The position numbers and the translations under genes were made by a program. Source: Chloroflexota bacterium (GTDB lineage Bacteria > Chloroflexota > UBA11872). Taken from it: a stretch of 64,000 nucleotides of DNA. The notes beneath the pieces were generated by a model that saw nothing but the letters and a program-made list of their open reading frames with translations, ran no database searches and had not been told where the DNA came from. Below, piece by piece: positions 1 to 64,000 of the stretch (positions are counted from its first letter, which is position 1; every line of letters starts with the position of its first letter). The stretch spans positions 124,001 through 188,000 of the forward strand of contig JAPOVQ010000025.1 of assembly GCA_026708035.1 (NCBI GenBank), in the 5' to 3' direction.

Positions 1-120
1 CACGTGAAGTAGATTGGCGCTGCCCGGGCCGACGGGCGGTGTGCCGCGGGCATCCGGGCCGCCCGCCGGTGAGTGGGGGGCCTGGTGCGAAGACTCCGAC
101 TGCATGTTCGGCGACCGGCT

Positions 121-2829
121 ATGCGTATGGCACTCGCAGGGCTGGTCATTGCCGCTTCCGCGGCCCTGGCCGTGTGGCCGTCGGCCGCGGCGCTGGAGTG
201 TGAGGGAATCCCCCTCGTCGAAGGCTGTCTTTTCACCATTACCGGCGGGGATACGGCCGAGCCCGACGACGGCTTCTCCCTGTCCAATGCGGACGGCGTG
301 CCGTTGTGGGACTTCGCGCGCGAGCGCGACCTCCAGGCCATCGGCTATCCCATCAGCCAGCGCTGGGTTAATGGCCCCTTCACCCTGCAGGCCTTCCAAA
401 AGGTCATTCTGCAGTGGGATCCCGGCAAGCAGCGCATGAACTACTACAACACCCTCGACGTGCTGGCGAATCGCTATCCGGAGGTGGAGCTCCCAAACGT
501 CCCGCCGCATCAGGTGCTCGAAGCCGATCGCGATGCCGACTTCGCCACCATCACGCGGAACCACCTGGCGCTGCTGGAGCGAAATGCGGCGATCAAAGAA
601 CGGTTCCTCAGCGAGCCCGACTGGCTGAATCTCTACGGCCTGCCGATCCGCTACGAGGAGCGCGCGGTCAACGGCAATCTTCAGGGCCTGCAGATGCTGC
701 GGACGCAGCGGACGGTGTTCGTGGTCTGGAACGTGCCGGCGCCGGGGACGACGGTGGGCCGGGTGAACCTGCAGAACGTACCGGACAAGGTGAAGCGCCT
801 GAGTAACGTCATCATCCCGGATGCGGCCAAGGCCCCGGTGACGCGCGATGCGCTGGCCGGCTTGTCGGCATTTACCCTTCCCACTCCCGTGCCGGCGCAG
901 ACGCCCACGCCGGCACCCGCGCACACTCCTGCGCCACCCCCGCCGCCTCCGGCGCCGCCGCCGGAAGACGACCGCGAGGCGCTCATCCGGCTCTACCACG
1001 CCACCGACGGTCCTAACTGGACGAACAACGGCAATTGGCTGAGCGAGGCGCCGTTGAACGACTGGTATGGCGTTACGACGGACGATCACAAGCAGGTCAT
1101 TGAGTTGCGGCTGGGCGGCAACGGATTGCGCGGGACCATTCCGCCCGCCTTGGGATATCTCGGCAAGCTGACAACCCTCGATCTTTGGCAAAACCAGCTG
1201 CACGGTGTGATTCCACCCGACATGCGCAACCTTGCAAGCCTGGAGACCCTGTGGCTCGGAGACAACCAGCTCCAAGGGACGATCCCACCTGGGTTGGGGC
1301 GGCTGACCAATCTATGGTGGCTGAGTCTCACTTCTAACCAGTTGGTCGGCGGAATCCCGCCGGAGCTCGGCAACCTCCGCAGCCTGATATTCCTGGAGTT
1401 GGACTCGAACCAGCTCACCGGGGCAATACCGGCGACGCTGGGTCATCTTGACAGGCTGAGGAATCTGAATCTCGGGTGGAACCGCCTGAGCGGATCTATC
1501 CCGCCTGAGCTTGGGAACCTCGTCCGAATGGAAGTGCTGTGGCTCCTTGCCAATCAGTTGAGCGGATCGATCCCGCCCGAGTTGGGCCGCCTGGGCAACC
1601 TTCGCCAGCTCTACCTGTCGGACAACCAGCTAAGCGGGGCAATTCCGCCAGAGCTGGGTCGCCTCGGCAAGCTGGAGAGGCTATCCGCCGACGGCAATCA
1701 GTTGAGTGGTGCGCTTCCACCCGACTTGGGCGGCCTTAGCAAGCTGGAGGAGTTGTCGCTCTCCAACAACCAGTTGAGCGGATCGATCCCGCCCGAGTTG
1801 GGCCGTCTCGGCAGCCTGAAGGAAATGTGGCTCGCCAACAATGAATTGAGCGGTGCGCTCCCCCCCGAATTGGGCCGAATCGCTTTCCTCAGAACCATTG
1901 ACCTCGACGACAACCGCCTGAGCGGTCCGATCCCGCCTGAATTGGGTGTACTCGGCAGCCTCGAGCGGCTGTCGGTCGCAAACAACCGCCTCAGCGGCGC
2001 CATCCCACCCGAACTGGGCCGGATGGCCAGTCTGCAATGGCTGTATCTTGGCAACAACCAGCTAGAGGGGAAGATACCGCCGGAGCTGGGCGCGCTCCCG
2101 GAGCTGGTGGGGCTGTATCTTGCCGGAAACGACCGGCTCACGGGGTGCATCGCCGACGAGCTGTGGTCGATACAAGGCCATGATCTGCGAGAGCTCGATC
2201 TGTGGCGCTGCGGGATCAGCGAGAGCGCCGCCGACCGGGCGGTTCTGACCGACCTCTACCACACGACGAACGGACCGGGCTGGACAAACAACCGCCACTG
2301 GCTCAGCGAGGCTCCGATTGCCGTTTGGCACGGCGTGACTACAAATTCCGCCGGCCAGGTGACGGTCTTGCGTCTCCCGAGGAACGAGATGTCCGGCGCA
2401 ATCCCGCCTGTGCTTGGCCGCCTCGCGCATCTGCAAACGCTGGATCTCTCGCACAACCAGTTGCGAGGGACCATCCCGCCTGAGTTGGCCGGCCTATCCG
2501 ATCTGAAACAGCTTCGCCTCGGCTCCAACCAGCTCAGTGGGCCGATCCCGCCCGAGCTTGGACGCCTGACCAACCTGCGGACGCTGTGGCTTGCGAACAA
2601 CCAGTTCAGCGGATCGATCCCGCCTGAGTTTGGAAGCCTCTCACGGCTGACATTCCTGTCGCTCGCTGGGAACCAGCTGAGCGGGGCGATCCCGGCCGAG
2701 CTGGCGCAGCTTGCCAACCTGGACGACCTGAAACTCGGCGGCGGCAACCAATTCACGGGTTGCATCCCCGAGGGGTTGCGGGATGTGCCGTTTAGCGATC
2801 TTGGCGCGCTTGGTCTGCCATTCTGCTGA
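121..2829 (+). CDS. Secreted leucine-rich-repeat protein with plant-type LRRs
   Basis: About 902 residues from ATG 121, chosen because it opens directly on a signal peptide (basic start, hydrophobic core, AAA cleavage site near residue 24); an upstream GTG at 73 would bury it. Order: an N-terminal domain of about 230 residues containing IGYPISQRW and FQKVILQW, a Pro/Thr linker at about 255-283, a first LRR-cap-like segment (YHATDGPNWTNNGNWLSE), about fourteen 24-residue repeats of the LxxNxLxGxIPPELG type, a second cap (YHTTNGPGWTNNRHWLSE, about 705-750) and about six more repeats. This LRR class normally binds proteins or glycans outside the cell. The ligand is unknown. I recall the N-terminal motif from other Chloroflexota proteins but cannot confirm that here. 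Confidence 0.85.
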   Translation: MRMALAGLVIAASAALAVWPSAAALECEGIPLVEGCLFTITGGDTAEPDDGFSLSNADGVPLWDFARERDLQAIGYPISQRWVNGPFTLQAFQKVILQWDPGKQRMNYYNTLDVLANRYPEVELPNVPPHQVLEADRDADFATITRNHLALLERNAAIKERFLSEPDWLNLYGLPIRYEERAVNGNLQGLQMLRTQRTVFVVWNVPAPGTTVGRVNLQNVPDKVKRLSNVIIPDAAKAPVTRDALAGLSAFTLPTPVPAQTPTPAPAHTPAPPPPPPAPPPEDDREALIRLYHATDGPNWTNNGNWLSEAPLNDWYGVTTDDHKQVIELRLGGNGLRGTIPPALGYLGKLTTLDLWQNQLHGVIPPDMRNLASLETLWLGDNQLQGTIPPGLGRLTNLWWLSLTSNQLVGGIPPELGNLRSLIFLELDSNQLTGAIPATLGHLDRLRNLNLGWNRLSGSIPPELGNLVRMEVLWLLANQLSGSIPPELGRLGNLRQLYLSDNQLSGAIPPELGRLGKLERLSADGNQLSGALPPDLGGLSKLEELSLSNNQLSGSIPPELGRLGSLKEMWLANNELSGALPPELGRIAFLRTIDLDDNRLSGPIPPELGVLGSLERLSVANNRLSGAIPPELGRMASLQWLYLGNNQLEGKIPPELGALPELVGLYLAGNDRLTGCIADELWSIQGHDLRELDLWRCGISESAADRAVLTDLYHTTNGPGWTNNRHWLSEAPIAVWHGVTTNSAGQVTVLRLPRNEMSGAIPPVLGRLAHLQTLDLSHNQLRGTIPPELAGLSDLKQLRLGSNQLSGPIPPELGRLTNLRTLWLANNQFSGSIPPEFGSLSRLTFLSLAGNQLSGAIPAELAQLANLDDLKLGGGNQFTGCIPEGLRDVPFSDLGALGLPFC

Positions 2830-3012
2830 GTCCAGGGCGTCGGGCCGGCTTGGAGGCAAGCGCCCGGATCGGCGTCAACGCATCTCGACCGCCGCTCGGG
2901 CCCGGACTCATTTTTGGTTGTAGTCGACTGCGAAACCGGCACGACGTAGGTCGCGTCATGTTGCCGGGACGTGCCGCCGGGTAGAATTCCGCCCGCTCGC
3001 CGGGCCCTGCAC

Positions 3013-3318
3013 ATGACCGACCCGTCACCTAGCGACCGCGCCGAGGCCTACCGCCGCGCGACCGAGCGCGTACGGGCGCGACTGGGATTCGCGGGGCACG
3101 CGGTGGTGTGGGCGGCCGTTGCCATCCTGCTGTTGCTCGCGAACATCATCGCGACTCCGGACTTCATCTGGTTTTTCTGGCCGGTGGTGTTCTGGATGAT
3201 CGCGCTGGCGCTTCACGGATGGACCGTGTTCGGCCCCGGCTTGCCGGTGATCGAGCGCTGGCGCCGCCGCGAGGCCGCGCGCGAGCTCGCGCGCATGCGA
3301 CGCCAGGATGACGAGTGA
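3013..3318 (+). CDS. Small 2TM-domain membrane protein
   Basis: 101 residues from ATG 3013. It has a basic amphipathic N terminus, two hydrophobic segments (about residues 25-46 and 50-72) joined by a short loop with TPDFIWFFWP, and a basic C-terminal tail rich in Arg. This is the pattern of the 2TM domain family, small membrane proteins of unknown function sometimes attached to histidine kinases. Its stop overlaps the GTG start of the next gene (GTGA), so the two are probably translated together. A TAGAAT hexamer at 2982-2987 could be the -10 box. Confidence 0.7.
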   Translation: MTDPSPSDRAEAYRRATERVRARLGFAGHAVVWAAVAILLLLANIIATPDFIWFFWPVVFWMIALALHGWTVFGPGLPVIERWRRREAARELARMRRQDDE

Positions 3319-4199
3319 GCGCTACGCGAAGGTTCGGCATTCGCGGCTGGCAACGGCTGGAGGACTTCTACCCGCCGCGCGTCAAGCCGGCGGAGATGCT
3401 GGGCCACTACGCCGCAGCGGCCGACGTCGTCGAGACGACCAACACCTTCAACGGCATCCCCAAGCCAGAGCGGCTGGCCGACTGGGCCGCACAGGCGCCG
3501 GATGGCTTCCTATTCGACGTCATCGCCTTCGGCGGCCTCACGCTGCATCAGCGTCGGCCGGGTGACACGGGCCCCATCGGGCGGCGGTCGTGGCAAGAGG
3601 TCTCGGTGGTGCCGCCCGACGTGCTGTTCGACGACTTTGCCCAGGCGCTCGCGCCGCTGGCGGAAGCCGGCAAGCTCGGCTGCGTGCTGCTCCAGTTCCC
3701 GTCGTGGTTCGGGGCCGGCGACGAGGCTCGCGAGTACCTGGGGCACGTCAGCGGACTTCTTCCCGAATTGCCCCTGGCCGCCGAGTTTCGGCATCCCAGT
3801 TGGGACGTGCCCAGCCAACAGGACGCAACCTTGGAGTGTCTGATCGACTTGGAAATGGCCCTGGTGGTGGCGGACTTTCCGCCCGACCGGCCCGAGGCTG
3901 GTCCGCCCACCGTCGCCGTCACCACGGATCGCCTCAGCGTCGTGCGGCTCCATGGCCGCGACGCCGACGCCTGGCCGCGCACCGAGGCCAATCCCGTCGA
4001 GTCAATGGTCCACACCTACTCCGACGCGGAGCTTTCGCTCTGGGTGGCGCGAGTGCGTGAGCTTTCCGAAGAGGCGGCCGAGGTGCACGTGCTCGTGGGC
4101 ACGACGCCATACGCCCAGGCCCTCGACGCCGCCAACCGCCTGAAGACGGCCATCACCGAGGCCGAAGAAGCCGAGGCGCGCTGGGGCTACGTGCCCTAG
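3315..4199 (+). CDS. DUF72 (YecE-like) family protein
   Basis: 294 residues, GTG start overlapping the stop of the upstream 2TM gene by four bases. The protein opens with FGIRGWQRLEDFYPP and continues with ETTNTFNGIPKPERL, FLFDVIAF, LLQFPSWF and AAEFRHPSW, the succession seen in the DUF72/YecE TIM-barrel family. Biochemical function of the family is not established. The usual Asn-rich C-terminal motif is replaced by VLVGTTPY, a divergence worth noting. It converges with secF, the two stop codons overlapping by four bases. Confidence 0.85.
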   Translation: MSATRRFGIRGWQRLEDFYPPRVKPAEMLGHYAAAADVVETTNTFNGIPKPERLADWAAQAPDGFLFDVIAFGGLTLHQRRPGDTGPIGRRSWQEVSVVPPDVLFDDFAQALAPLAEAGKLGCVLLQFPSWFGAGDEAREYLGHVSGLLPELPLAAEFRHPSWDVPSQQDATLECLIDLEMALVVADFPPDRPEAGPPTVAVTTDRLSVVRLHGRDADAWPRTEANPVESMVHTYSDAELSLWVARVRELSEEAAEVHVLVGTTPYAQALDAANRLKTAITEAEEAEARWGYVP

Positions 4200-5137
4200 G
4201 CCGTCGAGGCGCGGCGCCAGGGGAACACCCGGCGCCATAGTCGCGGAATGTCGCGGTTCTCCCACGAAGCGACCAGGCAGGCGGCGTTGAAGATCGACGA
4301 GTAGGTCCCGATGGCGAAGCCGAGAGACAGCGCCAGCACAAAGTCGCGAATCGTCGGCCCGCCCAGGAGCAGCAGGGCGAGCAGCACCAGCAACGCCGTG
4401 AATGAGGTGTTGAGCGACCGCGTCAGGCTCTGGTTGGCGCTGTGGTTGATGATGCTGGCGATGCCGGGGCGCTCGTGGTCGTCCAGGTGCACGTAGTCAC
4501 GGTTGGTTTCTCGAATGCGGTCGAAGACGACGATGGAGTCGTTGACCGAGAACCCGATCACCGTCAGCAGCGCGGTCACGAACAGTGCGTCGATCTGCAC
4601 GTTGAGCGCGTGACCCAGGATCGCGAAGACACCAAGCACGAACAGCGCATCGTGCAGCAGCGCCACGATCGCCGCCACGCCGTAGCGAAACGAATGCTGC
4701 ATGCCGCGGAAGGCCCACGTGACGTAGAGCAGAATCAGTCCCGACGCCACGGCCACCGCGATGACGGCGGCTCGGGTGAGCTCTTCACCTACGACCGGAC
4801 CGATGGCTGAGAAGCCAAGCTCCTCGACCGGCCCCGTGGCCGCGCCGAGCCCGCTGAGCAGATCGTCCTTTTCGTCGATGTCGATGGCGCGGACGCGGAG
4901 CAATGCGTCGCTCTCGCCCGCCATCTGGACCACGGCTTCGGGAAATCCGGCCCCTTGCGCGGCTGACGTGACGTCCTCTTGCGTGGTTTCCGCTGCAACG
5001 CGCACTTGCAGCAGTGTTCCGCCGGTGAAGTCGATGCCGGGCTTCAGGCCGCCGGTCAGAAGCGCCACGACGCCCGGCGCCAGCAGCACGGTGGACACCA
5101 GGTACCACCAGCCGCGGCGTCCCACGATGTCAAACAT
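4196..5137 (-). CDS. secF: Protein translocase accessory subunit SecF
   Basis: 313 residues. SecF works with SecD as the proton-motive-force-driven accessory complex of the Sec translocon, aiding release of exported proteins on the outer face of the membrane. Visible marks are the N-terminal membrane segment, the FTGGTLLQVRV start of the periplasmic domain, and the membrane segment with the family motif VNDSIVVFDRIRETNR, followed by LNTSFTALLVLLALL. Six membrane segments fit the family. Its ATG overlaps the secD stop (TGATG), so translational coupling is expected. Confidence 0.95.
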   Translation of the reverse strand: MFDIVGRRGWWYLVSTVLLAPGVVALLTGGLKPGIDFTGGTLLQVRVAAETTQEDVTSAAQGAGFPEAVVQMAGESDALLRVRAIDIDEKDDLLSGLGAATGPVEELGFSAIGPVVGEELTRAAVIAVAVASGLILLYVTWAFRGMQHSFRYGVAAIVALLHDALFVLGVFAILGHALNVQIDALFVTALLTVIGFSVNDSIVVFDRIRETNRDYVHLDDHERPGIASIINHSANQSLTRSLNTSFTALLVLLALLLLGGPTIRDFVLALSLGFAIGTYSSIFNAACLVASWENRDIPRLWRRVFPWRRASTA

Positions 5138-6492
5138 CAGGCCGCGCTCTCTTCGGGAGTTGGTCGCGCGCCAAACCAGCGCGGCTGGTCAACGCCCGGC
5201 ACCAGCACGGCCAGCCGCAGCAGCGTGCGGCTGATGGTGATGGCCGAGAACATGCTCACCGCCACGCCGATCGCCAGCGTCAGTGCAAATCCCCGCACGC
5301 CGCCGCTGCCGAAGCCGAAGAGCACGGCGCAGATGAGCAGCGTGGAGACGTTCGAGTCTCGAATCGAGGGCCAGGCGCGGTTGAATCCCGCTTCGATGGC
5401 CCGTCGCACCACGCGACCACGGCGCACCTCTTCCCGCGTGCGCTCGAAGATCAGAATGTTCGCGTCGACGGCCACGCCCAGCGACAGGATCACGCCGGCC
5501 ACACCCGCCAGGGTGAGGGTGACGGGCACGAGCTTGAAGATGGCGAAGACGAGCATCACGTAGGCCACGAGCGCCAGCGCCGCCACGACGCCCGCCGCGC
5601 GGTAGTAGGCCACCATGAACGCCAGCACCAGCACGGCGCCCACGATGCCGGCGCGCACCGAGAGCGCCAGCGACTCTTCGCCCAGCGTCGGCCGCACGGT
5701 CAGGTTCTGCACCACCTTGAGCGGCACCGGCAGGGCGCCGTATTGCAGCTGGATCGCCACCCGGCGCGCCTCGTCCGGCGTGAACGTGCCGCGGATAACG
5801 CCCTCGTCGCGAATCGGCGCCTCGATCACCGCCGAGTTGATGACGATGTCGTCCACCGTGATGGTGAGCCACTGGCCCAGGTTGGTGCTGGTGTGCCTCT
5901 CGAAGTGCTCTCCCGATGACGGCTTAAGTTCGAAGGCGATCATGGACGCGCCGAGCTGATCGAACTCGACGCGTGCCGACTGGAGATCCGCCCCGCGCAG
6001 CACAACGTCTTCCGGATCGGCCACGAAGACCTCGTCGTCCGGGTAGGGTCGTGAACCGGTATCGACGATCAGAAGCTGTCCGGTTTCGCGGAAGAGCTCA
6101 ATCGCATCGTCGAGCGGATCCGCGCACTCCTCGGTCGCGGGATCACAGTTCGGGTCCGGACCGCCGAGGCCGGGAAGCTCCACGATCAGCCGGGTGTCGC
6201 CCTCGATCTGAATGACCGGCTCGGCGACGCCCAATGCGTTGACGCGATTCTCGATGATTTGCCGCACGGCCTCCATGGCATCCGTGTCGACCTCCTGGCC
6301 GGGCGCGGGGTCGGCCTCGAAGCGCACGTGCAACCCGCCCTGGAGATCCAATCCCTGCCGAAACTCCAGGTCCGAGAAATCGCGCGTGCCGACCTGCACC
6401 GGGAATCCCGGTGAGTTCGGGACCACGATGTACAGCGCCAGCGCGAACATGATCGCGATGAGCGCCAGAATCCCAAGGTGCCGACGACGCAC
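5137..6492 (-). CDS. secD: Protein translocase subunit SecD
   Basis: 451 residues, first gene of the secD-secF operon. The N-terminal membrane segment (ILALIAIMFALALYIVVPN) is followed by FRQGLDLQGGLHVRFEA, the large extracytoplasmic domain with the typical VIQIEGDTRLIVELPG, and a C-terminal RND-like membrane domain with AVDANILIFERTREEVRRG. Length is on the short side of the family, as is common outside Proteobacteria. No yajC gene lies next to it. Confidence 0.95.
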   Translation of the reverse strand: MRRRHLGILALIAIMFALALYIVVPNSPGFPVQVGTRDFSDLEFRQGLDLQGGLHVRFEADPAPGQEVDTDAMEAVRQIIENRVNALGVAEPVIQIEGDTRLIVELPGLGGPDPNCDPATEECADPLDDAIELFRETGQLLIVDTGSRPYPDDEVFVADPEDVVLRGADLQSARVEFDQLGASMIAFELKPSSGEHFERHTSTNLGQWLTITVDDIVINSAVIEAPIRDEGVIRGTFTPDEARRVAIQLQYGALPVPLKVVQNLTVRPTLGEESLALSVRAGIVGAVLVLAFMVAYYRAAGVVAALALVAYVMLVFAIFKLVPVTLTLAGVAGVILSLGVAVDANILIFERTREEVRRGRVVRRAIEAGFNRAWPSIRDSNVSTLLICAVLFGFGSGGVRGFALTLAIGVAVSMFSAITISRTLLRLAVLVPGVDQPRWFGARPTPEESAA

Positions 6493-6543
6493 GTCAGAGG
6501 CTCGGGGCGAAGATTCGGGGCATGGCCTTGATGATACGCGGCG

Positions 6544-6906
6544 CTAGCCGTAGGTTCCGTCGTGTCGCTGGTGCAACCAGATCGGATTGCCGTCGGGATC
6601 GGCGATCATGGCATTGAGGCAGGCTGGGGTATCGCGTGTCGCGTGCAGGACCTCGACGCCGCGGTCCCGCGCCTCCGCCAATGCGGCGTCTACGTCATCG
6701 ACTGCCAGCGCCACGAGCACGCGAGGAGGCTGAAGGCCCACATGCGCCGGCGTAACTGCCAGCGTCACGGACCCAGCCTGGAATTCGCGCCAGTCGTCGT
6801 CCTGGATCCCCGCTTCCGGTAGCCCAAGCACGTCACGGTAGAACCGCGCCGTTCGCTCGACATCGGCGGCGACGATCCAGATGAAATCGACGCCTTTGAT
6901 CTGCAA
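6544..6906 (-). CDS. VOC-family (glyoxalase/bleomycin-resistance fold) protein
   Basis: 120 residues. Two beta-alpha-beta-beta-beta modules of the vicinal-oxygen-chelate fold: the first with FIWIVAADVERTARFYRDVL, the second with VLVALAVDDVDAALAEARDRG and ending in MIADPDGNPIWLHQ. The DPDGN turn and the trailing WLHQ are typical of the family. Substrate cannot be told; candidates are dioxygenase-like, glyoxalase-like or resistance proteins. It lies alone on the minus strand downstream of secD, separated from it by about 50 bases. Confidence 0.8.
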   Translation of the reverse strand: MQIKGVDFIWIVAADVERTARFYRDVLGLPEAGIQDDDWREFQAGSVTLAVTPAHVGLQPPRVLVALAVDDVDAALAEARDRGVEVLHATRDTPACLNAMIADPDGNPIWLHQRHDGTYG

Positions 6907-7104
6907 CCCCAGCCTCCATGGGCGCCACGTGCAAGCTCCTCACGCCCCATCATGCAAGCGTGGAAGGGTGAGGTCGACCTGGCCAACGTGGTGGTGGAAG
7001 CCTGCCTCCAGCCGGGTGCCGATTCAGGTGAGCTGCGTCGGGCGGCTCGCCGCCTTGACTCTCCAAGAGCGACCGCTCGGATTAGTATCGGATCTGGTCG
7101 GCAG

Positions 7105-7890
7105 TCACTCGGTGTTTGCGGCCCGGCAAATCACCTGGCGCATACCCCAAACGATTTCGTGCGGTGATGGCGACGCCGCGAGTCCATCGAGTTCAACCGC
7201 GACCTCATCGATGCTCGGCGCGGAGAAGCTTGCCCTCGCTGCCGGCGTAACGCCCCAACCGGCGATGTTCAGTCGGAACATCGCCGCCGCCTGGCCCGTG
7301 CTCACGGGCTGCTCGACCAATCGGCTGGAAACAACAGCCAGTCCAGTGCCCGGAATGAGCTGCTCCATCGCCTTGCCCGCATAGAGCCGCCCGCCTCCGG
7401 CATCGACAACCTGCTCGACCATTTCGAGGTAGCGCAGGAATTTCGGATGCGTCGTCCAAATGTCCGAGACTTCGTCCAGCAGGAGAAGACCTGCCGGCCG
7501 AATCTGCGTGGCCCAGGCGGCGAGAGTCGACGGTGGGTCGGACACATGCGGCAGCAGAAAATGCGAAAACAGCAGATCGCCTGGCCCGAACGGAAACGGT
7601 GTGCGGGTCACGTCATGCTGGAAGTACTCGACGCCCGCCATTGGCCGAGCCCGCGCCACCTCGATGAAGCGGCTGGAGGCGTCGAGTCCGACGGTGCGCT
7701 GAGGTGCCACGGTTTCTGCCACGATGCGTGTCGTGTATCCGGGTCCACAGCCCAGGTCGTAGGCCAACTCCGGGCTGGCCTGCGCCTGCTCCAGGAAGCT
7801 CGCCATCTCCGGCTGAAACACTTCGGCGGCGAGCCGCAATCGCTTGCCGGCGACGTCCGTATCTCCAAATGTGTAGCCGCGTTCGCTCAT
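7105..7890 (-). CDS. SAM-dependent methyltransferase, class I
   Basis: About 261 residues from ATG 7890 (MSERGYTFGDTD), preferred over a GTG seven codons upstream. Motif I is AYDLGCGPGYTTR, with an acidic residue at the end of strand 2 (VGLDASSRFIEVAR) and FQHDVTRTPFPFGPGDLLF as motif II/III. This is the Rossmann-fold methyltransferase pattern. The substrate is unknown. The nearest gene on the same strand is the VOC protein about 200 bases downstream, with no sign of an operon. Confidence 0.8.
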   Translation of the reverse strand: MSERGYTFGDTDVAGKRLRLAAEVFQPEMASFLEQAQASPELAYDLGCGPGYTTRIVAETVAPQRTVGLDASSRFIEVARARPMAGVEYFQHDVTRTPFPFGPGDLLFSHFLLPHVSDPPSTLAAWATQIRPAGLLLLDEVSDIWTTHPKFLRYLEMVEQVVDAGGGRLYAGKAMEQLIPGTGLAVVSSRLVEQPVSTGQAAAMFRLNIAGWGVTPAARASFSAPSIDEVAVELDGLAASPSPHEIVWGMRQVICRAANTE

Positions 7891-8008
7891 GCGCCCGCTC
7901 GCCCTATCCACACCCGCGACGCTGCCGAATATCCCACGAACTCGAAGCGCCTCCGGGGCTCGCCGATCGTAAGCTCCAGCGTTAGACCGTCGTTCGTTGG
8001 AGCGCAGC

Positions 8009-8584
8009 GTGCGAAAGCTCGTGCTGGTGCGTCACTCGCAGCCTTGGATCGAGCGCGACGTGCCGGCAGCCGAATGGAGACTCAGCGAGCTTGGGCGGCG
8101 TCGGGCCGAGTCGATGGCCGCTAGGCTTCGCGGCTACCGCGCGAACCTCATCTGGTGCAGCCGAGAGCCCAAGGCCGTCGAGACCGCCGAGATCGTCGGG
8201 AGCGCGCTCGGCATCCCGGTGCGGATCAAGGCCGGGCTCGAAGAGCACCATCGCCAAAACGCACCATTCTTTCCCACCACCCAAGAGTTCGAGCAAGCAA
8301 TTGAAGAGTTCTTTTGCCAGCCGTCGCGACTCGTCTTCGGCTCCGAGACCGCGAGCCAGGCATGCGGCCGATTCAGCGCCGCGATTGAAGCTGTCCTCGA
8401 AGCGGATTCCGGGGACGCCATCGTGGTCACCCACGGCACGGTGATGACGCTTTACCTGGCGCAAGTGGCCGGCCTTCAGCCCATGACCTTCTGGCGAGAC
8501 CTGCAATCGCCGTGCCTGGTGGAGGTGGGGCTTTCGAGCATGCGCGTTGGCCCGATCGTCGTTTCCGACGAGCGTGAGCGATGA
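8009..8584 (+). CDS. Histidine phosphatase superfamily protein
   Basis: 191 residues from GTG 8009, chosen because GGAG lies six bases upstream; a TTG at 7997 is also in frame. The catalytic motif near the N terminus reads LVLVRHSQP, that is RHS instead of the more common RHG. The second half has SREPKAVETAEIVGSALG (the second conserved Arg) and the C-terminal catalytic His in IVVTHGTVM. This suits a phosphoglycerate-mutase-like phosphatase of the SixA/CobC/GpmB type; the substrate is not predictable. It converges on dprA with a 34-base gap. Confidence 0.8.
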   Translation: MRKLVLVRHSQPWIERDVPAAEWRLSELGRRRAESMAARLRGYRANLIWCSREPKAVETAEIVGSALGIPVRIKAGLEEHHRQNAPFFPTTQEFEQAIEEFFCQPSRLVFGSETASQACGRFSAAIEAVLEADSGDAIVVTHGTVMTLYLAQVAGLQPMTFWRDLQSPCLVEVGLSSMRVGPIVVSDERER

Positions 8585-8618
8585 AGTCGCCGCACCCTTG
8601 CCTCAGCGGCTCGTGTGG

Positions 8619-9803
8619 CTAGCCATCGCGCCCGCCCGCCGGCTCGGGTCGCGGATGCACGTAGCGACCGCCGCCCACGTGCCGGGCCAGGCCCTTCAGC
8701 TCGAGCATGGTGAGAATGGCCGAGACACGGTGCGCGGGGAGTCCGGCGGATTGCGCCAGGGTGTCGATGTGCTTGGGCGAGGCGTTGAGCTGATCGGCGA
8801 TGGGACGCTCGTCGGCGTCCGGCTCAACGACCGGATGCAGCGCGAGCTGGACCGGATCGACGCTGATGCCGAGCGTATCCAGCACGTCGGCGGCTGAGGT
8901 CACGGCGCGGGCCTCGCCGCGGAAGATCAGCGCGTTCGTGCCCTGGCTGCCGTTCCGGAAGATGTCGCCGGGCACGGCCATGATCTCGCGGTTGTGCTCG
9001 ATGGCGTAGCGCGCGGTGATCAGCGCCCCGCTCGGAAGCGGCGCCTCGACCACGATGGTTCCTAGCACGAGCCCGCTGATGATGCGGTTGCGCTGGGGAA
9101 AGTTCTCCGCCGAGCCGCGCATCCACACGGGATATTCCGTGACGATGGCCCCTTGGTCCGCGATCTGTCGCGCCAACTTCCGATTCGCGACCGGGTAAAC
9201 GGTGCCGAGCCCCGTGCCCCACACGGCGACGGTCGGCCCGCCCGCTTCGAGCGCCGCGCGGTGCGCCACGCTGTCCACCCCCGACGCCATGCCGCTCACG
9301 ATGGTGATCCCGCTGCCGGCAAGGTCGCCGGCAAGTCGCTCGGTGACCAGCCGGGCGTAGGTGCTCATGCGCCGGGTGCCGACGATGGCGACCGCCCGGT
9401 CCTGTGACAAAGCGTCGATGTCCCCGCGGACGTGCAGCAGCGCCGGTGGATCGGCGATCTCTCGCAGCCGCTCAGGGTACGCCGGGTCGTCCCAGGCGAT
9501 CGCGCGCCCGTCCGCTTCCTCCAGCGCCGCCATCGCGGCCTCAGGCTCGATGTCGCGCCGCGCGTCGAGCAGTTGCTCGACGACCTTGGCCTCCAGCCCG
9601 GCGCGTCGCAGCTCCGTGGCGGATGCGCCCCAGGCGCGCGCCATGCTGTCGAAGGCCCGCCGCAAGGCCCAGACGGCGCCCGAGCTGATGCCGCGCACGG
9701 CGTTGAGCGCCACCCAATAGGCCAGGTCGTCCGGCGTGCGGCCGGTCGGCGCTGGAAATTCCTGATCGCCCGCCGGCTCGACGGCGGGCCGAATGTCACT
9801 CAC
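8619..9803 (-). CDS. dprA: DNA-processing protein DprA
   Basis: 394 residues from GTG 9803. DprA binds incoming single-stranded DNA during transformation and loads RecA. The Rossmann-like core shows VAIVGTRRMSTYARLVTE, TIVSGMASGVDSVAHRAAL, AVWGTGLGTVYPVANRKLA and the FPQRNRIISGL motif. A C-terminal winged-helix region (about residues 335-385, PIADQLNASPKHIDTLAQ) is present, and an N-terminal helical region starts with DDLAYWVALNAVRGI. An ATG at 9869 is an alternative start but would crowd the divergent oxidoreductase gene at 9917. No other competence gene is in the window. Confidence 0.92.
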   Translation of the reverse strand: MSDIRPAVEPAGDQEFPAPTGRTPDDLAYWVALNAVRGISSGAVWALRRAFDSMARAWGASATELRRAGLEAKVVEQLLDARRDIEPEAAMAALEEADGRAIAWDDPAYPERLREIADPPALLHVRGDIDALSQDRAVAIVGTRRMSTYARLVTERLAGDLAGSGITIVSGMASGVDSVAHRAALEAGGPTVAVWGTGLGTVYPVANRKLARQIADQGAIVTEYPVWMRGSAENFPQRNRIISGLVLGTIVVEAPLPSGALITARYAIEHNREIMAVPGDIFRNGSQGTNALIFRGEARAVTSAADVLDTLGISVDPVQLALHPVVEPDADERPIADQLNASPKHIDTLAQSAGLPAHRVSAILTMLELKGLARHVGGGRYVHPRPEPAGGRDG

Positions 9804-9916
9804 GGATGTAGCGTAGCCACGGCATTCCACACGCGCGACATTCGGCCGGCGGAGCCTGCGGGCTGCCATGATGTCGGCAAGCGGCGTCAGGCAGGGTCGA
9901 AGAAGGAGCGCGGGGG

Positions 9917-10915
9917 ATGTCGGACCAGAGTGGCAAGCTGCGGGCGGCATTGATAGGCATTGGTCATGACCATGCGTGGGGCAAGGTGCAGGCGCTGCGC
10001 CGCTCCGATGACATGGAGTTCGTGGGCGCATTCGAGCCGGATGCCTCGGAGTGGGGACGGCAGCAAGCCGTGGACCGCTTCGGGGACGTGGCGGCGCTGT
10101 CCGAGGTCGACGTGCTGCACGACGAGTCGATTCCGGTGGTGTTCGTCGAAACCCTCCCCCGCCACAACCTGCGCTGGGCGCGGCGGGCGCTCGAGCACGG
10201 CAAGCACATCCATATCGACAAGGCGCCGTCTCCGTCGCTCGCCGATTTGCGGGCGGTGCTCGACTTGGCGGCCAGCCGCAACCTGCACGTCCAGATGGGC
10301 TATCAGTTCCGCTACAACCCCGCGATCGAGCTTGCGCTTCGCGCCATGCGCCAGGGCTGGCTCGGCAACGTCACGCGGATCAACGTCGACATTCCGACCA
10401 ACATCCGTAGCTACGCCGACATTCGGGCCAAGGACGGCGCGCACGCCGGCGCGTTGTTTTACCTCTTGGGATGCCACGTGCTCGATGCGGCCATGCTGTT
10501 TCTCGGCAAGCCCTCCAGCGTGTGGGCCAGCCACCGGCGAGACGCACGCGATCAGGGCGAGCCGTTTGAGGACAACTGCACGGCCGTGCTGGAGTATCCC
10601 GGCGCGATGTCGCTGCTGCAGACCTGGGTCACCGGCAACGACCCGATGCACCACCGGCGCTTCCAGGTGATCGGCGAGCGCGGCTCGGTGCTCATCGAGC
10701 CGATCGAGCCGCCGGGCGTGCGTCTGTTCCTCAGCGAAGCGCACGAAGACTTCCCCGCGGGCTGGAGCGAGCCGGCGATTCCGATGCGCCCCAGGTACGA
10801 CGGCGACATCGAGGACCTGGCCGCGTGGGTTCGGGGCGACCGCGCGCCGGCATACACGGCTGCGCATGACCTGGCCGTGCACGAGACGCTGCTGCGCATC
10901 TGTGGGGTCCTCTAG
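9917..10915 (+). CDS. Gfo/Idh/MocA-family oxidoreductase
   Basis: 332 residues, ATG 9917 with an AAGGAG-type ribosome site just upstream. The N-terminal NAD(P) Rossmann fold opens with LRAALIGIGHDHAWGK, where the usual GxGxxG is GIGHDH. The EKP-like catalytic motif appears as HIDKAPSPS, and the C-terminal half contains LFYLLGCHVLDAAMLFLG with the conserved Gly/His region. Such enzymes act on sugars, inositols or their derivatives. The gene is divergent from dprA and has no obvious operon partner. Confidence 0.85.
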   Translation: MSDQSGKLRAALIGIGHDHAWGKVQALRRSDDMEFVGAFEPDASEWGRQQAVDRFGDVAALSEVDVLHDESIPVVFVETLPRHNLRWARRALEHGKHIHIDKAPSPSLADLRAVLDLAASRNLHVQMGYQFRYNPAIELALRAMRQGWLGNVTRINVDIPTNIRSYADIRAKDGAHAGALFYLLGCHVLDAAMLFLGKPSSVWASHRRDARDQGEPFEDNCTAVLEYPGAMSLLQTWVTGNDPMHHRRFQVIGERGSVLIEPIEPPGVRLFLSEAHEDFPAGWSEPAIPMRPRYDGDIEDLAAWVRGDRAPAYTAAHDLAVHETLLRICGVL

Positions 10916-10933
10916 TCAGCGCACGCGGGGAAC

Positions 10934-11000
10934 GCGGGCGCCCACTCGGGGCGCCCGCACAGGAAACGAGTCCGTGTAGGGGCAGCCCTAGTGGCTGCCC
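10934..11000. repeat. Palindromic intergenic repeat, family A
   Basis: Two adjacent hairpins, one with arms GCGGGCGCCC and GGGCGCCCGC (10934-10958) and one with arms GGGCAGCC and GGCTGCCC (about 10979-11000), joined by ACAGGAAACGAGTCCGTGTA. The same unit recurs in tandem at 26284-26437. It lies between two convergent genes and may also end transcription, though no U-tract follows. Confidence 0.75.
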
Positions 11001-11021
11001 TTGGACCGACGTCACAGGGTC

Positions 11022-11693
11022 CTAGCTGAGGGTGCGAATCTCGGCGACGACACCCGGCTCGATGCCGCACTCGGCGGCGACGCCTTCGTTCACCTCGATG
11101 GCGTAGCGGGCCGGCGCCGCCGACCGTGTGATCGGCAGGTTTGGCGCAGTCTCATGCTCCGGGCGCATGGTCTGCACGTCGACGACGACCGAGTCGCCGT
11201 TGATGAAGACGATGTCGAGCGGGATGAGCGTGCCTTTCATCCAGAAGCTAAGGACCTGCTCAGCTGCATAGACGAACAGCATGCCGCGATCGCGCCCCAG
11301 GGACTCGCGGCCCATGAGTCCGACGGCGCGCTCCTCCGGATCGTCTGCCACTTCCAGGTAGAGCTCGCAGGCGCCGATGGATGCCACGGCCTGGATTTCG
11401 GGTCCGAGGGCCGGCGTCGGCTCGGGCGTAGGGGTGGCAGTGGCGGTTGGCGCTGGCGTCGGTGACGGCGTAGCGGTCGGCGTGGGCGACGGCCTTGGGG
11501 TTGGGACGATCGTCGCCGTAGGCACCGGCGCCGGCGAAGGCGTGGGCATCGCGGTTGGCATTGGCGAAGGCGCGGCAGTGGCGGTGACGGCTGCTGCCGC
11601 GGCAACTGTGGGCGTTGCTGGCGCCGTCTCGACGGGCGCGGTGCCGCAGCCGGCCACGAGCACCGCTGCGGCAACAATGGCGCCGACTTTCAT
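11022..11693 (-). CDS. Stalked lipoprotein with DUF192 domain
   Basis: 223 residues. The N terminus is a lipoprotein signal with lipobox LVAG-Cys (Cys16). Residues about 20-95 form a low-complexity Ala/Pro/Thr stalk with many PTP-type units. The C-terminal 120 residues are a DUF192 domain with YLEVADDPEERAVGLMGRE, GMLFVYAAEQVLSFWMKGT and PLDIVFINGDSVV, the family hallmarks. The function of DUF192 is unknown; proteins of this family are usually exported. The stalk would hold the domain away from the membrane, as in the M16 lipoprotein at the end of the window. Confidence 0.9.
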   Translation of the reverse strand: MKVGAIVAAAVLVAGCGTAPVETAPATPTVAAAAAVTATAAPSPMPTAMPTPSPAPVPTATIVPTPRPSPTPTATPSPTPAPTATATPTPEPTPALGPEIQAVASIGACELYLEVADDPEERAVGLMGRESLGRDRGMLFVYAAEQVLSFWMKGTLIPLDIVFINGDSVVVDVQTMRPEHETAPNLPITRSAAPARYAIEVNEGVAAECGIEPGVVAEIRTLS

Positions 11694-11732
11694 GCGCCGA
11701 CCGCCCTCGCCGACCGTGCGCGTGTCGAGCCC

Positions 11733-12146
11733 TCAGTCTGCGTCCGCAAGCGACTGGTGCTCGCGCAGGACGATCGTGTCCGAATGGTCGGCGGGATACG
11801 GCGGCGACGTCACGAACAGCACCCGGGCCGGAGTCTCGGCCGCGCAGGCAAACTCGATGGTCTCCTGCGGCAGGGACACGACGCACTCCCCGGCTTCCAG
11901 CTCGACGCCTTGCGGTTGGCCGGTGTCCTCATCGAACGAAGTGACGCGCACGCGCCCGGCCAGCACGTAGGTGACCTGCTCGATGGTGCGGTGAGCGTGC
12001 GGCCGGTAGGCCGCTCCGGGCTCCAGCAGTCCCTCGGCAAGCGTCATGTGGCGCGCGGGCGCCAGGTCGAAGGGCCACACGGGCACGTCGTCCGGCGCCA
12101 CGAGGCGCGGGCCAACACGCCGCACCCGCAGCGTCGCATTGCCCAC
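11733..12146 (-). CDS. Cupin-domain protein
   Basis: About 137 residues from GTG 12146, chosen because the open frame upstream of it overlaps the transaldolase-family gene by some 75 bases while this start follows that gene's stop by 10 bases with AGGA upstream. Cupin motif 1 is PHAHRTIEQVTYVLAGRVRV, with PxAHxxxE metal ligands; motif 2 is less clear (LEAGECVVSLPQETIEF). Likely a small metal-binding cupin acting on a sugar or small acid. Third gene of the VOC-transaldolase-cupin operon. Confidence 0.75.
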   Translation of the reverse strand: MGNATLRVRRVGPRLVAPDDVPVWPFDLAPARHMTLAEGLLEPGAAYRPHAHRTIEQVTYVLAGRVRVTSFDEDTGQPQGVELEAGECVVSLPQETIEFACAAETPARVLFVTSPPYPADHSDTIVLREHQSLADAD

Positions 12147-12156
12147 GGAGAGCGTC

Positions 12157-12939
12157 CTAGGCGTGCGCGCCCTCGCCCAGCGAGACCGGCACGCCCTCCA
12201 GATACCCCGCCTCGTGCATCTGCACCCACTCATCCATGAACATGTCGTTCCATTGGTCGGTGAGCGGATGCTCCATCAGCTCGGCGAAGACGTTCCAGAA
12301 GATGATGATGCCGTCGGCGCCGTCGCGCAGCGCCGCGTAGGCGGTGTCAACCGAGCGCACCAGCGCCGCCGTAATGTACGGCCGCTGCTCCCAGCCGCGG
12401 AACATCGCCACGCACTCGCGCACCAGCTTGGTCGGATCGCCGCCGACCTGCTTCACCGGCTCGCAGAACGGCAGGATGTGCGTCGCGCCGGCCTGGGCGA
12501 CCGCCGCCGCCTGGCCCAGTGAGAAGCACGTGGTGCAGAAGGTCTCCACGCCCTCGGCCTTGAGCGTGCTGAATGCTTCGAGTCCGTGCACGGCGCAGGG
12601 AATCTTGATGACGATCCGGTCGGACATGCGCGTGAACACGTGCGAGACGTCGAGCAGCTCCTGGGTGGAGTGCCCGTCAACCTCCACCACGACTTGCTTG
12701 TCGGTGACGTCCAGGTAGCGCTTGATCAGATCGGTAAGCGGACCGTACTTCTGGACCATCTCGTTGAGCACCACCGTGTTGGTCACGATGCCGTAGCCGC
12801 CGCGGGGCAACCAGACTTTCAGGTCCTCGGGATCGCCCGCCAGCCAGATTGCGGGTCCGGTCCCCCGCTGGCGCGCGGCCGTCACCGGTCCGGCCGCCGG
12901 CGCGCTGTTGGCGTGTGCGTTTGCGTTACTCACTGTCAT
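12157..12939 (-). CDS. Transaldolase-family protein
   Basis: 260 residues from ATG 12939, which has a GGGAGG site directly upstream and lies inside the 3' end of the preceding VOC gene (14-base overlap). The (beta/alpha)8 barrel shows VVVEVDGHSTQELLDVSH and the Schiff-base lysine in DRIVIKIPCAVHGLEAF, followed by GVETFCTTCFSLGQAAAVAQAGA, close to the fructose-6-phosphate-aldolase branch of transaldolases. It probably cleaves or forms a sugar-phosphate C-C bond. Longer N-terminal extensions of the frame lack a credible start. Confidence 0.8.
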   Translation of the reverse strand: MTVSNANAHANSAPAAGPVTAARQRGTGPAIWLAGDPEDLKVWLPRGGYGIVTNTVVLNEMVQKYGPLTDLIKRYLDVTDKQVVVEVDGHSTQELLDVSHVFTRMSDRIVIKIPCAVHGLEAFSTLKAEGVETFCTTCFSLGQAAAVAQAGATHILPFCEPVKQVGGDPTKLVRECVAMFRGWEQRPYITAALVRSVDTAYAALRDGADGIIIFWNVFAELMEHPLTDQWNDMFMDEWVQMHEAGYLEGVPVSLGEGAHA

Positions 12940-13345
12940 GCCTCCCGTCGACAAGCTGCAATCCCATGTCTTGTGTGGCGTTGGTGTCCAGGAAACTGAT
13001 CCGCCAGCCCGACGAGCTGACGATCGGCGCCGTGCCGCCGATGCCATATGCCGCCTCGAGGGTCGCGAGCGTGACGTCCATGGCGTCGTCACGGAAGGCC
13101 ACGTGATGCACGCTGGCGCCGTGCTCGTCGAGGTGCGCGGCGAACTTGCTGCGCGCCGGATCGGTGGGGCAGATTAACTCCAGGAATGCGCCCGAGTCGC
13201 CGACCCGCAGCGCGGCGTATCGGTTGCCTTCCTCCTCGGATGCCCAGATTTGCTCGGGTTCCATGCCCAGCGTGTCGCGGAATAGCTCGAGCGCCCGGTC
13301 GAGGTCAGGGACGACGTAGGCCACGTGATGAATCGCGTCAAACAT
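12926..13345 (-). CDS. VOC-family protein, methylmalonyl-CoA-epimerase-like
   Basis: 139 residues. It starts with the metal ligand region DAIHHVAYVVPDLDRALELFRDTLG and contains LELICP and a second module SVHHVAFRDDAMDVTLATLE, ending near FLDTNATQDMGLQLV. The paired HHVA motifs resemble methylmalonyl-CoA epimerase and related epimerases or isomerases. First gene of a three-gene minus-strand operon with a transaldolase-family enzyme and a cupin, so a sugar-derived substrate is more likely here than a CoA ester, but this is inference. Confidence 0.8.
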   Translation of the reverse strand: MFDAIHHVAYVVPDLDRALELFRDTLGMEPEQIWASEEEGNRYAALRVGDSGAFLELICPTDPARSKFAAHLDEHGASVHHVAFRDDAMDVTLATLEAAYGIGGTAPIVSSSGWRISFLDTNATQDMGLQLVDGRHDSE

Positions 13346-13443
13346 GCCAACTCCCGCTGTGCCGTGCGGTTATGGCTCTGAGTCTACGTGGCGCGGCGGT
13401 CGCCGGCTGCCGCGCGGTAGTCGCCGTCGGTCGATTCAGCGCG

Positions 13444-14202
13444 TCATTGGGCCTTAGGGGCCGTCGCGCCCGCATATGGCGACCGCGACGGCCGATTCGG
13501 CGTGGTCGCGCTGGGGCAGATGTCGTTGAGCGTGCACGCGTCGCATTGCGGCTGCCGCGCCTCGCACACGCGGCGCCCGTGAAAGATCACGCCGATGCCC
13601 GCGAAGATCCAATCGTCGCGCTCCATGAGGTCCATCAGGTCGCGTTCGATCCGCACCGGGTCGCCGTGCTTCGTGAACCCCAATCGCTGCGACAGCCGGG
13701 CCACGTGCGTGTCCACCACCACCCCGCTTGGGACGCCGAACGCCTCGCCCAGCACGACGTTGGCGGTCTTGCGGGCCACGCCGCGCAGCTTGAGCAGCGA
13801 ATCCATGGTCGTGGGCACCTGGCCGTCGAACTCCTCGACCAGGTGAGCGGCCGTCGCCCGGATCGACATCGCTTTCTGCCGGTAGAACCCCGTGGGGTGC
13901 ACGATGTCTTCGACGTCTTCCTGCGGCGCCGACGCCAGCGCCTCCGCCGTCGGGTAGCGGGCGAACAGCGTGGGCGTCACCTTGTTGACCGCGACGTCGG
14001 TAGTCTGCGCCGAAAGAATCACGGCGATCAGCAGTTGGAAGGGGTCGGTGTAGGTCAGTTCGGCCGCGGCCTCCGGGTAGAGGTCGCGGAGGCGGCGGAT
14101 GATCTCGACAGTGCGGGCGCGCCGCGCGGCCTTTGACTCGCGCCAGCTGCGCACCGGCGGGCCCGACCGCCGACTGGAAACCCTGCCGCGACGCGCTGCC
14201 AT
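13444..14202 (-). CDS. nth: Endonuclease III
   Basis: 252 residues from ATG 14202. Bifunctional DNA glycosylase/AP lyase for oxidised pyrimidines. The core shows LIAVILSAQTTDVAVNKV, the helix-hairpin-helix LRGVARKTANVVL with the catalytic Lys, and the catalytic Asp in GVVVDTHVARLSQRLG. The C-terminal [4Fe-4S] motif is complete with spacing C-x6-C-x2-C-x5-C in CEARQPQCDACTLNDIC. A basic 40-residue N-terminal extension precedes the core. Divergent from the VanW gene. Confidence 0.95.
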   Translation of the reverse strand: MAARRGRVSSRRSGPPVRSWRESKAARRARTVEIIRRLRDLYPEAAAELTYTDPFQLLIAVILSAQTTDVAVNKVTPTLFARYPTAEALASAPQEDVEDIVHPTGFYRQKAMSIRATAAHLVEEFDGQVPTTMDSLLKLRGVARKTANVVLGEAFGVPSGVVVDTHVARLSQRLGFTKHGDPVRIERDLMDLMERDDWIFAGIGVIFHGRRVCEARQPQCDACTLNDICPSATTPNRPSRSPYAGATAPKAQ

Positions 14203-14371
14203 TCGCGGAGCATATCGCGCAGGCGGTTGCCGGGCACCGTGACCGCACACGGCGCGGCCACTGGCTGGCCCATGTCGGTTCCCTCACGGAAGGCCGCTGA
14301 TATCATCGGGCAATCTTGATTCTCGGTATGGCTGCACCCAACAGACGCGCGTCGTTCCGAGGCGGAAGATC

Positions 14372-16270
14372 ATGACGGCCGACGCTTCCGGCCACTCGCC
14401 GTCGCGGCGCGCGCTGCTCCTGGCTGGTCTGGGAGTTGTGGGATTTGCGGCCGCTGCTCCCGTTGCCCTGGTCGCGGCCCTCTTGCGTGGCGACGACGGA
14501 ATGCTGCCCGCGGGCACTCAGGTTGACGGCGTGGACGTGGGCGGGCTTTCCCCCGAGGATGCCGTGGCGCGGCTCGAGGCTTACTGGGCACCTTATCTGG
14601 CTAACCCCGTGAGCTTCGAGCTCGGCGGCCAGATGTGGCGTCCATCCGCCGCCGATGTCGGCCTCACGGTGGACTTCCGGGGCGCCCTTCGCGGCTTGCT
14701 GGCCGCGCAGGGCGGAGGCGGCATTGCGCGTCGAATCTCCGAGCCTCCGGCGTCGGTCGATCGTGACCTGGTCGCCACGACGTTCGATGCGAGCGTCCTG
14801 CGCGCCTACGTCGCCGGCATTGCCCAAGGATTCGATCAACCGGCGGTTGACGCCAGCGTGACCATGGCAGGAACCGACGCGGCTGCCGTGCGACCCGGCC
14901 AGACCGGCCGCGTGGTCGATATCGGGGCGGCGGTGGGTGCGGTCGGCGACCTGACCACGCCGTCGCCGCCGGGGCGGGTGATCACGCTGACTTTCCGAGA
15001 GGACTTCCCGGCCTACACCACGGATCACGCGCGCGCGGCGCTCGATGAGATCACGCGCATGACCGGCGCCCCGCTGTGGCTGATGCACAAGGCGCGCGGG
15101 TGGACCATCACTCCCGAGGAGCTGCGGGCGGCCATCGATGTCCAGGGAGACGGCAGCGAATTGACCCCAACCCTGGACTTCACGCGCTTCAATGACCTGT
15201 TCACGCTCATCGACGACACCCTCGCCGCCGAGCCGCACCCAACCGTGTTCGACTACGACGAGGCGCGCAATCGGGTGCGGGCATTCGAGGTTGGCAATCC
15301 GGGGCAGATCGTGGATCGTGCCGCGCTCGAGGAGGCGATGGCGCGAGCGGTGGCCTCCGCCGATGAACGCGTGGTCGAAATCCCGTTGATTCTGCTCAAT
15401 ACGGGCGCCGATTTCGCTGAGAATCCGTTGGGCATCCGGGACCTGTTGGCGTCCGGCGATTCGATCTACAAGGGTTCCCCTGACTACCGCCTGCACAACA
15501 TTGCCGTCGGTGCCAGAAAGCTCGACGGCCTGGTCGTGCCGGCCGGCGAGACGTTCTCGTTCCTGGAGAACATCGGGCCGTTCGAGCTCCGCCATGGCTG
15601 GGTGGAAGGCAGCGTCATCCTGGCCGACAAGACGGAGCAGGGCATCGGGGGCGGCATTTGCCAGGTGTCGACCACGCTCTTTCGCGCCGTGCTGAACGCT
15701 GGACTTCGGATCGAGGAGCGCTGGCCCCACCTCTATCGGGTCCGCTACTACGAGATGGGCCCGGCGCCGATCGGGATCGACGCCACGATCTTCAGCCCCG
15801 GCCTCGACTTCAAGTTCCGCAACGACACCGAGCACCCGATCATGCTGCGTGCGTTTCCGGACGAGAAGCTCGGCGCCCTGACATTCGAAGTCTGGGGCGT
15901 CAACGACGGTCGACGCGTCGAGATCGTGGACCACGAGTTGCAGGATTGGGAAGACCCGCCGCCGGACGAGGGCATCTTGGATCCGACCGAGGATCCCGAG
16001 TTCGAGGAGCAGGTGGAGTGGTCCAAGCGCGGCGTGCTGGCGGCGTTCTCGCGGGTGATCACCTGGCCCGACGGCAGCGAGACCCGATCGACGTTCCGCT
16101 CCAGTTTCGTGCCGTGGCCCAATCGATACGTCGTCGGCATCGACGTGGCCAAGGCCAGATTCCCAACGCAGTACAACGAGTGGTTCGACGAGAACCCCGA
16201 GGATGCCGCGCGCTGGGGCGTGACGCGGGCGCCCGACGTGCCCGAGGATCCGGACGCACCGGCTGGATAG
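14372..16270 (+). CDS. VanW-family exported protein with peptidoglycan-binding-like repeats
   Basis: 632 residues, ATG 14372 after GGCGGAAG. A basic N terminus and one hydrophobic stretch (LLLAGLGVVGFAAAAPVALVAALL) form a Tat-like signal or membrane anchor. Two PG_binding_4-like domains follow (about 45-160 and 190-320), the first with VDGVDVGGLSPEDA. The VanW domain starts near residue 370: VPAGETFSFLENIGPF, GGGICQVSTTLFRAVLNAGL and EERWPHLYRVRYY are the family signature. Proteins of this build are cell-wall or envelope associated; the enzymatic role is not settled. A GATATCATCGGGC motif sits 61-73 bases upstream. Confidence 0.88.
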   Translation: MTADASGHSPSRRALLLAGLGVVGFAAAAPVALVAALLRGDDGMLPAGTQVDGVDVGGLSPEDAVARLEAYWAPYLANPVSFELGGQMWRPSAADVGLTVDFRGALRGLLAAQGGGGIARRISEPPASVDRDLVATTFDASVLRAYVAGIAQGFDQPAVDASVTMAGTDAAAVRPGQTGRVVDIGAAVGAVGDLTTPSPPGRVITLTFREDFPAYTTDHARAALDEITRMTGAPLWLMHKARGWTITPEELRAAIDVQGDGSELTPTLDFTRFNDLFTLIDDTLAAEPHPTVFDYDEARNRVRAFEVGNPGQIVDRAALEEAMARAVASADERVVEIPLILLNTGADFAENPLGIRDLLASGDSIYKGSPDYRLHNIAVGARKLDGLVVPAGETFSFLENIGPFELRHGWVEGSVILADKTEQGIGGGICQVSTTLFRAVLNAGLRIEERWPHLYRVRYYEMGPAPIGIDATIFSPGLDFKFRNDTEHPIMLRAFPDEKLGALTFEVWGVNDGRRVEIVDHELQDWEDPPPDEGILDPTEDPEFEEQVEWSKRGVLAAFSRVITWPDGSETRSTFRSSFVPWPNRYVVGIDVAKARFPTQYNEWFDENPEDAARWGVTRAPDVPEDPDAPAG

Positions 16271-16329
16271 ATCGCGATGCGCGGCTAGCCAAGCGGCCGC
16301 GCGCCCTTCTAGGATGAATGGACGTATCG

Positions 16330-16406
16330 CGGGGCGTGGCGCAGCCTGGCAGCGCGCATCGTTTGGGACGATGAGGTCGCGAGTTCGAATCTCGCCGCCC
16401 CGACCA
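16330..16406 (+). tRNA. tRNA-Pro (anticodon TGG)
   Basis: Complete cloverleaf. Acceptor arms are CGGGGCG and CGCCCCG, the anticodon stem is CATCG/CGATG around loop TTTGGGA (anticodon TGG), and the T arm is GCGAG-TTCGAAT-CTCGC. Discriminator A is at 16403 and the CCA tail is encoded (to 16406). A TAGGAT hexamer at 16310-16315 may be its -10 box. Confidence 0.96.
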
Positions 16407-16589
16407 GCGAGCTTTGGTGGCGTCGGCGGCCCGGGGTCGATGACGTTGGTGCGCGGCCGCATTCGCCACCGCGGGCCGCCTCCAACGCTCGAGGCGCCGG
16501 AGCGTTGACGTGACGATGAGAACGACAACCGAGGTTCCCGGGATTGCCATCCATCGGCGTCCCGTGCCGACGGCGTTCGGACTCCCGAC

Positions 16590-17609
16590 GTGAATGGCCC
16601 CAAGCGTCCGAGCTGGCGCGCCCTCCGGGCGATGGCGGTGATCCTGTGCACGGCGGGCCTGCTGGCGATCAGCGGGGCCTCCGCAAGCCTTGCCGCGCCC
16701 GGCGATCCTTCGCTGCTAGCCGAACGCCGGGCCGCGTCGGAGGTCACGCCGCCAGCCAAGAAGCCGCCGCCAGAGCCAACTGCTCCGGCCACCTCGTCCG
16801 ATGAGGCGCACGAATCGGTCGGCAACTCCCGCGTGTTGACGCACTCGGTGGCGGGACGCCCTGTCCGAGTCGTGGAACTGGGCCGCGGACCGCGCTGGGT
16901 CGCCGTCATTGGCGGCATCCACCAGGGCAACGAGGCAAACACAACAGTCCTCGTCCACCTGCTGCTCGACCACTTTCAGGCCAATCCTGACCTGATCCAC
17001 GACGGTATTAGCCTAGCGTTCATTCCCGATCTCAACCCCGACGGAGCCGTCGCGGGCACGCGCGAGAACGCGAACGGCGTCGATCTCAATCGCAACTGGG
17101 ATGCGAACTGGCAGCGCGACAGCTATGGGCCGTCCGGGCTCGTTCCCGGAGGAGGAGGCACGGAGCCGTTCTCGGAGCCGGAGACTCGCGCCCTCGCGCG
17201 CTATCTGGTCGACCGGCCGTTCGTCGCGGCGATCTTCTATCACAGTCGGGGCGGCCTGGTGGTGGCCGGCCATGGCGACGACGGCAGCTCGGCTGAACTT
17301 GCACGAGTAATTGCCTTAGCCGCGCAATATCTCTATCTCACGGAATGGACGGCCTATCCCCTCAGCGGCCAGGCCGCCGACTACCTCGCGAATCAAGGCA
17401 TTCCCGCCGTGGACGTGGAGTTGACCAACTACACCGACCCGGACTTTACACGCAATCTGCGAGGGCTGACCGCGGCCCTGGCGTGGGCGCAGGCGCTCGA
17501 CGTTCCTGCAGGCGCCGAGCGGGATATCCCAGCGCAGATATCCAATCGCTGTGGGTGCAAGCTGGGCGTTGACTGCGCGGACTTGGGGCAGGCGCTGTGC
17601 TTGTGGTGA
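16590..17609 (+). CDS. Secreted M14-type zinc carboxypeptidase
   Basis: 339 residues from GTG 16590. Signal peptide with RPSWRALRA then a hydrophobic core ending SGASASLAA (about residue 35), a Pro-rich linker, then the peptidase domain. Zinc ligands are in VIGGIHQGNEANTTVL (H-x3-E spacing, as in the IHGG-type M14 enzymes) and a later His in IFYHSRGGLVV; DLNRNWD holds the substrate-binding Arg region; the catalytic Glu is probably in AVDVELTNYTDPDF. Four Cys residues cluster at the C terminus (CGCKLGVDCADLGQALC). Likely cleaves peptides or peptidoglycan stems outside the cell. Confidence 0.88.
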   Translation: MNGPKRPSWRALRAMAVILCTAGLLAISGASASLAAPGDPSLLAERRAASEVTPPAKKPPPEPTAPATSSDEAHESVGNSRVLTHSVAGRPVRVVELGRGPRWVAVIGGIHQGNEANTTVLVHLLLDHFQANPDLIHDGISLAFIPDLNPDGAVAGTRENANGVDLNRNWDANWQRDSYGPSGLVPGGGGTEPFSEPETRALARYLVDRPFVAAIFYHSRGGLVVAGHGDDGSSAELARVIALAAQYLYLTEWTAYPLSGQAADYLANQGIPAVDVELTNYTDPDFTRNLRGLTAALAWAQALDVPAGAERDIPAQISNRCGCKLGVDCADLGQALCLW

Positions 17610-17643
17610 CGAAGTCCTAGACGAGTTCCCGCACGAGGCCCGG

Positions 17644-18645
17644 CTAGTCCACGCCGTGCTGGTAGACGCTGAGGATCACGTCCTCGATCGGCGGATCGAG
17701 CACCGTAATGCTTCGCAGCCGCGCAGTCGCCATGATGAGGCTTACGGCGCTCACGATGTCTTCGGCGGCTCCGATCCCCGACACTCGCAGGCGCGTGCCT
17801 TCGACCACGATGGCGGCGCCCGGCCAGCGCTGCGCCAGCCTGGCGCGCGTCGCATCCGCCGAGCCGTCGGCCAGCTCGGCCTGAATCGAGCGCGTTGAGG
17901 CGTGTCGGTTCAGCAGGTGCTCCAGCGACCCGTCATAGATGAGCGCGCCCTCGTTGAGCACAAGTACCCGCTCGCAGAGCTCCTGGATGTCCGTGAGGTC
18001 GTGGGTGGTGAGGATGATGGCGGTTTGGTGCTCCTGGCTGATGGATCGGATGAACTCGCGGATTGCGTGCTTGCCCTCGATGTCGAGGCCAATCGTCGGC
18101 TCGTCCAGGTAGACGACGCGAGGACGGTGCAGAAACGCCGCCGCCAACTCGCAGCGCATGCGCTGGCCGAGACTCAGCGTCCGCACCGACTGGCGCATCA
18201 GCTCGTCGAGCCCCAGCAGATCGGACAGCTCCCGCAGCCGCGCCTCGTAGTCCGCCTGGCTCAAGCCGTAGACCTTGCGCAGCAGCGCATAGGCGTCGAT
18301 GGGCGGCAGGTCCCACAGCAGGTGCGACCGCTGCCCGAAAAGCACGCCGATGTTGCGTGCGTTGTCGATGCGGCGCTTGAAGGGGTCGAGTCCCAGCACG
18401 CGGGCGTCGCCGGATGTGGGGTAGAGCACGCCGGCCAGGATCTTGACCGTGGTCGACTTACCCGCGCCGTTGGGTCCGAGCAAGCCGACGATCTCGCCCT
18501 CGGCCACATCGAATGACACGTCGTCGACGCCGCGAATCTCGCGATACTGCGGCGCGACGAACGATCGCAGCCACCCGAGGCGTCCGGCTCGACGCCGCTC
18601 GACGCGATAGGTCTTGGTCAGGCCATTGGCCTCGATTGCCGCGAT
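17644..18645 (-). CDS. ABC-2 exporter ATPase with apparent ATC start
   Basis: About 333 residues if translation begins at ATC 18645-18643. The frame upstream to the stop at 18717-18715 has no ATG, GTG or TTG; the first is GTG 18519, which would remove conserved N-terminal residues (IEANGLTKTYRVERR and the following strand). GAGG lies five bases before the ATC. Walker A is GLLGPNGAGKSTT, signature LSLGQRMRCELAAAF, Walker B VVYLDEPTIGLD, and the switch His is in ILTTHD. Build matches ATPases paired with ABC2_membrane_6-type permeases, two of which are encoded just upstream. It ends in IEDVILSVYQHGVD. Confidence 0.85.
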   Translation of the reverse strand: MAAIEANGLTKTYRVERRRAGRLGWLRSFVAPQYREIRGVDDVSFDVAEGEIVGLLGPNGAGKSTTVKILAGVLYPTSGDARVLGLDPFKRRIDNARNIGVLFGQRSHLLWDLPPIDAYALLRKVYGLSQADYEARLRELSDLLGLDELMRQSVRTLSLGQRMRCELAAAFLHRPRVVYLDEPTIGLDIEGKHAIREFIRSISQEHQTAIILTTHDLTDIQELCERVLVLNEGALIYDGSLEHLLNRHASTRSIQAELADGSADATRARLAQRWPGAAIVVEGTRLRVSGIGAAEDIVSAVSLIMATARLRSITVLDPPIEDVILSVYQHGVD

Positions 18646-18720
18646 GGGAACCTCGCTTCTGCTTGCGATGGTGGGATTCCGGGCTGCCGCTGCTGCGGCG
18701 CCCCAATATTCAGCCTACTC
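18646..18720 (-). promoter_or_regulatory. Leader of the ABC-2 ATPase gene, shared with the remnant leader
   Basis: Reading the minus strand, AGTAGGCTG lies 74 bases before the ATC codon and AGCGAGG five bases before it. The leader of the deleted ATPase copy at 20523-20596 has AGTAGGCTG at 73 bases and GGGAGG at five bases before an identical CC-ATC-GC context. Conservation of both ends and of length suggests a common promoter/5'UTR. Confidence 0.5.
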
Positions 18721-18838
18721 CCCACCCCGATGAGCGTGGGGGCTCCCCTGAAACTGGGCGCTCAACCGCGAACGCTGGAGTCTTGGCGCCCCGGCTGTCC
18801 TCCTGCGACGAGCGACGTCCGCTCCCGCCGAGGATCTT

Positions 18839-19642
18839 CTAGGAAGCTCCCCACATCTCCGGGGTGCCGACGGACTGATACTTGCGGAAGGCGAACCGGA
18901 GCATCACGAGACCTCCGACCATCATGGCTGCCGCCACCGGAAGCCCCAGAATGCCGGGCATCAGGTATTGGTCCGGCCGCAGAGCGAACGCGGCGGGATA
19001 GAAGACCGTGAACGCCAGCGGAATAGCCGTCAGTACGCCTCGGAGTGGCTGGTCCATGACGTCGATGGGGTACCGCGAGTGATCGGTGAAGGCGGCGATC
19101 CCGTGCGACAGCACGCGCGACCGCGTGAACCAGGCCGCCAGGCAGAAGAGCATCAGCCGCATGCCGATGAACACCAGCCCCGTGCTCAAGAGGGCGACTG
19201 CCAGCAGCCCCATCTGTCCCGCGCTTCCCAGAATCCCTGTGTTCGCCGCGGACACGATCGCAACGCTGAGCATCACGACGACCAAGCTGACATAGCGCGG
19301 TTGGGTCGCCACCGTATTGGCCCACAGCACGATCGGGGCCGGTCGGACTCGGACGTAGTCGAGATCACCTTCGTGGAAGTAGCGGTCAATAACCGTCGGA
19401 AAGACGAAGAGCAGGTTCCCGACGCTCTCGGCCAGCATGGCCGTGGCCCACATGAGCGTGATCTCCCACGGCCCCCACTGACCCAATTGCGGCGTGACCG
19501 CGAACAGCAAGCCGACGACCAGCAGCCGTATGACCCGGTATCCCAGATCGCCCAGGATCATCGAGAGGGCGTCCACGCGGTATTGCGCCAGCCGCTTGAG
19601 CGTCAGCCGCAGACCCTCGACATAGATCCAGGCCCAGCGCAT
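18839..19642 (-). CDS. ABC-2 family permease, second subunit
   Basis: 267 residues, about six membrane segments. It starts MRWAWIYVEGLRLTLKRLAQYRVDALSMILGDLG-like in pattern (an amphipathic N terminus followed by the first helix) and contains GDLDYVRVRPAPIVLWANTVA, where DYVRVRPAP resembles the conserved loop LVRPVD/P of ABC2_membrane_6 permeases. It begins two bases after the stop of the first permease, so they are one transcript. With the ATPase it should form an exporter of unknown substrate (related systems export drugs, antibiotics or viologens). Confidence 0.85.
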   Translation of the reverse strand: MRWAWIYVEGLRLTLKRLAQYRVDALSMILGDLGYRVIRLLVVGLLFAVTPQLGQWGPWEITLMWATAMLAESVGNLLFVFPTVIDRYFHEGDLDYVRVRPAPIVLWANTVATQPRYVSLVVVMLSVAIVSAANTGILGSAGQMGLLAVALLSTGLVFIGMRLMLFCLAAWFTRSRVLSHGIAAFTDHSRYPIDVMDQPLRGVLTAIPLAFTVFYPAAFALRPDQYLMPGILGLPVAAAMMVGGLVMLRFAFRKYQSVGTPEMWGAS

Positions 19643-19644
19643 CG

Positions 19645-20460
19645 TCAGCCTCCCTGGACCAGCACTCGGCGAACGAGCTGCATCCAGAGCAGGCGACCGC
19701 TCACGATCAGGCCAAGGCCCCAGGCTGCCTGAATGCCCAGGGCTGCCAGCGCGTCAAGGCCTTGCAGATGACCGATGTAGATCAGCGTCGGGGAGGACAC
19801 CATCGCGTGAAACGGAAAGACGACCGCCGCCGTTGCCAGCCAGCCCGGCATCAGCGCCAGCGGGATGAAGCCGCCTCCCAGCACTTCCTGCAGCGCCACG
19901 CGCAGCAGGTTGACGCCTGGCGTCTGGGTAATCACCAACGTCAGGGCGGCTAGCACGTAGTGGAAGCCCGCCGCCACCAACCAGCCCAGCGCCACGCTCA
20001 CGGCAAACAGCCCCGCCTGCACGCCGGAATGCGGATCGCCGACGATGCCGGTGAGGCGGAAGATCAGCCACGTCGGGACGGCCACCATCAGCGCATCCAC
20101 CGCGAACACGCCCAGCCATTGCGAGTAGCGCAAGACCTGGTTGTCGATGGGACGCACCAGGTCCATGGCGATCTCGCCGGTGTGCACGTGGCGCAGGGCC
20201 TGGTAGAAGAACTGCCGATTCGCATGGCTCATCCGCGCCAGGCTCACGACCTGGGCGACGACGATGTAGGTGGCCAGCTCCGCCGCCGTGAACTCGGCTT
20301 GCGCCTCAACCGAATTCTGGCGGATTGCGGCCCACAAGCCGACCAGAATCCAGGTGGTGAGCAGGGTGATTGCCAGGCTCATGAAGAACCCGATGCGACG
20401 CGCCAGACTGACCTTGACGTAGGACCACCCGACGGCGATGGGGAGAGTCAGTGCTTGCAT
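19645..20460 (-). CDS. ABC-2 family permease, first subunit
   Basis: 271 residues, six predicted membrane segments. The N terminus has LPIAVGWSYVKVSLARRIGFF, and the conserved loop reads HTGEIAMDLVRPIDNQVLRY, the classic DLVRP motif of this permease family. Its ATG lies eight bases after the stop of a 17-codon ATPase remnant, in the place where an ATPase cistron would be expected. Forms a heterodimer with the next permease. Confidence 0.87.
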   Translation of the reverse strand: MQALTLPIAVGWSYVKVSLARRIGFFMSLAITLLTTWILVGLWAAIRQNSVEAQAEFTAAELATYIVVAQVVSLARMSHANRQFFYQALRHVHTGEIAMDLVRPIDNQVLRYSQWLGVFAVDALMVAVPTWLIFRLTGIVGDPHSGVQAGLFAVSVALGWLVAAGFHYVLAALTLVITQTPGVNLLRVALQEVLGGGFIPLALMPGWLATAAVVFPFHAMVSSPTLIYIGHLQGLDALAALGIQAAWGLGLIVSGRLLWMQLVRRVLVQGG

Positions 20461-20468
20461 CGGCCGGG

Positions 20469-20522
20469 CTATTCCGCGCCGTACTGGCGGACGCTAAGGA
20501 TCACGTCCTTGACCGTTGCGAT
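20469..20522 (-). pseudogene. Remnant of an internally deleted ABC-2 ATPase gene
   Basis: Seventeen codons from ATC 20522 to TAG 20471-20469. The last twelve codons (VKDVILSVRQYGAE) match the C terminus of the intact ATPase (IEDVILSVYQHGVD), with most of the last 42 bases identical. The 5' end (GAGG, five-base gap, ATC-GC) matches the intact gene's start. The pattern is that of an in-frame deletion of roughly 0.95 kb that kept the leader and the 3' end. The intact homologue is at 17644-18645. Confidence 0.7.
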
Positions 20523-20690
20523 GGAAACCTCCCTTGTTCGTGCGGTGCGCGACGGCCGGGCAGCCGTTCATGACCCGCGGAACGTCCAGCCTACTTCCCG
20601 CTGCGCCGCACGGTCGCCGCGCTCTCGCGGCGCGGCGACTCCCGTTGCCTAGAATTGTGTAGACCCGCGAGGACCTCAGGAGCCCCACAC

Positions 20691-21227
20691 ATGCCGATGA
20701 ATGACGACTTGGCCGATGCGCTCAATGCCCAGATCACCCACGAATTCAACGCCTCCTACATCTACCTGGGGATAGCGGCCTACTTCGAGTCCCTGGACCT
20801 CGACGGCTTCGCCGGCTGGATGCGGGCGCAAAGCACTGAGGAATGGGACCACGGCATGCGCATCTTCAATCATCTGGCCGCCCGCGACGTCCCGATCACG
20901 TTGTCGGCGCTGCTCAAGCCCAAGACTGGCTATGAGAGCACCCAAGCGGCCGTCGCGGCCGCGCTCGCCTACGAGCAGGGCAACACCCGCGCGGTCAACG
21001 CGCTCTACGGCAGGTCAGTTGAATGCGGCGACTACCAGGCGAAGTCGCTGATGGACTGGTTCGTCAACGAGCAGATCGAGGAGGAGGACACCCTGCGCAC
21101 GCTCCTCAGCCAGCTCAAGATCGCGGGCGGTGACGGCGCGGGCCTGCTCATCCTCGATCGCGAGCTCGGCGCGCGGCAAGGGGCGTCGCCGGAGGCCGGG
21201 GACATGGAGGGCGATTCAGCGCTATAG
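20691..21227 (+). CDS. Ferritin
   Basis: 178 residues, ATG 20691 with CAGGAG ten bases upstream. Iron-storage protein of the non-haem FtnA type. Ferroxidase ligands are visible: Glu in ITHEFNASYIYLGI, Glu and His in STEEWDHGMRIFNHL, Glu in ALAYEQGN and the NEQIEEEDTL helix D. The tail (DRELGARQGASPEAG) is longer than usual and probably disordered. Stand-alone gene, preceded by TAGAAT at 20650-20655, a plausible -10 box. Confidence 0.94.
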   Translation: MPMNDDLADALNAQITHEFNASYIYLGIAAYFESLDLDGFAGWMRAQSTEEWDHGMRIFNHLAARDVPITLSALLKPKTGYESTQAAVAAALAYEQGNTRAVNALYGRSVECGDYQAKSLMDWFVNEQIEEEDTLRTLLSQLKIAGGDGAGLLILDRELGARQGASPEAGDMEGDSAL

Positions 21228-21280
21228 GCGGAGCTCCCCGGGGATCGATCTTCCCCCCACGGGAGACCTCAAGATTAGGC

Positions 21281-21466
21281 GTAGGGGCGGGTTTCAAACC
21301 CGCCCGGCCTGCGTGTGAACAGGTCCGGCGGCCGCTGAATCTCCGCCTCCGGAGACCTTGGCGTAACCCCTCCGTCATTCCGGCGAAGGCCGGAATCCAG
21401 TCCGGTCGCTCCTAGAAGCGCGCCGGAGGCTTGGCGTCGGGCGAGTCTCAGACCCGCCCCTACCGG
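21281..21466. repeat. Composite of palindromic repeats (families B and C)
   Basis: The 440-base gap between ferritin and the PhyH gene contains no gene. It holds a C-type hairpin (GGGCGGGTTT-C-AAACCCGCC, 21281-21305), a B-type palindrome with CCGGCGAAGGCCGG (21367-21408) and a second C-type hairpin GGTCTCAGACC-like at 21439-21463. The B plus C pair recurs at 57061-57156 with closely similar sequence and in part at 41941-42021. Confidence 0.8.
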
Positions 21467-21667
21467 ACTCTGCAATGGTCTCCGGAGGCGGGAGTCCAGG
21501 CTCCATCCCGCGTCGGCCGAATCACCGTGTGTCGCGGCCGATCACTGGTGCCGCGCCTTCATGCCACCTGTGGAAAGCAAAACAAACGATTTCCCCCAAC
21601 AGACACCGGTTCGTGCGCCATAATCCGGTATTGGCCCCGGTCGAATCGCGACTAAGGTAGGGATCAC

Positions 21668-22801
21668 ATGGTGACCATCACCCCGAGCGTGCCGCAGGTG
21701 GAGCCGCCCCCGGAACGGGAAATCACGGCCGCCCCGAGCGTGCCGCAGGTGCCGCCGCTGACCGAAGAACAGATCGCTCAGTTCAAGCGCGACGGCTTTC
21801 TCGTGCTGCCGGGGGCGCTCGATCCCGAGCTCTGCCGCCAAGCGCGGGACGACATGTGGGAGGCGATCGGGACCTACCTCCCACGCATGAAGCGCGACGA
21901 CCCTTCCACGTGGACGCCGATCACCGACGAGGAACAGACCAACTTTCCGGTCGCCTATCACGGCGGGCAGCCCTATTTCGGCGGCGGCGGAACGCGGTAC
22001 TACGTGCGCAACGGCACCAAGGAGTTCATGCTCGACCTCGGCCCGCGGGCGCTATGGACCGTGGCGGAGCAGCTCCTGGGCGAGGGCACCGTGGTGTGGC
22101 CGGCCGGGCGCGACGAGTCCGGGTCCACCAGTGGCCCCTGCCTGATGAGCGACGAGTCGATGGAGGTGCTGTACGGCCAGGACCTGGACTCCTGGCCCTC
22201 GCTGCCGACGTTCCAGACGCAAACCCTGCGGCTGCCGCAGCAGGGGCTCGAACTCCTCACCGGGCAGGGCACGCGCGGCCTCTATTGCACGCTGCCCAAC
22301 AGCCCGGACCCGGGCCCCAACTGGCGCGGCGCGCATTCCGATGGCTCGTCATATGGCCGCTTCCGGCTCAACTTCGCGGCCTACATTGACGACCTGCCGC
22401 CCGCATCCGGCGGATTCACCGTGTGGCCGGGCAGCCATACGCGGATTTGGGAGCATCACTGGAAGACGTTTCACGCCGGTGAAACACACGTTGGACGGCG
22501 CCACCACTCGCGCAAGCTGGGTGGCCACGAGCGCCTGGCCGATCCCATCGTTGAGGCCGTGAAGGCCGACACCGAGGCGGTCGACACAAACGGCCCGACC
22601 GGCTCAGTGGTGCTGTGGCACCACAAGATCCTGCACGTTCCCGGCCAGAACACCTCCAACGACGTGATCCGCCAGGCCACGATCTATGGATTCATGAAGT
22701 CGCCCGAGGCCCTCTCCGACGAGATGGCGATGACCGACGCGGGCGGGGACATCTGGCGCGATTGGTCGGACGACGTGCGAGCAATCGAGGCGGCGAGCTA
22801 A
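21668..22801 (+). CDS. Phytanoyl-CoA dioxygenase (PhyH) family protein
   Basis: 377 residues. Fe(II)/2-oxoglutarate oxygenase fold. The iron ligands are H-x-D in RGAHSDGSSYGRF and the distal His in LWHHKILHVPGQNT, with the 2OG-binding Arg in NDVIRQATIYGF. The start of the fold is FKRDGFLVLPGALDPELCRQ. An unusual N-terminal tail contains the segment APSVPQV/TPSVPQV twice. Substrates of bacterial PhyH proteins are mostly unknown. No operon partner. Confidence 0.88.
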   Translation: MVTITPSVPQVEPPPEREITAAPSVPQVPPLTEEQIAQFKRDGFLVLPGALDPELCRQARDDMWEAIGTYLPRMKRDDPSTWTPITDEEQTNFPVAYHGGQPYFGGGGTRYYVRNGTKEFMLDLGPRALWTVAEQLLGEGTVVWPAGRDESGSTSGPCLMSDESMEVLYGQDLDSWPSLPTFQTQTLRLPQQGLELLTGQGTRGLYCTLPNSPDPGPNWRGAHSDGSSYGRFRLNFAAYIDDLPPASGGFTVWPGSHTRIWEHHWKTFHAGETHVGRRHHSRKLGGHERLADPIVEAVKADTEAVDTNGPTGSVVLWHHKILHVPGQNTSNDVIRQATIYGFMKSPEALSDEMAMTDAGGDIWRDWSDDVRAIEAAS

Positions 22802-22856
22802 ACGAACAGGGTTTGACCGAGTCCAACGACTCGGCGTCTCAGCCGTGGGTGGCCGG

Positions 22857-23516
22857 CTAGGTCAGGTCGCCGAGCCGCGCCAGAATCGCGGCGACATGCG
22901 GGTGGCTCGCCACACGATCATTCGGATGCAGCCACCGGAAGTCGCTGATATCGGGACCAAGCTGCACCTCGCCGTCCGCTTCGACGAGGAAGACGTGGTG
23001 CCTGTTTCTCGAGCTGTCCCACGTGAACCGAAACTCGGCTCGCGTCGCCGTCAAGCCAGTCTCCTCACGCAGCTCCCGAATCGCTGCCGCTTGTGGCTGC
23101 TCGCCTGGCTCGATGCCGCCGCCAGGCAGCGAAAAGATCCCGGTCTCGTCGGTGACCGCGAGCAGTCGTCCGTCTCGAATCACGACCACGGTCGCCCGTT
23201 GGCGGAGTCCATCAGTCGAGGGTTCCGGATGCAGGCACTCCCACTCCCAACGCCAGCGCCGCAGGTGCCGCCCGGCATCGAGATCGTCATCACCCCAGAC
23301 ACGGTAGAAAAGGTCGCGGACGTCATCGGGCTCCCCATGGAGCGTTCGCCCGTCCCAAGTCACGATGCGGGAATCGTCGGGCTCCCACGCCGGGGTGCAC
23401 GCATCGAGCACCGCTGAATAGTCGAGAATCGTGCCGTCCTGGTCGGCAGATGCCACCGAAAGGGAAACAGCCGTGCCGACCAGTGTGGCCACGACGATGA
23501 GTGCAAAGCGTCTCAC
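22857..23516 (-). CDS. NUDIX hydrolase with N-terminal signal sequence
   Basis: About 219 residues from GTG 23516 (RRFALIVVATLVGTAVSLSVASA, a good signal peptide); the frame is open further upstream. After a 70-residue segment with two Trp-rich stretches comes the NUDIX domain: GGGIEPGEQPQAAAIRELRE then ETGL fits G-x5-E-x7-REUxEExGU in full. An exported NUDIX enzyme is unusual because nucleotides are normally cytoplasmic. The domain is clearly paralogous to the cytoplasmic-type NUDIX at 24910. If the start lies elsewhere the signal could be a membrane anchor. Confidence 0.78.
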   Translation of the reverse strand: MRRFALIVVATLVGTAVSLSVASADQDGTILDYSAVLDACTPAWEPDDSRIVTWDGRTLHGEPDDVRDLFYRVWGDDDLDAGRHLRRWRWEWECLHPEPSTDGLRQRATVVVIRDGRLLAVTDETGIFSLPGGGIEPGEQPQAAAIRELREETGLTATRAEFRFTWDSSRNRHHVFLVEADGEVQLGPDISDFRWLHPNDRVASHPHVAAILARLGDLT

Positions 23517-23656
23517 GTGTGCCACAGCGTCACGTCGCCAGTTTGCTCGGAAGTATGACCAGCGCGACTTGATGGCTCCTTGTACTAAGCAATCGCGCCG
23601 CCGCCTCAATCCAGCCCCAAGTCGCTCCCAAGGATTCTAGGAAACCTCTGATTTAG

Positions 23657-23693
23657 TCCCTTCCCTCTGGAAGGGGGAAGTTTAGGAAGGGGG
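23657..23693. repeat. Palindromic repeat, family D (variant)
   Basis: CCCTTCCCTCTGGAAGGGGG-type imperfect palindrome in the gap between divergent genes. It resembles the CCCTCTCCC...GGGAGAGGGG elements at 26214, 41862, 46240 and 55563. Confidence 0.5.
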
Positions 23694-23787
23694 TCAGCGG
23701 CTGGCGCTCCAGACGGGGCCGTTTGGCCACGCAGTTTAGGGCACACTGCTACGGTGGCCGAATCTGGGCGAACCCCAAGGACGCCGC

Positions 23788-24849
23788 ATGACCTCGGACT
23801 TGCAGCGGTGCGTCGCCGAATACGAGCGCCAGGCGGCGGCCGACGCGGCGTCGGCCGAGCACTCGCTGCTGGCGGACGGATTGGCCGCGTTCGAGCGCCT
23901 GCCGCCGGACCAGCGCCTTGCATCCGAAAACGTCCGAGCTGCGGTCAGGCTTTTCAGCCGTCTGCGCAAGCGAGCCGAAACCGTCGACCTGCTCACCGAG
24001 TATCTGGCGCAGGACTCGGAAACCGACGACGAGGAGTGGGCGCGCTGGGAGCGCACCGACAACCTGGCGCTGATGCGCCGCTTCGAGGAGACGGTGCAAG
24101 CGCAACGCGACGACTACGCCTGGGCCAAGGAGCGACTCGAACCGCATCGCTGGCTCCGGGTCATGTACGACGGCACGCAGGCCCTGGCCTGGTGGGGCAG
24201 CGGGAAGCTCGCTGAGTGGCTGGCCATCGTGCATGAGTTGCGCGCCGCCGTTCCTGTCAACGAACGCACGCGCGAGTCGTGGTTTCACCTTAATCGAACT
24301 GAAGCGGTGGTACTCGAACGTGACGAACGGATCGACGACGCGCTCGCGGCTGCCGACCGGGTCGTCGCACTGGCCGATCGCTTTCCCAAGTGGGATTTGG
24401 CCGAAATGGTTCGCGTGGAAGGGGATCTGACACGTATGTCCGTGCTCACGCGGGCTGGTCGCGGCGAGGAGTTCGATGCCGCGGCCGACCGGGTGATCGC
24501 GCAATTGGCTGAGTTTCCGGCCACCCGCACGGTTGCTCCCGATGGCCCGAATCAATACGTGGTCCTCTGTCACAACGCCGCCGCAAGACTCTATTCCGCC
24601 AAGCGATACAAGCGCGCGGCACGGCTATTCCGCGAGGCTGCTCGGGGTAAAGCGCCCTATCTCACCTACATCTTTCTGGCCGCGTGCGTGTGGGCGGGCG
24701 CCAAGGATCGCCACGAAACGATGGACTGCCTGCGCGAGGCGGCCAAGCGAGATCCCTCGGGATCAGTCTGGCAGCGCGCCCAAAAGCTACCCGAGCTCGC
24801 CGACCTCGCGGGCGACGAGGAAGTCAAGGCCGCGGCGGAGGGTGGCTAA
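23788..24849 (+). CDS. Helical-repeat (TPR-like) protein of unknown function
   Basis: 353 residues, not assigned to a named family. Sequence is almost all amphipathic helix with paired-helix spacing near 34-40 residues, for example ALAAADRVVALADRFPKWDLA, EFDAAADRVIAQLAEFP and YKRAARLFREAARGKAPYLT, which looks like TPR. No signal or membrane segment. It sits between two paralogous NUDIX genes, the second of which starts 60 bases downstream on the same strand, so co-expression with that gene is plausible. Confidence 0.65.
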   Translation: MTSDLQRCVAEYERQAAADAASAEHSLLADGLAAFERLPPDQRLASENVRAAVRLFSRLRKRAETVDLLTEYLAQDSETDDEEWARWERTDNLALMRRFEETVQAQRDDYAWAKERLEPHRWLRVMYDGTQALAWWGSGKLAEWLAIVHELRAAVPVNERTRESWFHLNRTEAVVLERDERIDDALAAADRVVALADRFPKWDLAEMVRVEGDLTRMSVLTRAGRGEEFDAAADRVIAQLAEFPATRTVAPDGPNQYVVLCHNAAARLYSAKRYKRAARLFREAARGKAPYLTYIFLAACVWAGAKDRHETMDCLREAAKRDPSGSVWQRAQKLPELADLAGDEEVKAAAEGG

Positions 24850-24909
24850 ACGCTACGGCTCTCGGACCGCGCGAGGCTTCCGGACGCGGATGAGGGGTAC
24901 CGTGGTCGG

Positions 24910-25329
24910 ATGACTCGTCCACTCCGCCCGCGGGCCACAGCGGTTGTGGTCCGCGACGGCCGGGTGCTGCTGGTCAGCCTGGTCGGCGACCCGGCCGGAA
25001 TCTTCATGCTGCCGGGCGGCGGCGTCGAGCCCGGCGAGCGGCCCGAGGCGGCCGCCGTCAGGGAATTGCACGAGGAGACGGGCCTCGCCGCAACCCGAAC
25101 GGAATTCATGTTCTCGTGGGACAGCGGCACCAACCGGCACATGATTTTCCTCGTCGAGGCGGACGGCGACGTCGAGATCGGCGCCGAGGTCATCGACTTC
25201 CGCTGGTGGGATGGGCGGGAGTGCCTGCCGACCTACCCGCACGTTGGCGTGGTGCTCGAGCGCCTGGGCTTGCGGTCCGTCTGCCAGCGACAGGAGCCAG
25301 GCGGTGGGCGGTCAGGCGCCCCGCAATAG
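24910..25329 (+). CDS. NUDIX hydrolase
   Basis: 139 residues, ATG 24910. NUDIX box GGGVEPGERPEAAAVRELHE followed by ETGL fits the consensus. Preceding strand ATAVVVRDGRVLLVSLVGD and following TRTEFMFSWDSGTNRHMIFL, FRWWDGRECLPTYPH match the exported paralogue at 22857 nearly position by position. Likely hydrolyses a nucleoside-diphosphate derivative. Its 3' end overlaps the convergent DHDPS-family gene by 18 bases, and the last 15 residues (EPGGGRSGAPQ) look like read-through tail. Confidence 0.87.
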   Translation: MTRPLRPRATAVVVRDGRVLLVSLVGDPAGIFMLPGGGVEPGERPEAAAVRELHEETGLAATRTEFMFSWDSGTNRHMIFLVEADGDVEIGAEVIDFRWWDGRECLPTYPHVGVVLERLGLRSVCQRQEPGGGRSGAPQ

Positions 25330-26208
25330 CTGCTCGATCAGAAAGTCCGCGTAGGCCAGGGAGTCGGCGTCTATGGTGACGGTGGGGTTGCGCAGGGTGG
25401 CGTGCTGGAGCAGGCCGCGGGCGACCAGCAGGCGCTTTTCGAGGGCGTTGAAGAATTCCATGTCGGAGAGGCCGAAGGCCAGCCACGGCACGAGCGGCTC
25501 AAACGCCGCCAGCGCCTCCGCCGCCTGGCCGGCAACCGCCAGCCGCCACGCGCGCGCCAGCTGGTCGGTGAGTGCTAGGCCCGGCATGATCCCGACGATC
25601 CCGGTCGGCACCAGCTCCAGCATGTAGAGCCCGCCCCAGCCCTCGAACACCTCCACGCGGCCGCCGGTGGCCGCGATGATGGCGCGCACCTTGGGGCCCA
25701 TGCGCGGCTCTTCCAGCTTGATGTAGCGGAAGTTGGGGCAGGCGTCGGCCAGCTCGGCGCAGAACTCGGCGCCGACGGAGCTGCCGCTGGGGTTCCAGTC
25801 CTGGATCAGCACGGGCGTGCCGACCGCGTCGCAGACGGCGCGCGCGTAGTTGAACTGGTCGCCGTCGGTCAGCGGAAACTGGCGCGGCAGCGCGAAGGAG
25901 ATGACCTCGGCTCCGATGTCGGCGTTTTGGCGGGCGAGTTGGGCCGCGCCCTGGGCCGAGCCGTGATTGCACTGCGCCATCACCGGCAGGCGTCCGCCGG
26001 CCTGGTCCACGGCCACCTCGACGACTTCGAGCCGCTCCGGTTCCGTGAGCTTGTAGAACTCGCTGCCGTAGGCCGGCAGACAGATCGCGGCGGCCTCGGC
26101 CTCAACCGCGAAATCGACCAGGCCGCGCAGGGCGGCCGCGTCAACCTCTTCGGACCCTGGGACGAACGGTGTCGGGACGATTGGGACGACGCCCGAGATT
26201 GAAGTCAT
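25312..26208 (-). CDS. Dihydrodipicolinate synthase/N-acetylneuraminate lyase family protein
   Basis: 298 residues from ATG 26208, which has GAGGGGG upstream supplied by a family D repeat. The TIM barrel starts with GVVPIVPTPFVPGSEEVD and has the Schiff-base Lys in FRYIKLEEPRMGPK; the PAYGSEFYKLTEPERLEVV segment is the usual GExxxLTxxER region. Members cleave or condense pyruvate-derived keto acids, often sugar acids. The dapA role is unlikely because the substrate loop differs and no lysine genes are near. Confidence 0.83.
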   Translation of the reverse strand: MTSISGVVPIVPTPFVPGSEEVDAAALRGLVDFAVEAEAAAICLPAYGSEFYKLTEPERLEVVEVAVDQAGGRLPVMAQCNHGSAQGAAQLARQNADIGAEVISFALPRQFPLTDGDQFNYARAVCDAVGTPVLIQDWNPSGSSVGAEFCAELADACPNFRYIKLEEPRMGPKVRAIIAATGGRVEVFEGWGGLYMLELVPTGIVGIMPGLALTDQLARAWRLAVAGQAAEALAAFEPLVPWLAFGLSDMEFFNALEKRLLVARGLLQHATLRNPTVTIDADSLAYADFLIEQLLRGA

Positions 26209-26213
26209 GGTTT

Positions 26214-26252
26214 CCCCCTCACCCCAACCCTCTCCCACGGTGAGGAGAGGGG
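26214..26252. repeat. Palindromic repeat, family D
   Basis: CCCTCACCCCAACCCTCTCC followed by GGTGAGGAGAGGGG. Placed directly before the DHDPS-family gene so that its GAGGGGG end (minus strand) acts as the ribosome site of that gene. Same element at 41862, 46240 and 55563 (inverted). Confidence 0.75.
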
Positions 26253-26283
26253 ATTTCCAGACGTCGTAGTCGCTCGCCCACAG

Positions 26284-26437
26284 TCCGTGTAGGGGCAGCC
26301 CTTGTGGCTGCCCAGGTCACCGGCGGAGCGGGCGCCCACAAGGGGCGCCCCTACAGGAAACGACTCGGTGTAGGGGCAGCCCTTGTGGCTGCCCGGGTTG
26401 TCGGCGGAGCGGGCGCCCACGAGGGACGCCCCTACAG
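26284..26437. repeat. Tandem 81-base palindromic repeat, family A
   Basis: Two copies of an 81-base unit starting at GTGTAGGGGCAGCCC (26287 and 26368). Each unit has a hairpin GGGCAGCC/GGCTGCCC and a hairpin GGGCGCCC/GGGGCGCCC (the second copy slightly altered). The unit also occurs once at 10934-11000. Looks like a mobile REP/MITE-type element without coding capacity. Confidence 0.8.
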
Positions 26438-26484
26438 CGAAAGGGCGTCCAATGTCCACTGAGCCGCGGACCATGTCCTGCGTG

Positions 26485-26655
26485 CTAACGGTCCCCGCCG
26501 CCCTGGGCGGCTGATTTCTGCCCGTAGCGCGGATACCAGTAGGTCCGGTAGATGCGGAAGCACTTGTCGCTGCAGACGATGACGGGCTTGCCCTTGTGCT
26601 CTTTCACCATCTCCTGCACCGGAATCAAGATGCCGCAGCTCTGGCAGCGCGGCAT
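26485..26655 (-). CDS. Small Cys4 zinc-ribbon protein linked to HyuB
   Basis: 56 residues from ATG 26655, ten bases after the hyuB stop (an ATG at 26679 inside hyuB is also in frame). CQSCG near the N terminus and CSDKCFRIYRTYWYPRYG form a C-x2-C...C-x3-C site, reminiscent of TRASH/zinc-ribbon fragments. The rest is charged with no membrane segment. I do not know a named family. The position suggests a metal-binding accessory to the HyuAB enzyme, or a metallochaperone. Confidence 0.7.
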   Translation of the reverse strand: MPRCQSCGILIPVQEMVKEHKGKPVIVCSDKCFRIYRTYWYPRYGQKSAAQGGGDR

Positions 26656-26665
26656 TTCGTCGACT

Positions 26666-28468
26666 TCACGTTGCGGCATGCGCCATCTCCTCTCGCTTCG
26701 CCTGGGTGGCGTCCTGGTCGATCACGCCCGCGTCGTCCAGCACCACGCCGTAGGTCTGCTCGGCTGCGTGCGCGTCGATCAGCTCGTCGGCCACGTCTTG
26801 GCGCACCAGCTCGGGCTGCCGCTCATGGGGAGCGCCGTAGCCGCCGCCACCGGGCGTGCAGAGCATGATCAGGTCGCCTTCTTCGAGCTCGACGTTTGAG
26901 AACTTGCCCGCCGAAATTCGGTCATAGAGGTCCTTGGCCGAGAGCCATTCGTCGGCGCCCGCAGGCTTGAACAACAGCGCCGCGTTGCCCGCCGGCTCGC
27001 CGCCTTTGAGGCCCCAGGGCTGGAACCAGGTGCGGTTCACGTGGGCGCTGATGGTGATCGGCGCCAGGCAGCGCCAGATGCGCCGGACGCCAAAGCCGCC
27101 GCGGTGGGCGCCCGGCCCGGTGCTTTCGGGGATGACGCTGTACTCCTCGATGCGCACCGGATAGCGGACCTCGATCACCTCGCAGGGCGAGTTCAGGCAG
27201 TTGCCGTTCTTCGTCACCATCGCGTCGTTGCCATCGGCGTCGATACGTCCGCCGCAGCCCATGCCCTCGATGTGCAGCAGGACGAACGGCTCGCCGGTAT
27301 CGGTGTTGGTGCCGTAGATGCCGAGCAAGCCGCTGGTGCCGCCGTCGCAGGCCTGGCTGCGGTCGCTCATCTGCGAGAAGGCGGCGAACAGCACGTCCAT
27401 GGTGTTGGGGTAGGTGTCGGAGTTGCCGCCCACGCACGACCCGGGATAGTTGACGTTCACCACCGTGCCCGGCGGCGCCACGATGGCGATCGGCCGGTAG
27501 GCGCCGTGGTTCCACGGGATGTCGTCGGGAATCATGTGGAAGATCGTGGCGTAGGTCGCGGAAGCGGTCGTGCCGAACGACTGGTTGATCGCGCCGGCGG
27601 ACTGGGGATCGGACCCGGTGTAGTCCACCACGATCTCGTCCCCGCGCACGTTGACCTCCGCCGCGAACCGATAGGACGTGTCCGGCAGCACGCCGTCGTC
27701 CTCGATCAATCCCTCCGCCGCATAGGCGCCGTCGGGCATGCGCGCGATCGCCTGCCGCATCATGACTTCGGACACGTTCTTGATCTGCTCCGACAACAGA
27801 TTGAAACGGTCGATGCCCAGGCGGTCGATCAACTCGACGATGCGGCGCTCTGCCAGGTAGGTCGAGCCCACCATCGCCATCAGGTCGCCGCGCGAGACCT
27901 TGGGCGTGCGCACGTTGGACGTGATGATCGCGAAGATGTCCTCCACCGGCTCGTCGTTCTTGTAGATCTTGATCGGGGGCAGCCGCAGACCTTCTTGGAA
28001 GATGTTGCGGGTGTCGCCGAACGCCGCCGGCACCATGCCGCCGATATCCGTCATGTGCGCGATGTTCGCGGCGTACGCCACGACCTCGTCCTTGTAGAAG
28101 CAGGGCTTCAGCGTCATGAATTCCGGCATGTGGCAGCCGCCACGGTAGGGATCGTTGTGGAGGATCACGTCGCCCGGGTGCATGTTGTCCGGGCCGACTT
28201 CCTTGATGGCCCACTCGACGGTATGCACGATGGCGCCGATGTGGGCCGGGCAAAAGTCGCCCTGGGCGATCATTTGGCCGGCGGCGTCGAATACCACGCA
28301 GGAGAAGTCGCGCGCCTCGTTGAACATCGTCGAGTAGGAGGTGCGCAGCATGGCCGCGCCCATCTCCTCGCAGGTGCCGATCAGGTAGTTGCGCGTGACC
28401 TCGAGCTGGACCGGATCGTCGATGTTCAGGTCGGCGACGCTGCGCTTGGCGGATGTGTCCTGCACCAT
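26666..28468 (-). CDS. hyuB: Hydantoinase B / oxoprolinase-type subunit
   Basis: 600 residues. Beta subunit of the ATP-dependent HyuAB family (N-methylhydantoinase, 5-oxoprolinase or acetone/acetophenone carboxylase type). Family marks include MLRTSYSTMFNEARDFSCVV, AQGDFCPAHIGAIVHTVEW, GDVILHNDPYRGGCHMPE and the C-terminal LCTPGGGGYGAPHER. Starts one base after the hyuA stop. The substrate could be hydantoin, an N-methyl cyclic amide, oxoproline or a ketone; sequence alone does not decide. Confidence 0.92.
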   Translation of the reverse strand: MVQDTSAKRSVADLNIDDPVQLEVTRNYLIGTCEEMGAAMLRTSYSTMFNEARDFSCVVFDAAGQMIAQGDFCPAHIGAIVHTVEWAIKEVGPDNMHPGDVILHNDPYRGGCHMPEFMTLKPCFYKDEVVAYAANIAHMTDIGGMVPAAFGDTRNIFQEGLRLPPIKIYKNDEPVEDIFAIITSNVRTPKVSRGDLMAMVGSTYLAERRIVELIDRLGIDRFNLLSEQIKNVSEVMMRQAIARMPDGAYAAEGLIEDDGVLPDTSYRFAAEVNVRGDEIVVDYTGSDPQSAGAINQSFGTTASATYATIFHMIPDDIPWNHGAYRPIAIVAPPGTVVNVNYPGSCVGGNSDTYPNTMDVLFAAFSQMSDRSQACDGGTSGLLGIYGTNTDTGEPFVLLHIEGMGCGGRIDADGNDAMVTKNGNCLNSPCEVIEVRYPVRIEEYSVIPESTGPGAHRGGFGVRRIWRCLAPITISAHVNRTWFQPWGLKGGEPAGNAALLFKPAGADEWLSAKDLYDRISAGKFSNVELEEGDLIMLCTPGGGGYGAPHERQPELVRQDVADELIDAHAAEQTYGVVLDDAGVIDQDATQAKREEMAHAAT

Positions 28469-28469
28469 C

Positions 28470-30494
28470 TCACTCCACCTCCAGAATCACGCTGCCCTGC
28501 GGCTCGACCCGCGCCCACCAGTCGGGCGGAACGATTGCCGTGGCGTCGTCTTCCACGATCATCGCCGGGCCCTTGAACGTGTTGCCGGCGCGCAGGTCGT
28601 CGCGGTGATAGAACGGCGTGGACAGCAGCCCGTCGGCCTCGGTGAAGTAGACCTCGCCCACCTTGACCGGCGCCGGCATGGGGCCGGGTGGTACGTCGGG
28701 TAGGAGGACCTCCCGCCGCCGGGCGATGGCCGTCAGGCGCATGTTGACGATTTCGAACGCCGACTCCGGGAAGCTCCAGCCGAACTGCCGATCATGCTCG
28801 GCGTCAAAGGCCGCGCGCGCGGTCGCGATGTCCTCGGCGGTGATGGCGCCGCCGGCGACCGGGACCTCGAGCTCCCAGTTCTGGCCGTAGTAGCGCAGGT
28901 CCAGGCTGCGCTGCATGGCCGGCGCATCGCCAAATCCCTCGCGCGCGAAGTCGTCGCGCGCCCGCTGCTCCAGATCGTCGAAGTCCCTCTGTACGGTCTC
29001 GACGTCGATGTTGTCGGAGTAGGTGATGCGCGTCTGCATGTAGTCGAACCTGGTGTCGGCCATCAGCGCGCCCAGGGCGCTGAACGCGCCGGGGAACGGC
29101 GGCACGATGACACGCTGCATTCCCAAGTGGTCCGCCAGGTAGGCGCCGTGCAGCGGGCCCGCGCCGCCGAAGGCGACGAGGGCGAACTCGCGCGGGTCGA
29201 TGCCCTGGTCGATGGTGAGCAGGCGCATCGTCTCGGCCATGTTGCTATTCATGATTTCGAGGATGCCCGCCGCGGCGCGCTCCGCCGAGAATCCCAGCTG
29301 CGCGCCGATCCGCTCAATCGCCGTCCGGGCGGCCTCGGGCACCAGCTGCACGTCGCCGCCGAGCTTGAACGCGGGATCGAGCCGGCCCAGCACCACGTTG
29401 GCGTCGGTTGAGGTCGGCTCCGTGCCGCCGCGGCCATAGCTCGCCGGGCCGGGATCGGCGCCGGCGCTCTGCGGGCCGACCTTGAGCAGCCCGGCCGCGT
29501 CCAGCCAGGCGATGCTGCCGCCGCCGGCCCCGATGGAACGGATGTCGAGCATGGGCGTGGCGATGGGTATGCCGAACTCAAGCTCGGTGGTCGTGGTTTG
29601 CGCGGCCCGCCCGCCGGCCACCAGGCAGGCGTCGAAGCTGGTGCCTCCGATGTCGGCGGTCATCAGCGGATCGAGCCCCAGGTCTTGCCCCAGTTGCAGG
29701 CTGCCGATCACGCCGCCGGCCGGGCCGCTCTGAATCATGGTGACGGGCTCGGCCTTGGCGGTTGCCGTCGCCATGACGCCCCCGTTGCTGCGCATGATCA
29801 GCAGTCCGCGCGCGCCGCGGCGATCCAGCTCGTCTTCGAGCGACGTGAGGTATTCGTCGATGCGCGGCTTCAGGTAGGCGTCGATCACCGTCGTGCTCGT
29901 ACGCTCGAACTCACGCCACTGGGGAAACACGTCCGAGCTAATCGAAACGTAGGCCTCGGGGTAGAGCTCCTGCACGATTTCCCGCGTGCGGCGCTCGTGC
30001 TCGGGGTTGAGGAACGAGAACAGATAGCTGACGGCGATGGCCTTGACTTCCTCGGCGCGCAAGCGCTCTACCGCGGCCACCACGTCTTCTTCCTCCAGCG
30101 CCTGCACGACCTCGCCGTGCGCGCCGATCCGCTCCCGCACCTCGAGGCTGAGCGCGCGGTCCACCAGGTGCCGCGGCTTGCGCCAATGCAGGTCGAACGA
30201 TTCCGGGCGCACGATGCGCTGGATGCGCAGCACATCCCGGAAGCCCTGGGTCGTGATGAGACCGATTCGCGGCCCGCGGCGCTCGATGAGCATGTTGGTG
30301 CCGACGGTGGTGCCGTGTACGAAATAATCGATGGCGGCTGGGTCGATTTCGGCTTTCGCCAGCGCGTCGAAGATGCCCTGTGAGGGCGAGGCGGGCGTCG
30401 TGAGCGACTTTGCGACTTGCAATCCGGTGTCGCCATCGGTGGCGATCAAGTCCGTGAAGGTGCCGCCCATATCGACCGCGACGTTATGTGCCAC
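28470..30494 (-). CDS. hyuA: Hydantoinase A / oxoprolinase-type subunit
   Basis: 674 residues from GTG 30494, with GGAG seven bases upstream; a GTG six codons earlier lacks a site. ASKHA-type ATPase start VAVDMGGTFTDLIATDG, then YFVHGTTVGTNMLIERRG, DIGGTSFDACLVAGG and IRSIGAGGGSIAWLDAAG, all standard for HyuA. Couples ATP use to opening or carboxylation of the HyuB substrate. A DppB-type permease gene lies about 200 bases upstream on the same strand, perhaps bringing in the substrate. Confidence 0.93.
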   Translation of the reverse strand: MAHNVAVDMGGTFTDLIATDGDTGLQVAKSLTTPASPSQGIFDALAKAEIDPAAIDYFVHGTTVGTNMLIERRGPRIGLITTQGFRDVLRIQRIVRPESFDLHWRKPRHLVDRALSLEVRERIGAHGEVVQALEEEDVVAAVERLRAEEVKAIAVSYLFSFLNPEHERRTREIVQELYPEAYVSISSDVFPQWREFERTSTTVIDAYLKPRIDEYLTSLEDELDRRGARGLLIMRSNGGVMATATAKAEPVTMIQSGPAGGVIGSLQLGQDLGLDPLMTADIGGTSFDACLVAGGRAAQTTTTELEFGIPIATPMLDIRSIGAGGGSIAWLDAAGLLKVGPQSAGADPGPASYGRGGTEPTSTDANVVLGRLDPAFKLGGDVQLVPEAARTAIERIGAQLGFSAERAAAGILEIMNSNMAETMRLLTIDQGIDPREFALVAFGGAGPLHGAYLADHLGMQRVIVPPFPGAFSALGALMADTRFDYMQTRITYSDNIDVETVQRDFDDLEQRARDDFAREGFGDAPAMQRSLDLRYYGQNWELEVPVAGGAITAEDIATARAAFDAEHDRQFGWSFPESAFEIVNMRLTAIARRREVLLPDVPPGPMPAPVKVGEVYFTEADGLLSTPFYHRDDLRAGNTFKGPAMIVEDDATAIVPPDWWARVEPQGSVILEVE

Positions 30495-30691
30495 TCCTGT
30501 GCTCCAATTCACATTCAGGCCAGGGACAGACGCACCCTGACGGCCGTTTCGGCGACGCCGCCAATTCGTGCCGTCCGCGCCGTCCGCGCGTCGCCGGAAC
30601 GCGCCAGCCTAGAGGATATAGAAATTCCTGAAAACCTTGTCCGTGCCGTGTGGCGTCGGTGCTGTCGATGGTCGGGGAGTGACGCGCCTGC

Positions 30692-31642
30692 CTAGGCGAG
30701 CCGGACGCGCGGATCGATGTAGGTGTAGAGCACGTCCACGAGGAGGTTCGCGATCACGTAGATCGTGGCCGCCAGCATCACCAACGCCTGCACCACGGTG
30801 TAGTCGCGCGTGAGGATGGCCTTGACCAGCGTGAAGCCGATGCCCTTGCGGCTGAACACCACTTCGATGACCACCGCGCCGATAAGCAGGCTGCCGAACT
30901 GCAAGCCCACGATCGTGACCACGGGGATCAGCGCGTTCTTGAGCGCGTGGCCCCAGACGACGGTGCTCTCGCGCACACCCTTCGAGCGCGCGGTGCGGAT
31001 GTAGTCGCGGCTCATGACATCCAGCATGGACGAGCGCGTAAGCCGGGCCACGATCGCTGCGCCCCCGATGCCCAGCGCGAGCGCGGGCATGATGAGTTCC
31101 TTGCCATTGCCGTTGGCAATGGCCGGCAGGAAGTTATTCATATTTATGGCGAAGATGTAGATCAATATGAGTCCGATGAGGAAATTGGGCACGGAAACGC
31201 CGAGCACCGCGATGAATTGGCTTGTGTAGTCGACCCAGGTGTGATGCCGCATGGCCGAAATCACGCCGGCTACCAGCCCGATGAAGAGCGTCACCGCCAT
31301 GCCCGCCAGCGTGAGCACCAGCGTCGAGGGGAATTGCTCGGCGATCACGTCCGTGATGGGCTGCTTGGTGCGGAACGAACGCCCAAGGTCGAGCCGCAGC
31401 ACGTCCCACAGGTAGAAGGCGAATTGCTCGGGAATGGACTTATCGAGCCGCAGCTTGGCTCGCGCTTGCTCGAGGGCGTCGATCGAGACCGAGGTGTTGG
31501 ACGTCCCGCCGGCGTCGCTGCTGTAGTAGAAGACTTCGACGGGATCGCCCGGGATCAGGCGCAGGAGCACAAAGACCAGCAGCAGCACGCCCAGGATTAC
31601 CGGGATCGCGGCGAGCAACCGCCGGACGATATATCGCCCCAT
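30692..31642 (-). CDS. ABC transporter permease, DppB/OppB type
   Basis: 316 residues, six membrane segments. Starts MGRYIVRRLLAAIPVILGVL, the standard N terminus of the first permease of peptide/nickel/oligosaccharide importers, with the RLIPGDPVE motif after helix 1. The EAA-like loop is DYIRTARSKGVRESTVVWGHALKNA. Its partners (second permease and solute-binding proteins) lie at 34.2-39.3 kb on the same strand, separated by two genes on the opposite strand. No ATPase subunits are in the window. Confidence 0.9.
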   Translation of the reverse strand: MGRYIVRRLLAAIPVILGVLLLVFVLLRLIPGDPVEVFYYSSDAGGTSNTSVSIDALEQARAKLRLDKSIPEQFAFYLWDVLRLDLGRSFRTKQPITDVIAEQFPSTLVLTLAGMAVTLFIGLVAGVISAMRHHTWVDYTSQFIAVLGVSVPNFLIGLILIYIFAINMNNFLPAIANGNGKELIMPALALGIGGAAIVARLTRSSMLDVMSRDYIRTARSKGVRESTVVWGHALKNALIPVVTIVGLQFGSLLIGAVVIEVVFSRKGIGFTLVKAILTRDYTVVQALVMLAATIYVIANLLVDVLYTYIDPRVRLA

Positions 31643-31878
31643 GTTGCGCCTGCTCCTCGCTCACCGTGCGAACGGTCCTTGGAGGCGCTCGTGGAGGGCT
31701 GAGCCTATCCATCCTTCGAGTCGCCTCAGGCCCGGCAGTGTAGCCGACGGCCCATCCGGCGAGCACGCTGCCGGCGATGTGCGGAACGCTGCGAAGTGCT
31801 GCCTTAGCCGCGGGAACGAGGTCGCGGAGCCCATCTCGTGAGACACTGCACGCAGCCCGACAACGGTGTCCTCGCGCG

Positions 31879-33039
31879 TTGAAAATTACAAGCGTCGAGA
31901 CCAGAGTGCTCGAGTTGCCCGCCCGCGATCCCAATACGGGTCGTCGACGCCCGGGCTGGCTCGAGCGGAGCCCCATGGCGAATCCGATGTCGCGCTATTT
32001 CCCGGCCGGGTCCAACATGCTGCGCTGGGTGCCGGACTGGCCGGACTTCCTCGTCGTCGTGACGGCCGAGGACGGCACGCGGGGGGTGGGCCCCGGGAGG
32101 TATGGGCGGCCCGTGGCCGCCGTCATTCAGGACTACCTGGGACCGAGAATCATCGGTGAGCCCGCGCTCGCGACCGAGCGGCTGTACGACATGTTGGTCC
32201 GGCTGTGTGCGCCGTTCGGCGCCACCGGCCTCGCGTCGTACGCCGTCAGCGGCATTGACCTGGCGCTGTGGGATCTCAAGGGCAAGGTGCTGGAGAAGCC
32301 CGTCTACGAACTGCTCGGCGGACCGGCTCGAGACTCTGTCCAGTGCTACGCCACCTGCGGCGACGTGGACTGGGTCAGGGAGTTGGGCTTCACCGCCGTG
32401 AAGGTGCCCTGTCCCTGCGGTCCCGTCCATGGGCAAGTCGGCCTGCACCGCAACATCGCGAGCGTGGCGGCGGCCCGGGAGTGCATGGGCAAGGACGCGC
32501 AACTCATGCTCGACTGCTGGATGTCGCTCGACGTTGAATACGGCGTACAGCTGGCGGAATCGCTGCGCCCGTACAGCCTCGCGTGGATCGAGGAGATGCT
32601 CCGTCCAGAGGACTTCGACGGCTATGCACAGCTGCGGGCCCGCCTACCCTGGCAGACACTCGCAAGCGGCGAGCATTGGTACACCCCATATCCCTTCCAA
32701 CACGCGGCGTCGCGCCGACTGGTCGACATCCTGCAGCCGGATATTGCATGGGTGGGCGGGTTGACGCCGCTGATCAAGATCTGCGCCATCGCGGACGCGG
32801 CGGGGCTGACCGTCATTCCGCACGGTGGGGCTGGGAGTCCGTATGGGCAACACGCCCTCGTCGCCCTTCCGGCGATTCCGCTTGGCGAGTGGTACATCGC
32901 CACGGCGCCGGGCGTTCCCCTGGAGAACGGCCCCTTGTTGCCGGGCACGGCCGTGCCCAAGAACGGCAGGCTGCGACCGTCCGACGCGCCCGGCTTCGGC
33001 GTGGAGATCGATGCCGACACGCTGCCGGCGTTTCGATAG
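31879..33039 (+). CDS. Enolase-superfamily dehydratase, L-rhamnonate-dehydratase-like
   Basis: 386 residues from TTG 31879, the first start before the conserved N-terminal strand KITSVETRVLELP; the frame is open up to ATG 31777. The barrel signature FTAVKVPCPCGPVHG, then LMLDCWMSLDVEYGVQLAE and LAWIEEMLRPEDFDGYAQL, follows the rhamnonate dehydratase pattern (KxPLPYGPxDG, LMLDCWMSLD) rather than that of mandelate racemase. Later metal/acid residues are in LASGEHWYTPYPF and TVIPHGGAG. Expected to dehydrate a sugar acid to a 2-keto-3-deoxy acid. Followed 30 bases later by an aldo/keto reductase gene. Confidence 0.85.
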   Translation: MKITSVETRVLELPARDPNTGRRRPGWLERSPMANPMSRYFPAGSNMLRWVPDWPDFLVVVTAEDGTRGVGPGRYGRPVAAVIQDYLGPRIIGEPALATERLYDMLVRLCAPFGATGLASYAVSGIDLALWDLKGKVLEKPVYELLGGPARDSVQCYATCGDVDWVRELGFTAVKVPCPCGPVHGQVGLHRNIASVAAARECMGKDAQLMLDCWMSLDVEYGVQLAESLRPYSLAWIEEMLRPEDFDGYAQLRARLPWQTLASGEHWYTPYPFQHAASRRLVDILQPDIAWVGGLTPLIKICAIADAAGLTVIPHGGAGSPYGQHALVALPAIPLGEWYIATAPGVPLENGPLLPGTAVPKNGRLRPSDAPGFGVEIDADTLPAFR

Positions 33040-33069
33040 GGGCGGCGCGCCGGCGCCGCGGGCTGGCTG

Positions 33070-34008
33070 ATGGAGTATCGCCGGCTGGGCCGGACGGGCC
33101 TCGAAGTGTCGTTAGTCGGCCTCGGAACCGGTGGGCCAAGTCAGCTTGGCCAGACGCGCGGCACCACGCGTGATCTGGTTCGTGCCTTCGTGCGGCGCGC
33201 GCTCGACCTGGGTATCAACTACTTCGACACCGCGCCGGTGTATCACGACAGCGAATCGCTGCTCGCCCACGCGCTGGACGGCCTGCCGCGGGACGAGACT
33301 GTGATTGCGACCAAGTATCCGAGCGTGGTCGACGTGCACGCGGACGCGCCGCCCTTGGCGCCGCCGAGCGTCATTCGGCCGTCGGTCGAGGCGAGCCTGC
33401 GGCGACTCCGGCGGGACGCGATCGATATTGTGCTGATTCACGCGCTGCGGCCTGAGCTCTACGACGATTGCCGCGAGCGTCAAGTGCCCGAATTGCTGCG
33501 CCTGAAGGACGACGGCCTGGCTCGGTTCGTCGGCATTTCCGGATGGCCCGTGATGGTGGGCCGCGCCGTCGCTGACGGCTGGCCCGATGTGGTGATGCCC
33601 AACTACAACTTGCTGACGCACGCCCCCGAACGCCATGTGTTTCCAGCGGCCCGTGAAAACGACGTCGGCGTGGTCGCCATGACGCCCGTGCGACGCGCTA
33701 TGGCCGATCCCGTGCACCTGCGCGAGATGGTGAGGCGGATGAAGGACGCGGGCCTGGTACCGCCTGCGGCACTTCCGGACGCGCAGCCGCTCGACTGGCT
33801 CATCCACGGCGACGTTGGGTCGGTGATCGAGGCGGCCTACCGCTTTGCGGCTGCGCCCCCGGAGGTCGCGTGCGTGTTGACGGGCACGGCCGATCCGTTC
33901 CATCTCGCAGCAAACGTCGCAGCCGTAAGTCGCGGTCCATTGCCCGCCGCTGACGTCGAGCGGCTGCGGGCAGCCTTCGGCGGCCACGACGAGTACTTCG
34001 GCGACTAG
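33070..34008 (+). CDS. Aldo/keto reductase
   Basis: 312 residues, ATG 33070, 30 bases after the dehydratase gene. AKR fold with MEYRRLGRTGLEVSLVGLGT, catalytic Asp and Tyr in INYFDTAPVYHDSES, Lys in TVIATKYPS and His in IDIVLIHALRPE. The C terminus has VACVLTGTADPFHL. Possibly works in the same sugar-acid pathway as the upstream dehydratase; related enzymes act as L-fucose or galactose dehydrogenases. Confidence 0.88.
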   Translation: MEYRRLGRTGLEVSLVGLGTGGPSQLGQTRGTTRDLVRAFVRRALDLGINYFDTAPVYHDSESLLAHALDGLPRDETVIATKYPSVVDVHADAPPLAPPSVIRPSVEASLRRLRRDAIDIVLIHALRPELYDDCRERQVPELLRLKDDGLARFVGISGWPVMVGRAVADGWPDVVMPNYNLLTHAPERHVFPAARENDVGVVAMTPVRRAMADPVHLREMVRRMKDAGLVPPAALPDAQPLDWLIHGDVGSVIEAAYRFAAAPPEVACVLTGTADPFHLAANVAAVSRGPLPAADVERLRAAFGGHDEYFGD

Positions 34009-34185
34009 AGCCGAAGACTGAGCGAGCGGATAACCGCCGGGCGGGGCGGGAACGCAGACCGCCGCCGGGCCTGCGTTGACCTGTTCCGCGACGAGCGCGA
34101 GGCTCGTCGGCGGACAGGCCCTGACCGAGGCTCTCGCCCATCCTCGGCCACCCAGACCCGGCGGCGGTGCTGAACTCCCTAGACG

Positions 34186-36105
34186 CTAGCCGCCCTTCTT
34201 GTCGTAGAAGTCCATCGCGAACGCCTGGTCGAGCAGCGTGGAGTGCGCCACGCCACCGATCTGGTCGCTGTTGTAGAACCACTGCGCCATGGCGTCGGCC
34301 AGCGGGATGTTGACGGCGGCTTCCTGGATCAGGCGGTTCGCCTCCATCCACATCTCGGCGCGCTTGGACTCGTCGAACTCGGCGCGGGCCCCGTCGAGCA
34401 ATGCGTCGATGGGGTCGCCCTCGGTCGCCACGCCCGGCTCACCGTTGTAGTTGAGGAACGCGAACGCGCGGCCCGGCAGCCCGTAGTTCGACGTGTGGTA
34501 CTTCGCGTACAGCACGTCGGCGTCAGGGCCACGCCCGCCGGTCCACTGGTGGGTGTACTTCCCTTGCGCCATGTCGTTGATGTAGGTCGCGAACTCGACG
34601 TTCGGGATGTCCACGAAGATGCCAATGCTGGACTCGATGTCCAGCTTGTACAGCTCGCTCAACGGGTTGGGCGTATTCGGGAACTCGACCTGCATGCGCT
34701 CACCGTCGCGGTAGCGGAAGCCGTCGTCGCCGCGAGCGTAGCCGGCGTCATCCAGCAGCTTGTTGGCAAGGCCAACGTCCCACGGATACAGGTCTTCCAT
34801 CGCCTCGTTGTAGCCGATGGTGCCCGGCGTGAGGATGTTGCCGGCGATGCGCGGGATGCCGCCGTTGCCGCGCTGCACCACGAGCTTCTTGTTGACCGCG
34901 TGGTTCAGCGCCTTGCGGACGACGATGTCGTCGGTGGGCCAGCGCGTCGAGTTGATGTGCAGGAACCACGGCATACCCGAAGACATACGCCCAAGGATGG
35001 CGCGGTTGTCCTGCTTCGCGAAGCGCTCCATGTCGATGAACTGGAAGTGCTGGATCCAGTCCACTTCGCCGGCCTCGAAGGCCGCCGCACGGGCCACCGC
35101 GTCCTGCGCCAGGATCTGGATGACAAACTCGTCGGGGTACGGGGCCCCCTTGTTCGTCGCCCACTCCGGCGCCCACGCGTAGTCTTCGTTCCGCTCGTAG
35201 GTGACGGAGACCTGCTCCTGCCACTCCTTGAACTTGTACGGACCCGTGCCGACCGGGTTTCGCGCGATGTCTTCGCGGTACTGGATGTACGCCGCCGGCG
35301 AGGCAAACGTGATCTGACGGTCCGCCAGCACCTGCATGAACAGCGCCTGCGGCGTCTTCGTCTTCAGATCGACGGTGAACTCGTCCACAACCGTGAGGCT
35401 CTCCACGTCGCCGACTGTGCCCGCGATCTCGCCCCGCTCCAGGCTCTCGTCCAAGAAGAGCATGAAGTTGAACGCCACCGCCTCCGCGTTGAACGGCGTG
35501 CCGTCGTGGAAGGACACGTCCTGCCGCAACGGGATGCGGCGCGTCAGGCGGTCATCCGACAGCTCGGGCATGTCGGCGGCCAGCCGCGGGACGATTCGGT
35601 TGTTGGGCGCCCAGGTGTACAAGGTCTCGTACATCGGGAAGCCGCTGCGGTAGGACCACTGGTCCATGCGCACCGGGTTGAACGAGGTGATGGGACCCGG
35701 CGTACCCCAGGTGATGCGGCCACCGCGGGTCGGGTTCCACTCGCCGAGCGGAACGGCTTCGTCCGAGCGGAAGAGGTTGATCCCCTTCAGTGCGCCGCGC
35801 GCCGCCGTCTCGGCCTCGATCTCGACGATGACTTCCTTCTCGACGACGACTTCCTTCTCGACGACCACTTCCTTCTCGACGACGACGGCCTTCTCGACTT
35901 CCTTGATGACTTCCTGCGTCACCACCTTCTCGACCTCGACCTGTTGGATCTCGGTGACGGTGACGATCTTCTCGACCTCGACTTCCCTGATCTCTACCTC
36001 GCCCTCGCCGCACGCTGCGAGCGCGGCGACGCCAACGCCTCCCGCCAGGGCCAATGCCCCGCCGCGGAGGACGTTCCGTCGACTCAGAGACTTACCACGA
36101 TCCAT
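34186..36105 (-). CDS. ABC transporter solute-binding lipoprotein, family 5 (copy 1)
   Basis: 639 residues, ATG 36105 after GGAGGGAAGG. Twin-arginine signal (SLSRRNVLRGG) with lipobox LAA-Cys, then a Val/Glu heptad stalk of about 60 residues (VEVEKIVTVTE to VVVEKEVIVEIEAE) likely to form a coiled coil, then the SBP_bac_5 fold with FNPVRMDQWSYRSGFPMYE, SFHDGTPFNAEAVAFNF and NPVGTGPYKFKEW. Such proteins bind peptides, oligosaccharides or other small solutes. A near-identical copy is immediately upstream. Confidence 0.93.
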   Translation of the reverse strand: MDRGKSLSRRNVLRGGALALAGGVGVAALAACGEGEVEIREVEVEKIVTVTEIQQVEVEKVVTQEVIKEVEKAVVVEKEVVVEKEVVVEKEVIVEIEAETAARGALKGINLFRSDEAVPLGEWNPTRGGRITWGTPGPITSFNPVRMDQWSYRSGFPMYETLYTWAPNNRIVPRLAADMPELSDDRLTRRIPLRQDVSFHDGTPFNAEAVAFNFMLFLDESLERGEIAGTVGDVESLTVVDEFTVDLKTKTPQALFMQVLADRQITFASPAAYIQYREDIARNPVGTGPYKFKEWQEQVSVTYERNEDYAWAPEWATNKGAPYPDEFVIQILAQDAVARAAAFEAGEVDWIQHFQFIDMERFAKQDNRAILGRMSSGMPWFLHINSTRWPTDDIVVRKALNHAVNKKLVVQRGNGGIPRIAGNILTPGTIGYNEAMEDLYPWDVGLANKLLDDAGYARGDDGFRYRDGERMQVEFPNTPNPLSELYKLDIESSIGIFVDIPNVEFATYINDMAQGKYTHQWTGGRGPDADVLYAKYHTSNYGLPGRAFAFLNYNGEPGVATEGDPIDALLDGARAEFDESKRAEMWMEANRLIQEAAVNIPLADAMAQWFYNSDQIGGVAHSTLLDQAFAMDFYDKKGG

Positions 36106-36148
36106 AGACCTTCCCTCCAGTTGCAGGCTCTCCGGGCCTGTGCGCGAG

Positions 36149-36154
36149 AGGATA
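36149..36154 (-). promoter_or_regulatory. Extended -10 promoter element of solute-binding gene copy 1
   Basis: On the minus strand CTGGTATCCTC, with TATCCT as -10 and the TG of an extended -10, lies 44 bases before the ATG. The same element with a GCGCACAGG tail lies 43 bases before the ATG of copy 2, while the bases between are not conserved. Confidence 0.5.
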
Positions 36155-36313
36155 CCAGCCCGCGCGGGCGATTTGCACCGCGCGGAATCTGTCGGTCGTG
36201 GGCCCGTTTAGTCGTCGATTTCAGTGCACGCCGGAGTCCGGGCACCGTCCGCCGGCGGATGAACCGGGCGATCCCGAGACCCTCCCGGCGGACGGTGCCG
36301 ATCTCCCTAGGCG

Positions 36314-38233
36314 CTAGCCGCCCTTCTTGTCGTAGAAGTCGAGCACGGTGGCTGGTTCGTGGATTGTGGAGAGCGCCACGCCGCCGATCTGGTCCCTGTT
36401 GTAGAACCACTGCCCCATGGCGTCCGACAGCGGAAGGTTGACAGCGGCCTCCTGGATCAGGCGGTTCGCCTCCATCCACATCTCGGCGCGCTTGGACTCG
36501 TCAAACTCGGAGCGCGCGCCGTCGAGCAGTGCGTCGATGGGGTCGCCCTCGGTCGGCACGCCCGGCTCGCCGTTGTAGTTGAGGAACGCGAACGCGCGGC
36601 CCGGCAGCCCGTAGTTCGACGTGTGGTACTTCGCGTACAGCACGTCGGCGTCAGGGCCACGCCCGCCGGTCCACTGGTGGGTGTACTTCCCTTGCGCCAT
36701 GTCGTTGATGTAGGTCGCGAACTCGACGTTCGGGATGTCCACGAAGATGCCGATGCCGGACTCGATGTCCAGCTTGTACAGCTCGCTCAACGGGTTCGGC
36801 GTGTTGGGGAACTCCACCTGCATGCGCTGGCCGTCGCGGTAGCGGAAGCCGTCCTCACCGCGCGTGTAGCCGGCGTCATCCAGCAGCTGGTTGGCCTTGC
36901 CGACGTCCCACGGGTAGAGGTCTTCCATGTCCGGGTTGTAGCCGATGGTTCCCGGCGTGAGGATGTTGCCCGCGATGCGCGGAATACCGCCGTTGCCACG
37001 CTGTACCACCAACTTCTTGTTGATGGCGTGATTCAGCGCCTTGCGGACGACGATGTCGTCGGTGGGCCAGCGCATCGAGTTGATGTGCAGGAACCACGGC
37101 ATGCCCGGGGCCAGGCGTCCAAGGATGATGCGGTTGTCCTGCTTGGCGAAGCGCTCCAGGTCGATGAACTGGAAGTGTTGGATCCAGTCCACCTCGCCGG
37201 CCTCGAAGGCCGCTGCGCGGGCTACCGCGTCCTGCGCCAGAATCTGAACCACGAACTCGTCCGGGTACGGCGCTCCCTTGTTCGTCGCCCACTCCGGCGC
37301 CCAGGCGTAGTCATCAAACCGCTCGTAGGTAACGGAGACCTGCTCCTGCCACTCCTTGAACTTGTAGGCGCCGGTGCCGACGGGATTGCGCGCGATGTCT
37401 TCGCGGTAGGTGATATAGGCCTGCGGTGAGGCGAACGTGATCTGAAAATCGGCAAGCACCTGCATGAATAGCGCCTGCGGCGTCTTCGTCTTCAGGTCGA
37501 TGGTGAAGTCGTCGACCTTCGTGACGCTCTCGATGTCTCCCACCTTGCCCGCGATTTCGCCCCGCTCCAGGCTCTCGTCCAGGAACAGCATGAAGTTGAA
37601 GGTCACCGCGTCCGCGTTGAACGGCGTGCCGTCGTGGAACTTCACGTCCCGCCGCAACGGAATGCGGCGGGTCAGGCGGTCAGCGGACAGCTCCGGCAGG
37701 TCAGCGGCCAGCCACGGAATGATCCGGTTGCCCGGCGCCCACGTGTACAGGTTCTCGTAAATCGGGAAGCCGTTGCGATAGGACCACTGGTCCATTCGCA
37801 CGGGGTTGAGCGACGTGATCGGGCCCGGCGTTCCCCAGGTAATCCGGCCACCGCGGGTCGGGTTCCATTCGCCGAGCGGGACGGATTCGTCGGAGCGGAA
37901 GAGGTTGACGCCCTTTTGAAGGCCGCGAGCGGCCGTCTCGGCCTCGATCTCGACGATCACTTCTTTCTCGACGACGACTTCCCTTTCGACGACGACTTCC
38001 TTCTCGACGACGACGGCCTTCTCGACTTCCTTGATGACTTCCTGCGTCACCACCTTCTCGACCTCGACCTGTTGGATCTCGGTGACGGTGACGATCTTCT
38101 CGACCTCGACCTCCCTGATCTCGACCTCGCCCTCGCCGCACGCTGCGAGCGCGGCAACGCCGACGCCGCCCGCGAGGGCCAAAGCCCCGCCACGGAGGAC
38201 GTTTCGACGACTCAGAGATCTACCACGATCCAT
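36314..38233 (-). CDS. ABC transporter solute-binding lipoprotein, family 5 (copy 2)
   Basis: 639 residues from ATG 38233, which has GGGGAG five bases upstream; an ATG five codons earlier is weaker. Same order as copy 1: Tat signal SLSRRNVLRGG, lipobox LAA-Cys, Val/Glu stalk, SBP_bac_5 domain. Differences are scattered (for example GLQKGVNLFRSDESVP against GALKGINLFRSDEAVP) and the C terminus reads STIHEPATVLDFYDKKGG. About 180 bases (34442-34623 against 36570-36751) are identical between copies. Probably a recent tandem duplication giving different ligand range. Confidence 0.93.
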   Translation of the reverse strand: MDRGRSLSRRNVLRGGALALAGGVGVAALAACGEGEVEIREVEVEKIVTVTEIQQVEVEKVVTQEVIKEVEKAVVVEKEVVVEREVVVEKEVIVEIEAETAARGLQKGVNLFRSDESVPLGEWNPTRGGRITWGTPGPITSLNPVRMDQWSYRNGFPIYENLYTWAPGNRIIPWLAADLPELSADRLTRRIPLRRDVKFHDGTPFNADAVTFNFMLFLDESLERGEIAGKVGDIESVTKVDDFTIDLKTKTPQALFMQVLADFQITFASPQAYITYREDIARNPVGTGAYKFKEWQEQVSVTYERFDDYAWAPEWATNKGAPYPDEFVVQILAQDAVARAAAFEAGEVDWIQHFQFIDLERFAKQDNRIILGRLAPGMPWFLHINSMRWPTDDIVVRKALNHAINKKLVVQRGNGGIPRIAGNILTPGTIGYNPDMEDLYPWDVGKANQLLDDAGYTRGEDGFRYRDGQRMQVEFPNTPNPLSELYKLDIESGIGIFVDIPNVEFATYINDMAQGKYTHQWTGGRGPDADVLYAKYHTSNYGLPGRAFAFLNYNGEPGVPTEGDPIDALLDGARSEFDESKRAEMWMEANRLIQEAAVNLPLSDAMGQWFYNRDQIGGVALSTIHEPATVLDFYDKKGG

Positions 38234-38275
38234 AGTTTCTCCCCTCAAAAGACTCGCTTTCCAAACCTGTGCGCG

Positions 38276-38281
38276 AGGATA
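38276..38281 (-). promoter_or_regulatory. Extended -10 promoter element of solute-binding gene copy 2
   Basis: CTGGTATCCTCGCGCACAGG on the minus strand, 43 bases before the ATG, matching the element before copy 1. The flanking spacer to the start codon is different, so the conserved block is likely under selection. Confidence 0.5.
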
Positions 38282-38333
38282 CCAGTCGGGGGTATCTCGT
38301 TTGGGCTGGAACCAGTCGCCGTGACGGTGCGGA

Positions 38334-39302
38334 CTACTGCGCCCAGGCGCTCGCTTGCGGGTCCAGCGCCTCGCGCAGGCCGTCCCCCAGCATGTTGAAC
38401 GACAACACCGTCAGGGCCAGCGCCAGGCCGTTGAAGATGCAGATCCACGGCGCCAGGGCGAGCACCGCGCGGTACTGGGCGATCTCCAAGCCCCACTCGG
38501 GCGTCGGCGGTGAGGCGCCCAAGCCCAGGAAGCTGAGCCCGGCCGCCGAGATGATGGTCGAGCCCAGCCCCAGCGTGGACATGATCAAGATGGGGCTGAG
38601 AATGTTGGGCAAGATGTGACGCACGATGATGCGCGTGTCGCGCATGCCGATCGCGCGGGCTGCTCGAACGTAGCCGAACTCTTTGGCGGAGAGCGTCGAG
38701 CCACGCACCACACGCGCATAGAAGGGAATGCCCGCAACTCCTAGGGCAATCATGGCGTTCGTCAGGCTAGGCCCGAGCGACGCAACGATCACAATGGCGA
38801 GCAGCAGCCCCGGAAACGCCAACAGCACGTCGAGCAGACGGCTGATGACCATATCGATCCGTCCGCCGAAGTAGCCGGCGGCCATGCCGAGAATCGTGCC
38901 GCCGGCCCCGGCCAGCAGTACCGCCACGAACCCGACCCGCAGCGAGATGCGCGAGCCGTGCACCACGCGGCTGAACACGTCGCGGCCGATGTCGTCAGTG
39001 CCGAACGGAAAGAAAGCCGGCTCAACCTCGCCGCTCTCGCCCACGCGAGTGCCGCTGGACCAAGGCGGGCGCAGGCGGTTTTCGAGCACGGACTCGAGCG
39101 TCGGCTTCGTGTTGATGCCTTCCGGCGCGATCACGTCGGCAAAGACGGCGCAGAGCGCAAAGAGAATCAGCACCACGCCGCCGGACATGGCCGCGAGGTT
39201 GCGGCGCAGCCGCCGCCACGCCATCGACCACTCGCTGCGCACGGCAGCCGAAGCCACCGCGTCGATGGAGGCTGTATCAGATAGGGGTTCGGCTGTTGCC
39301 AT
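38334..39302 (-). CDS. ABC transporter permease, DppC/OppC type
   Basis: 322 residues. N-terminal cytoplasmic arm, first helix MSGGVVLILFALCAVFADVIAP, then the typical FPFGTDDIGRDVFSRVVHGSRISLRVG, five more helices and the EAA-like loop YVRAARAIGMRDTRIIVRHILPN. C terminus FNMLGDGLREALDPQ. First gene of a minus-strand unit with the two solute-binding genes. The cognate DppB-type gene is 7 kb downstream. Confidence 0.93.
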   Translation of the reverse strand: MATAEPLSDTASIDAVASAAVRSEWSMAWRRLRRNLAAMSGGVVLILFALCAVFADVIAPEGINTKPTLESVLENRLRPPWSSGTRVGESGEVEPAFFPFGTDDIGRDVFSRVVHGSRISLRVGFVAVLLAGAGGTILGMAAGYFGGRIDMVISRLLDVLLAFPGLLLAIVIVASLGPSLTNAMIALGVAGIPFYARVVRGSTLSAKEFGYVRAARAIGMRDTRIIVRHILPNILSPILIMSTLGLGSTIISAAGLSFLGLGASPPTPEWGLEIAQYRAVLALAPWICIFNGLALALTVLSFNMLGDGLREALDPQASAWAQ

Positions 39303-39378
39303 TGCCGCCGGTAGGAGAGGGGCCGCGATTCGGGACGATACTACATAGGCTGGTTGGTGGGGGCGGGCCGACGGCGGA

Positions 39379-40248
39379 CTACGCCAACGCCACCAGCGCC
39401 GCCCCGGCCGCTATGGCGCCGGCGCCGACCATCCGCGGCGCGGTTCGCGGTTCGCGCAGGAGCGTCATGCCGAGGGCCGCGCCGATCAGGATGCTGACCT
39501 CGCGGGCGGCGGAGACGTAGGGCGCGGGCGCCATGGTGAGCGCGATGAGCACCAGCAGATACGCGGCCACGCACAGGATGGCCACCAGCGTCACGTCGCG
39601 CATGGACACGGACACATGACGCCAGGGGCGGCGTCCATAGCGGGCCAGCACCACCGGCGTGAGCGTCGCGGCGGCAATGAGCCACATCAGGTAGACGTAG
39701 GTGAGTGGGTTGACGATGGCCACGCCTTGCTTGTCCACCAGTGTGTACGAGGCGATCAGCACGCCGGTGACCGCCGCATAGCGTCCGCCGGGTTGCAGCA
39801 ATGCGCGTGCCGGATCCAGCAGCGAGCTGGGATGCCAGCTCCGCAGGTTGAGCACGTAGATCCCGGCAACCACCGTCAGCACGCCGGCGAGCCCCGTGGG
39901 CGACACCGACTCGCCGATGAGCCAGATGCTCACGATCAGCACCAGCGTCGGCCCGAGGCCCCGCGCCAATGGATAGGTGACCGAAAGGTCGGCGCGTGCG
40001 TAGGCGTTGGCCAGCGACCAGAAATAGGCCGCGTGCAGCAACCCCGTAGCCACGATCCAGCCCCAGCCCGCAGCCGGGATTGGCTCGAGAACGACTCCGA
40101 CGATGAACGCCGGCAGATAGAGCACCGACGCGATGACCAGGGCGAGCCAGAAGAAGACCGGGTGTCCCTGGCCGCGCTTGGCGAGCAGATTCCAGGCGGC
40201 GTGCAGCGCGGCCGCCGTGAATACCAGCGCCAGCGCAGCCGGAGGCAC
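39379..40248 (-). CDS. DMT-superfamily transporter (EamA domains)
   Basis: 289 residues from GTG 40248, ten hydrophobic segments arranged as two EamA halves: ALHAAWNLLAKRGQGHP and GLLHAAYFWSLANAYARADLSVTYPLARG in the first, SYTLVDKQGVAIVNPLTYVYL and APYVSAAREVSILIGAALG in the second. Likely exports a metabolite or amino acid; the substrate is not predictable. Confidence 0.88.
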   Translation of the reverse strand: MPPAALALVFTAAALHAAWNLLAKRGQGHPVFFWLALVIASVLYLPAFIVGVVLEPIPAAGWGWIVATGLLHAAYFWSLANAYARADLSVTYPLARGLGPTLVLIVSIWLIGESVSPTGLAGVLTVVAGIYVLNLRSWHPSSLLDPARALLQPGGRYAAVTGVLIASYTLVDKQGVAIVNPLTYVYLMWLIAAATLTPVVLARYGRRPWRHVSVSMRDVTLVAILCVAAYLLVLIALTMAPAPYVSAAREVSILIGAALGMTLLREPRTAPRMVGAGAIAAGAALVALA

Positions 40249-40334
40249 GGTGAATCCCCGCCGGAGGTCGTGAGGTGCGGCAAGCTACCACGGAGGCGCC
40301 GCGCCCCCACGGCCCAATGTCGCCGCGAACCGGC

Positions 40335-40823
40335 TCAGGACATCCGAATCTGGATGGTGGCGGTGCCGTCGTAGCGCAGGCGCTCGCAGCGCGCGGCGAA
40401 GGCCTGCCAGACGTCCGATGGACCGTCGTACGTCCCGAAAACGTTCGCGGCTTCGAGCGTGATGAACTTTCCGGGAATGGTGGGGCGGGCGTAGCGGTCG
40501 TAGGGCCAGTAGACCTCGCTCAAGGCGCCCGGATGCCCGTGCCGCGTGCCGGCTTCATAGTGGGTGAAGATCAGATCGCCCGGAGCGACGCAGGTGGTGG
40601 CGTTCTCGATGGGCGCCACGACGGTCGGGTCGAAGTAGAACGCCGCGATGGTTCCCGAATAGATCGCGTGCAGGCACTCGGCCTGCTCGGGCACCCCCGC
40701 GGTCACCGCCGCGCAGGTTTGCGGCGCCGCGTCCCACAGCAGCTTGAAGCGAGCCGGCGGGGCGCCCGGCAGCTCGAGCTCGATGGTCGAAACCGTGGGC
40801 TCCCCGGTGTCTGATGTGGTCAT
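40335..40823 (-). CDS. DUF3830 family protein (cyclophilin-like fold)
   Basis: 162 residues from ATG 40823. Conserved WDAAPQTCAAVTAGVP, GDLIFTHYEAGTRHG and the closing YDGTATIQIRMS match my recall of DUF3830, a cyclophilin-like family often found with catabolic and transporter genes. No signal peptide. It lies between an aldo/keto reductase and a DMT transporter on the same strand, with about 90-base gaps. Function unknown. Confidence 0.7.
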   Translation of the reverse strand: MTTSDTGEPTVSTIELELPGAPPARFKLLWDAAPQTCAAVTAGVPEQAECLHAIYSGTIAAFYFDPTVVAPIENATTCVAPGDLIFTHYEAGTRHGHPGALSEVYWPYDRYARPTIPGKFITLEAANVFGTYDGPSDVWQAFAARCERLRYDGTATIQIRMS

Positions 40824-40911
40824 GGCTGGCGCCTCCTGCAATGCCTCCCGATGCGCGACTGTAGGTCCCAAGCCGCGCGTCCGCGAGACTCGATCCGGAT
40901 TCCTGTCTGAT

Positions 40912-41826
40912 CTACTCGCCCGCCGCGATGGCGGTGAGCTCGGCCCGCTCGCTTTCGGTCATGTGCCACTCGACGGCGCGGACGTTCTCCTCGATCTCCT
41001 CGGGCCGCCGCGTGCCTGCCAACGCCACGCTCACGATCGGGTTGGCGATCACCCACGCCAGCGCTAGCTGCGCCACCGTGAAGCCGCGGTCGCGGGCGGC
41101 TTCCTTGAGCGCCTCGACTCGCCGTAGGTAGGCCAGAAAGTGCTCTGGCTCGAACAACGGCTGCTCGAACACGGTGCCGCGGCTGCGAAAGTCGTCCTCG
41201 CCGAAGGTCGTCTCGGGCGTCATGGTTCCGGTCAGCAGCCCGTGCGCCATGGGACCAAAGGCCATCACGCCAAGCTCGTGCTCCTGGCAGAAGGGAAACA
41301 GCTCGGCCTCGGGCCGCTGATCGAACAGGTGATAGCCGATTTGCTCGGTGACGATGGGAAACGTCTCCAGGCACTCGCCGAGCTGGGCCGCGCTGAAATT
41401 GCTCACGCCGCCGTACCGAATCTTGCCCTGCTGCTGGAACTCGGCCATGGCCCCCATCGAGTCGGCGATGGGCACGCTCGCATCCGGCCAGTGGATCAAA
41501 TAGAGATCGAGATAGTCCGTCTGCAGCCGCTCCAGGCTGCCTTCCAGGTCCGCGGCCATCTTGTCGGGCGCGGTGCTGCCTTTGCTCACCAGCAGCACTT
41601 CGTCCCGGCGTCCCTTCAGCGCCCGTCCGACGAGCTTCTCGCCCTCGCCGAGCCCATATCCGGCGGCGGTATCGACCAGCGTCACCCCAAGGTCGATGGC
41701 CCGATGGATGCTGCGGATGGCCTCGTCGTCGTCGAACGGGCCGTACTGCCCCCGTCCGATTGGGAATCCGCCGAATCCAATGACGGAAGTCACCAGATCG
41801 GATTGGCCCAGCCTGCGGTACTCCAT
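40912..41826 (-). CDS. Aldo/keto reductase
   Basis: 304 residues, GGAGGGA before ATG 41826. AKR tetrad: Asp and Tyr in VTLVDTAAGYGLGEGEKLVG, Lys in VLLVSKGS and His in LDLYLIHWPD. The C-terminal NADP-binding segment is IVSVALAGTRRPEEIEENV. Only distantly related to the reductase at 33070. Substrate unknown. Confidence 0.9.
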   Translation of the reverse strand: MEYRRLGQSDLVTSVIGFGGFPIGRGQYGPFDDDEAIRSIHRAIDLGVTLVDTAAGYGLGEGEKLVGRALKGRRDEVLLVSKGSTAPDKMAADLEGSLERLQTDYLDLYLIHWPDASVPIADSMGAMAEFQQQGKIRYGGVSNFSAAQLGECLETFPIVTEQIGYHLFDQRPEAELFPFCQEHELGVMAFGPMAHGLLTGTMTPETTFGEDDFRSRGTVFEQPLFEPEHFLAYLRRVEALKEAARDRGFTVAQLALAWVIANPIVSVALAGTRRPEEIEENVRAVEWHMTESERAELTAIAAGE

Positions 41827-41861
41827 GTCGGCGTCCCTCCGCGTGTTCGCGCGCGGGTTTT

Positions 41862-42021
41862 CCCCCTCACCCTAACCCTCTCCCGCGCTGGGGAGAGGGG
41901 GCCGGGCCCTTCCAGCGACGGGAAACCTCGCGAAGCCTCTTCCGTCATTCCGGCGGAAGCCGGAATCCAGCGGACAGTGGGCTTCTTCATCCACCAGGGC
42001 GGGCGGTTCGCAATCCGCCCC
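41862..42021. repeat. Intergenic cluster of palindromic repeats (families D, B and C)
   Basis: The 250-base gap between two minus-strand genes is nearly filled by a D element (CCCTCACCCTAACCCTCTCC, 41862-41900), a B element (CCGGCGGAAGCCGG, 41941-41970) and a C-type hairpin (GGGCGGttcgcaaTCCGCCC, 41997-42021). Confidence 0.75.
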
Positions 42022-42075
42022 CACCCGACTTGCCGGCGTTCCCGATGGCGAAGAGTCGGGCCGGCGATGCTCACC

Positions 42076-43278
42076 CTAGTCCGCCGTGGCCACTGACGTC
42101 GGCCGTGGCGGAGGCGACGGACGGGCGACCACGGCGCCCACCAGGATGGCGAGGACGAACACCGGCGCCAGCATCAGCGCCAGGGCCACGATGCCGGCGG
42201 CATCCATCAGCGCGCCGGCGGCGAGCGGCAGCAGCAGCGCCGATGCCCCCGAGCTGGCTTGCAGCCCGGCCACGCCCCGGCCGGCGTGGCGCGCCGGCAC
42301 GCGGTCGGCGAGCAGAATCACGGGTGAGGTGGCGCCAAAGCCACCCATCGCATAGCAGAACGCGGTGATACCCAGAAAGGCCACGTGCGCGGGAAGCATG
42401 AGCACCGTTGCGCTGAGCAGGTTCATCAACACGGTAAAGCCAACGACCATCCGCCGCCCGTAGCGGTCCATCAGCTGCCCGCCCGCGAACGTCGCCACGG
42501 CGCGGAGGCCGCTGAGCAGGGAGAGCACCAGTCCCACGGTCGCCGGGTCGAGCTCGAGCGTCACCCCGCCGTAGAGCGGCAGGGCAACGGCCCGCAGCGT
42601 CGAAGCGCCGCCCCAAAGCAGCGCACCGAACGCCAGCACGCCGGCGATCGCGCGCCACGACACGGGAGGCTCGGGTATCGACGGGGACTCGGGGGCGGCG
42701 CTGGCGGCCGGCCGAGCGTCGCGGATCAGCGCCACGGCGATGAACGCGCCGACCACCGCCACGACGGCCGCCATCACCAGGGCCGAGCGCCACCCCAGGG
42801 CCACCGCCAGGCCGCCCGCGGCAACCGGGCTCGCCAGCATGCCGATCTGGAATCCGGTGAGCCCGCGCGAAATCGTGCGCCCTCGGGCTGCCGGCGGCGC
42901 CAGCCGCACCAGGTGAGCGACTGCGGCGCTCTCGACGAAAGCCGCGGCCATGCCCGATCCGAACACCGCCCCGACCAGGGCCCAGAAGCCCGGCGACACG
43001 GCGGCGGCCAGCCCTCCCAACGCAAACGCGAACGACGCAATCGCGAGCAATCGCCGCGGACCCACGCGGTCCGTCAAGTAGCCAGCCGCCGGAGTGACGA
43101 GAACCCGGCTCAGCGACGGTGCTGCCACCAATACGCTCAGCGTCGCGAAGTTGACGTCGAACTCCGCCTGGATCGGCACCAGCAACGGCCCGTAGACCGA
43201 CGCCCCAAATGCCGTGGCCGCAATGATTCCGAAGGTGGCGGCGACCTGGGAAACCTCAGGTGAACGGGAAAGGGTCAC
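42076..43278 (-). CDS. MFS transporter
   Basis: 400 residues, twelve hydrophobic segments. Between helices 2 and 3 is AAGYLTDRVGPRRLLAIAS, the major-facilitator motif A (GxxxDRxGRR), repeated in degenerate form as GGQLMDRYGRRMVVGFT in the second half. Sugar, drug or organic-acid efflux/uptake; no better call possible. Confidence 0.9.
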   Translation of the reverse strand: MTLSRSPEVSQVAATFGIIAATAFGASVYGPLLVPIQAEFDVNFATLSVLVAAPSLSRVLVTPAAGYLTDRVGPRRLLAIASFAFALGGLAAAVSPGFWALVGAVFGSGMAAAFVESAAVAHLVRLAPPAARGRTISRGLTGFQIGMLASPVAAGGLAVALGWRSALVMAAVVAVVGAFIAVALIRDARPAASAAPESPSIPEPPVSWRAIAGVLAFGALLWGGASTLRAVALPLYGGVTLELDPATVGLVLSLLSGLRAVATFAGGQLMDRYGRRMVVGFTVLMNLLSATVLMLPAHVAFLGITAFCYAMGGFGATSPVILLADRVPARHAGRGVAGLQASSGASALLLPLAAGALMDAAGIVALALMLAPVFVLAILVGAVVARPSPPPRPTSVATAD

Positions 43279-43584
43279 GTGTCAGCGGCGCGGTCAATTT
43301 GAGGCGAGCGCGATGTCGTCGTGACGGTGGTGCAGATCGACCGGCGGCGTCAACCCCTCGCGTCGTTTCAGTCCAATTGGGGAACCCTTGAAGAGGTAGC
43401 GCATCACCACGAGCGTCGCGCCGCATCCGTTCGCCCCCGTATCGAGTACGGGGCAGGCCCTGAGCTTGTCGAAGGGTTCATCGAACGGATGCGAGCAGAG
43501 TCCACGGCCTTGCTGAGCCCCTCCTTGGACGCCGGCTGCTACGCTCCCGCCGTCCGCCCCAAGCGTGACTACAAAGGCTCGATC
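43279..43584. other. Gene-poor divergent region with a palindromic repeat
   Basis: Between the divergent MFS and NHL-repeat genes. An inverted repeat CCCCGTATCGAGTACGGGG is at 43435-43453 and CCCTGAGCTTGTCGAAGGG, a sequence common as a dispersed repeat in many bacterial genomes, at 43458-43476. No convincing gene seen. Confidence 0.6.
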
Positions 43585-44484
43585 ATGCGCACCGGCAGCG
43601 GCCGATTCACCTACGAACTCGTTCCCGGCTGGGCCAAGATTCCGCCCCACATCTCCACCGGCTGGATCGGCGGGGTGGTCTCCGACCGCCATGGACGCGT
43701 CTACTGCTTCGGGCGCGGCACGCATCCCATGCTCGTCTTCGACCGCGAGGGCTCGCTGGTCGATCACTGGGGCGACACGTTCGTCAGCCACGCGCACGGG
43801 GCGTTCATCGACGACGAGGAGCAACTCTGGCTCACGGATCGCTTCGCCCAGGTCGTGTGGGTCTGCGACACGGCGGGCCGGGTGCTCCGCAAGGTCGGCC
43901 TGCTGCACATCAGGTCCACCGACGACGACTATCACATGAAGGGCGACCCACCGCCGGGCGAGCCGCCGCGTTTCGACGGCTTCAACCACCCCACCAACAC
44001 GCACCTGGCCGCCGACGGCACCGTCTTCATCTCCGACGGCTACCGGGCCGCCAAGTGCCACCGATTCTCAGTGGCAGGTGTGATCGAGAAATCCTGGGGC
44101 AGCCCCGGCAGCGGGCCGGGTCAGTTCGACCTGCCGCACGGCATCTGGGTCACGCGCGACGACCGCGTGCTCGTGGCCGACCGCGAAAACAGCCGCGTGC
44201 AGGTCTTCACCCGCGACGGCGAGTTCCAGGCGGAATGGACCGGCCTCCACCGGCCCACGAACCTCTACGTCGACGAGGAGGCCGACGCCATCTACGTGGC
44301 CCAGCTCGACGGTCGCGTTTCGGTGCTCGATCTCGACGGCACGCGCATCACCCAGCTGGGCGAACCCGGGACCGGCCCCGGCCAGTTCGGAGCCCCGCAC
44401 GACGTCTGGATCGACGACCAGGGCGCGCTCTACGTCTGCGAAGTCCAACGCGCCAACCGGCTCCACAAGTTCGTGCCGGTTTAA
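43585..44484 (+). CDS. NHL-repeat beta-propeller protein
   Basis: 299 residues from ATG 43585; the frame is open 88 codons further but that part runs through a dispersed repeat. Repeats about 45 residues apart include GVVSDRHGRVYCFGRGTHPML, HLAADGTVFISDGYRAAKCHRF, GIWVTRDDRVLVADRENSRVQVF and DVWIDDQGALYVCEVQRANRLHKF, an NHL-type six-bladed propeller similar to peptidyl-glycine lyase or SMP-30-like proteins. No signal peptide. Catalytic role unproven. Confidence 0.83.
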   Translation: MRTGSGRFTYELVPGWAKIPPHISTGWIGGVVSDRHGRVYCFGRGTHPMLVFDREGSLVDHWGDTFVSHAHGAFIDDEEQLWLTDRFAQVVWVCDTAGRVLRKVGLLHIRSTDDDYHMKGDPPPGEPPRFDGFNHPTNTHLAADGTVFISDGYRAAKCHRFSVAGVIEKSWGSPGSGPGQFDLPHGIWVTRDDRVLVADRENSRVQVFTRDGEFQAEWTGLHRPTNLYVDEEADAIYVAQLDGRVSVLDLDGTRITQLGEPGTGPGQFGAPHDVWIDDQGALYVCEVQRANRLHKFVPV

Positions 44485-44569
44485 TCCGGTCCGCCAAGCG
44501 ACACCGGATAGCGAGGCTCTTGTCGTGCCTGCCTTCCCGTTCACGCTGGCCCCGATGACCGCTGGGCTG

Positions 44570-44611
44570 GTGAGTGATACGGTGACTCAAAGTGACTCAC
44601 ATTTTGACTCA
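44570..44611 (+). promoter_or_regulatory. Likely operator of the toxin-antitoxin pair
   Basis: Three direct copies of TGACTCA at 44583-44589, 44593-44599 and 44605-44611 (10 and 12 bases apart), plus an inverted TGAGT at 44571-44575. They end 17 bases before the antitoxin ATG. Ribbon-helix-helix antitoxins usually bind such short repeats to repress their own operon. Confidence 0.55.
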
Positions 44612-44628
44612 TTTTGGAAGTGCCTGCG

Positions 44629-44892
44629 ATGCACCAACTCACGGTTAGAGGCTTCGACGACGAATTGAGCCGCCGGCTGCGCCGACTGGCGAAGCGCGAG
44701 GGGATCTCCCTGAATCAGGCCGCGCTAAAGTTGCTCCGGAAGGGAGCCGGGCTCACGGACAGTGCCGGAGGCGCGGATACCATCGGCGACTCCCTGGATC
44801 ACCTGATCGGGACCTGGTCTGCCGCCAGAGCGGATGAACTGGATGCTGCGCTGCGTGAGTTCGACACCATCGACGAGTCGGTCTGGCGGTGA
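44629..44892 (+). CDS. Ribbon-helix-helix antitoxin (FitA/VapB type)
   Basis: 87 residues from ATG 44629. The first 40 residues, QLTVRGFDDELSRRLRRLAK with ISLNQAALKLLRKGAG, are an Arc/MetJ-type strand-helix-helix as in FitA. The C-terminal half (WSAARADELDAALREFDTID) would wrap the toxin. It overlaps the toxin gene at GTGA. Expected to neutralise the PIN toxin and repress transcription through the TGACTCA repeats. Confidence 0.85.
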   Translation: MHQLTVRGFDDELSRRLRRLAKREGISLNQAALKLLRKGAGLTDSAGGADTIGDSLDHLIGTWSAARADELDAALREFDTIDESVWR

Positions 44893-45287
44893 GGGGTCTG
44901 CTGGACGCCAATGCCTACTCGCTGCTCGTGCGCGGGCATAGGCAGGTGATCGACATTGTTCGCAGCGCCGAGGAAATCCTGCTCTCGGCGGTGGTGGTTG
45001 GCGAATTGATGCATGGCTTTCGCCTGGGGTCGCACTTTGATAGCAATCTCGCTGACCTTCGTGCGTTTCGGAATAGCCCATACGTTTCCTTCGTTCCGGT
45101 CGGCGAGGTAACCGCGGACCGCTACGCCAGGATCGCGGCTGCGCTGCGAGCGAAGGGTCGTCCCATTCCGACCAACGACGTGTGGATCGCGGCGCACGCC
45201 ATGGAGACCGGCGCGGACCTGATTTCAGCCGATCGACATTTCGCGCACGTAGACGGGATTGCCTGGGTCCCAATTGCAGCGCGCTGA
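44889..45287 (+). CDS. PIN-domain toxin (VapC type)
   Basis: 132 residues, GTG start overlapping the antitoxin stop by four bases. Acidic residues of the PIN ribonuclease site: Asp in GLLDANAYS, Glu in VVVGELMHGF, Asp in PTNDVWIAAHAM and Asp in DLISADRHFAHVDG. Such toxins cut tRNA or rRNA when released. Confidence 0.9.
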   Translation: MRGLLDANAYSLLVRGHRQVIDIVRSAEEILLSAVVVGELMHGFRLGSHFDSNLADLRAFRNSPYVSFVPVGEVTADRYARIAAALRAKGRPIPTNDVWIAAHAMETGADLISADRHFAHVDGIAWVPIAAR

Positions 45288-45351
45288 TCTTGCGAACGGC
45301 GCTAGCTGACAGCGCCAGCCACTTATGCCGGAGCGCGGCGCCCGGCGTTGC

Positions 45352-46149
45352 CTAGCCTCGCCCGCCGTCCGTAATCCGCGCCGACGCCAGCAGTTCCTTG
45401 CCGCTCTCCGATAGCTCGTCGAACTGCGCGCCGGTCATCTCGACCCAATGGCCCGAGTAGTACCAGGGGCGCGTGTAGACCAGGCAGAGCTCCGGGCGCG
45501 CGTGGTCGGAGCGGTTGGGGGTGCCGCGGTGCAGCGGGCGCGGGTCTTGCATCCAGATCGAGCCCTTCTTGAGGTTGAGCCGTCTGGGCCGGAAATCCCC
45601 CGCCTCGAGCACGTCGTTGTAGCGGCCCTGCAGGCTGGGATCGGCCAGATACTGCGTACCGGGCAGGATCTCGAAGCTGCCGTTCTCTTCGAAGGTGTCG
45701 ACCAGCGGGATCTTGGCGCTGACGGTGTCGCAGGTCTGGGTGCCGATGTGGGGCGTTGTCAGCGCCATGTCGCGATGCCACCGCTGATAGGTGCTGTCGG
45801 GGTAGGGATTGTTGGATGTGTATCCCGTGAGTTGGTAGTCCGATACGCCCCAATAGCGATCCATGAACGCCAGCACGGTGGGATGCTCGTAGACGGCGGG
45901 ATCGGAAAAGGGCATGGCCCAGGGCAGGTCGACGGTGTAGCGGTTGGGATAGCCCAGGCGTCCGCGCCCCGTGGCCAGGTCGCCCGAGAGCTCCCGCGAG
46001 TTCCGCGCGCGCACGGTCTCCAGCAGGGGCATGAACGCCGCGTGAAGGGCATCGACCAGCTCAACCGGAATCGCGTTCTCTAGAACCGTGAACCCGTTGG
46101 TCCGGTACTCGGCCACGCGCAGGTCCAGGTCGTCGTGCGGTGCGTTCAT
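45352..46149 (-). CDS. Phytanoyl-CoA dioxygenase (PhyH) family protein
   Basis: 265 residues. YRTNGFTVLENAIPVELVDAL opens the fold. Iron ligands: H-x-D in YQRWHRDMALTTPHIG and distal His in PRPLHRGTPNRSDHARPELCL, with Arg ten residues on for 2-oxoglutarate. Different subfamily from the PhyH protein at 21668. Substrate unknown. Confidence 0.87.
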   Translation of the reverse strand: MNAPHDDLDLRVAEYRTNGFTVLENAIPVELVDALHAAFMPLLETVRARNSRELSGDLATGRGRLGYPNRYTVDLPWAMPFSDPAVYEHPTVLAFMDRYWGVSDYQLTGYTSNNPYPDSTYQRWHRDMALTTPHIGTQTCDTVSAKIPLVDTFEENGSFEILPGTQYLADPSLQGRYNDVLEAGDFRPRRLNLKKGSIWMQDPRPLHRGTPNRSDHARPELCLVYTRPWYYSGHWVEMTGAQFDELSESGKELLASARITDGGRG

Positions 46150-46239
46150 CGGGCGGCCCGTTCGCTCACGCCGGGTGCGGCGAGCTTAGCGCGTCGCAAT
46201 GATTCGTTTTGATTCAGACACTGTGCCGTCGGCGGCGGA

Positions 46240-46278
46240 CCCCTCACCCTCACCCTCTCCCGCGGAAGGGAGAGGGGA
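46240..46278. repeat. Palindromic repeat, family D
   Basis: CCCTCACCCTCACCCTCTCC then GGAAGGGAGAGGGG. Lies in the 200-base gap between two minus-strand genes, which holds nothing else that I can identify. Confidence 0.7.
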
Positions 46279-46352
46279 CCAGACCGAGGACAAAGAGGCG
46301 GGATACTGCCGTTCGCCGGTCGGAGTGATCCACTACCTAGGCTGCGCGGCGG

Positions 46353-47135
46353 CTATGCGGGGTCCGGCACCTCGAACAGGAAGCCCTCGATCTCGATGTT
46401 GAGTCCGGTCAGGTCCGGCGGCACGTCGAAGACCACGCTCACTCTTGCTTCCTTGCCGGCGGGCAGACTCTCCACCAGATAAAGCGGCCGGCCCCGTTCG
46501 ATGTCGGGCACCATGCCCGTGAGCGCGTTTGTCCCCAGGTTGCTCACGGCAATCTCGTCACCGTCGGCGGTGAGGAGGACGATGTTGGCCTTGGCAATCG
46601 TGGTGAACGACGACGACCCGTTCTTGAAGTGCATGTTCACGAGCTTGAACACGCCATTCTTCGGCTTGAACGGGGAGCCGGTGAACTGCTTCAACTCGTC
46701 GAGGTTAGCTACCCCAATCAAGGTGACTTCGAACCCAGTGGCGTCGACCAGGGAGTCGCCGGCCGTCGGCAAGCCGCTGCGTGAGACCGCCACCTGCTGC
46801 TCGACCTCGACACGCGCCTCGGCACGCACTTCCGCGTAGATAGGCACGGTTGTTGTGGCCGCGGGCGTGGCCGTCTCGGTCGCGGTGGACTCGGTGCTCG
46901 GCGTTTGCGCGGCCGGTGTGGCCGGCCGGGCGGTAATCGCCGCAGCCGCTGTGCGAGCGGCGGCCTGAGCGGCGACCGTCGCCACGGGCGTTGCATCGGC
47001 CGCGTCCGCCGCCGCGTCGCCGGGACCTTGCGCGAGCGACACCACGGCGATCATCACCGCAATAACCACAATCAGCGCGAGCAGCGCCAAGTAGAACTTC
47101 GGGACGCTGCGGACAGTTCGACCGATCGTGCCCAC
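46353..47135 (-). CDS. Membrane-anchored protein with stalk and DUF4352-like domain
   Basis: 260 residues from GTG 47135, with GGAGA seven bases upstream. One N-terminal membrane helix (FYLALLALIVVIAVMIAVVSL), a low-complexity Ala/Thr/Pro stalk of about 75 residues and an extracytoplasmic domain with FKPKNGVFKLVNMHFKN, IVLLTADGDEIAVS and GKEARVSVVFDVP. The DVP end and the FKLVNMHFKNG strand resemble the telokin-like DUF4352 fold. Function unknown. Divergent from the methylamine cluster. Confidence 0.72.
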   Translation of the reverse strand: MGTIGRTVRSVPKFYLALLALIVVIAVMIAVVSLAQGPGDAAADAADATPVATVAAQAAARTAAAAITARPATPAAQTPSTESTATETATPAATTTVPIYAEVRAEARVEVEQQVAVSRSGLPTAGDSLVDATGFEVTLIGVANLDELKQFTGSPFKPKNGVFKLVNMHFKNGSSSFTTIAKANIVLLTADGDEIAVSNLGTNALTGMVPDIERGRPLYLVESLPAGKEARVSVVFDVPPDLTGLNIEIEGFLFEVPDPA

Positions 47136-47378
47136 GGTGCGATCTCCTTTAGCCGCGCTCCAACTCAATTCCCTGGCGCCGGTCAGCGCTCCACGCGAAC
47201 GCGCCGCAAATCGCGAGGCCGGCACCCGATTATGCCTGTCGGCGCCGCGGCGCCGGGCGCGCGATATCATCGGGCGCCTTCAGCAAGATGCGGCGTTCGG
47301 CCGGTGGCGATTCCCAGCCGTGTCTCCAGCGCGAATTGATGGGCGGTTCCCCGTCGCACCGGACAACGTCGTTTAGCC

Positions 47379-48620
47379 ATGCCGCTCGGCTTGCTGAAAT
47401 ACGGACTGCGACCGCGCCGCCCGCCTGACCGGTTTCTCCCGCCCCGCCCGGAGCTCAAGCGCGCCTACGACACCGTGATCATCGGCGGCGGCGGCCACGG
47501 TCTCGCGGCGGCCTACTACCTGGCGACCGAGCACGACATCACCGACGTCGCAGTGCTCGACAAGGGCTATCTCGGCGGCGGGAACACGGGTCGAAACACC
47601 GCCATCGTGCGGGCCAACTATCTGACCGAGGAAGGCGTGCAGTTCTACGCCGAGTCCCTGGATCTCTGGCGCGGGCTGAGCAGCGAGCTCGACTTCAACC
47701 TGCAGTACACCGAGCGCGGCCACCTCACGCTGGCCCACGCCGACTCGGCCATCCGGACCATGCGCTGGCGCGCCGAGGTCAACAAGCACTTCGGGGTCGA
47801 TTCCGAGCTGATCTCTCCCGACGAGATCGCCAAGCTGGCGCCGGGCCTCGACCTGTCCGGCGACGTGCGGCATCCGGTGCTCGCGGCGCTGTATCACCCG
47901 CCCGGCGCGACGGCCCGGCACGACGCGGTCGTGTGGGCCTACGCCGCGCGCGCCGCCGCCCAAGGCGTCGAGCTGCATTCCGACACCGAGGTCACCGGAA
48001 TTCAGGTCGAGGGCGGTCGCGTGACGGGCGTCGAAACCTCGCGCGGGACCATTCAGTGCAACCGCGTGCTGCAGGCGGTGGCCGGGCAAAGCTCCCTCGT
48101 CTCGGCGATGGCCGGCTTTCGCCTGCCGATCCACACCGTGCCGCTGCAGGCCTGCGTGTCGCTGCCGCTCAAGCCCTGGCTCGATCCGATCGTGGTATCG
48201 GGCAGCCTGCACGTATATATCTGGCAGTCGGCGCGCGGCGAAGTGGTCATCGGCGGCGCCACCGATCCCTACGGGCTCTACGCCAACCGATCGACGCTCG
48301 AGTTTGCCGAGGGCACGCTGCTGCCGGTGCTCGAGCTGTTTCCGTTCCTCGCCAACGTCAAGATGCTGCGCCAGTGGGCCGGCATGTGCGACATGACACC
48401 CGACTTTAGCCCGGTGATGGGCGTCACCCCGGTCGAGAACCTCTATATCGACGCCGGCTGGGGCACCTGGGGCTTCAAGGCCACGCCCGTCTGCGGCAAG
48501 CGGATGGCGGAGCTCATCGCCACCGGGCGCACGCCGGACCTCTTGCAGCCGTTTCGGCTAAGTCGCTTCGCCGAGTTCGAGCAGGTTGGTGAAAAGGGCG
48601 CGGCGTCGGTGGGCCACTAG
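47379..48620 (+). CDS. mgdA: N-methylglutamate dehydrogenase subunit A (sarcosine oxidase beta-like)
   Basis: 413 residues. Flavoprotein of the DAO family: FAD-binding DTVIIGGGGHGLAAAYYLAT (residues 31-50), GNTGRNTAIVRANYL, and TARHDAVVWAYA, where His181 matches the position of the covalent-FMN His of sarcosine oxidase beta subunits. C terminus WAGMCDMTPDFSPVMG and DAGWGTWGFKATP are also typical. Alone it would be called SoxB; with the mgs and gmaS genes downstream it fits the N-methylglutamate dehydrogenase, which oxidises the N-methyl group of N-methylglutamate. First gene of the cluster; GATATCATCGGGC lies 104-116 bases upstream. Confidence 0.88.
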   Translation: MPLGLLKYGLRPRRPPDRFLPPRPELKRAYDTVIIGGGGHGLAAAYYLATEHDITDVAVLDKGYLGGGNTGRNTAIVRANYLTEEGVQFYAESLDLWRGLSSELDFNLQYTERGHLTLAHADSAIRTMRWRAEVNKHFGVDSELISPDEIAKLAPGLDLSGDVRHPVLAALYHPPGATARHDAVVWAYAARAAAQGVELHSDTEVTGIQVEGGRVTGVETSRGTIQCNRVLQAVAGQSSLVSAMAGFRLPIHTVPLQACVSLPLKPWLDPIVVSGSLHVYIWQSARGEVVIGGATDPYGLYANRSTLEFAEGTLLPVLELFPFLANVKMLRQWAGMCDMTPDFSPVMGVTPVENLYIDAGWGTWGFKATPVCGKRMAELIATGRTPDLLQPFRLSRFAEFEQVGEKGAASVGH

Positions 48621-48628
48621 ATGCGCGC

Positions 48629-48913
48629 ATGAAGATCATGCCGTGTCCGCTCAACGGGCCGCGAAACATCCAGGAGTTCACGTGCGGCGGCGAGGTGGTC
48701 GTGCCGCCGGAGCCCGACCGCGCCGACGCCGCCACTTGGGCCGACTATCTCTTCCTGCACGACAGCGCCGCCGGAATCGTGCGCGAGTGGTGGTATCACG
48801 TGCCCACGAGCTTCTGGTTCATCGCCGACCGCAACACGGTCACCGATGAGATCGTGCGCACCTTCCTGCCGCGCGAGCTCTTCGGCACCAACGCTCGGTC
48901 GGACCAGCCATGA
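48629..48913 (+). CDS. mgdB: N-methylglutamate dehydrogenase subunit B (sarcosine oxidase delta-like)
   Basis: 94 residues, eight bases after mgdA. SoxD-like pattern: MKIMPCPLNGPRNIQEF, WADYLFLHDSAAGIVREWWYH and RNTVTDEIVRTF. In sarcosine oxidase the delta subunit binds zinc through a CxxC pair plus His and Cys; here the second Cys of the first pair is Asn (CPLN) and the last Cys is missing after the WYH. I believe this is usual in the delta-like subunits of N-methylglutamate dehydrogenase but could not check. ATGA overlap with the next gene. Confidence 0.85.
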   Translation: MKIMPCPLNGPRNIQEFTCGGEVVVPPEPDRADAATWADYLFLHDSAAGIVREWWYHVPTSFWFIADRNTVTDEIVRTFLPRELFGTNARSDQP

Positions 48914-51810
48914 CGCGCGAGCGTCTGCCGCCTCCGGCCGGCAGCCGGATCGACCGTGCCCAGCCCGTGATGTTCGAGTTCGAGGGGCGTGCCTACACCG
49001 GCTACGCCGGCGACACCATCGCCAGCGCACTGGCCGCGAACGGCGTGTGGTGCCTGTCGCGTTCCTTCAAGCTGCATCGCCCGCGGGGGTCGTTTGGGTT
49101 CGCCGGTGACGAGGCCGGATCGCTGGTCCAACTCGAAACCGAGCCCAACGTCCAGGCCGACACGCGCCTCATCGAGCCCGGCATGCGGGTGCAGGCGCAG
49201 AACACCATCGGCGGTCTCGATAGGGATTGGGCGGCCCTGCTGGGGCGCTTCGAGCGCTTCTTGCCCGTGGGCTTCTACTACAAGGCCTTCTACAAGCCGC
49301 GCGGCGTCTGGAACTGGTGGGAGAAGGTCATTCGCCGCACGGCCGGCCTCGGGCGGGTCGATCGCGGGTGGGAGCCCGAATACTTCGACAAGGCTTACGC
49401 AAACTGCGACGTCGCGGTCATCGGCGGCGGCGCGGCGGGTCTGTCTGCCGCTGCCGCGTGCGGCGCCGAGGGGTTGGACGTGCTGCTCGTCGAGCGCGAG
49501 CCCGAGCTAGGCGGATGGCTCACCTACGGGCGGCTGGGACCGGGCGACAGCGCCCTCGATGACTTGCGCGGGCGCGTTCAAGCCCTGCCATCGGTGCGAG
49601 TGATGACGTCCGCGACCTGCACCGGCTGGTACGGCGGCGACTGGCTGGCCGTGGCGCAGGGCAATCGACTGCACAAGGTCCGAGCCAAGGCCGTCATCGC
49701 CTGCACCGGCGGCACGAGCCAGCCGTCCGTCTTTCGCAACAACGACCTGCCGGGCATCGTGTCGGCTACGGCGGTACAGCGCCTTCTCCGGCATCACGGC
49801 GTGCGGCCCGGCCGCCGCGCCGTGGTGCTGACGGCCGGAGACGAAGGCTACGCCGCGGCGCTCGACCTGGCCGAGAACGGGACCGACGTGGCCGCCGTGG
49901 TCGACTGCCGCCCGGAGCCGCCGGCCGGCCCAATGGCCTCCCAGGCCGAAGCCCGCGGACATCGAATTCTGTCCGGCCACACCCTGCGCGAGGCCTGGCG
50001 CGACTCGCAGCGCTTGCAGATCGGCGGCTTGCTGGTCACGCCCGTCACGGGACCCGTCGCATGCGCCGCCGACGGAGAACGCATCGACTGCGACCTGCTG
50101 GTGGTCGCCGTGGGCGTGTCGCCCGCTGGAGGCCTTTTGGCGCAGGCGGGCGCCAAGTTCCGCCCCAACGGGCGCGGGGCCGTGCCGCGTCTGGCATCCC
50201 TGCCGGACCACGCATTCGCCGCGGGCGTCGTGGCAGGGGCGGCGACGGTGGAAGAGGCTTACGCGCAAGGCGAACAGGCCGCCCAGGCGGCCGCGGCAGA
50301 CCTGTCAGGCTCCGCCACCGATGCCCGTTCGATCCCCGCGCGACCAGATTCCGATGAACCCACCGCGTCGTGGCCGGTTTTTCCGCACCCGGACGGCCAC
50401 GAGTTCGTCGACCTCGACGAGGACGTGACCATTCGGGAAATCGAAGACGCCCTGGCGGAGGGCTACGAGGACATTGAGCTTCTCAAGCGCTACTCGACCG
50501 TCGGCATGGGCCCGAGCCAGGGCCGCCTCTCGGCGATCGCGACGGCCGCCGTCACGGCAGCGGCTCGCGAAACCACCTCGGCTGAAGTCGGCGCCACGAC
50601 CAACCGGCCCCCGGCCTACCCCACGCGCTTCGGCCTATTCGCCGGCCGAGGATTCCAACCGGTGCGGCACACGCCGATGCACGGATGGCACGTCGGCGCG
50701 GGCGCCCAGATGATGACCGCCGGACTCTGGATGCGACCGGCCTACTACGGGCGTCCAGATCAGCGCGCCGATGCAATTGCCGACGAGGTCTTGGCGGTGC
50801 GCCGCGCCGCGGGCCTGATCGACGTCTCCACGCTCGGCGGCTTCGAGATCCGCGGTCCCGACGCGCTGGAATTCCTCGAGCGCGCCTATACCCCCTCGTT
50901 CCGCCGTCTGCGGGTGGGCCGCACCCGCTACGCGCTGTTGACCGATGAGCAAGGCGTCGTCGTGGACGACGGCGTGGCGGCGAGGCTGGGACCCGACCAC
51001 TACTACGTGACGGCCAGCACGTCCGGTGCGGAGCAACTCTATCCCCTGCTGCTCTGGTACCAGGCGCAGTGGCAGCTCGACGTCGATATCGCCGATGTCA
51101 CGCCGGCCTACGGCGCCATCAACATCGCCGGACCCAAGGCTCGCCGGGTGCTGGAGAAGCTGGGGACTGACATCGATCTATCGCCCGAGGCATGCCCCTA
51201 CCTTGCGGCACGCACCGGCGCGCTGGCGGGGGTGGACGTGCGTCTGCTGCGGATCGGCTTCGTGGGGGAGCTGGGCTACGAGATCCACCCGCCCGCGTCC
51301 CTGAGCCTCGGGCTGTGGGAGGCGCTGATCGACGCCGGCCGCGAGCACGGCATCCGGCCATTCGGCGTGGAGGCCCAGCGCGTGCTGCGGCTCGAAAAAG
51401 GGCACCTCATCGTCACCCAGGACACCGACGGCCTCACCCATCCGCACGAGGTCGACCTGGGGTGGGCGCTGGGCCGCCGCAAGCCCTTCTACATCGGCAA
51501 GCGCTCGATCGAGATCCTGCGCGAAAAGGGCCTTTCCCGCCGGCTCGTCGGTTACGCAGTGCCCGACCGCGCTGCGTCGGTTCCCGAGGAAGGCCACCTC
51601 GTGGTGCGAGAGGGCGAGATCACGGGTCGCGTCACGTCGTCGGCGTGGTCGCCGGTCCTCGATCGGGCCATCGGGCTCGCCTTCGTGGCGCCCGATCAGG
51701 CCAAGGTCGGCAGCAGCATCACAATCAAGGTGGCGGGGGGACGGCTGGTCGAGGCCGAGATCGCGCGGCTGCCGTTCTACGACCCCGACAACACCAGGCA
51801 GGCCATGTAG
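48910..51810 (+). CDS. mgdC: N-methylglutamate dehydrogenase subunit C (sarcosine oxidase alpha-like)
   Basis: 966 residues. Fer2-like N-terminal domain (about 15-95, AYTGYAGDTIASALAANGV, SFKLHRPRGSFGF), NAD/FAD domain with GGGAAG at 172-177 and EREPELGGWLTYG, a second dinucleotide region near 290, a SoxA-type linker (about 480-560) and a C-terminal GCV_T/aminomethyltransferase domain (about 590-960) with SFRRLRVGRTRYALLTDEQG, FVGELGYEIHPP and ALGRRKPFYIGKRSIE. The GCV_T part should bind tetrahydrofolate and trap the released one-carbon unit as methylene-THF. Stop is two bases before mgdD. Confidence 0.92.
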   Translation: MTRERLPPPAGSRIDRAQPVMFEFEGRAYTGYAGDTIASALAANGVWCLSRSFKLHRPRGSFGFAGDEAGSLVQLETEPNVQADTRLIEPGMRVQAQNTIGGLDRDWAALLGRFERFLPVGFYYKAFYKPRGVWNWWEKVIRRTAGLGRVDRGWEPEYFDKAYANCDVAVIGGGAAGLSAAAACGAEGLDVLLVEREPELGGWLTYGRLGPGDSALDDLRGRVQALPSVRVMTSATCTGWYGGDWLAVAQGNRLHKVRAKAVIACTGGTSQPSVFRNNDLPGIVSATAVQRLLRHHGVRPGRRAVVLTAGDEGYAAALDLAENGTDVAAVVDCRPEPPAGPMASQAEARGHRILSGHTLREAWRDSQRLQIGGLLVTPVTGPVACAADGERIDCDLLVVAVGVSPAGGLLAQAGAKFRPNGRGAVPRLASLPDHAFAAGVVAGAATVEEAYAQGEQAAQAAAADLSGSATDARSIPARPDSDEPTASWPVFPHPDGHEFVDLDEDVTIREIEDALAEGYEDIELLKRYSTVGMGPSQGRLSAIATAAVTAAARETTSAEVGATTNRPPAYPTRFGLFAGRGFQPVRHTPMHGWHVGAGAQMMTAGLWMRPAYYGRPDQRADAIADEVLAVRRAAGLIDVSTLGGFEIRGPDALEFLERAYTPSFRRLRVGRTRYALLTDEQGVVVDDGVAARLGPDHYYVTASTSGAEQLYPLLLWYQAQWQLDVDIADVTPAYGAINIAGPKARRVLEKLGTDIDLSPEACPYLAARTGALAGVDVRLLRIGFVGELGYEIHPPASLSLGLWEALIDAGREHGIRPFGVEAQRVLRLEKGHLIVTQDTDGLTHPHEVDLGWALGRRKPFYIGKRSIEILREKGLSRRLVGYAVPDRAASVPEEGHLVVREGEITGRVTSSAWSPVLDRAIGLAFVAPDQAKVGSSITIKVAGGRLVEAEIARLPFYDPDNTRQAM

Positions 51811-51812
51811 CC

Positions 51813-52505
51813 GTGATCGAGCCACGCAGCCCTGTGCATGACGCCGTTCAAACCGCCGGAGGCACGATTGCCGAGCACGCCGGTGTGACCGTTGTGACCG
51901 ACTTCGGCGATCTCGAAGGGGAAATCGCCGCGGCTCAACGGCTGGGCCTGGCCGACCTCTCGCCGCTGCCGCGCGTGGGTTTCCGGGGACCCGGCGCCCG
52001 CGAGTGGCTATCCGCGCGGGGTGTCGACCTGCCTGACGAACCCAACTGCGCGCGCGTCCAGCCGGACGGCGCGATTGCGGTCACGCGCTCGTGGACCGAG
52101 GTGCTGGTGCTCGGGGCAATTCACGGCGCCGACAGCCTCTGTGCGCGCCTCGAAGCGGGCGCGGCGGACGCCGGCCGCGCTCGCGCCTATTCGCTGCCGC
52201 GCTTTGACGGCTTGTTCTGGTTCGCGCTCACGGGCGCCTCAGCCGCCGACTGCCTGGCCAAGGGGTGCGGCGTCGACATGCGCCAGTCGGCCTTCCCGTC
52301 GGGCTCGGTGGCGCAGACGTCGCTCGCTCGACTCAATGCAGTCATCGTGCGCGTCGACCTGGGCGAAACGCCGCTGTTCCACCTGCTCGGGGACAGCGCG
52401 TCAGGCGAGTACGCCTGGGGCTCGCTCCTCGATGCGATGCAGGAGTTTGGCGGCAGGCCCGTGGGACTGCGTGCGCTGCACGCGCTGGCCGGTGAATTCG
52501 AGTAG
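51813..52505 (+). CDS. mgdD: N-methylglutamate dehydrogenase subunit D (sarcosine oxidase gamma-like)
   Basis: 230 residues from GTG 51813, two bases after mgdC; the frame is open far upstream inside mgdC but that part is a shadow. SoxG-type sequence with LADLSPLPRVGFRGPGAREWL, FWFALTGASAADCLAKGCGVD and FPSGSVAQTSLARLNAVIVR, a shortened GCV_T-like fold. Structural subunit of the heterotetramer. A 56-base gap follows. Confidence 0.85.
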   Translation: MIEPRSPVHDAVQTAGGTIAEHAGVTVVTDFGDLEGEIAAAQRLGLADLSPLPRVGFRGPGAREWLSARGVDLPDEPNCARVQPDGAIAVTRSWTEVLVLGAIHGADSLCARLEAGAADAGRARAYSLPRFDGLFWFALTGASAADCLAKGCGVDMRQSAFPSGSVAQTSLARLNAVIVRVDLGETPLFHLLGDSASGEYAWGSLLDAMQEFGGRPVGLRALHALAGEFE

Positions 52506-52561
52506 CATCGCGGGTTGCGCGGCGGCCCGTCCGGGCCGAACCTGATCGGGACCTTCGCCCC

Positions 52562-53461
52562 ATGTGCGGGATCGTTGGGTTGTTCCTCAAGCAGGAATCG
52601 CTTGAGTCCTCGCTGGGCGAATGGCTAGAGCCCATGCTCGTGGCCATGGCCGACCGCGGCCCCGACAGCGCCGGGTTCGCGATCTACCACAATCCCGCCC
52701 CCGACGGCGCGCTCAAGCTCACCCTCTATCACCCCGAAACCGGCTTTAACTGGGAGACAATTGCGGAAGGTCTCGGCACGGCGTTCGTGGGGAGTGTCGA
52801 TCTGCAGGTGCGCGTGACGCATGCCGTGATCGTGGTCAACGCCACCGAAGACGAGGCGCGCGCCTGGCTGCGACGGCACTTTCCCGACGTGCGCATCACC
52901 AGCGTCGGCGCCGAGATTGAAATCTATAAGGAAAAGGGTCTTCCTGACGACGTGGCCCAGAGCTACGCCATCGGCCAAATGACCGGTTCGCACGCCCTGG
53001 CGCATACCCGCATGGCAACCGAGAGCGCCGTGACCACCGAGCACTCGCACCCCTTCTCGACCGGACGCGACCTGTGCCTGGTGCACAACGGCTCGCTGTC
53101 CAACCACAACCGGCTGCGCAGCGAGCTCGAACGCCACGGCATGATCTTTCAGACCGACAACGACAGCGAGGTCGCCGCCGGCTATCTCACGCATCGCATG
53201 GCGGAGGGCGCATCGCTGGAAGAGGCGCTCGAATCCAGCCTGGAAGATCTCGACGGCTTTTTCACGTTTGCCATCGGCACGCGCGACGGCTTCGCCGTGC
53301 TTCGCGACGGCATCGCCTGCAAGCCTGCGGTGCTGGCCGAGACCGACCAATGGGTGGCCATGGCGTCCGAGTACCGCTCCATCGCCCACCTGCCGGGGGC
53401 CGCGGGCGCGCGGATCTGGGAGCCTGCGCCGGCAACCGTCTACGCCTGGTCGCGCAACTGA
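52562..53461 (+). CDS. mgsA: N-methylglutamate synthase subunit A (class II glutamine amidotransferase domain)
   Basis: 299 residues. N-terminal nucleophile Cys2 in MCGIVGLF, then MADRGPDSAGFAIY, HALAHTRMATESAVTTEHSH and LCLVHNGSLSNHNRLR, the complete Ntn-amidotransferase site as in GlxB/GltB domain 1. In the N-methylglutamate pathway this subunit handles gamma-glutamylmethylamide, releasing methylamine into the synthase. Four-base gap to mgsB. Confidence 0.9.
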   Translation: MCGIVGLFLKQESLESSLGEWLEPMLVAMADRGPDSAGFAIYHNPAPDGALKLTLYHPETGFNWETIAEGLGTAFVGSVDLQVRVTHAVIVVNATEDEARAWLRRHFPDVRITSVGAEIEIYKEKGLPDDVAQSYAIGQMTGSHALAHTRMATESAVTTEHSHPFSTGRDLCLVHNGSLSNHNRLRSELERHGMIFQTDNDSEVAAGYLTHRMAEGASLEEALESSLEDLDGFFTFAIGTRDGFAVLRDGIACKPAVLAETDQWVAMASEYRSIAHLPGAAGARIWEPAPATVYAWSRN

Positions 53462-53465
53462 CCGG

Positions 53466-54149
53466 ATGATCACCGTCGATCTCAATCGCGTTGACATCCG
53501 CGAGCTGAATCAACGCCTGCACGATCTGAACGGCGACGACGGGCGGACCCCGTGGCGCATCGTCGGCACGGACGGACGGCACTCGATTGCCGTGGGCCTC
53601 AACGCGCCGTTGACGGTGTCCATCGAAGGTCACGTGGGCTACTACTGCGCCGGCATGAATCAGCACGCCGACGTCACGGTGAACGGACATGCCGGACCGG
53701 GCCTGGCCGAGAACATGATGTCCGGCGCCGTGCGCGTCACCGGCAACGCCAGCCAAGGGGCCGGCGCCTCGGCGCACGGCGGCCTGCTGGTGATCGAGGG
53801 CGACGCCAGCTCCCGCTGCGGCATCTCGCTCAAGGGCGGCGACATCGTCGTGGGCGGCTCCGTCGGCCACATGAGCGCGTTCATGGCGCAGGCGGGCCGC
53901 CTGGTCGTATGCGGCGATGCCGGCGCCGGACTCGGCGACTCGATCTATGAGGCCGAGCTGTACGTCGCCGGATCGGTCGGAGGGCTGGGCGCGGACTGCG
54001 TGGAGAAGGATATGACCGACGACCACCGCTCCCGTCTCGCCGAGCTCCTGTGCCGCGCCGGCGTCGACGCCGATGCGGGGTCGTTCCGCCGCTACGGCTC
54101 GGCCCGCACGCTCTATAACTTTCACGTGGACCACGCGGGGGCCTATTGA
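53466..54149 (+). CDS. mgsB: N-methylglutamate synthase subunit B (GXGXG domain)
   Basis: 227 residues from ATG 53466. Right-handed beta-helix of glutamate synthase alpha-subunit C terminus: repeats VGYYCAGMNQHADVTVNGHA, GAVRVTGNASQGAGASAHGG, CGISLKGGDIVVGGSVGHMS and VVCGDAGAGLGDSIYEAELY with the spaced Gly pattern. Encoded as a separate polypeptide, as expected for Mgs and glutamate-synthase-like complexes. Stop overlaps the mgsC start (TGATG). Confidence 0.88.
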   Translation: MITVDLNRVDIRELNQRLHDLNGDDGRTPWRIVGTDGRHSIAVGLNAPLTVSIEGHVGYYCAGMNQHADVTVNGHAGPGLAENMMSGAVRVTGNASQGAGASAHGGLLVIEGDASSRCGISLKGGDIVVGGSVGHMSAFMAQAGRLVVCGDAGAGLGDSIYEAELYVAGSVGGLGADCVEKDMTDDHRSRLAELLCRAGVDADAGSFRRYGSARTLYNFHVDHAGAY

Positions 54150-55480
54150 TGGCTGAACTGCCCGATCCCGCCGGCCTGCGCGAGTCCGCCACGTTTCCGC
54201 CCGAGACGATCGCCGAGATCCAGCGCGCGGCGTCCGAGGGGCTCTACGACATTCGCGGCTGGGGCGCCAAGCGGCGGCTTCCCACCTTTGACGACCTTCT
54301 CTTGCTGGGCGCCTCGCTGTCGCGCTACCCGCTGGAGGGCTATCGCGAGCGCTGCGACACCAACGTGACCCTGGGCACGCGCTTTGCCAAGCAGCCGATC
54401 GAGCTCAAGATTCCCGTCACCATCGCCGGGATGAGCTTCGGGTCGCTCAGCGCCAACGCCAAGGAGGCGCTCGGCCTGGCCGCCACCGAGATGGGCACCA
54501 GCACCACCACCGGCGACGGCGGCATGACCGACGAGGAACGCGTGGCGTCAAAGACGCTGGTCTACCAGGTGCTGCCGTCGCGCTACGGCCTAAATCCCGA
54601 TGACCTGCGCCGCGCCGACGCCATCGAGATTGTCGTCGGCCAGGGCGCCAAGCCGGGCGGCGGCGGCATGCTGCTCGGGCTGAAGGTGAGCGACCGCGTG
54701 GCCGACATGCGCACGCTGCCGGCGGGCATCGACCAGCGCAGCGCCAGCCGGCATCCCGACTGGACCGGCCCCGACGACCTGACGATCAAGATCCGCGAGC
54801 TGCGCGAGATCACCGACTGGCAGAAGCCGATCTACGTGAAGATGGCGGCCACGCGCGTGCAATATGACGTCCAGCTGGCGGTCAAGGCCGGCGCGGACGT
54901 GATCGTTCTGGACGGCATGCAGGGCGGCACCGGCGCGACGCAGGACGTCTTCATCGAGCACGTGGGCATCCCGACCCTGCCGGCGGTTCGACAGGCCACC
55001 GACACGCTGCAAGAGCTGGGCATGCATCGCAAAGTGCAGCTGGTGGTGTCGGGCGGGATTCGCAGCGGGGCCGACGTGGCCAAGGCGCTGGCGCTCGGCG
55101 CGGACGCGGTGTCCATCGGCGTCGCCGCGCTCATTGCGCTCAACTGCAACCGCCCGCTGTACCTGGAGGACTACGCGGCGCTGGGCACCGCTCCCGGCTA
55201 CTGTCACCACTGCCAGACCGGCCGCTGCCCGGTGGGCGTCACGACCCAGGATCCGGAGCTCGAGGCTCGGCTGGAGCCGAAGGCCGCGGCGCGGCGGGTG
55301 CGCAACTACCTGTCGACCATGGTGCTCGAAGCCCAAACCTTGGCGCGAGCCTGCGGCAAGTCGCACATGCTCAATCTCGAGCCGGAAGACCTCGTGGCGC
55401 TGACCCCCGAGGCCGCGGCCATGGCCCGCGTGCCGCTGGCCGGCACGAATTGGATTCCAGGGCTCGGAGCCTCAGACTAA
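54149..55480 (+). CDS. mgsC: N-methylglutamate synthase subunit C (FMN-binding glutamate synthase domain)
   Basis: 443 residues from ATG 54149. FMN TIM barrel: PVTIAGMSFGSLSANAKEAL, GQGAKPGGGGMLLG, VLDGMQGGTGATQDVFIEH, VSGGIRSGADVAKALALGAD. The iron-sulfur cysteines are in YCHHCQTGRCPVG (C-x2-C-x4-C). In the complex it should join methylamine to 2-oxoglutarate and reduce the imine to N-methylglutamate. No separate NADPH-oxidoreductase (GltD-like) gene is in the window. A 258-base gap follows before gmaS. Confidence 0.92.
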   Translation: MAELPDPAGLRESATFPPETIAEIQRAASEGLYDIRGWGAKRRLPTFDDLLLLGASLSRYPLEGYRERCDTNVTLGTRFAKQPIELKIPVTIAGMSFGSLSANAKEALGLAATEMGTSTTTGDGGMTDEERVASKTLVYQVLPSRYGLNPDDLRRADAIEIVVGQGAKPGGGGMLLGLKVSDRVADMRTLPAGIDQRSASRHPDWTGPDDLTIKIRELREITDWQKPIYVKMAATRVQYDVQLAVKAGADVIVLDGMQGGTGATQDVFIEHVGIPTLPAVRQATDTLQELGMHRKVQLVVSGGIRSGADVAKALALGADAVSIGVAALIALNCNRPLYLEDYAALGTAPGYCHHCQTGRCPVGVTTQDPELEARLEPKAAARRVRNYLSTMVLEAQTLARACGKSHMLNLEPEDLVALTPEAAAMARVPLAGTNWIPGLGASD

Positions 55481-55562
55481 CCGCGTCCAGTCCAGGTGCC
55501 CGGCGGTAGTGCATCACTCGACTCATCGCCGGACAATCCTTCGCGTAGTCGCTCGCGTCCGA

Positions 55563-55600
55563 TCTCCTCTCCCTCGACGGGAGAGGGCCAGGGTGACGGT
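55563..55600. repeat. Palindromic repeat, family D (inverted orientation)
   Basis: CTCCTCTCCCTCGACGGGAG then AGGGCCAGGGTGA. Lies in the 258-base mgsC-gmaS gap and could act as an RNA processing or attenuation hairpin between the two cistrons. Confidence 0.6.
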
Positions 55601-55738
55601 GCCGAGGCGTGGGGTGTCCGCTGCACACGTGCCGATGGAAACAGCAGAGCCCTCCACCGGTCCGGCACCGGGCGCGCGTTTCGCGCTACCGTAAGCCTCG
55701 ATATCCGGCCCGGCGCGTCTACGGAGATGGAGCATCGA

Positions 55739-57043
55739 ATGGACCACGATCTGGCGGCCATGGTTCGCGACAAGGGCATCAAATATCTGCTCTTCAGCTT
55801 CACCGATCTGTTCGGCGTCATGCGCTCGAAGCTCGTGCCGGCCCATGCCGTCGAGGAGATGCAGGACGAGGGCGCCGGTTTCGCCGGCTTCGCCGCTCAC
55901 CTCGACATGACGCCGGCCGATCCCGACCTGTGGGCCGTCCCCGATCCCGCCAGCCTCATCCAACTGCCGTGGGAACCCGAGCTCGGCTGGGTCGCGACCA
56001 ACCTCGTGATGAACGATGCGCCGGTCGGCCATGCGCCGCGTGTGGTGCTCAGCCAAGCGATCGAGGCCGCCAAGGCCCGTGGATTCCAGCTGAAGTCGGG
56101 CGTTGAGTGCGAGTTTTTCATCCTTGAGGCGGACGGCTCGGGCATCGCGGACGGGCAGGACACCCAGGACAAACCCTGCTACGACCAGATGGCGCTGTTG
56201 CGACGCTACGAGCTCATCCGCGAGATCTGCGACGTGATGAACGAGCTTGGCTGGGGGCCGTATCAAAACGACCACGAGGACGCCAACGGCCAGTTCGAGA
56301 TGAACTGGACCTACAGCGACGCGCTCACCACCGCCGACCGCCACGCCTTCTTCAAGTTCATGGTCCGTCACCTGGCCGAGAAGCACGGCTTGCGCGCCAC
56401 CTTCATGCCCAAGCCGTTCACCCAGCTCACTGGGAGCGGCTGCCATGTCCACTTCTCGCTGTGGGACGCGGCGGGCGACACCAACGTATTCCTGGATGAA
56501 ACCGAGGAGATGGGCCTCTCCGAGACGGCCTATCACTTCCTGGGCGGGGTGCTGCACGCCGCGCCGGCCCTGTGCGCCGTCACCAATCCCACGGTCAACA
56601 GCTACAAGCGCCTGAACGCGCCGACCACCACCTCCGGCTCGACGTGGGCGCCCAACGCGATCAGCTACGCCGGCAACAACCGCACGCACATGGTGCGCAT
56701 TCCCGACGCCGGCCGGCTCGAGACGCGTCTGCCCGACGGCGCCGCCAATCCCTATCTGCTGCAGGCCGCTCTGCTGGCCGCGGGGCTGGACGGCATCGAG
56801 CAGCGGCGCGACCCGGGCGAACGTCTCGACAACAACATGTACGAAGCCGGAGCGGACGTCGACATCCCCCGGCTGCCGTTGAACCTGCTCGACGCGCTGC
56901 GGAACCTCGATGGCAGCCAGGAGATGCGCGCCGGGCTGGGCGATGAGCTGGTGAGCAGCTACGTGAGCCTGAAGATGGCCAATTGGCACGACTTCATGGG
57001 GCACACCAGCGAGTGGGAGCGCGCCAACACGCTGGACATCTAG
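55739..57043 (+). CDS. gmaS: Gamma-glutamylmethylamide synthetase
   Basis: 434 residues from ATG 55739, with GGAG six bases upstream (ATG 55727 also in frame). Glutamine-synthetase fold: YLLFSFTDLFGVMRSKLVP, VECEFFILEADGSG, NDHEDANGQFEMNWTYSDA, GLRATFMPKPFTQLTGSGCH and THMVRIPDAGRLETRLPDGA. The NDHEDANGQFEMNW and C-terminal WERANTLDI follow what I recall of characterised GmaS proteins rather than GlnA (no adenylylation-site loop). Ligates methylamine to the gamma-carboxyl of glutamate using ATP, the first pathway step. Last gene of the cluster. Confidence 0.9.
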   Translation: MDHDLAAMVRDKGIKYLLFSFTDLFGVMRSKLVPAHAVEEMQDEGAGFAGFAAHLDMTPADPDLWAVPDPASLIQLPWEPELGWVATNLVMNDAPVGHAPRVVLSQAIEAAKARGFQLKSGVECEFFILEADGSGIADGQDTQDKPCYDQMALLRRYELIREICDVMNELGWGPYQNDHEDANGQFEMNWTYSDALTTADRHAFFKFMVRHLAEKHGLRATFMPKPFTQLTGSGCHVHFSLWDAAGDTNVFLDETEEMGLSETAYHFLGGVLHAAPALCAVTNPTVNSYKRLNAPTTTSGSTWAPNAISYAGNNRTHMVRIPDAGRLETRLPDGAANPYLLQAALLAAGLDGIEQRRDPGERLDNNMYEAGADVDIPRLPLNLLDALRNLDGSQEMRAGLGDELVSSYVSLKMANWHDFMGHTSEWERANTLDI

Positions 57044-57060
57044 GAATTCGCTCGCCAGAC

Positions 57061-57156
57061 CCCTCCGTCACTCCGGCGAAGGCCGGAATCCAGTCCGGTC
57101 GAATCTGGAAGCGCACCGGATGCATGTCGTCGGGCGGGTCTCAGACCCGCCCCTAC
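57061..57156. repeat. Composite palindromic repeat (families B and C)
   Basis: B element CCGGCGAAGGCCGG (57061-57102) then a C element with GGCGGGTCTCAGACCCGCC at 57133-57151, closely like 21367-21463. Located between convergent gmaS and the glycosidase-like gene; a plausible bidirectional terminator, though no T-tract is seen. Confidence 0.75.
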
Positions 57157-57199
57157 ACCACTTCTTCAGGCCTTTCATGGATTCTGCCGGGTCTCCGCT

Positions 57200-58966
57200 T
57201 TAGCCCGGCGTCACGTAGTCCAGGTTCCAGTCGCCAAGGGTTCGCAGCGGCGCGACAGGCGGGTCGATGTTCGGTTCGCCCGCGGCTCGCCAGGCGTCGA
57301 TTTCCTCGCGGTGCCCCAGTCGGCGCAACGCGTTCCACATGGCGCCGTAGTGGGCCCGACCACCGCCGCCCGCCGCGTCCCAGAAGAACATGTGCTCCGC
57401 CCCGGCGTCATAGATGTCCGCGGCCCGGCGGCGCAGGTCGCCTGGGGGCATGTGCCGCGGCATCACGTTCGGCGCCAGCGTGACCGGCGTTCCCCGCACG
57501 AGATCCGCGAAGAACCGCAGCGAGGCCGGGTCGGTCCAGGCCGGCGTCGTGCTGTCGAGGTTCGGCTCGGAGGTATAGGGAATGATCGTGTCGACCAGGC
57601 CCTGCGCCACCCACTGACGCAGGTCGATGGCGTTCTCCAGGTTCTCGGCGTCGCTGCTCAGCACCACCGCCGACACGTGGAACGGTTCCGAACGCCCCTG
57701 AGCGGCGGCGGTCTCGTCCAGCATTTGCCGCACCTCGCGCATGAACTGGGTCAGGACCTCGGCGCGAAAGTGCAGCCAGCGCGGATCCAGGGGATCCAGC
57801 GCGCGAGGGTCCTGACCGAATCGCCGCTTGAATTCCTCGACGAGGGGCGGCTCGTACTCGACCAGCGGCGGACGGCGGCAGTACAGCAGGCATACGCCGT
57901 CGATCGGGCGCCGGCACATCTCGCGTAATAGCCCGACCACGTTCGCGCGCACTTCGGGATAGGTGTAGGCCAGGCGAGGCGTTAGCCCACCCTCGCGGTT
58001 GACGCCGCGCCACTCCGGGTGGCGCTCGTAGACGCTGTTGCCCCAGTTGAAGTGGTCGTAGGGCGGCGGAAAGCGGAATCCCGCCACGCGGTAGGCCGCG
58101 TGCACCTCCAGGCCGATCTCGTGCGCGTACGCGGCCGCCACGTCGAACGGATCGATGTCCTGCTCGCGCAGCACGCGGCGGCTCTCGACGTGCAAGCGGT
58201 CGAAGACTCGGGCGAAGTCGCCCAACCCGTCGAAGGTGGCTTCGCGCCCCAGTTCGGTGTGGGAAAACATCAAGTCGCCGCGACCGACCTCCCAGTAGAG
58301 CCGTGAGAAGTCGGTGTCGCGGTAGGGCTCGATCTCGCGCTGGATGTCGCGCGCCGAGGTGAGGCGCCAGAGGCCCAGGGGACCGTTGGCGTCCTGGTGT
58401 GCGAACAACCGCCGCGTGTCGCGCCGCGCGTGGTCCGCCTCGACGCTGGCAATCTCGGAGGCGCCCAGCGGCACCAGCTTGACATAAGCCACCCGCGCCG
58501 CCCCGCACTGCACGGAGCCGGGTCCGTCGCCGGGCGCCATCCGCGCCGTGACTTGGCCGAGGACCAGCGTGCGCCCGGTCAGGTCGGCGGCCTTCCAATA
58601 CATCTCGACCAGCGACTCGGGGGTCCTGCGGTCCGGTGGCAGCTTCAGCAGCGTGGGCACGGTCTCGTCGCTCAGTCGGACCTCCAGTTCGAGGCCGCCG
58701 CCTTCCTCGACCGTGCGCGCGGGCATCACGCCGATCGATACCGAATGCCAGCCGTCGACATCGAGCGGCACGTGGATATCCGGCGCCGCCGTCTCCGGCC
58801 CCGCCAGGAGCATCACGCCGTCGAAGCCGCCGGCCGTGTAGCTGAGCGTGCGCCAGTGCTTGCGCTGGGGCGTGGGCGACAGCGCGTCCGCCGGGCGGCA
58901 CCGTGACAGATCGGTCAGGTAGATCGACTCCGCGGTCAACGCGCAATCGGCAATGCCCTCACGCAT
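57200..58966 (-). CDS. Glycosyl hydrolase-like protein (GHL10-type barrel)
   Basis: 588 residues from ATG 58966. The first 190 residues look like a beta-sandwich (VPLDVDGWHSVSIGVM, YVKLVPLGASE). The rest is a TIM barrel: RDTDFSRLYWEVGRGDLM, AAAYAHEIGLEVHAAYRVAGF, VNREGGLTPRLAYTYPEVRANVVGLLRE, IDGVCLLYCRRPPLVEYEPP and VAQGLVDTIIPYTSEP, the pattern of family-10-like glycosidases/GHL10. No signal peptide, so a cytoplasmic substrate. The ATG lies eight bases inside the upstream DHDPS-family gene. Confidence 0.7.
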   Translation of the reverse strand: MREGIADCALTAESIYLTDLSRCRPADALSPTPQRKHWRTLSYTAGGFDGVMLLAGPETAAPDIHVPLDVDGWHSVSIGVMPARTVEEGGGLELEVRLSDETVPTLLKLPPDRRTPESLVEMYWKAADLTGRTLVLGQVTARMAPGDGPGSVQCGAARVAYVKLVPLGASEIASVEADHARRDTRRLFAHQDANGPLGLWRLTSARDIQREIEPYRDTDFSRLYWEVGRGDLMFSHTELGREATFDGLGDFARVFDRLHVESRRVLREQDIDPFDVAAAYAHEIGLEVHAAYRVAGFRFPPPYDHFNWGNSVYERHPEWRGVNREGGLTPRLAYTYPEVRANVVGLLREMCRRPIDGVCLLYCRRPPLVEYEPPLVEEFKRRFGQDPRALDPLDPRWLHFRAEVLTQFMREVRQMLDETAAAQGRSEPFHVSAVVLSSDAENLENAIDLRQWVAQGLVDTIIPYTSEPNLDSTTPAWTDPASLRFFADLVRGTPVTLAPNVMPRHMPPGDLRRRAADIYDAGAEHMFFWDAAGGGGRAHYGAMWNALRRLGHREEIDAWRAAGEPNIDPPVAPLRTLGDWNLDYVTPG

Positions 58967-59864
58967 TGGGCAGCGGCCACTCCAGCCCTTCGAGGAATTC
59001 GCGCAGCGCCGCCATCTCCGCGTCGCTCGGATTCGGCGCGGGCGAGCGGCGCCAGCGCGGCGCCGTGCCGAACAGCTCCGGCAGGGCGTGCCGCACCAGC
59101 CCGTCCCAGCCGCAGGTGGTCGCCGCGGCATAGTCGCGCAGCGGCAGCTCCCAGCGCGTCACGAGCCGCCAGGCAATCGCTAAATCGTTCGCGCGAATGG
59201 CCGCCCAGTAGTCGAACGCCGGGTCAGGAAGACTGCACACGAAGTAGTCGAGCCACGCTGGGCACCACTCGTGGGACGCCAGGATATGGTGTCGCCTGAG
59301 GCCGCCGCCGCCGGCCACCGTCCAGCGGTCGCCCCAGCGCATGCCCATCTCATGCGCGTAGTCAAGCGACGCGTCCTCCTTGAAGGCGCAGACCCCCGGC
59401 ACGGACGCGAGGGCTTCGCAGGTGGCGAACGGCACGTCGCCCACCAGCATCACCGGAATCTCGTCGGCGACCGCCGTGTAGTAAGCGGCCAGCGATTCCG
59501 GCGTGCCCGGCATGGCGATGGGGGGCCGCACCATGTACAGGTCGAACCCCATCTCGCGCACGCGGCGTCCAAACTCGACGCACTTCGGCAGCCCCCACAT
59601 GTTGTCGCAGGCCACGGTCAAGGCTCGGCCCGCCACGTCACGCGCCACTGCGGCATGCACGTCGGTCACCTCGTCGTCGGTGAGCAGCGACATGAGGCTG
59701 TTGCCCCAGGTGAGCATCACCACGCCGCAGCCCGCGTCCAGCGACCGATCGATCATGCGCGTCAGCGCGGCGTAGTCGATCCGCCCGTCTTCGCTGAACG
59801 CCACCGGGACCGAGTTGATCGGCCCGCGCAACCGCTCGCGAATCTCGGACTGCCGCGAATTCAC
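58959..59864 (-). CDS. Dihydrodipicolinate synthase family protein
   Basis: 301 residues from GTG 59864 (NSRQSEIRERLRGPINSVPVAF); the frame extends upstream without a better start. Lyase/aldolase TIM barrel with YAALTRMIDRSLDAGCGVVML and the Schiff-base Lys in PGVCAFKEDASLDYAHEMG. The usual GxTGE loop reads LTWGNSLMSLLTDDE. Translationally overlaps the glycosidase-like gene, so the two probably act on the same carbohydrate. Not close to the family member at 25312. Confidence 0.82.
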   Translation of the reverse strand: MNSRQSEIRERLRGPINSVPVAFSEDGRIDYAALTRMIDRSLDAGCGVVMLTWGNSLMSLLTDDEVTDVHAAVARDVAGRALTVACDNMWGLPKCVEFGRRVREMGFDLYMVRPPIAMPGTPESLAAYYTAVADEIPVMLVGDVPFATCEALASVPGVCAFKEDASLDYAHEMGMRWGDRWTVAGGGGLRRHHILASHEWCPAWLDYFVCSLPDPAFDYWAAIRANDLAIAWRLVTRWELPLRDYAAATTCGWDGLVRHALPELFGTAPRWRRSPAPNPSDAEMAALREFLEGLEWPLPNA

Positions 59865-60174
59865 GCGACGAACATCCGTTGCCTCCCGTCGGCGGCAGCC
59901 GCCGGGGCAGCATGAGAGCGGTTCATGAGAAGCACTGTACGCCCTGGTCGACCCGGCCGGCACTCGGCGCCGCGCGCGGCGTCTCGCAGGAGCGGCGGCT
60001 GCTAGGTAGACTCATGCCCCATGACGCTTCTGCCCTCGTTTTCAAGCGCACTGCGCGTTTGTGAATGCTCCGATCCGGCTTGTCCGTGATGGGTAGTGGC
60101 ATGGTCCCGAGCGGGTCGCTTCGCGCCGGCAACCTGAAGCCGGAATGCTCTGCCCGACACGGAGCGCCGCTCCG
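59865..60174. other. Divergent intergenic region
   Basis: No gene seen between the divergent DHDPS-family and isomerase genes. A small hairpin CCGGC-aacctgaa-GCCGG is at 60126-60143 and a TAGACT -10-like hexamer at about 60006. I could not match it to a riboswitch. Confidence 0.5.
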
Positions 60175-60966
60175 ATGAAGCTGGCCTGCATGACCAGCGT
60201 GTTCGCCGGCGATCCCATCGAGACGGCCGTCGTCAAAATCGCCGAGGCCGGCTATCGCTTCGTGGAGCTATCTTCGGTCCATTGCGACTACAACACCATG
60301 ACCAATGCACTGATCGACAACGTGGCGCACGAGATTTCCCGCACCGGCCTGGAGGTCGTGGCCTACTACCCGGCCGACGCCGAGGAGAACTGGACCCGCA
60401 TGCCGCGCATGTTCGAGGTCGCGTCCCGGCTCGGAGCGAGCCGCGTGGTGGCGGAATGCGCCAATCTCAGCAAGGCCCGCGAGCTCGAGCCGCTGTGCCA
60501 GAAGTTCCAGATCGATCTCGCCATCGCCAACCAGTGGCCCTACCCCTTCGGCCGCCCGTCGGACTACTCGGGGCTGAACGGCTCGGTCGGTTCGCGCATC
60601 GGCGCGGGTCCGGACACCGGATGGTTCGCGGCGGGCGGTCAGGACCCCGCCGAGCTGTTTGATATTGCCGGCGACCGCATCAAGGTGGTGCACCTCAAGG
60701 ACGTGGCCGCGGAGGGCGAATACTGCCCGGTGGACCTGGGCGACGGCGTCGCCCCGTTGGCGCCGTTCATGGCGGGTCTCGCCGAGCAGGGTTTCGAAGG
60801 CCCACTGACCGTCGCGCGCGATCCCGGCATGCGTATCACGTTCGATATCGGGATCTTCGGCGACGCCACCTATGAAGTGCACGAGGAAGCCGTGCCGGAC
60901 GACGAGGTCATGCAATCGCTGCGCCAGGCGCGGACCTGGGCGTTGGAGCACGGCGCGGTCGAGTAG
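60175..60966 (+). CDS. Sugar phosphate isomerase/epimerase (xylose-isomerase-like TIM barrel)
   Basis: 263 residues from ATG 60175. AP endonuclease 2-type barrel: MKLACMTSVFAGDPIETAVV, IAEAGYRFVELSSVHCDY, LGASRVVAECAN, DRIKVVHLKDVAAEGEYCP and LTVARDPGM. Metal ligands appear to be the Glu of RFVELS, the His of KVVHLKD and nearby acids. Probably interconverts sugars or inositols and belongs to the same catabolic programme as the divergent DHDPS/glycosidase pair. Confidence 0.83.
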   Translation: MKLACMTSVFAGDPIETAVVKIAEAGYRFVELSSVHCDYNTMTNALIDNVAHEISRTGLEVVAYYPADAEENWTRMPRMFEVASRLGASRVVAECANLSKARELEPLCQKFQIDLAIANQWPYPFGRPSDYSGLNGSVGSRIGAGPDTGWFAAGGQDPAELFDIAGDRIKVVHLKDVAAEGEYCPVDLGDGVAPLAPFMAGLAEQGFEGPLTVARDPGMRITFDIGIFGDATYEVHEEAVPDDEVMQSLRQARTWALEHGAVE

Positions 60967-61051
60967 CGCCCCCGAAGCTTCGGCTTCCGCCGGCTCATCG
61001 AATCGCCCGCCATTGCCCCGACTCCGCCGCCGCCCGATAATTCAAGCATCG

Positions 61052-61124
61052 GCGGGGGTAGCTCAGTTGGCAGAGCGCTAGCCTTCCAAGCTGGATGTCG
61101 CGGGTTCGAGCCCCGTCCCCCGCT
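61052..61124 (+). tRNA. tRNA-Gly (anticodon TCC)
   Basis: Acceptor arms GCGGGGG and CCCCCGC, D arm GCTC/GAGC, anticodon stem CTAGC/GCTGG with loop CTTCCAA (anticodon TCC), T arm GCGGG-TTCGAGC-CCCGT with one G-T pair. Discriminator T at 61124; the following bases are CCT, so the CCA tail is not encoded. Confidence 0.95.
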
Positions 61125-61445
61125 CCTAACGGGCGTAGATCGGCGACTTCGGCCAGGCTGTGGCGCTTCGCGATGGCTTGGCGGCGCCGTGCTGGGCTAC
61201 TCAGTTGTCTGCGAGTCGCAGTTCCTGTTCAGCGCACTCTGCGACCGCTCATCGCGCGTCCGGTCTGTGCTAAAAGTGGCTTTGGCGACCTAAGTTGAGG
61301 TTGCCCTGACGGTGAATTCCCGATGTTTCCGCAGACGACGCCGGCTCGTCGACGCCAACGCGGCTCTGGCGGTCGGGTTCGTCCATAGCTGGATCCGCCC
61401 ATTGATTCTGGCGTCCATGTTCGCTCGAGCAGGAGGGAGCCTACC
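61125..61445. other. Intergenic region without recognisable content
   Basis: 320 bases between tRNA-Gly and the hydrolase gene. Short open frames only, none with a ribosome site or family resemblance. GGAGGGAG near its end is the ribosome site of the hydrolase gene. Confidence 0.5.
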
Positions 61446-62372
61446 GTGAAAGGGTCTCTCGCAGCCGTCTGGGAGATTCCAAAGCCGTTGTCGGTTCATC
61501 CAGTCCAGGTGGACGACGACGCCGTGATCATGCTGCGACGCCACGGAAACCCGGATGGCCCCAGGCTGGTGCTGAGCCACGGTAACGGCCTTGCCATTGA
61601 CCTCTACTATGCGTTTTGGTCGCTTCTGAGCCGCGATTTCGACTTGCTTGTCCACGACCTGCGGAATCACGGTTGGAACAACGTCGGCGCCCAGTCGGAC
61701 CACCGCGTCGGCACCTTTGCACGAGACCACGACCGCATTCGTGAGGCGATCGGCCGTCGCTATGGCGAGAAACCGACCGTTGGCGTGTTTCACTCCATTT
61801 CAGCCCTGGCATGCCTTCATGCGCCGTCGCGGGGAGACGGCTACTCCGCCTTGGTGCTATTCGCCCCGCCCCTCTGCAACCGTGGCTCCAAGTACCGGGC
61901 GTTCGAATCGCGGGCAAAGAGCACAGCCGACATGCTCAGGCGGAGGACACAATGGTTCCGGTCCAGGGAAGAGCTGGCGGAACTTCATACCTATTTGCCC
62001 TATTTTCGGCGGGCCGTTCCGGGAGTCTTCGAACTTGTGGCAAGAACGACCCTCAAGAAGTCTGCGACCGGCCAGGGGTTTGAGCTCCGCTGTCCCGCCG
62101 AGTTCGAGGCGCAGATCTGGGACCATGCCTCAACGTATGCGGTGACCGTCGATTTCGGCGCCATGCGGTGTCCGGTCAAGACCGTAGCCGCAGACCCCGC
62201 CGCAGAGGAGCCGAGCGACCCGTCGTTCGACTACGGGAACGCGGACGTGGACCATGAGTTCATTCCCGACACGACACATTTCCTGCAACTCGAAAAACCG
62301 CAGGAGTGTGCGGTGGCCGTGCGGAGGTTTCTGACGCAGGTGGGAATCCTGGAGAATCAACTGTCTCCGTGA
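61446..62372 (+). CDS. Alpha/beta-hydrolase-fold protein with altered nucleophile elbow
   Basis: 308 residues, GTG 61446 after GGAGGGAG. LVLSHGNGLAIDLYYAFWSLL (oxyanion HG motif), FDLLVHDLRNHGWNN and the elbow VGVFHSISALACLHAP. The usual G-x-S-x-G elbow is H-S-I-S-A; the second Ser keeps the nucleophile position but both flanking Gly are replaced. The C-terminal His is likely in DTTHFLQLEKP. May hydrolyse an ester or lactone, or be non-catalytic. Confidence 0.78.
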   Translation: MKGSLAAVWEIPKPLSVHPVQVDDDAVIMLRRHGNPDGPRLVLSHGNGLAIDLYYAFWSLLSRDFDLLVHDLRNHGWNNVGAQSDHRVGTFARDHDRIREAIGRRYGEKPTVGVFHSISALACLHAPSRGDGYSALVLFAPPLCNRGSKYRAFESRAKSTADMLRRRTQWFRSREELAELHTYLPYFRRAVPGVFELVARTTLKKSATGQGFELRCPAEFEAQIWDHASTYAVTVDFGAMRCPVKTVAADPAAEEPSDPSFDYGNADVDHEFIPDTTHFLQLEKPQECAVAVRRFLTQVGILENQLSP

Positions 62373-62943
62373 GACCCACTTCCCCCACTTCGTAGCTACG
62401 GATGCCCCATGACCGTGGAAGGACCCCAGGAATCGAATTGCTTACTCCCACGTGATCCACGGGTCATTTGAACGCATGGCCTCAGCGAATACGGAACCTT
62501 CGCTCGGCAAGCTGGAGTACTCGCACCTCAATGGACGCTGAAAGGCGTGCAACCGGATGCAACTAGCCGGATGCGTCTCCCAGACGCGTCCGATGCCGGC
62601 CACGGGACGACGACCAGTCAGCCGTTGCCGCGGCTCGGACGACTGCACCGCGTCGACCGCGAACCGGACCAAGACTTACCGAGAAAGCGCCGACAATCCG
62701 GCAAGGTTGACGTGGTCCGAATGCTCGGCCCCAATCTCTTGAGGTCACATGCACGCGTCGGCGTGGAAATGAGTCTCCTCCGAGGGAACACCTTGCCGAA
62801 TGGAGACACCGTCGCGGTAGCGGGCCGTCCTGCTACGATCGCGCGCCGTCGAGGCTTGTCCCGTGGCGAATGCCGCGGGCAAAGCTTCCGGAAGACGGAA
62901 TAGTGCCGGCGAGCGGCGGAATAGACACTTCAAAGTGAGATCC
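62373..62943. other. Long intergenic region with one hairpin
   Basis: 570 bases without a convincing gene. At 62568-62592 a ten-base stem CGGATGCGTC/GACGCGTCCG closes a TCCCA loop (one G-U pair), similar in style to the C-type repeats. An open frame of 118 codons at 62547-62903 has no start context and shuffled composition. Confidence 0.5.
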
Positions 62944-64000
62944 ATGCGGCCACCTCTGAACCTGTCGGCGATTATTTCCGCGGTCGCGCTGTTCGCGGTC
63001 GTGTTGACGGCCTGCGGCGACGAGGTTCCACCCGCCCCGGATCCGACGCCCACCGCCACCGCCACGCCCGTGGCCGTCGCACCAACGCCGACACCAACTC
63101 CTGAGCCCACGCCCACGCCGACACCCGAACCAACAGCCACGCCGACGCCGGACCCCACCCCAACACCAACGCCGGAGCCCACGCCCACGCCGACGCCTGA
63201 ACCGACACCCACGCCCACGCCCGAGCCCACGCCTACCCCAGAGCCGACGCCAACGCCTACGCCTGAGCCCACGCCCGCGGTTGCCGTGCCTTCCGGCCCG
63301 GACGCGCCGCTGGCCTTCGATCCCAGCGTGGTTCGGGGCACCTTGAGCAACGGCCTGGTCTACTACATCCGGCACAACGACGAGCCGCGCGAGCGGGCTC
63401 ACATCTCGCTGATCGTGAAGGCTGGTTCGATTCTCGAAGAAGAGGATCAGCGCGGGCTGGCGCACTTCGTCGAACACATGGCATTCAACGGCACCGAGCG
63501 CTTCGCCAAGCAGGAAATCGTCGAGTACCTGGAGTCCATCGGCAGCAATTTCGGACCCGACGTGAACGCGTCAACGGGATTCGACGTCACCCAGTATTTC
63601 GTCGAGATCCCCACTGACGATCTGGAGATTCTCGAGAAGGCGTTTCAGATTCTCAGCGACTGGGCCTTCGCTATCACCTTTGCGCCGGACGAAGTGGAGC
63701 TCGAGCGCGGCGTGATCCTGGAAGAGTGGCGCTTGTTTCGGGGGTTCGGCGCGCGTTTTCAGGACAACTGGTTTCCGCTGATTTTCGGCGACTCGCGCTA
63801 TAACGAGCGCAGCCCCATTGGGCTGCCCGAAGTCTTTGAAAACGCTCCCCCAGAGCGGCTGGTGGACTTCTACCAGTCTTGGTATCGGCCTGACCTGATG
63901 GCCGTGATCGCCGTGGGCGACTTCGACACCGAGGCGATCGAAGCCAAGGTGCGGCAATACTTCGCGCCGCCGCCGGAGGGCGAGGCTGGCCAGGCGGCGG
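62944..64000 (+). CDS. Stalked M16 zinc metallopeptidase lipoprotein (5' part)
   Basis: At least 352 residues from ATG 62944, cut by the window end. Lipoprotein signal with lipobox LTA-Cys (about residue 24), a stalk of about 70 residues made of PTPTPEP units, then an M16 peptidase N-terminal domain: [20 protein letters not shown], the inverted zinc motif HFVEH in [14 protein letters not shown] with the third ligand Glu in [14 protein letters not shown], and [16 protein letters not shown]. Full-length relatives have two or more such domains. Acts outside the membrane on peptides. Confidence 0.92.

Follow-up and report, generated by a model that had tools for sequence, protein, structure and literature searches.

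An ATC codon as the probable conserved translation start of an ABC-2 transporter ATPase gene in a genus of Chloroflexota

Few bacterial genes with non-canonical start codons have been well characterised. Those most relevant here include infC, which starts with ATT in E. coli and with ATC in Streptomyces, and sigR, which starts with GTC; both are repressed by initiation factor IF3 (PMC5472188). In S. aureus, initiation at AUA or AUU yields about 10–30% of that at AUG (PMC13009471), and AUC belongs to the seven codons that initiate best in E. coli (PMC12350097). Literature matches for ATC or AUC as a start codon are mostly eukaryotic or mitochondrial. It is also worth considering that gene callers assume ATG, GTG or TTG, with the effect that N-terminal residues are clipped or whole proteins are missed.

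The gene considered here encodes the ATPase of an ABC-2 transporter and lies in a window of 64,000 nucleotides (the whole stretch of DNA that was analysed) from a Chloroflexota genome; all positions are those of this window. The coding sequence occupies 17644–18645 on the minus strand, stop included, and gives a protein of 333 amino acids beginning IAAIEANGLTKTYRV when it is read from an ATC at 18645–18643, the codon at which translation very probably initiates. The minus strand reads ...AGC GAG GTT CCC ATC GCG GCA ATC GAG GCC AAT... around this point, with the Shine-Dalgarno (SD) sequence GAGG (GAGGT) at 18654–18651 separated from the ATC by the five-base spacer TTCCC. The ATC is the sole candidate at SD spacing and is the same in all four gene-bearing species of the genus. 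An in-frame stop (TAG) lies upstream at 18717–18715, and between it and the Walker A motif the only in-frame ATG, GTG or TTG is a GTG at 18519–18517; between the ATC and this GTG, the frame also holds a second ATC, three codons 3′ of the first (18636–18634), and a CTG at 18621. The original prediction had described a frame with no canonical start after the stop at 18717 until GTG 18519 is reached and an ATC five bases after GAGG, and on both points the sequence agrees, with all coordinates correct. The protein scores above threshold for the ABC_tran family (E 6e-26; 92.1 bits against a Pfam cut-off of 25) and both neighbouring genes belong to PF06182, while its best NCBIfam match, the drrA-type family TIGR01188, falls below the curated cut-off (216.4 against 312.45 bits).

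Folding of the RNA at the ATPase start gave no consistent fold (z −1.5 to +1.0). A AGTAGGCT-type block lies about 65 bases 5′ of the ATC both in this leader and in that of a relic gene described below. An alignment of eight leaders shows that the block GAGTAGGCTGAA (18709–18720, minus strand) is partly common to both leaders in all four genomes, and its TAGGCT is a possible promoter −10 element.

The source genome (G000, 36 contigs) was compared with five relatives of the same genus, three of which carry an orthologue of the ATPase that is 96–97% identical. Two of these three are the Chloroflexota MAGs RHO3_bin_74 and COS3_bin_17, bin names that hint at an association of the bacterium with sponges. 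All three sister-species orthologues carry an identical GAGGTTCCC-ATCGCGGCAATCGAGGCC, and GAGGTTCCCATCGCGGCAATCGAGGCC is letter-identical in each of them; the site reads ATC, with no ATG or GTG and no indel, and in-frame ATG, GTG and TTG are absent there too. An orthologue starting at the equivalent of GTG 18519, which would have counted against the original prediction, was looked for and none was found. In the four-species alignment all 29 columns from GAGG to +20 are invariant, as against 124 of the 194 leader columns (64%) 5′ of GAGG, where the leader differs among species and contains frame-changing indels. Of codons 1–42, 12 show synonymous and 3 show non-synonymous variation, a pattern like that of codons 43–334 (72 and 18, respectively). 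This first stretch is therefore translated, and initiation must take place 5′ of GTG 18519. Purifying selection is apparent from codon 2 on, with third-position-biased change 3′ of the ATC and indels 5′ of it, in a comparison of four closely related species that owe a good part of their coding similarity to recent common ancestry. That the ATC and the leader nucleotides at the start are shared by four species amid a diverging leader is beyond what would be expected by chance.

Outside the genus, orthologues have canonical starts at about the same place: GTG (L019) or ATG (L020) in the sister genus and ATG in the next family (L119). Likewise, a canonical start lies within 35 codons in 81 of 83 wider homologues, and the two exceptions are the orthologues from this genus. 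The ATC is therefore derived and specific to the genus, where it appears to have arisen after the split from the sister genus. Most simply, its origin would precede a duplication of the operon, since both duplicate leaders carry ATC.

The evidence for this duplication comes from gene order. In the window, the ATPase gene is preceded on the minus strand by two permease genes, permease 1a (19645–20460; ABC2_membrane_6, E 3.1e-7) and permease 2a (18839–19642; same family, E 2.2e-18), and these in turn by a short open frame at 20522–20469 that consists of an ATC start and the last codons of an ATPase gene, 17 codons and a TAG in all (IATVKDVILSVRQYGAE), and that is open in all four species. Three sister genomes have the order relic, permease 1a, permease 2a, ATPase, permease 1b, permease 2b, and outgroups carry a single ATPase with two permeases; hence, the operon was duplicated and the first ATPase copy lost its interior. 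Only G000 among the four genomes has lost permease pair b, and a scar at 17617–17634 on the minus strand (GTG CGG GAA CTC GTC and the stop of permease 2b) marks the place where both copy-b permeases are present in the sister genomes. The tail of the relic matches the ATPase C terminus, PIEDVILSVYQHGVD-stop, and because the motif ATCGAGG occurs twice in the ATPase, at codons 4–6 and near the gene end, the relic may have formed by deletion between these two short repeats. Its peptide drifts between species while the frame and the ATC persist; possibly the relic couples translation to permease 1a, whose ATG lies 8 bases after the relic TAG.

This relic bears directly on the earlier argument about the start. 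The original prediction had noted GAGG-N5-ATC-GC at 20522 as well, and it is indeed present there as GAGG-TTTCC-ATC-GC, with the GAGG (20531–20528) five bases from the ATC; CATCGC is kept in eight of eight leader copies (two leaders in each of four species). However, the two leaders were taken to be independent and used as such to argue against a sequencing error, and they are paralogous copies, one of them belonging to the 17-codon remnant. The exclusion of an error survives on the ATC of four genomes; the reasoning from independent leaders does not. Judged from the aligned genomes, conservation across species is the stronger evidence and takes the place of the two-leader argument.

It is useful to weigh these observations against other ways of reading the locus. 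The first canonical in-frame start, and the one that a mechanical ORF list gives, is GTG 18519, in which case the upstream stretch would be an untranslated leader. We reject this start as highly improbable because residues 2–42 are under protein-level constraint and are conserved in distant homologues; it would cost 42 conserved residues, among them LTKTY, a conserved motif whose aromatic residue we assign to the A-loop, and would leave the SD-ATC block without a role. A sequencing or assembly error for ATG or GTG is imaginable in a metagenome assembly, the more so as ATC is one base from ATG, but the probability of this is negligible given that four genomes, each assembled on its own, and the leaders of four relics all show the same ATC, and the three sister genomes rule it out. 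Translation could instead begin at a nearby non-canonical codon (ATC 18636 or CTG 18621), or in another frame with a subsequent frameshift. ATC 18636 is also invariant, and both AUC and CUG are able to initiate (PMC12350097); nonetheless, this seems unlikely, as neither codon has an SD at the right distance, an overlapping ORF with a TTG start is confined to a different frame, and indels that change the frame distinguish the leaders of different species.

If translation does initiate at ATC 18645–18643, the GAGGU SD five bases upstream would set the AUC in the P site, where the CAU anticodon of the fMet-tRNA would pair with its first two positions and be mismatched at the third. IF3 would be expected to destabilise this mismatched complex, making initiation inefficient, and low initiation would hold the ATPase below its permeases and render it sensitive to the level of IF3. 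By this reasoning, the AUC is likely to be read as Met, with a low yield that depends on IF3. Changes in the initiation machinery itself were considered and rejected as the cause: the usual GGG/CCC stem of the initiator tRNA (GGG-CTCATAA-CCC) is intact, by exact match, in five of six genomes, with G002 having no exact match, and IF3 is of normal length rather than truncated. With an ordinary initiator tRNA and IF3, the simplest account is therefore ordinary inefficient initiation aided by the SD. A low yield of the ATPase may be under selection and tuned by IF3. It is conceivable, at somewhat less than even chances, that the ATC is the start but is tolerated and effectively neutral, with no regulatory role, a view that challenges only the functional part of our reading: starts of this sort are found at several genes of the organism, and its need for the ATPase may be low, yet ATG is only one C-to-G substitution away and all four species, and both duplicate leaders, retain the ATC.

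The ATPase is not the only gene of this kind in the genus. A survey of 473 kb of G000, taken in stretches and set against G003 (281 gene pairs), looked for coding constraint 5′ of the first canonical start and found three more conserved non-canonical starts, in pdxA, a chromate transporter gene and an MFS transporter gene. Four cases per 281 gene pairs is a rough lower figure, from a survey that catches only cases in which the first canonical codon lies far downstream and that was partly judged by eye, without a control lineage. The clearest is pdxA (L204:2971-3996, minus strand; also L215-L220; NCBIfam TIGR00557, above cut-off), in which AAGGAG-CCCCGC-ATC (AAGGAG-N6-ATC) is present in all six genomes of the genus and codon 2 may be Pro, Arg or Ala while the SD-ATC stays; no canonical codon occurs before the Met of ITMGDP, which is already within the conserved domain, and most sister-genus copies have ATG or GTG at the start. 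In all six genomes the chromate transporter gene (PF02417; L128:5831-6982, minus strand; also L143-L148 and L149-L156) has GTA or GTC, and in none of them GTG, after AAGGAG-N7, with one genome reading AAAGGAG-TATCCCG; several sister-genus genomes have no well-placed canonical start and a conserved ATC GAA CG at the expected position. For the MFS transporter (L163:7746-8981, plus strand; also L182-L187), ATT, or ATC in one genome, is the sole start candidate in all six genomes, behind a weaker SD. Across the whole family, infC itself has its most likely start at a CTG six bases 3′ of GGAG (L120-L125, L236-L248), with some residual likelihood for a TTG or ATG that abuts the SD in most genomes.

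Several conserved cases in one genus are what heightens the interest of the ATPase finding. We would suggest, tentatively, that near-cognate starts (ATC, ATT, GTA/GTC, CTG) may serve this lineage as a recurring way of setting translation: leaving infC aside, the 281 pairs hold four or more conserved cases, in genes for transport and for the synthesis of vitamin B6, that could form an IF3-responsive set. Sister-genome comparison in such a lineage offers a culture-free count of these starts and a way into the question of joint control of several genes by IF3.

It is in comparison with the known systems that the features of the ATPase start are best seen. Like infC, for which ATT, ATC and AUA starts are known, it combines a conserved non-canonical codon with a good SD upstream, and with Streptomyces infC it shares the ATC itself (PMC5472188), but it belongs to a transporter gene with no evident autoregulatory loop. 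Streptomyces sigR also has a conserved non-canonical start, which sets the ratio of partner proteins (PMC5472188) as the ATC may do here; the ATPase differs from it in codon and protein class, and repression by IF3 is known for sigR and predicted for the ATPase. The ccpN genes of S. aureus and B. subtilis (AUA) and cvfC1 of S. aureus (AUU) also pair a conserved weak start with an SD, with a lowered yield of the kind predicted for the ATPase (PMC13009471), although their SD motifs are extended and that of the ATPase is GAGGU only. In E. coli, pcnB (AUU) is a chromosomal gene other than infC that is limited by a weak start (PMC1780047, PMC13009471), from which the ATPase differs in codon and function. 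Finally, ABC-2 transporters with PF06182 permeases and a drrA-like ATPase have the same operon make-up, an ATPase and two ABC2_membrane_6 permeases, whereas homologues elsewhere start with ATG, GTG or TTG. Read in this light, the ATPase and the other genes described here appear to extend a phenomenon known from infC, pcnB, sigR and ccpN to new genes and to a new lineage.
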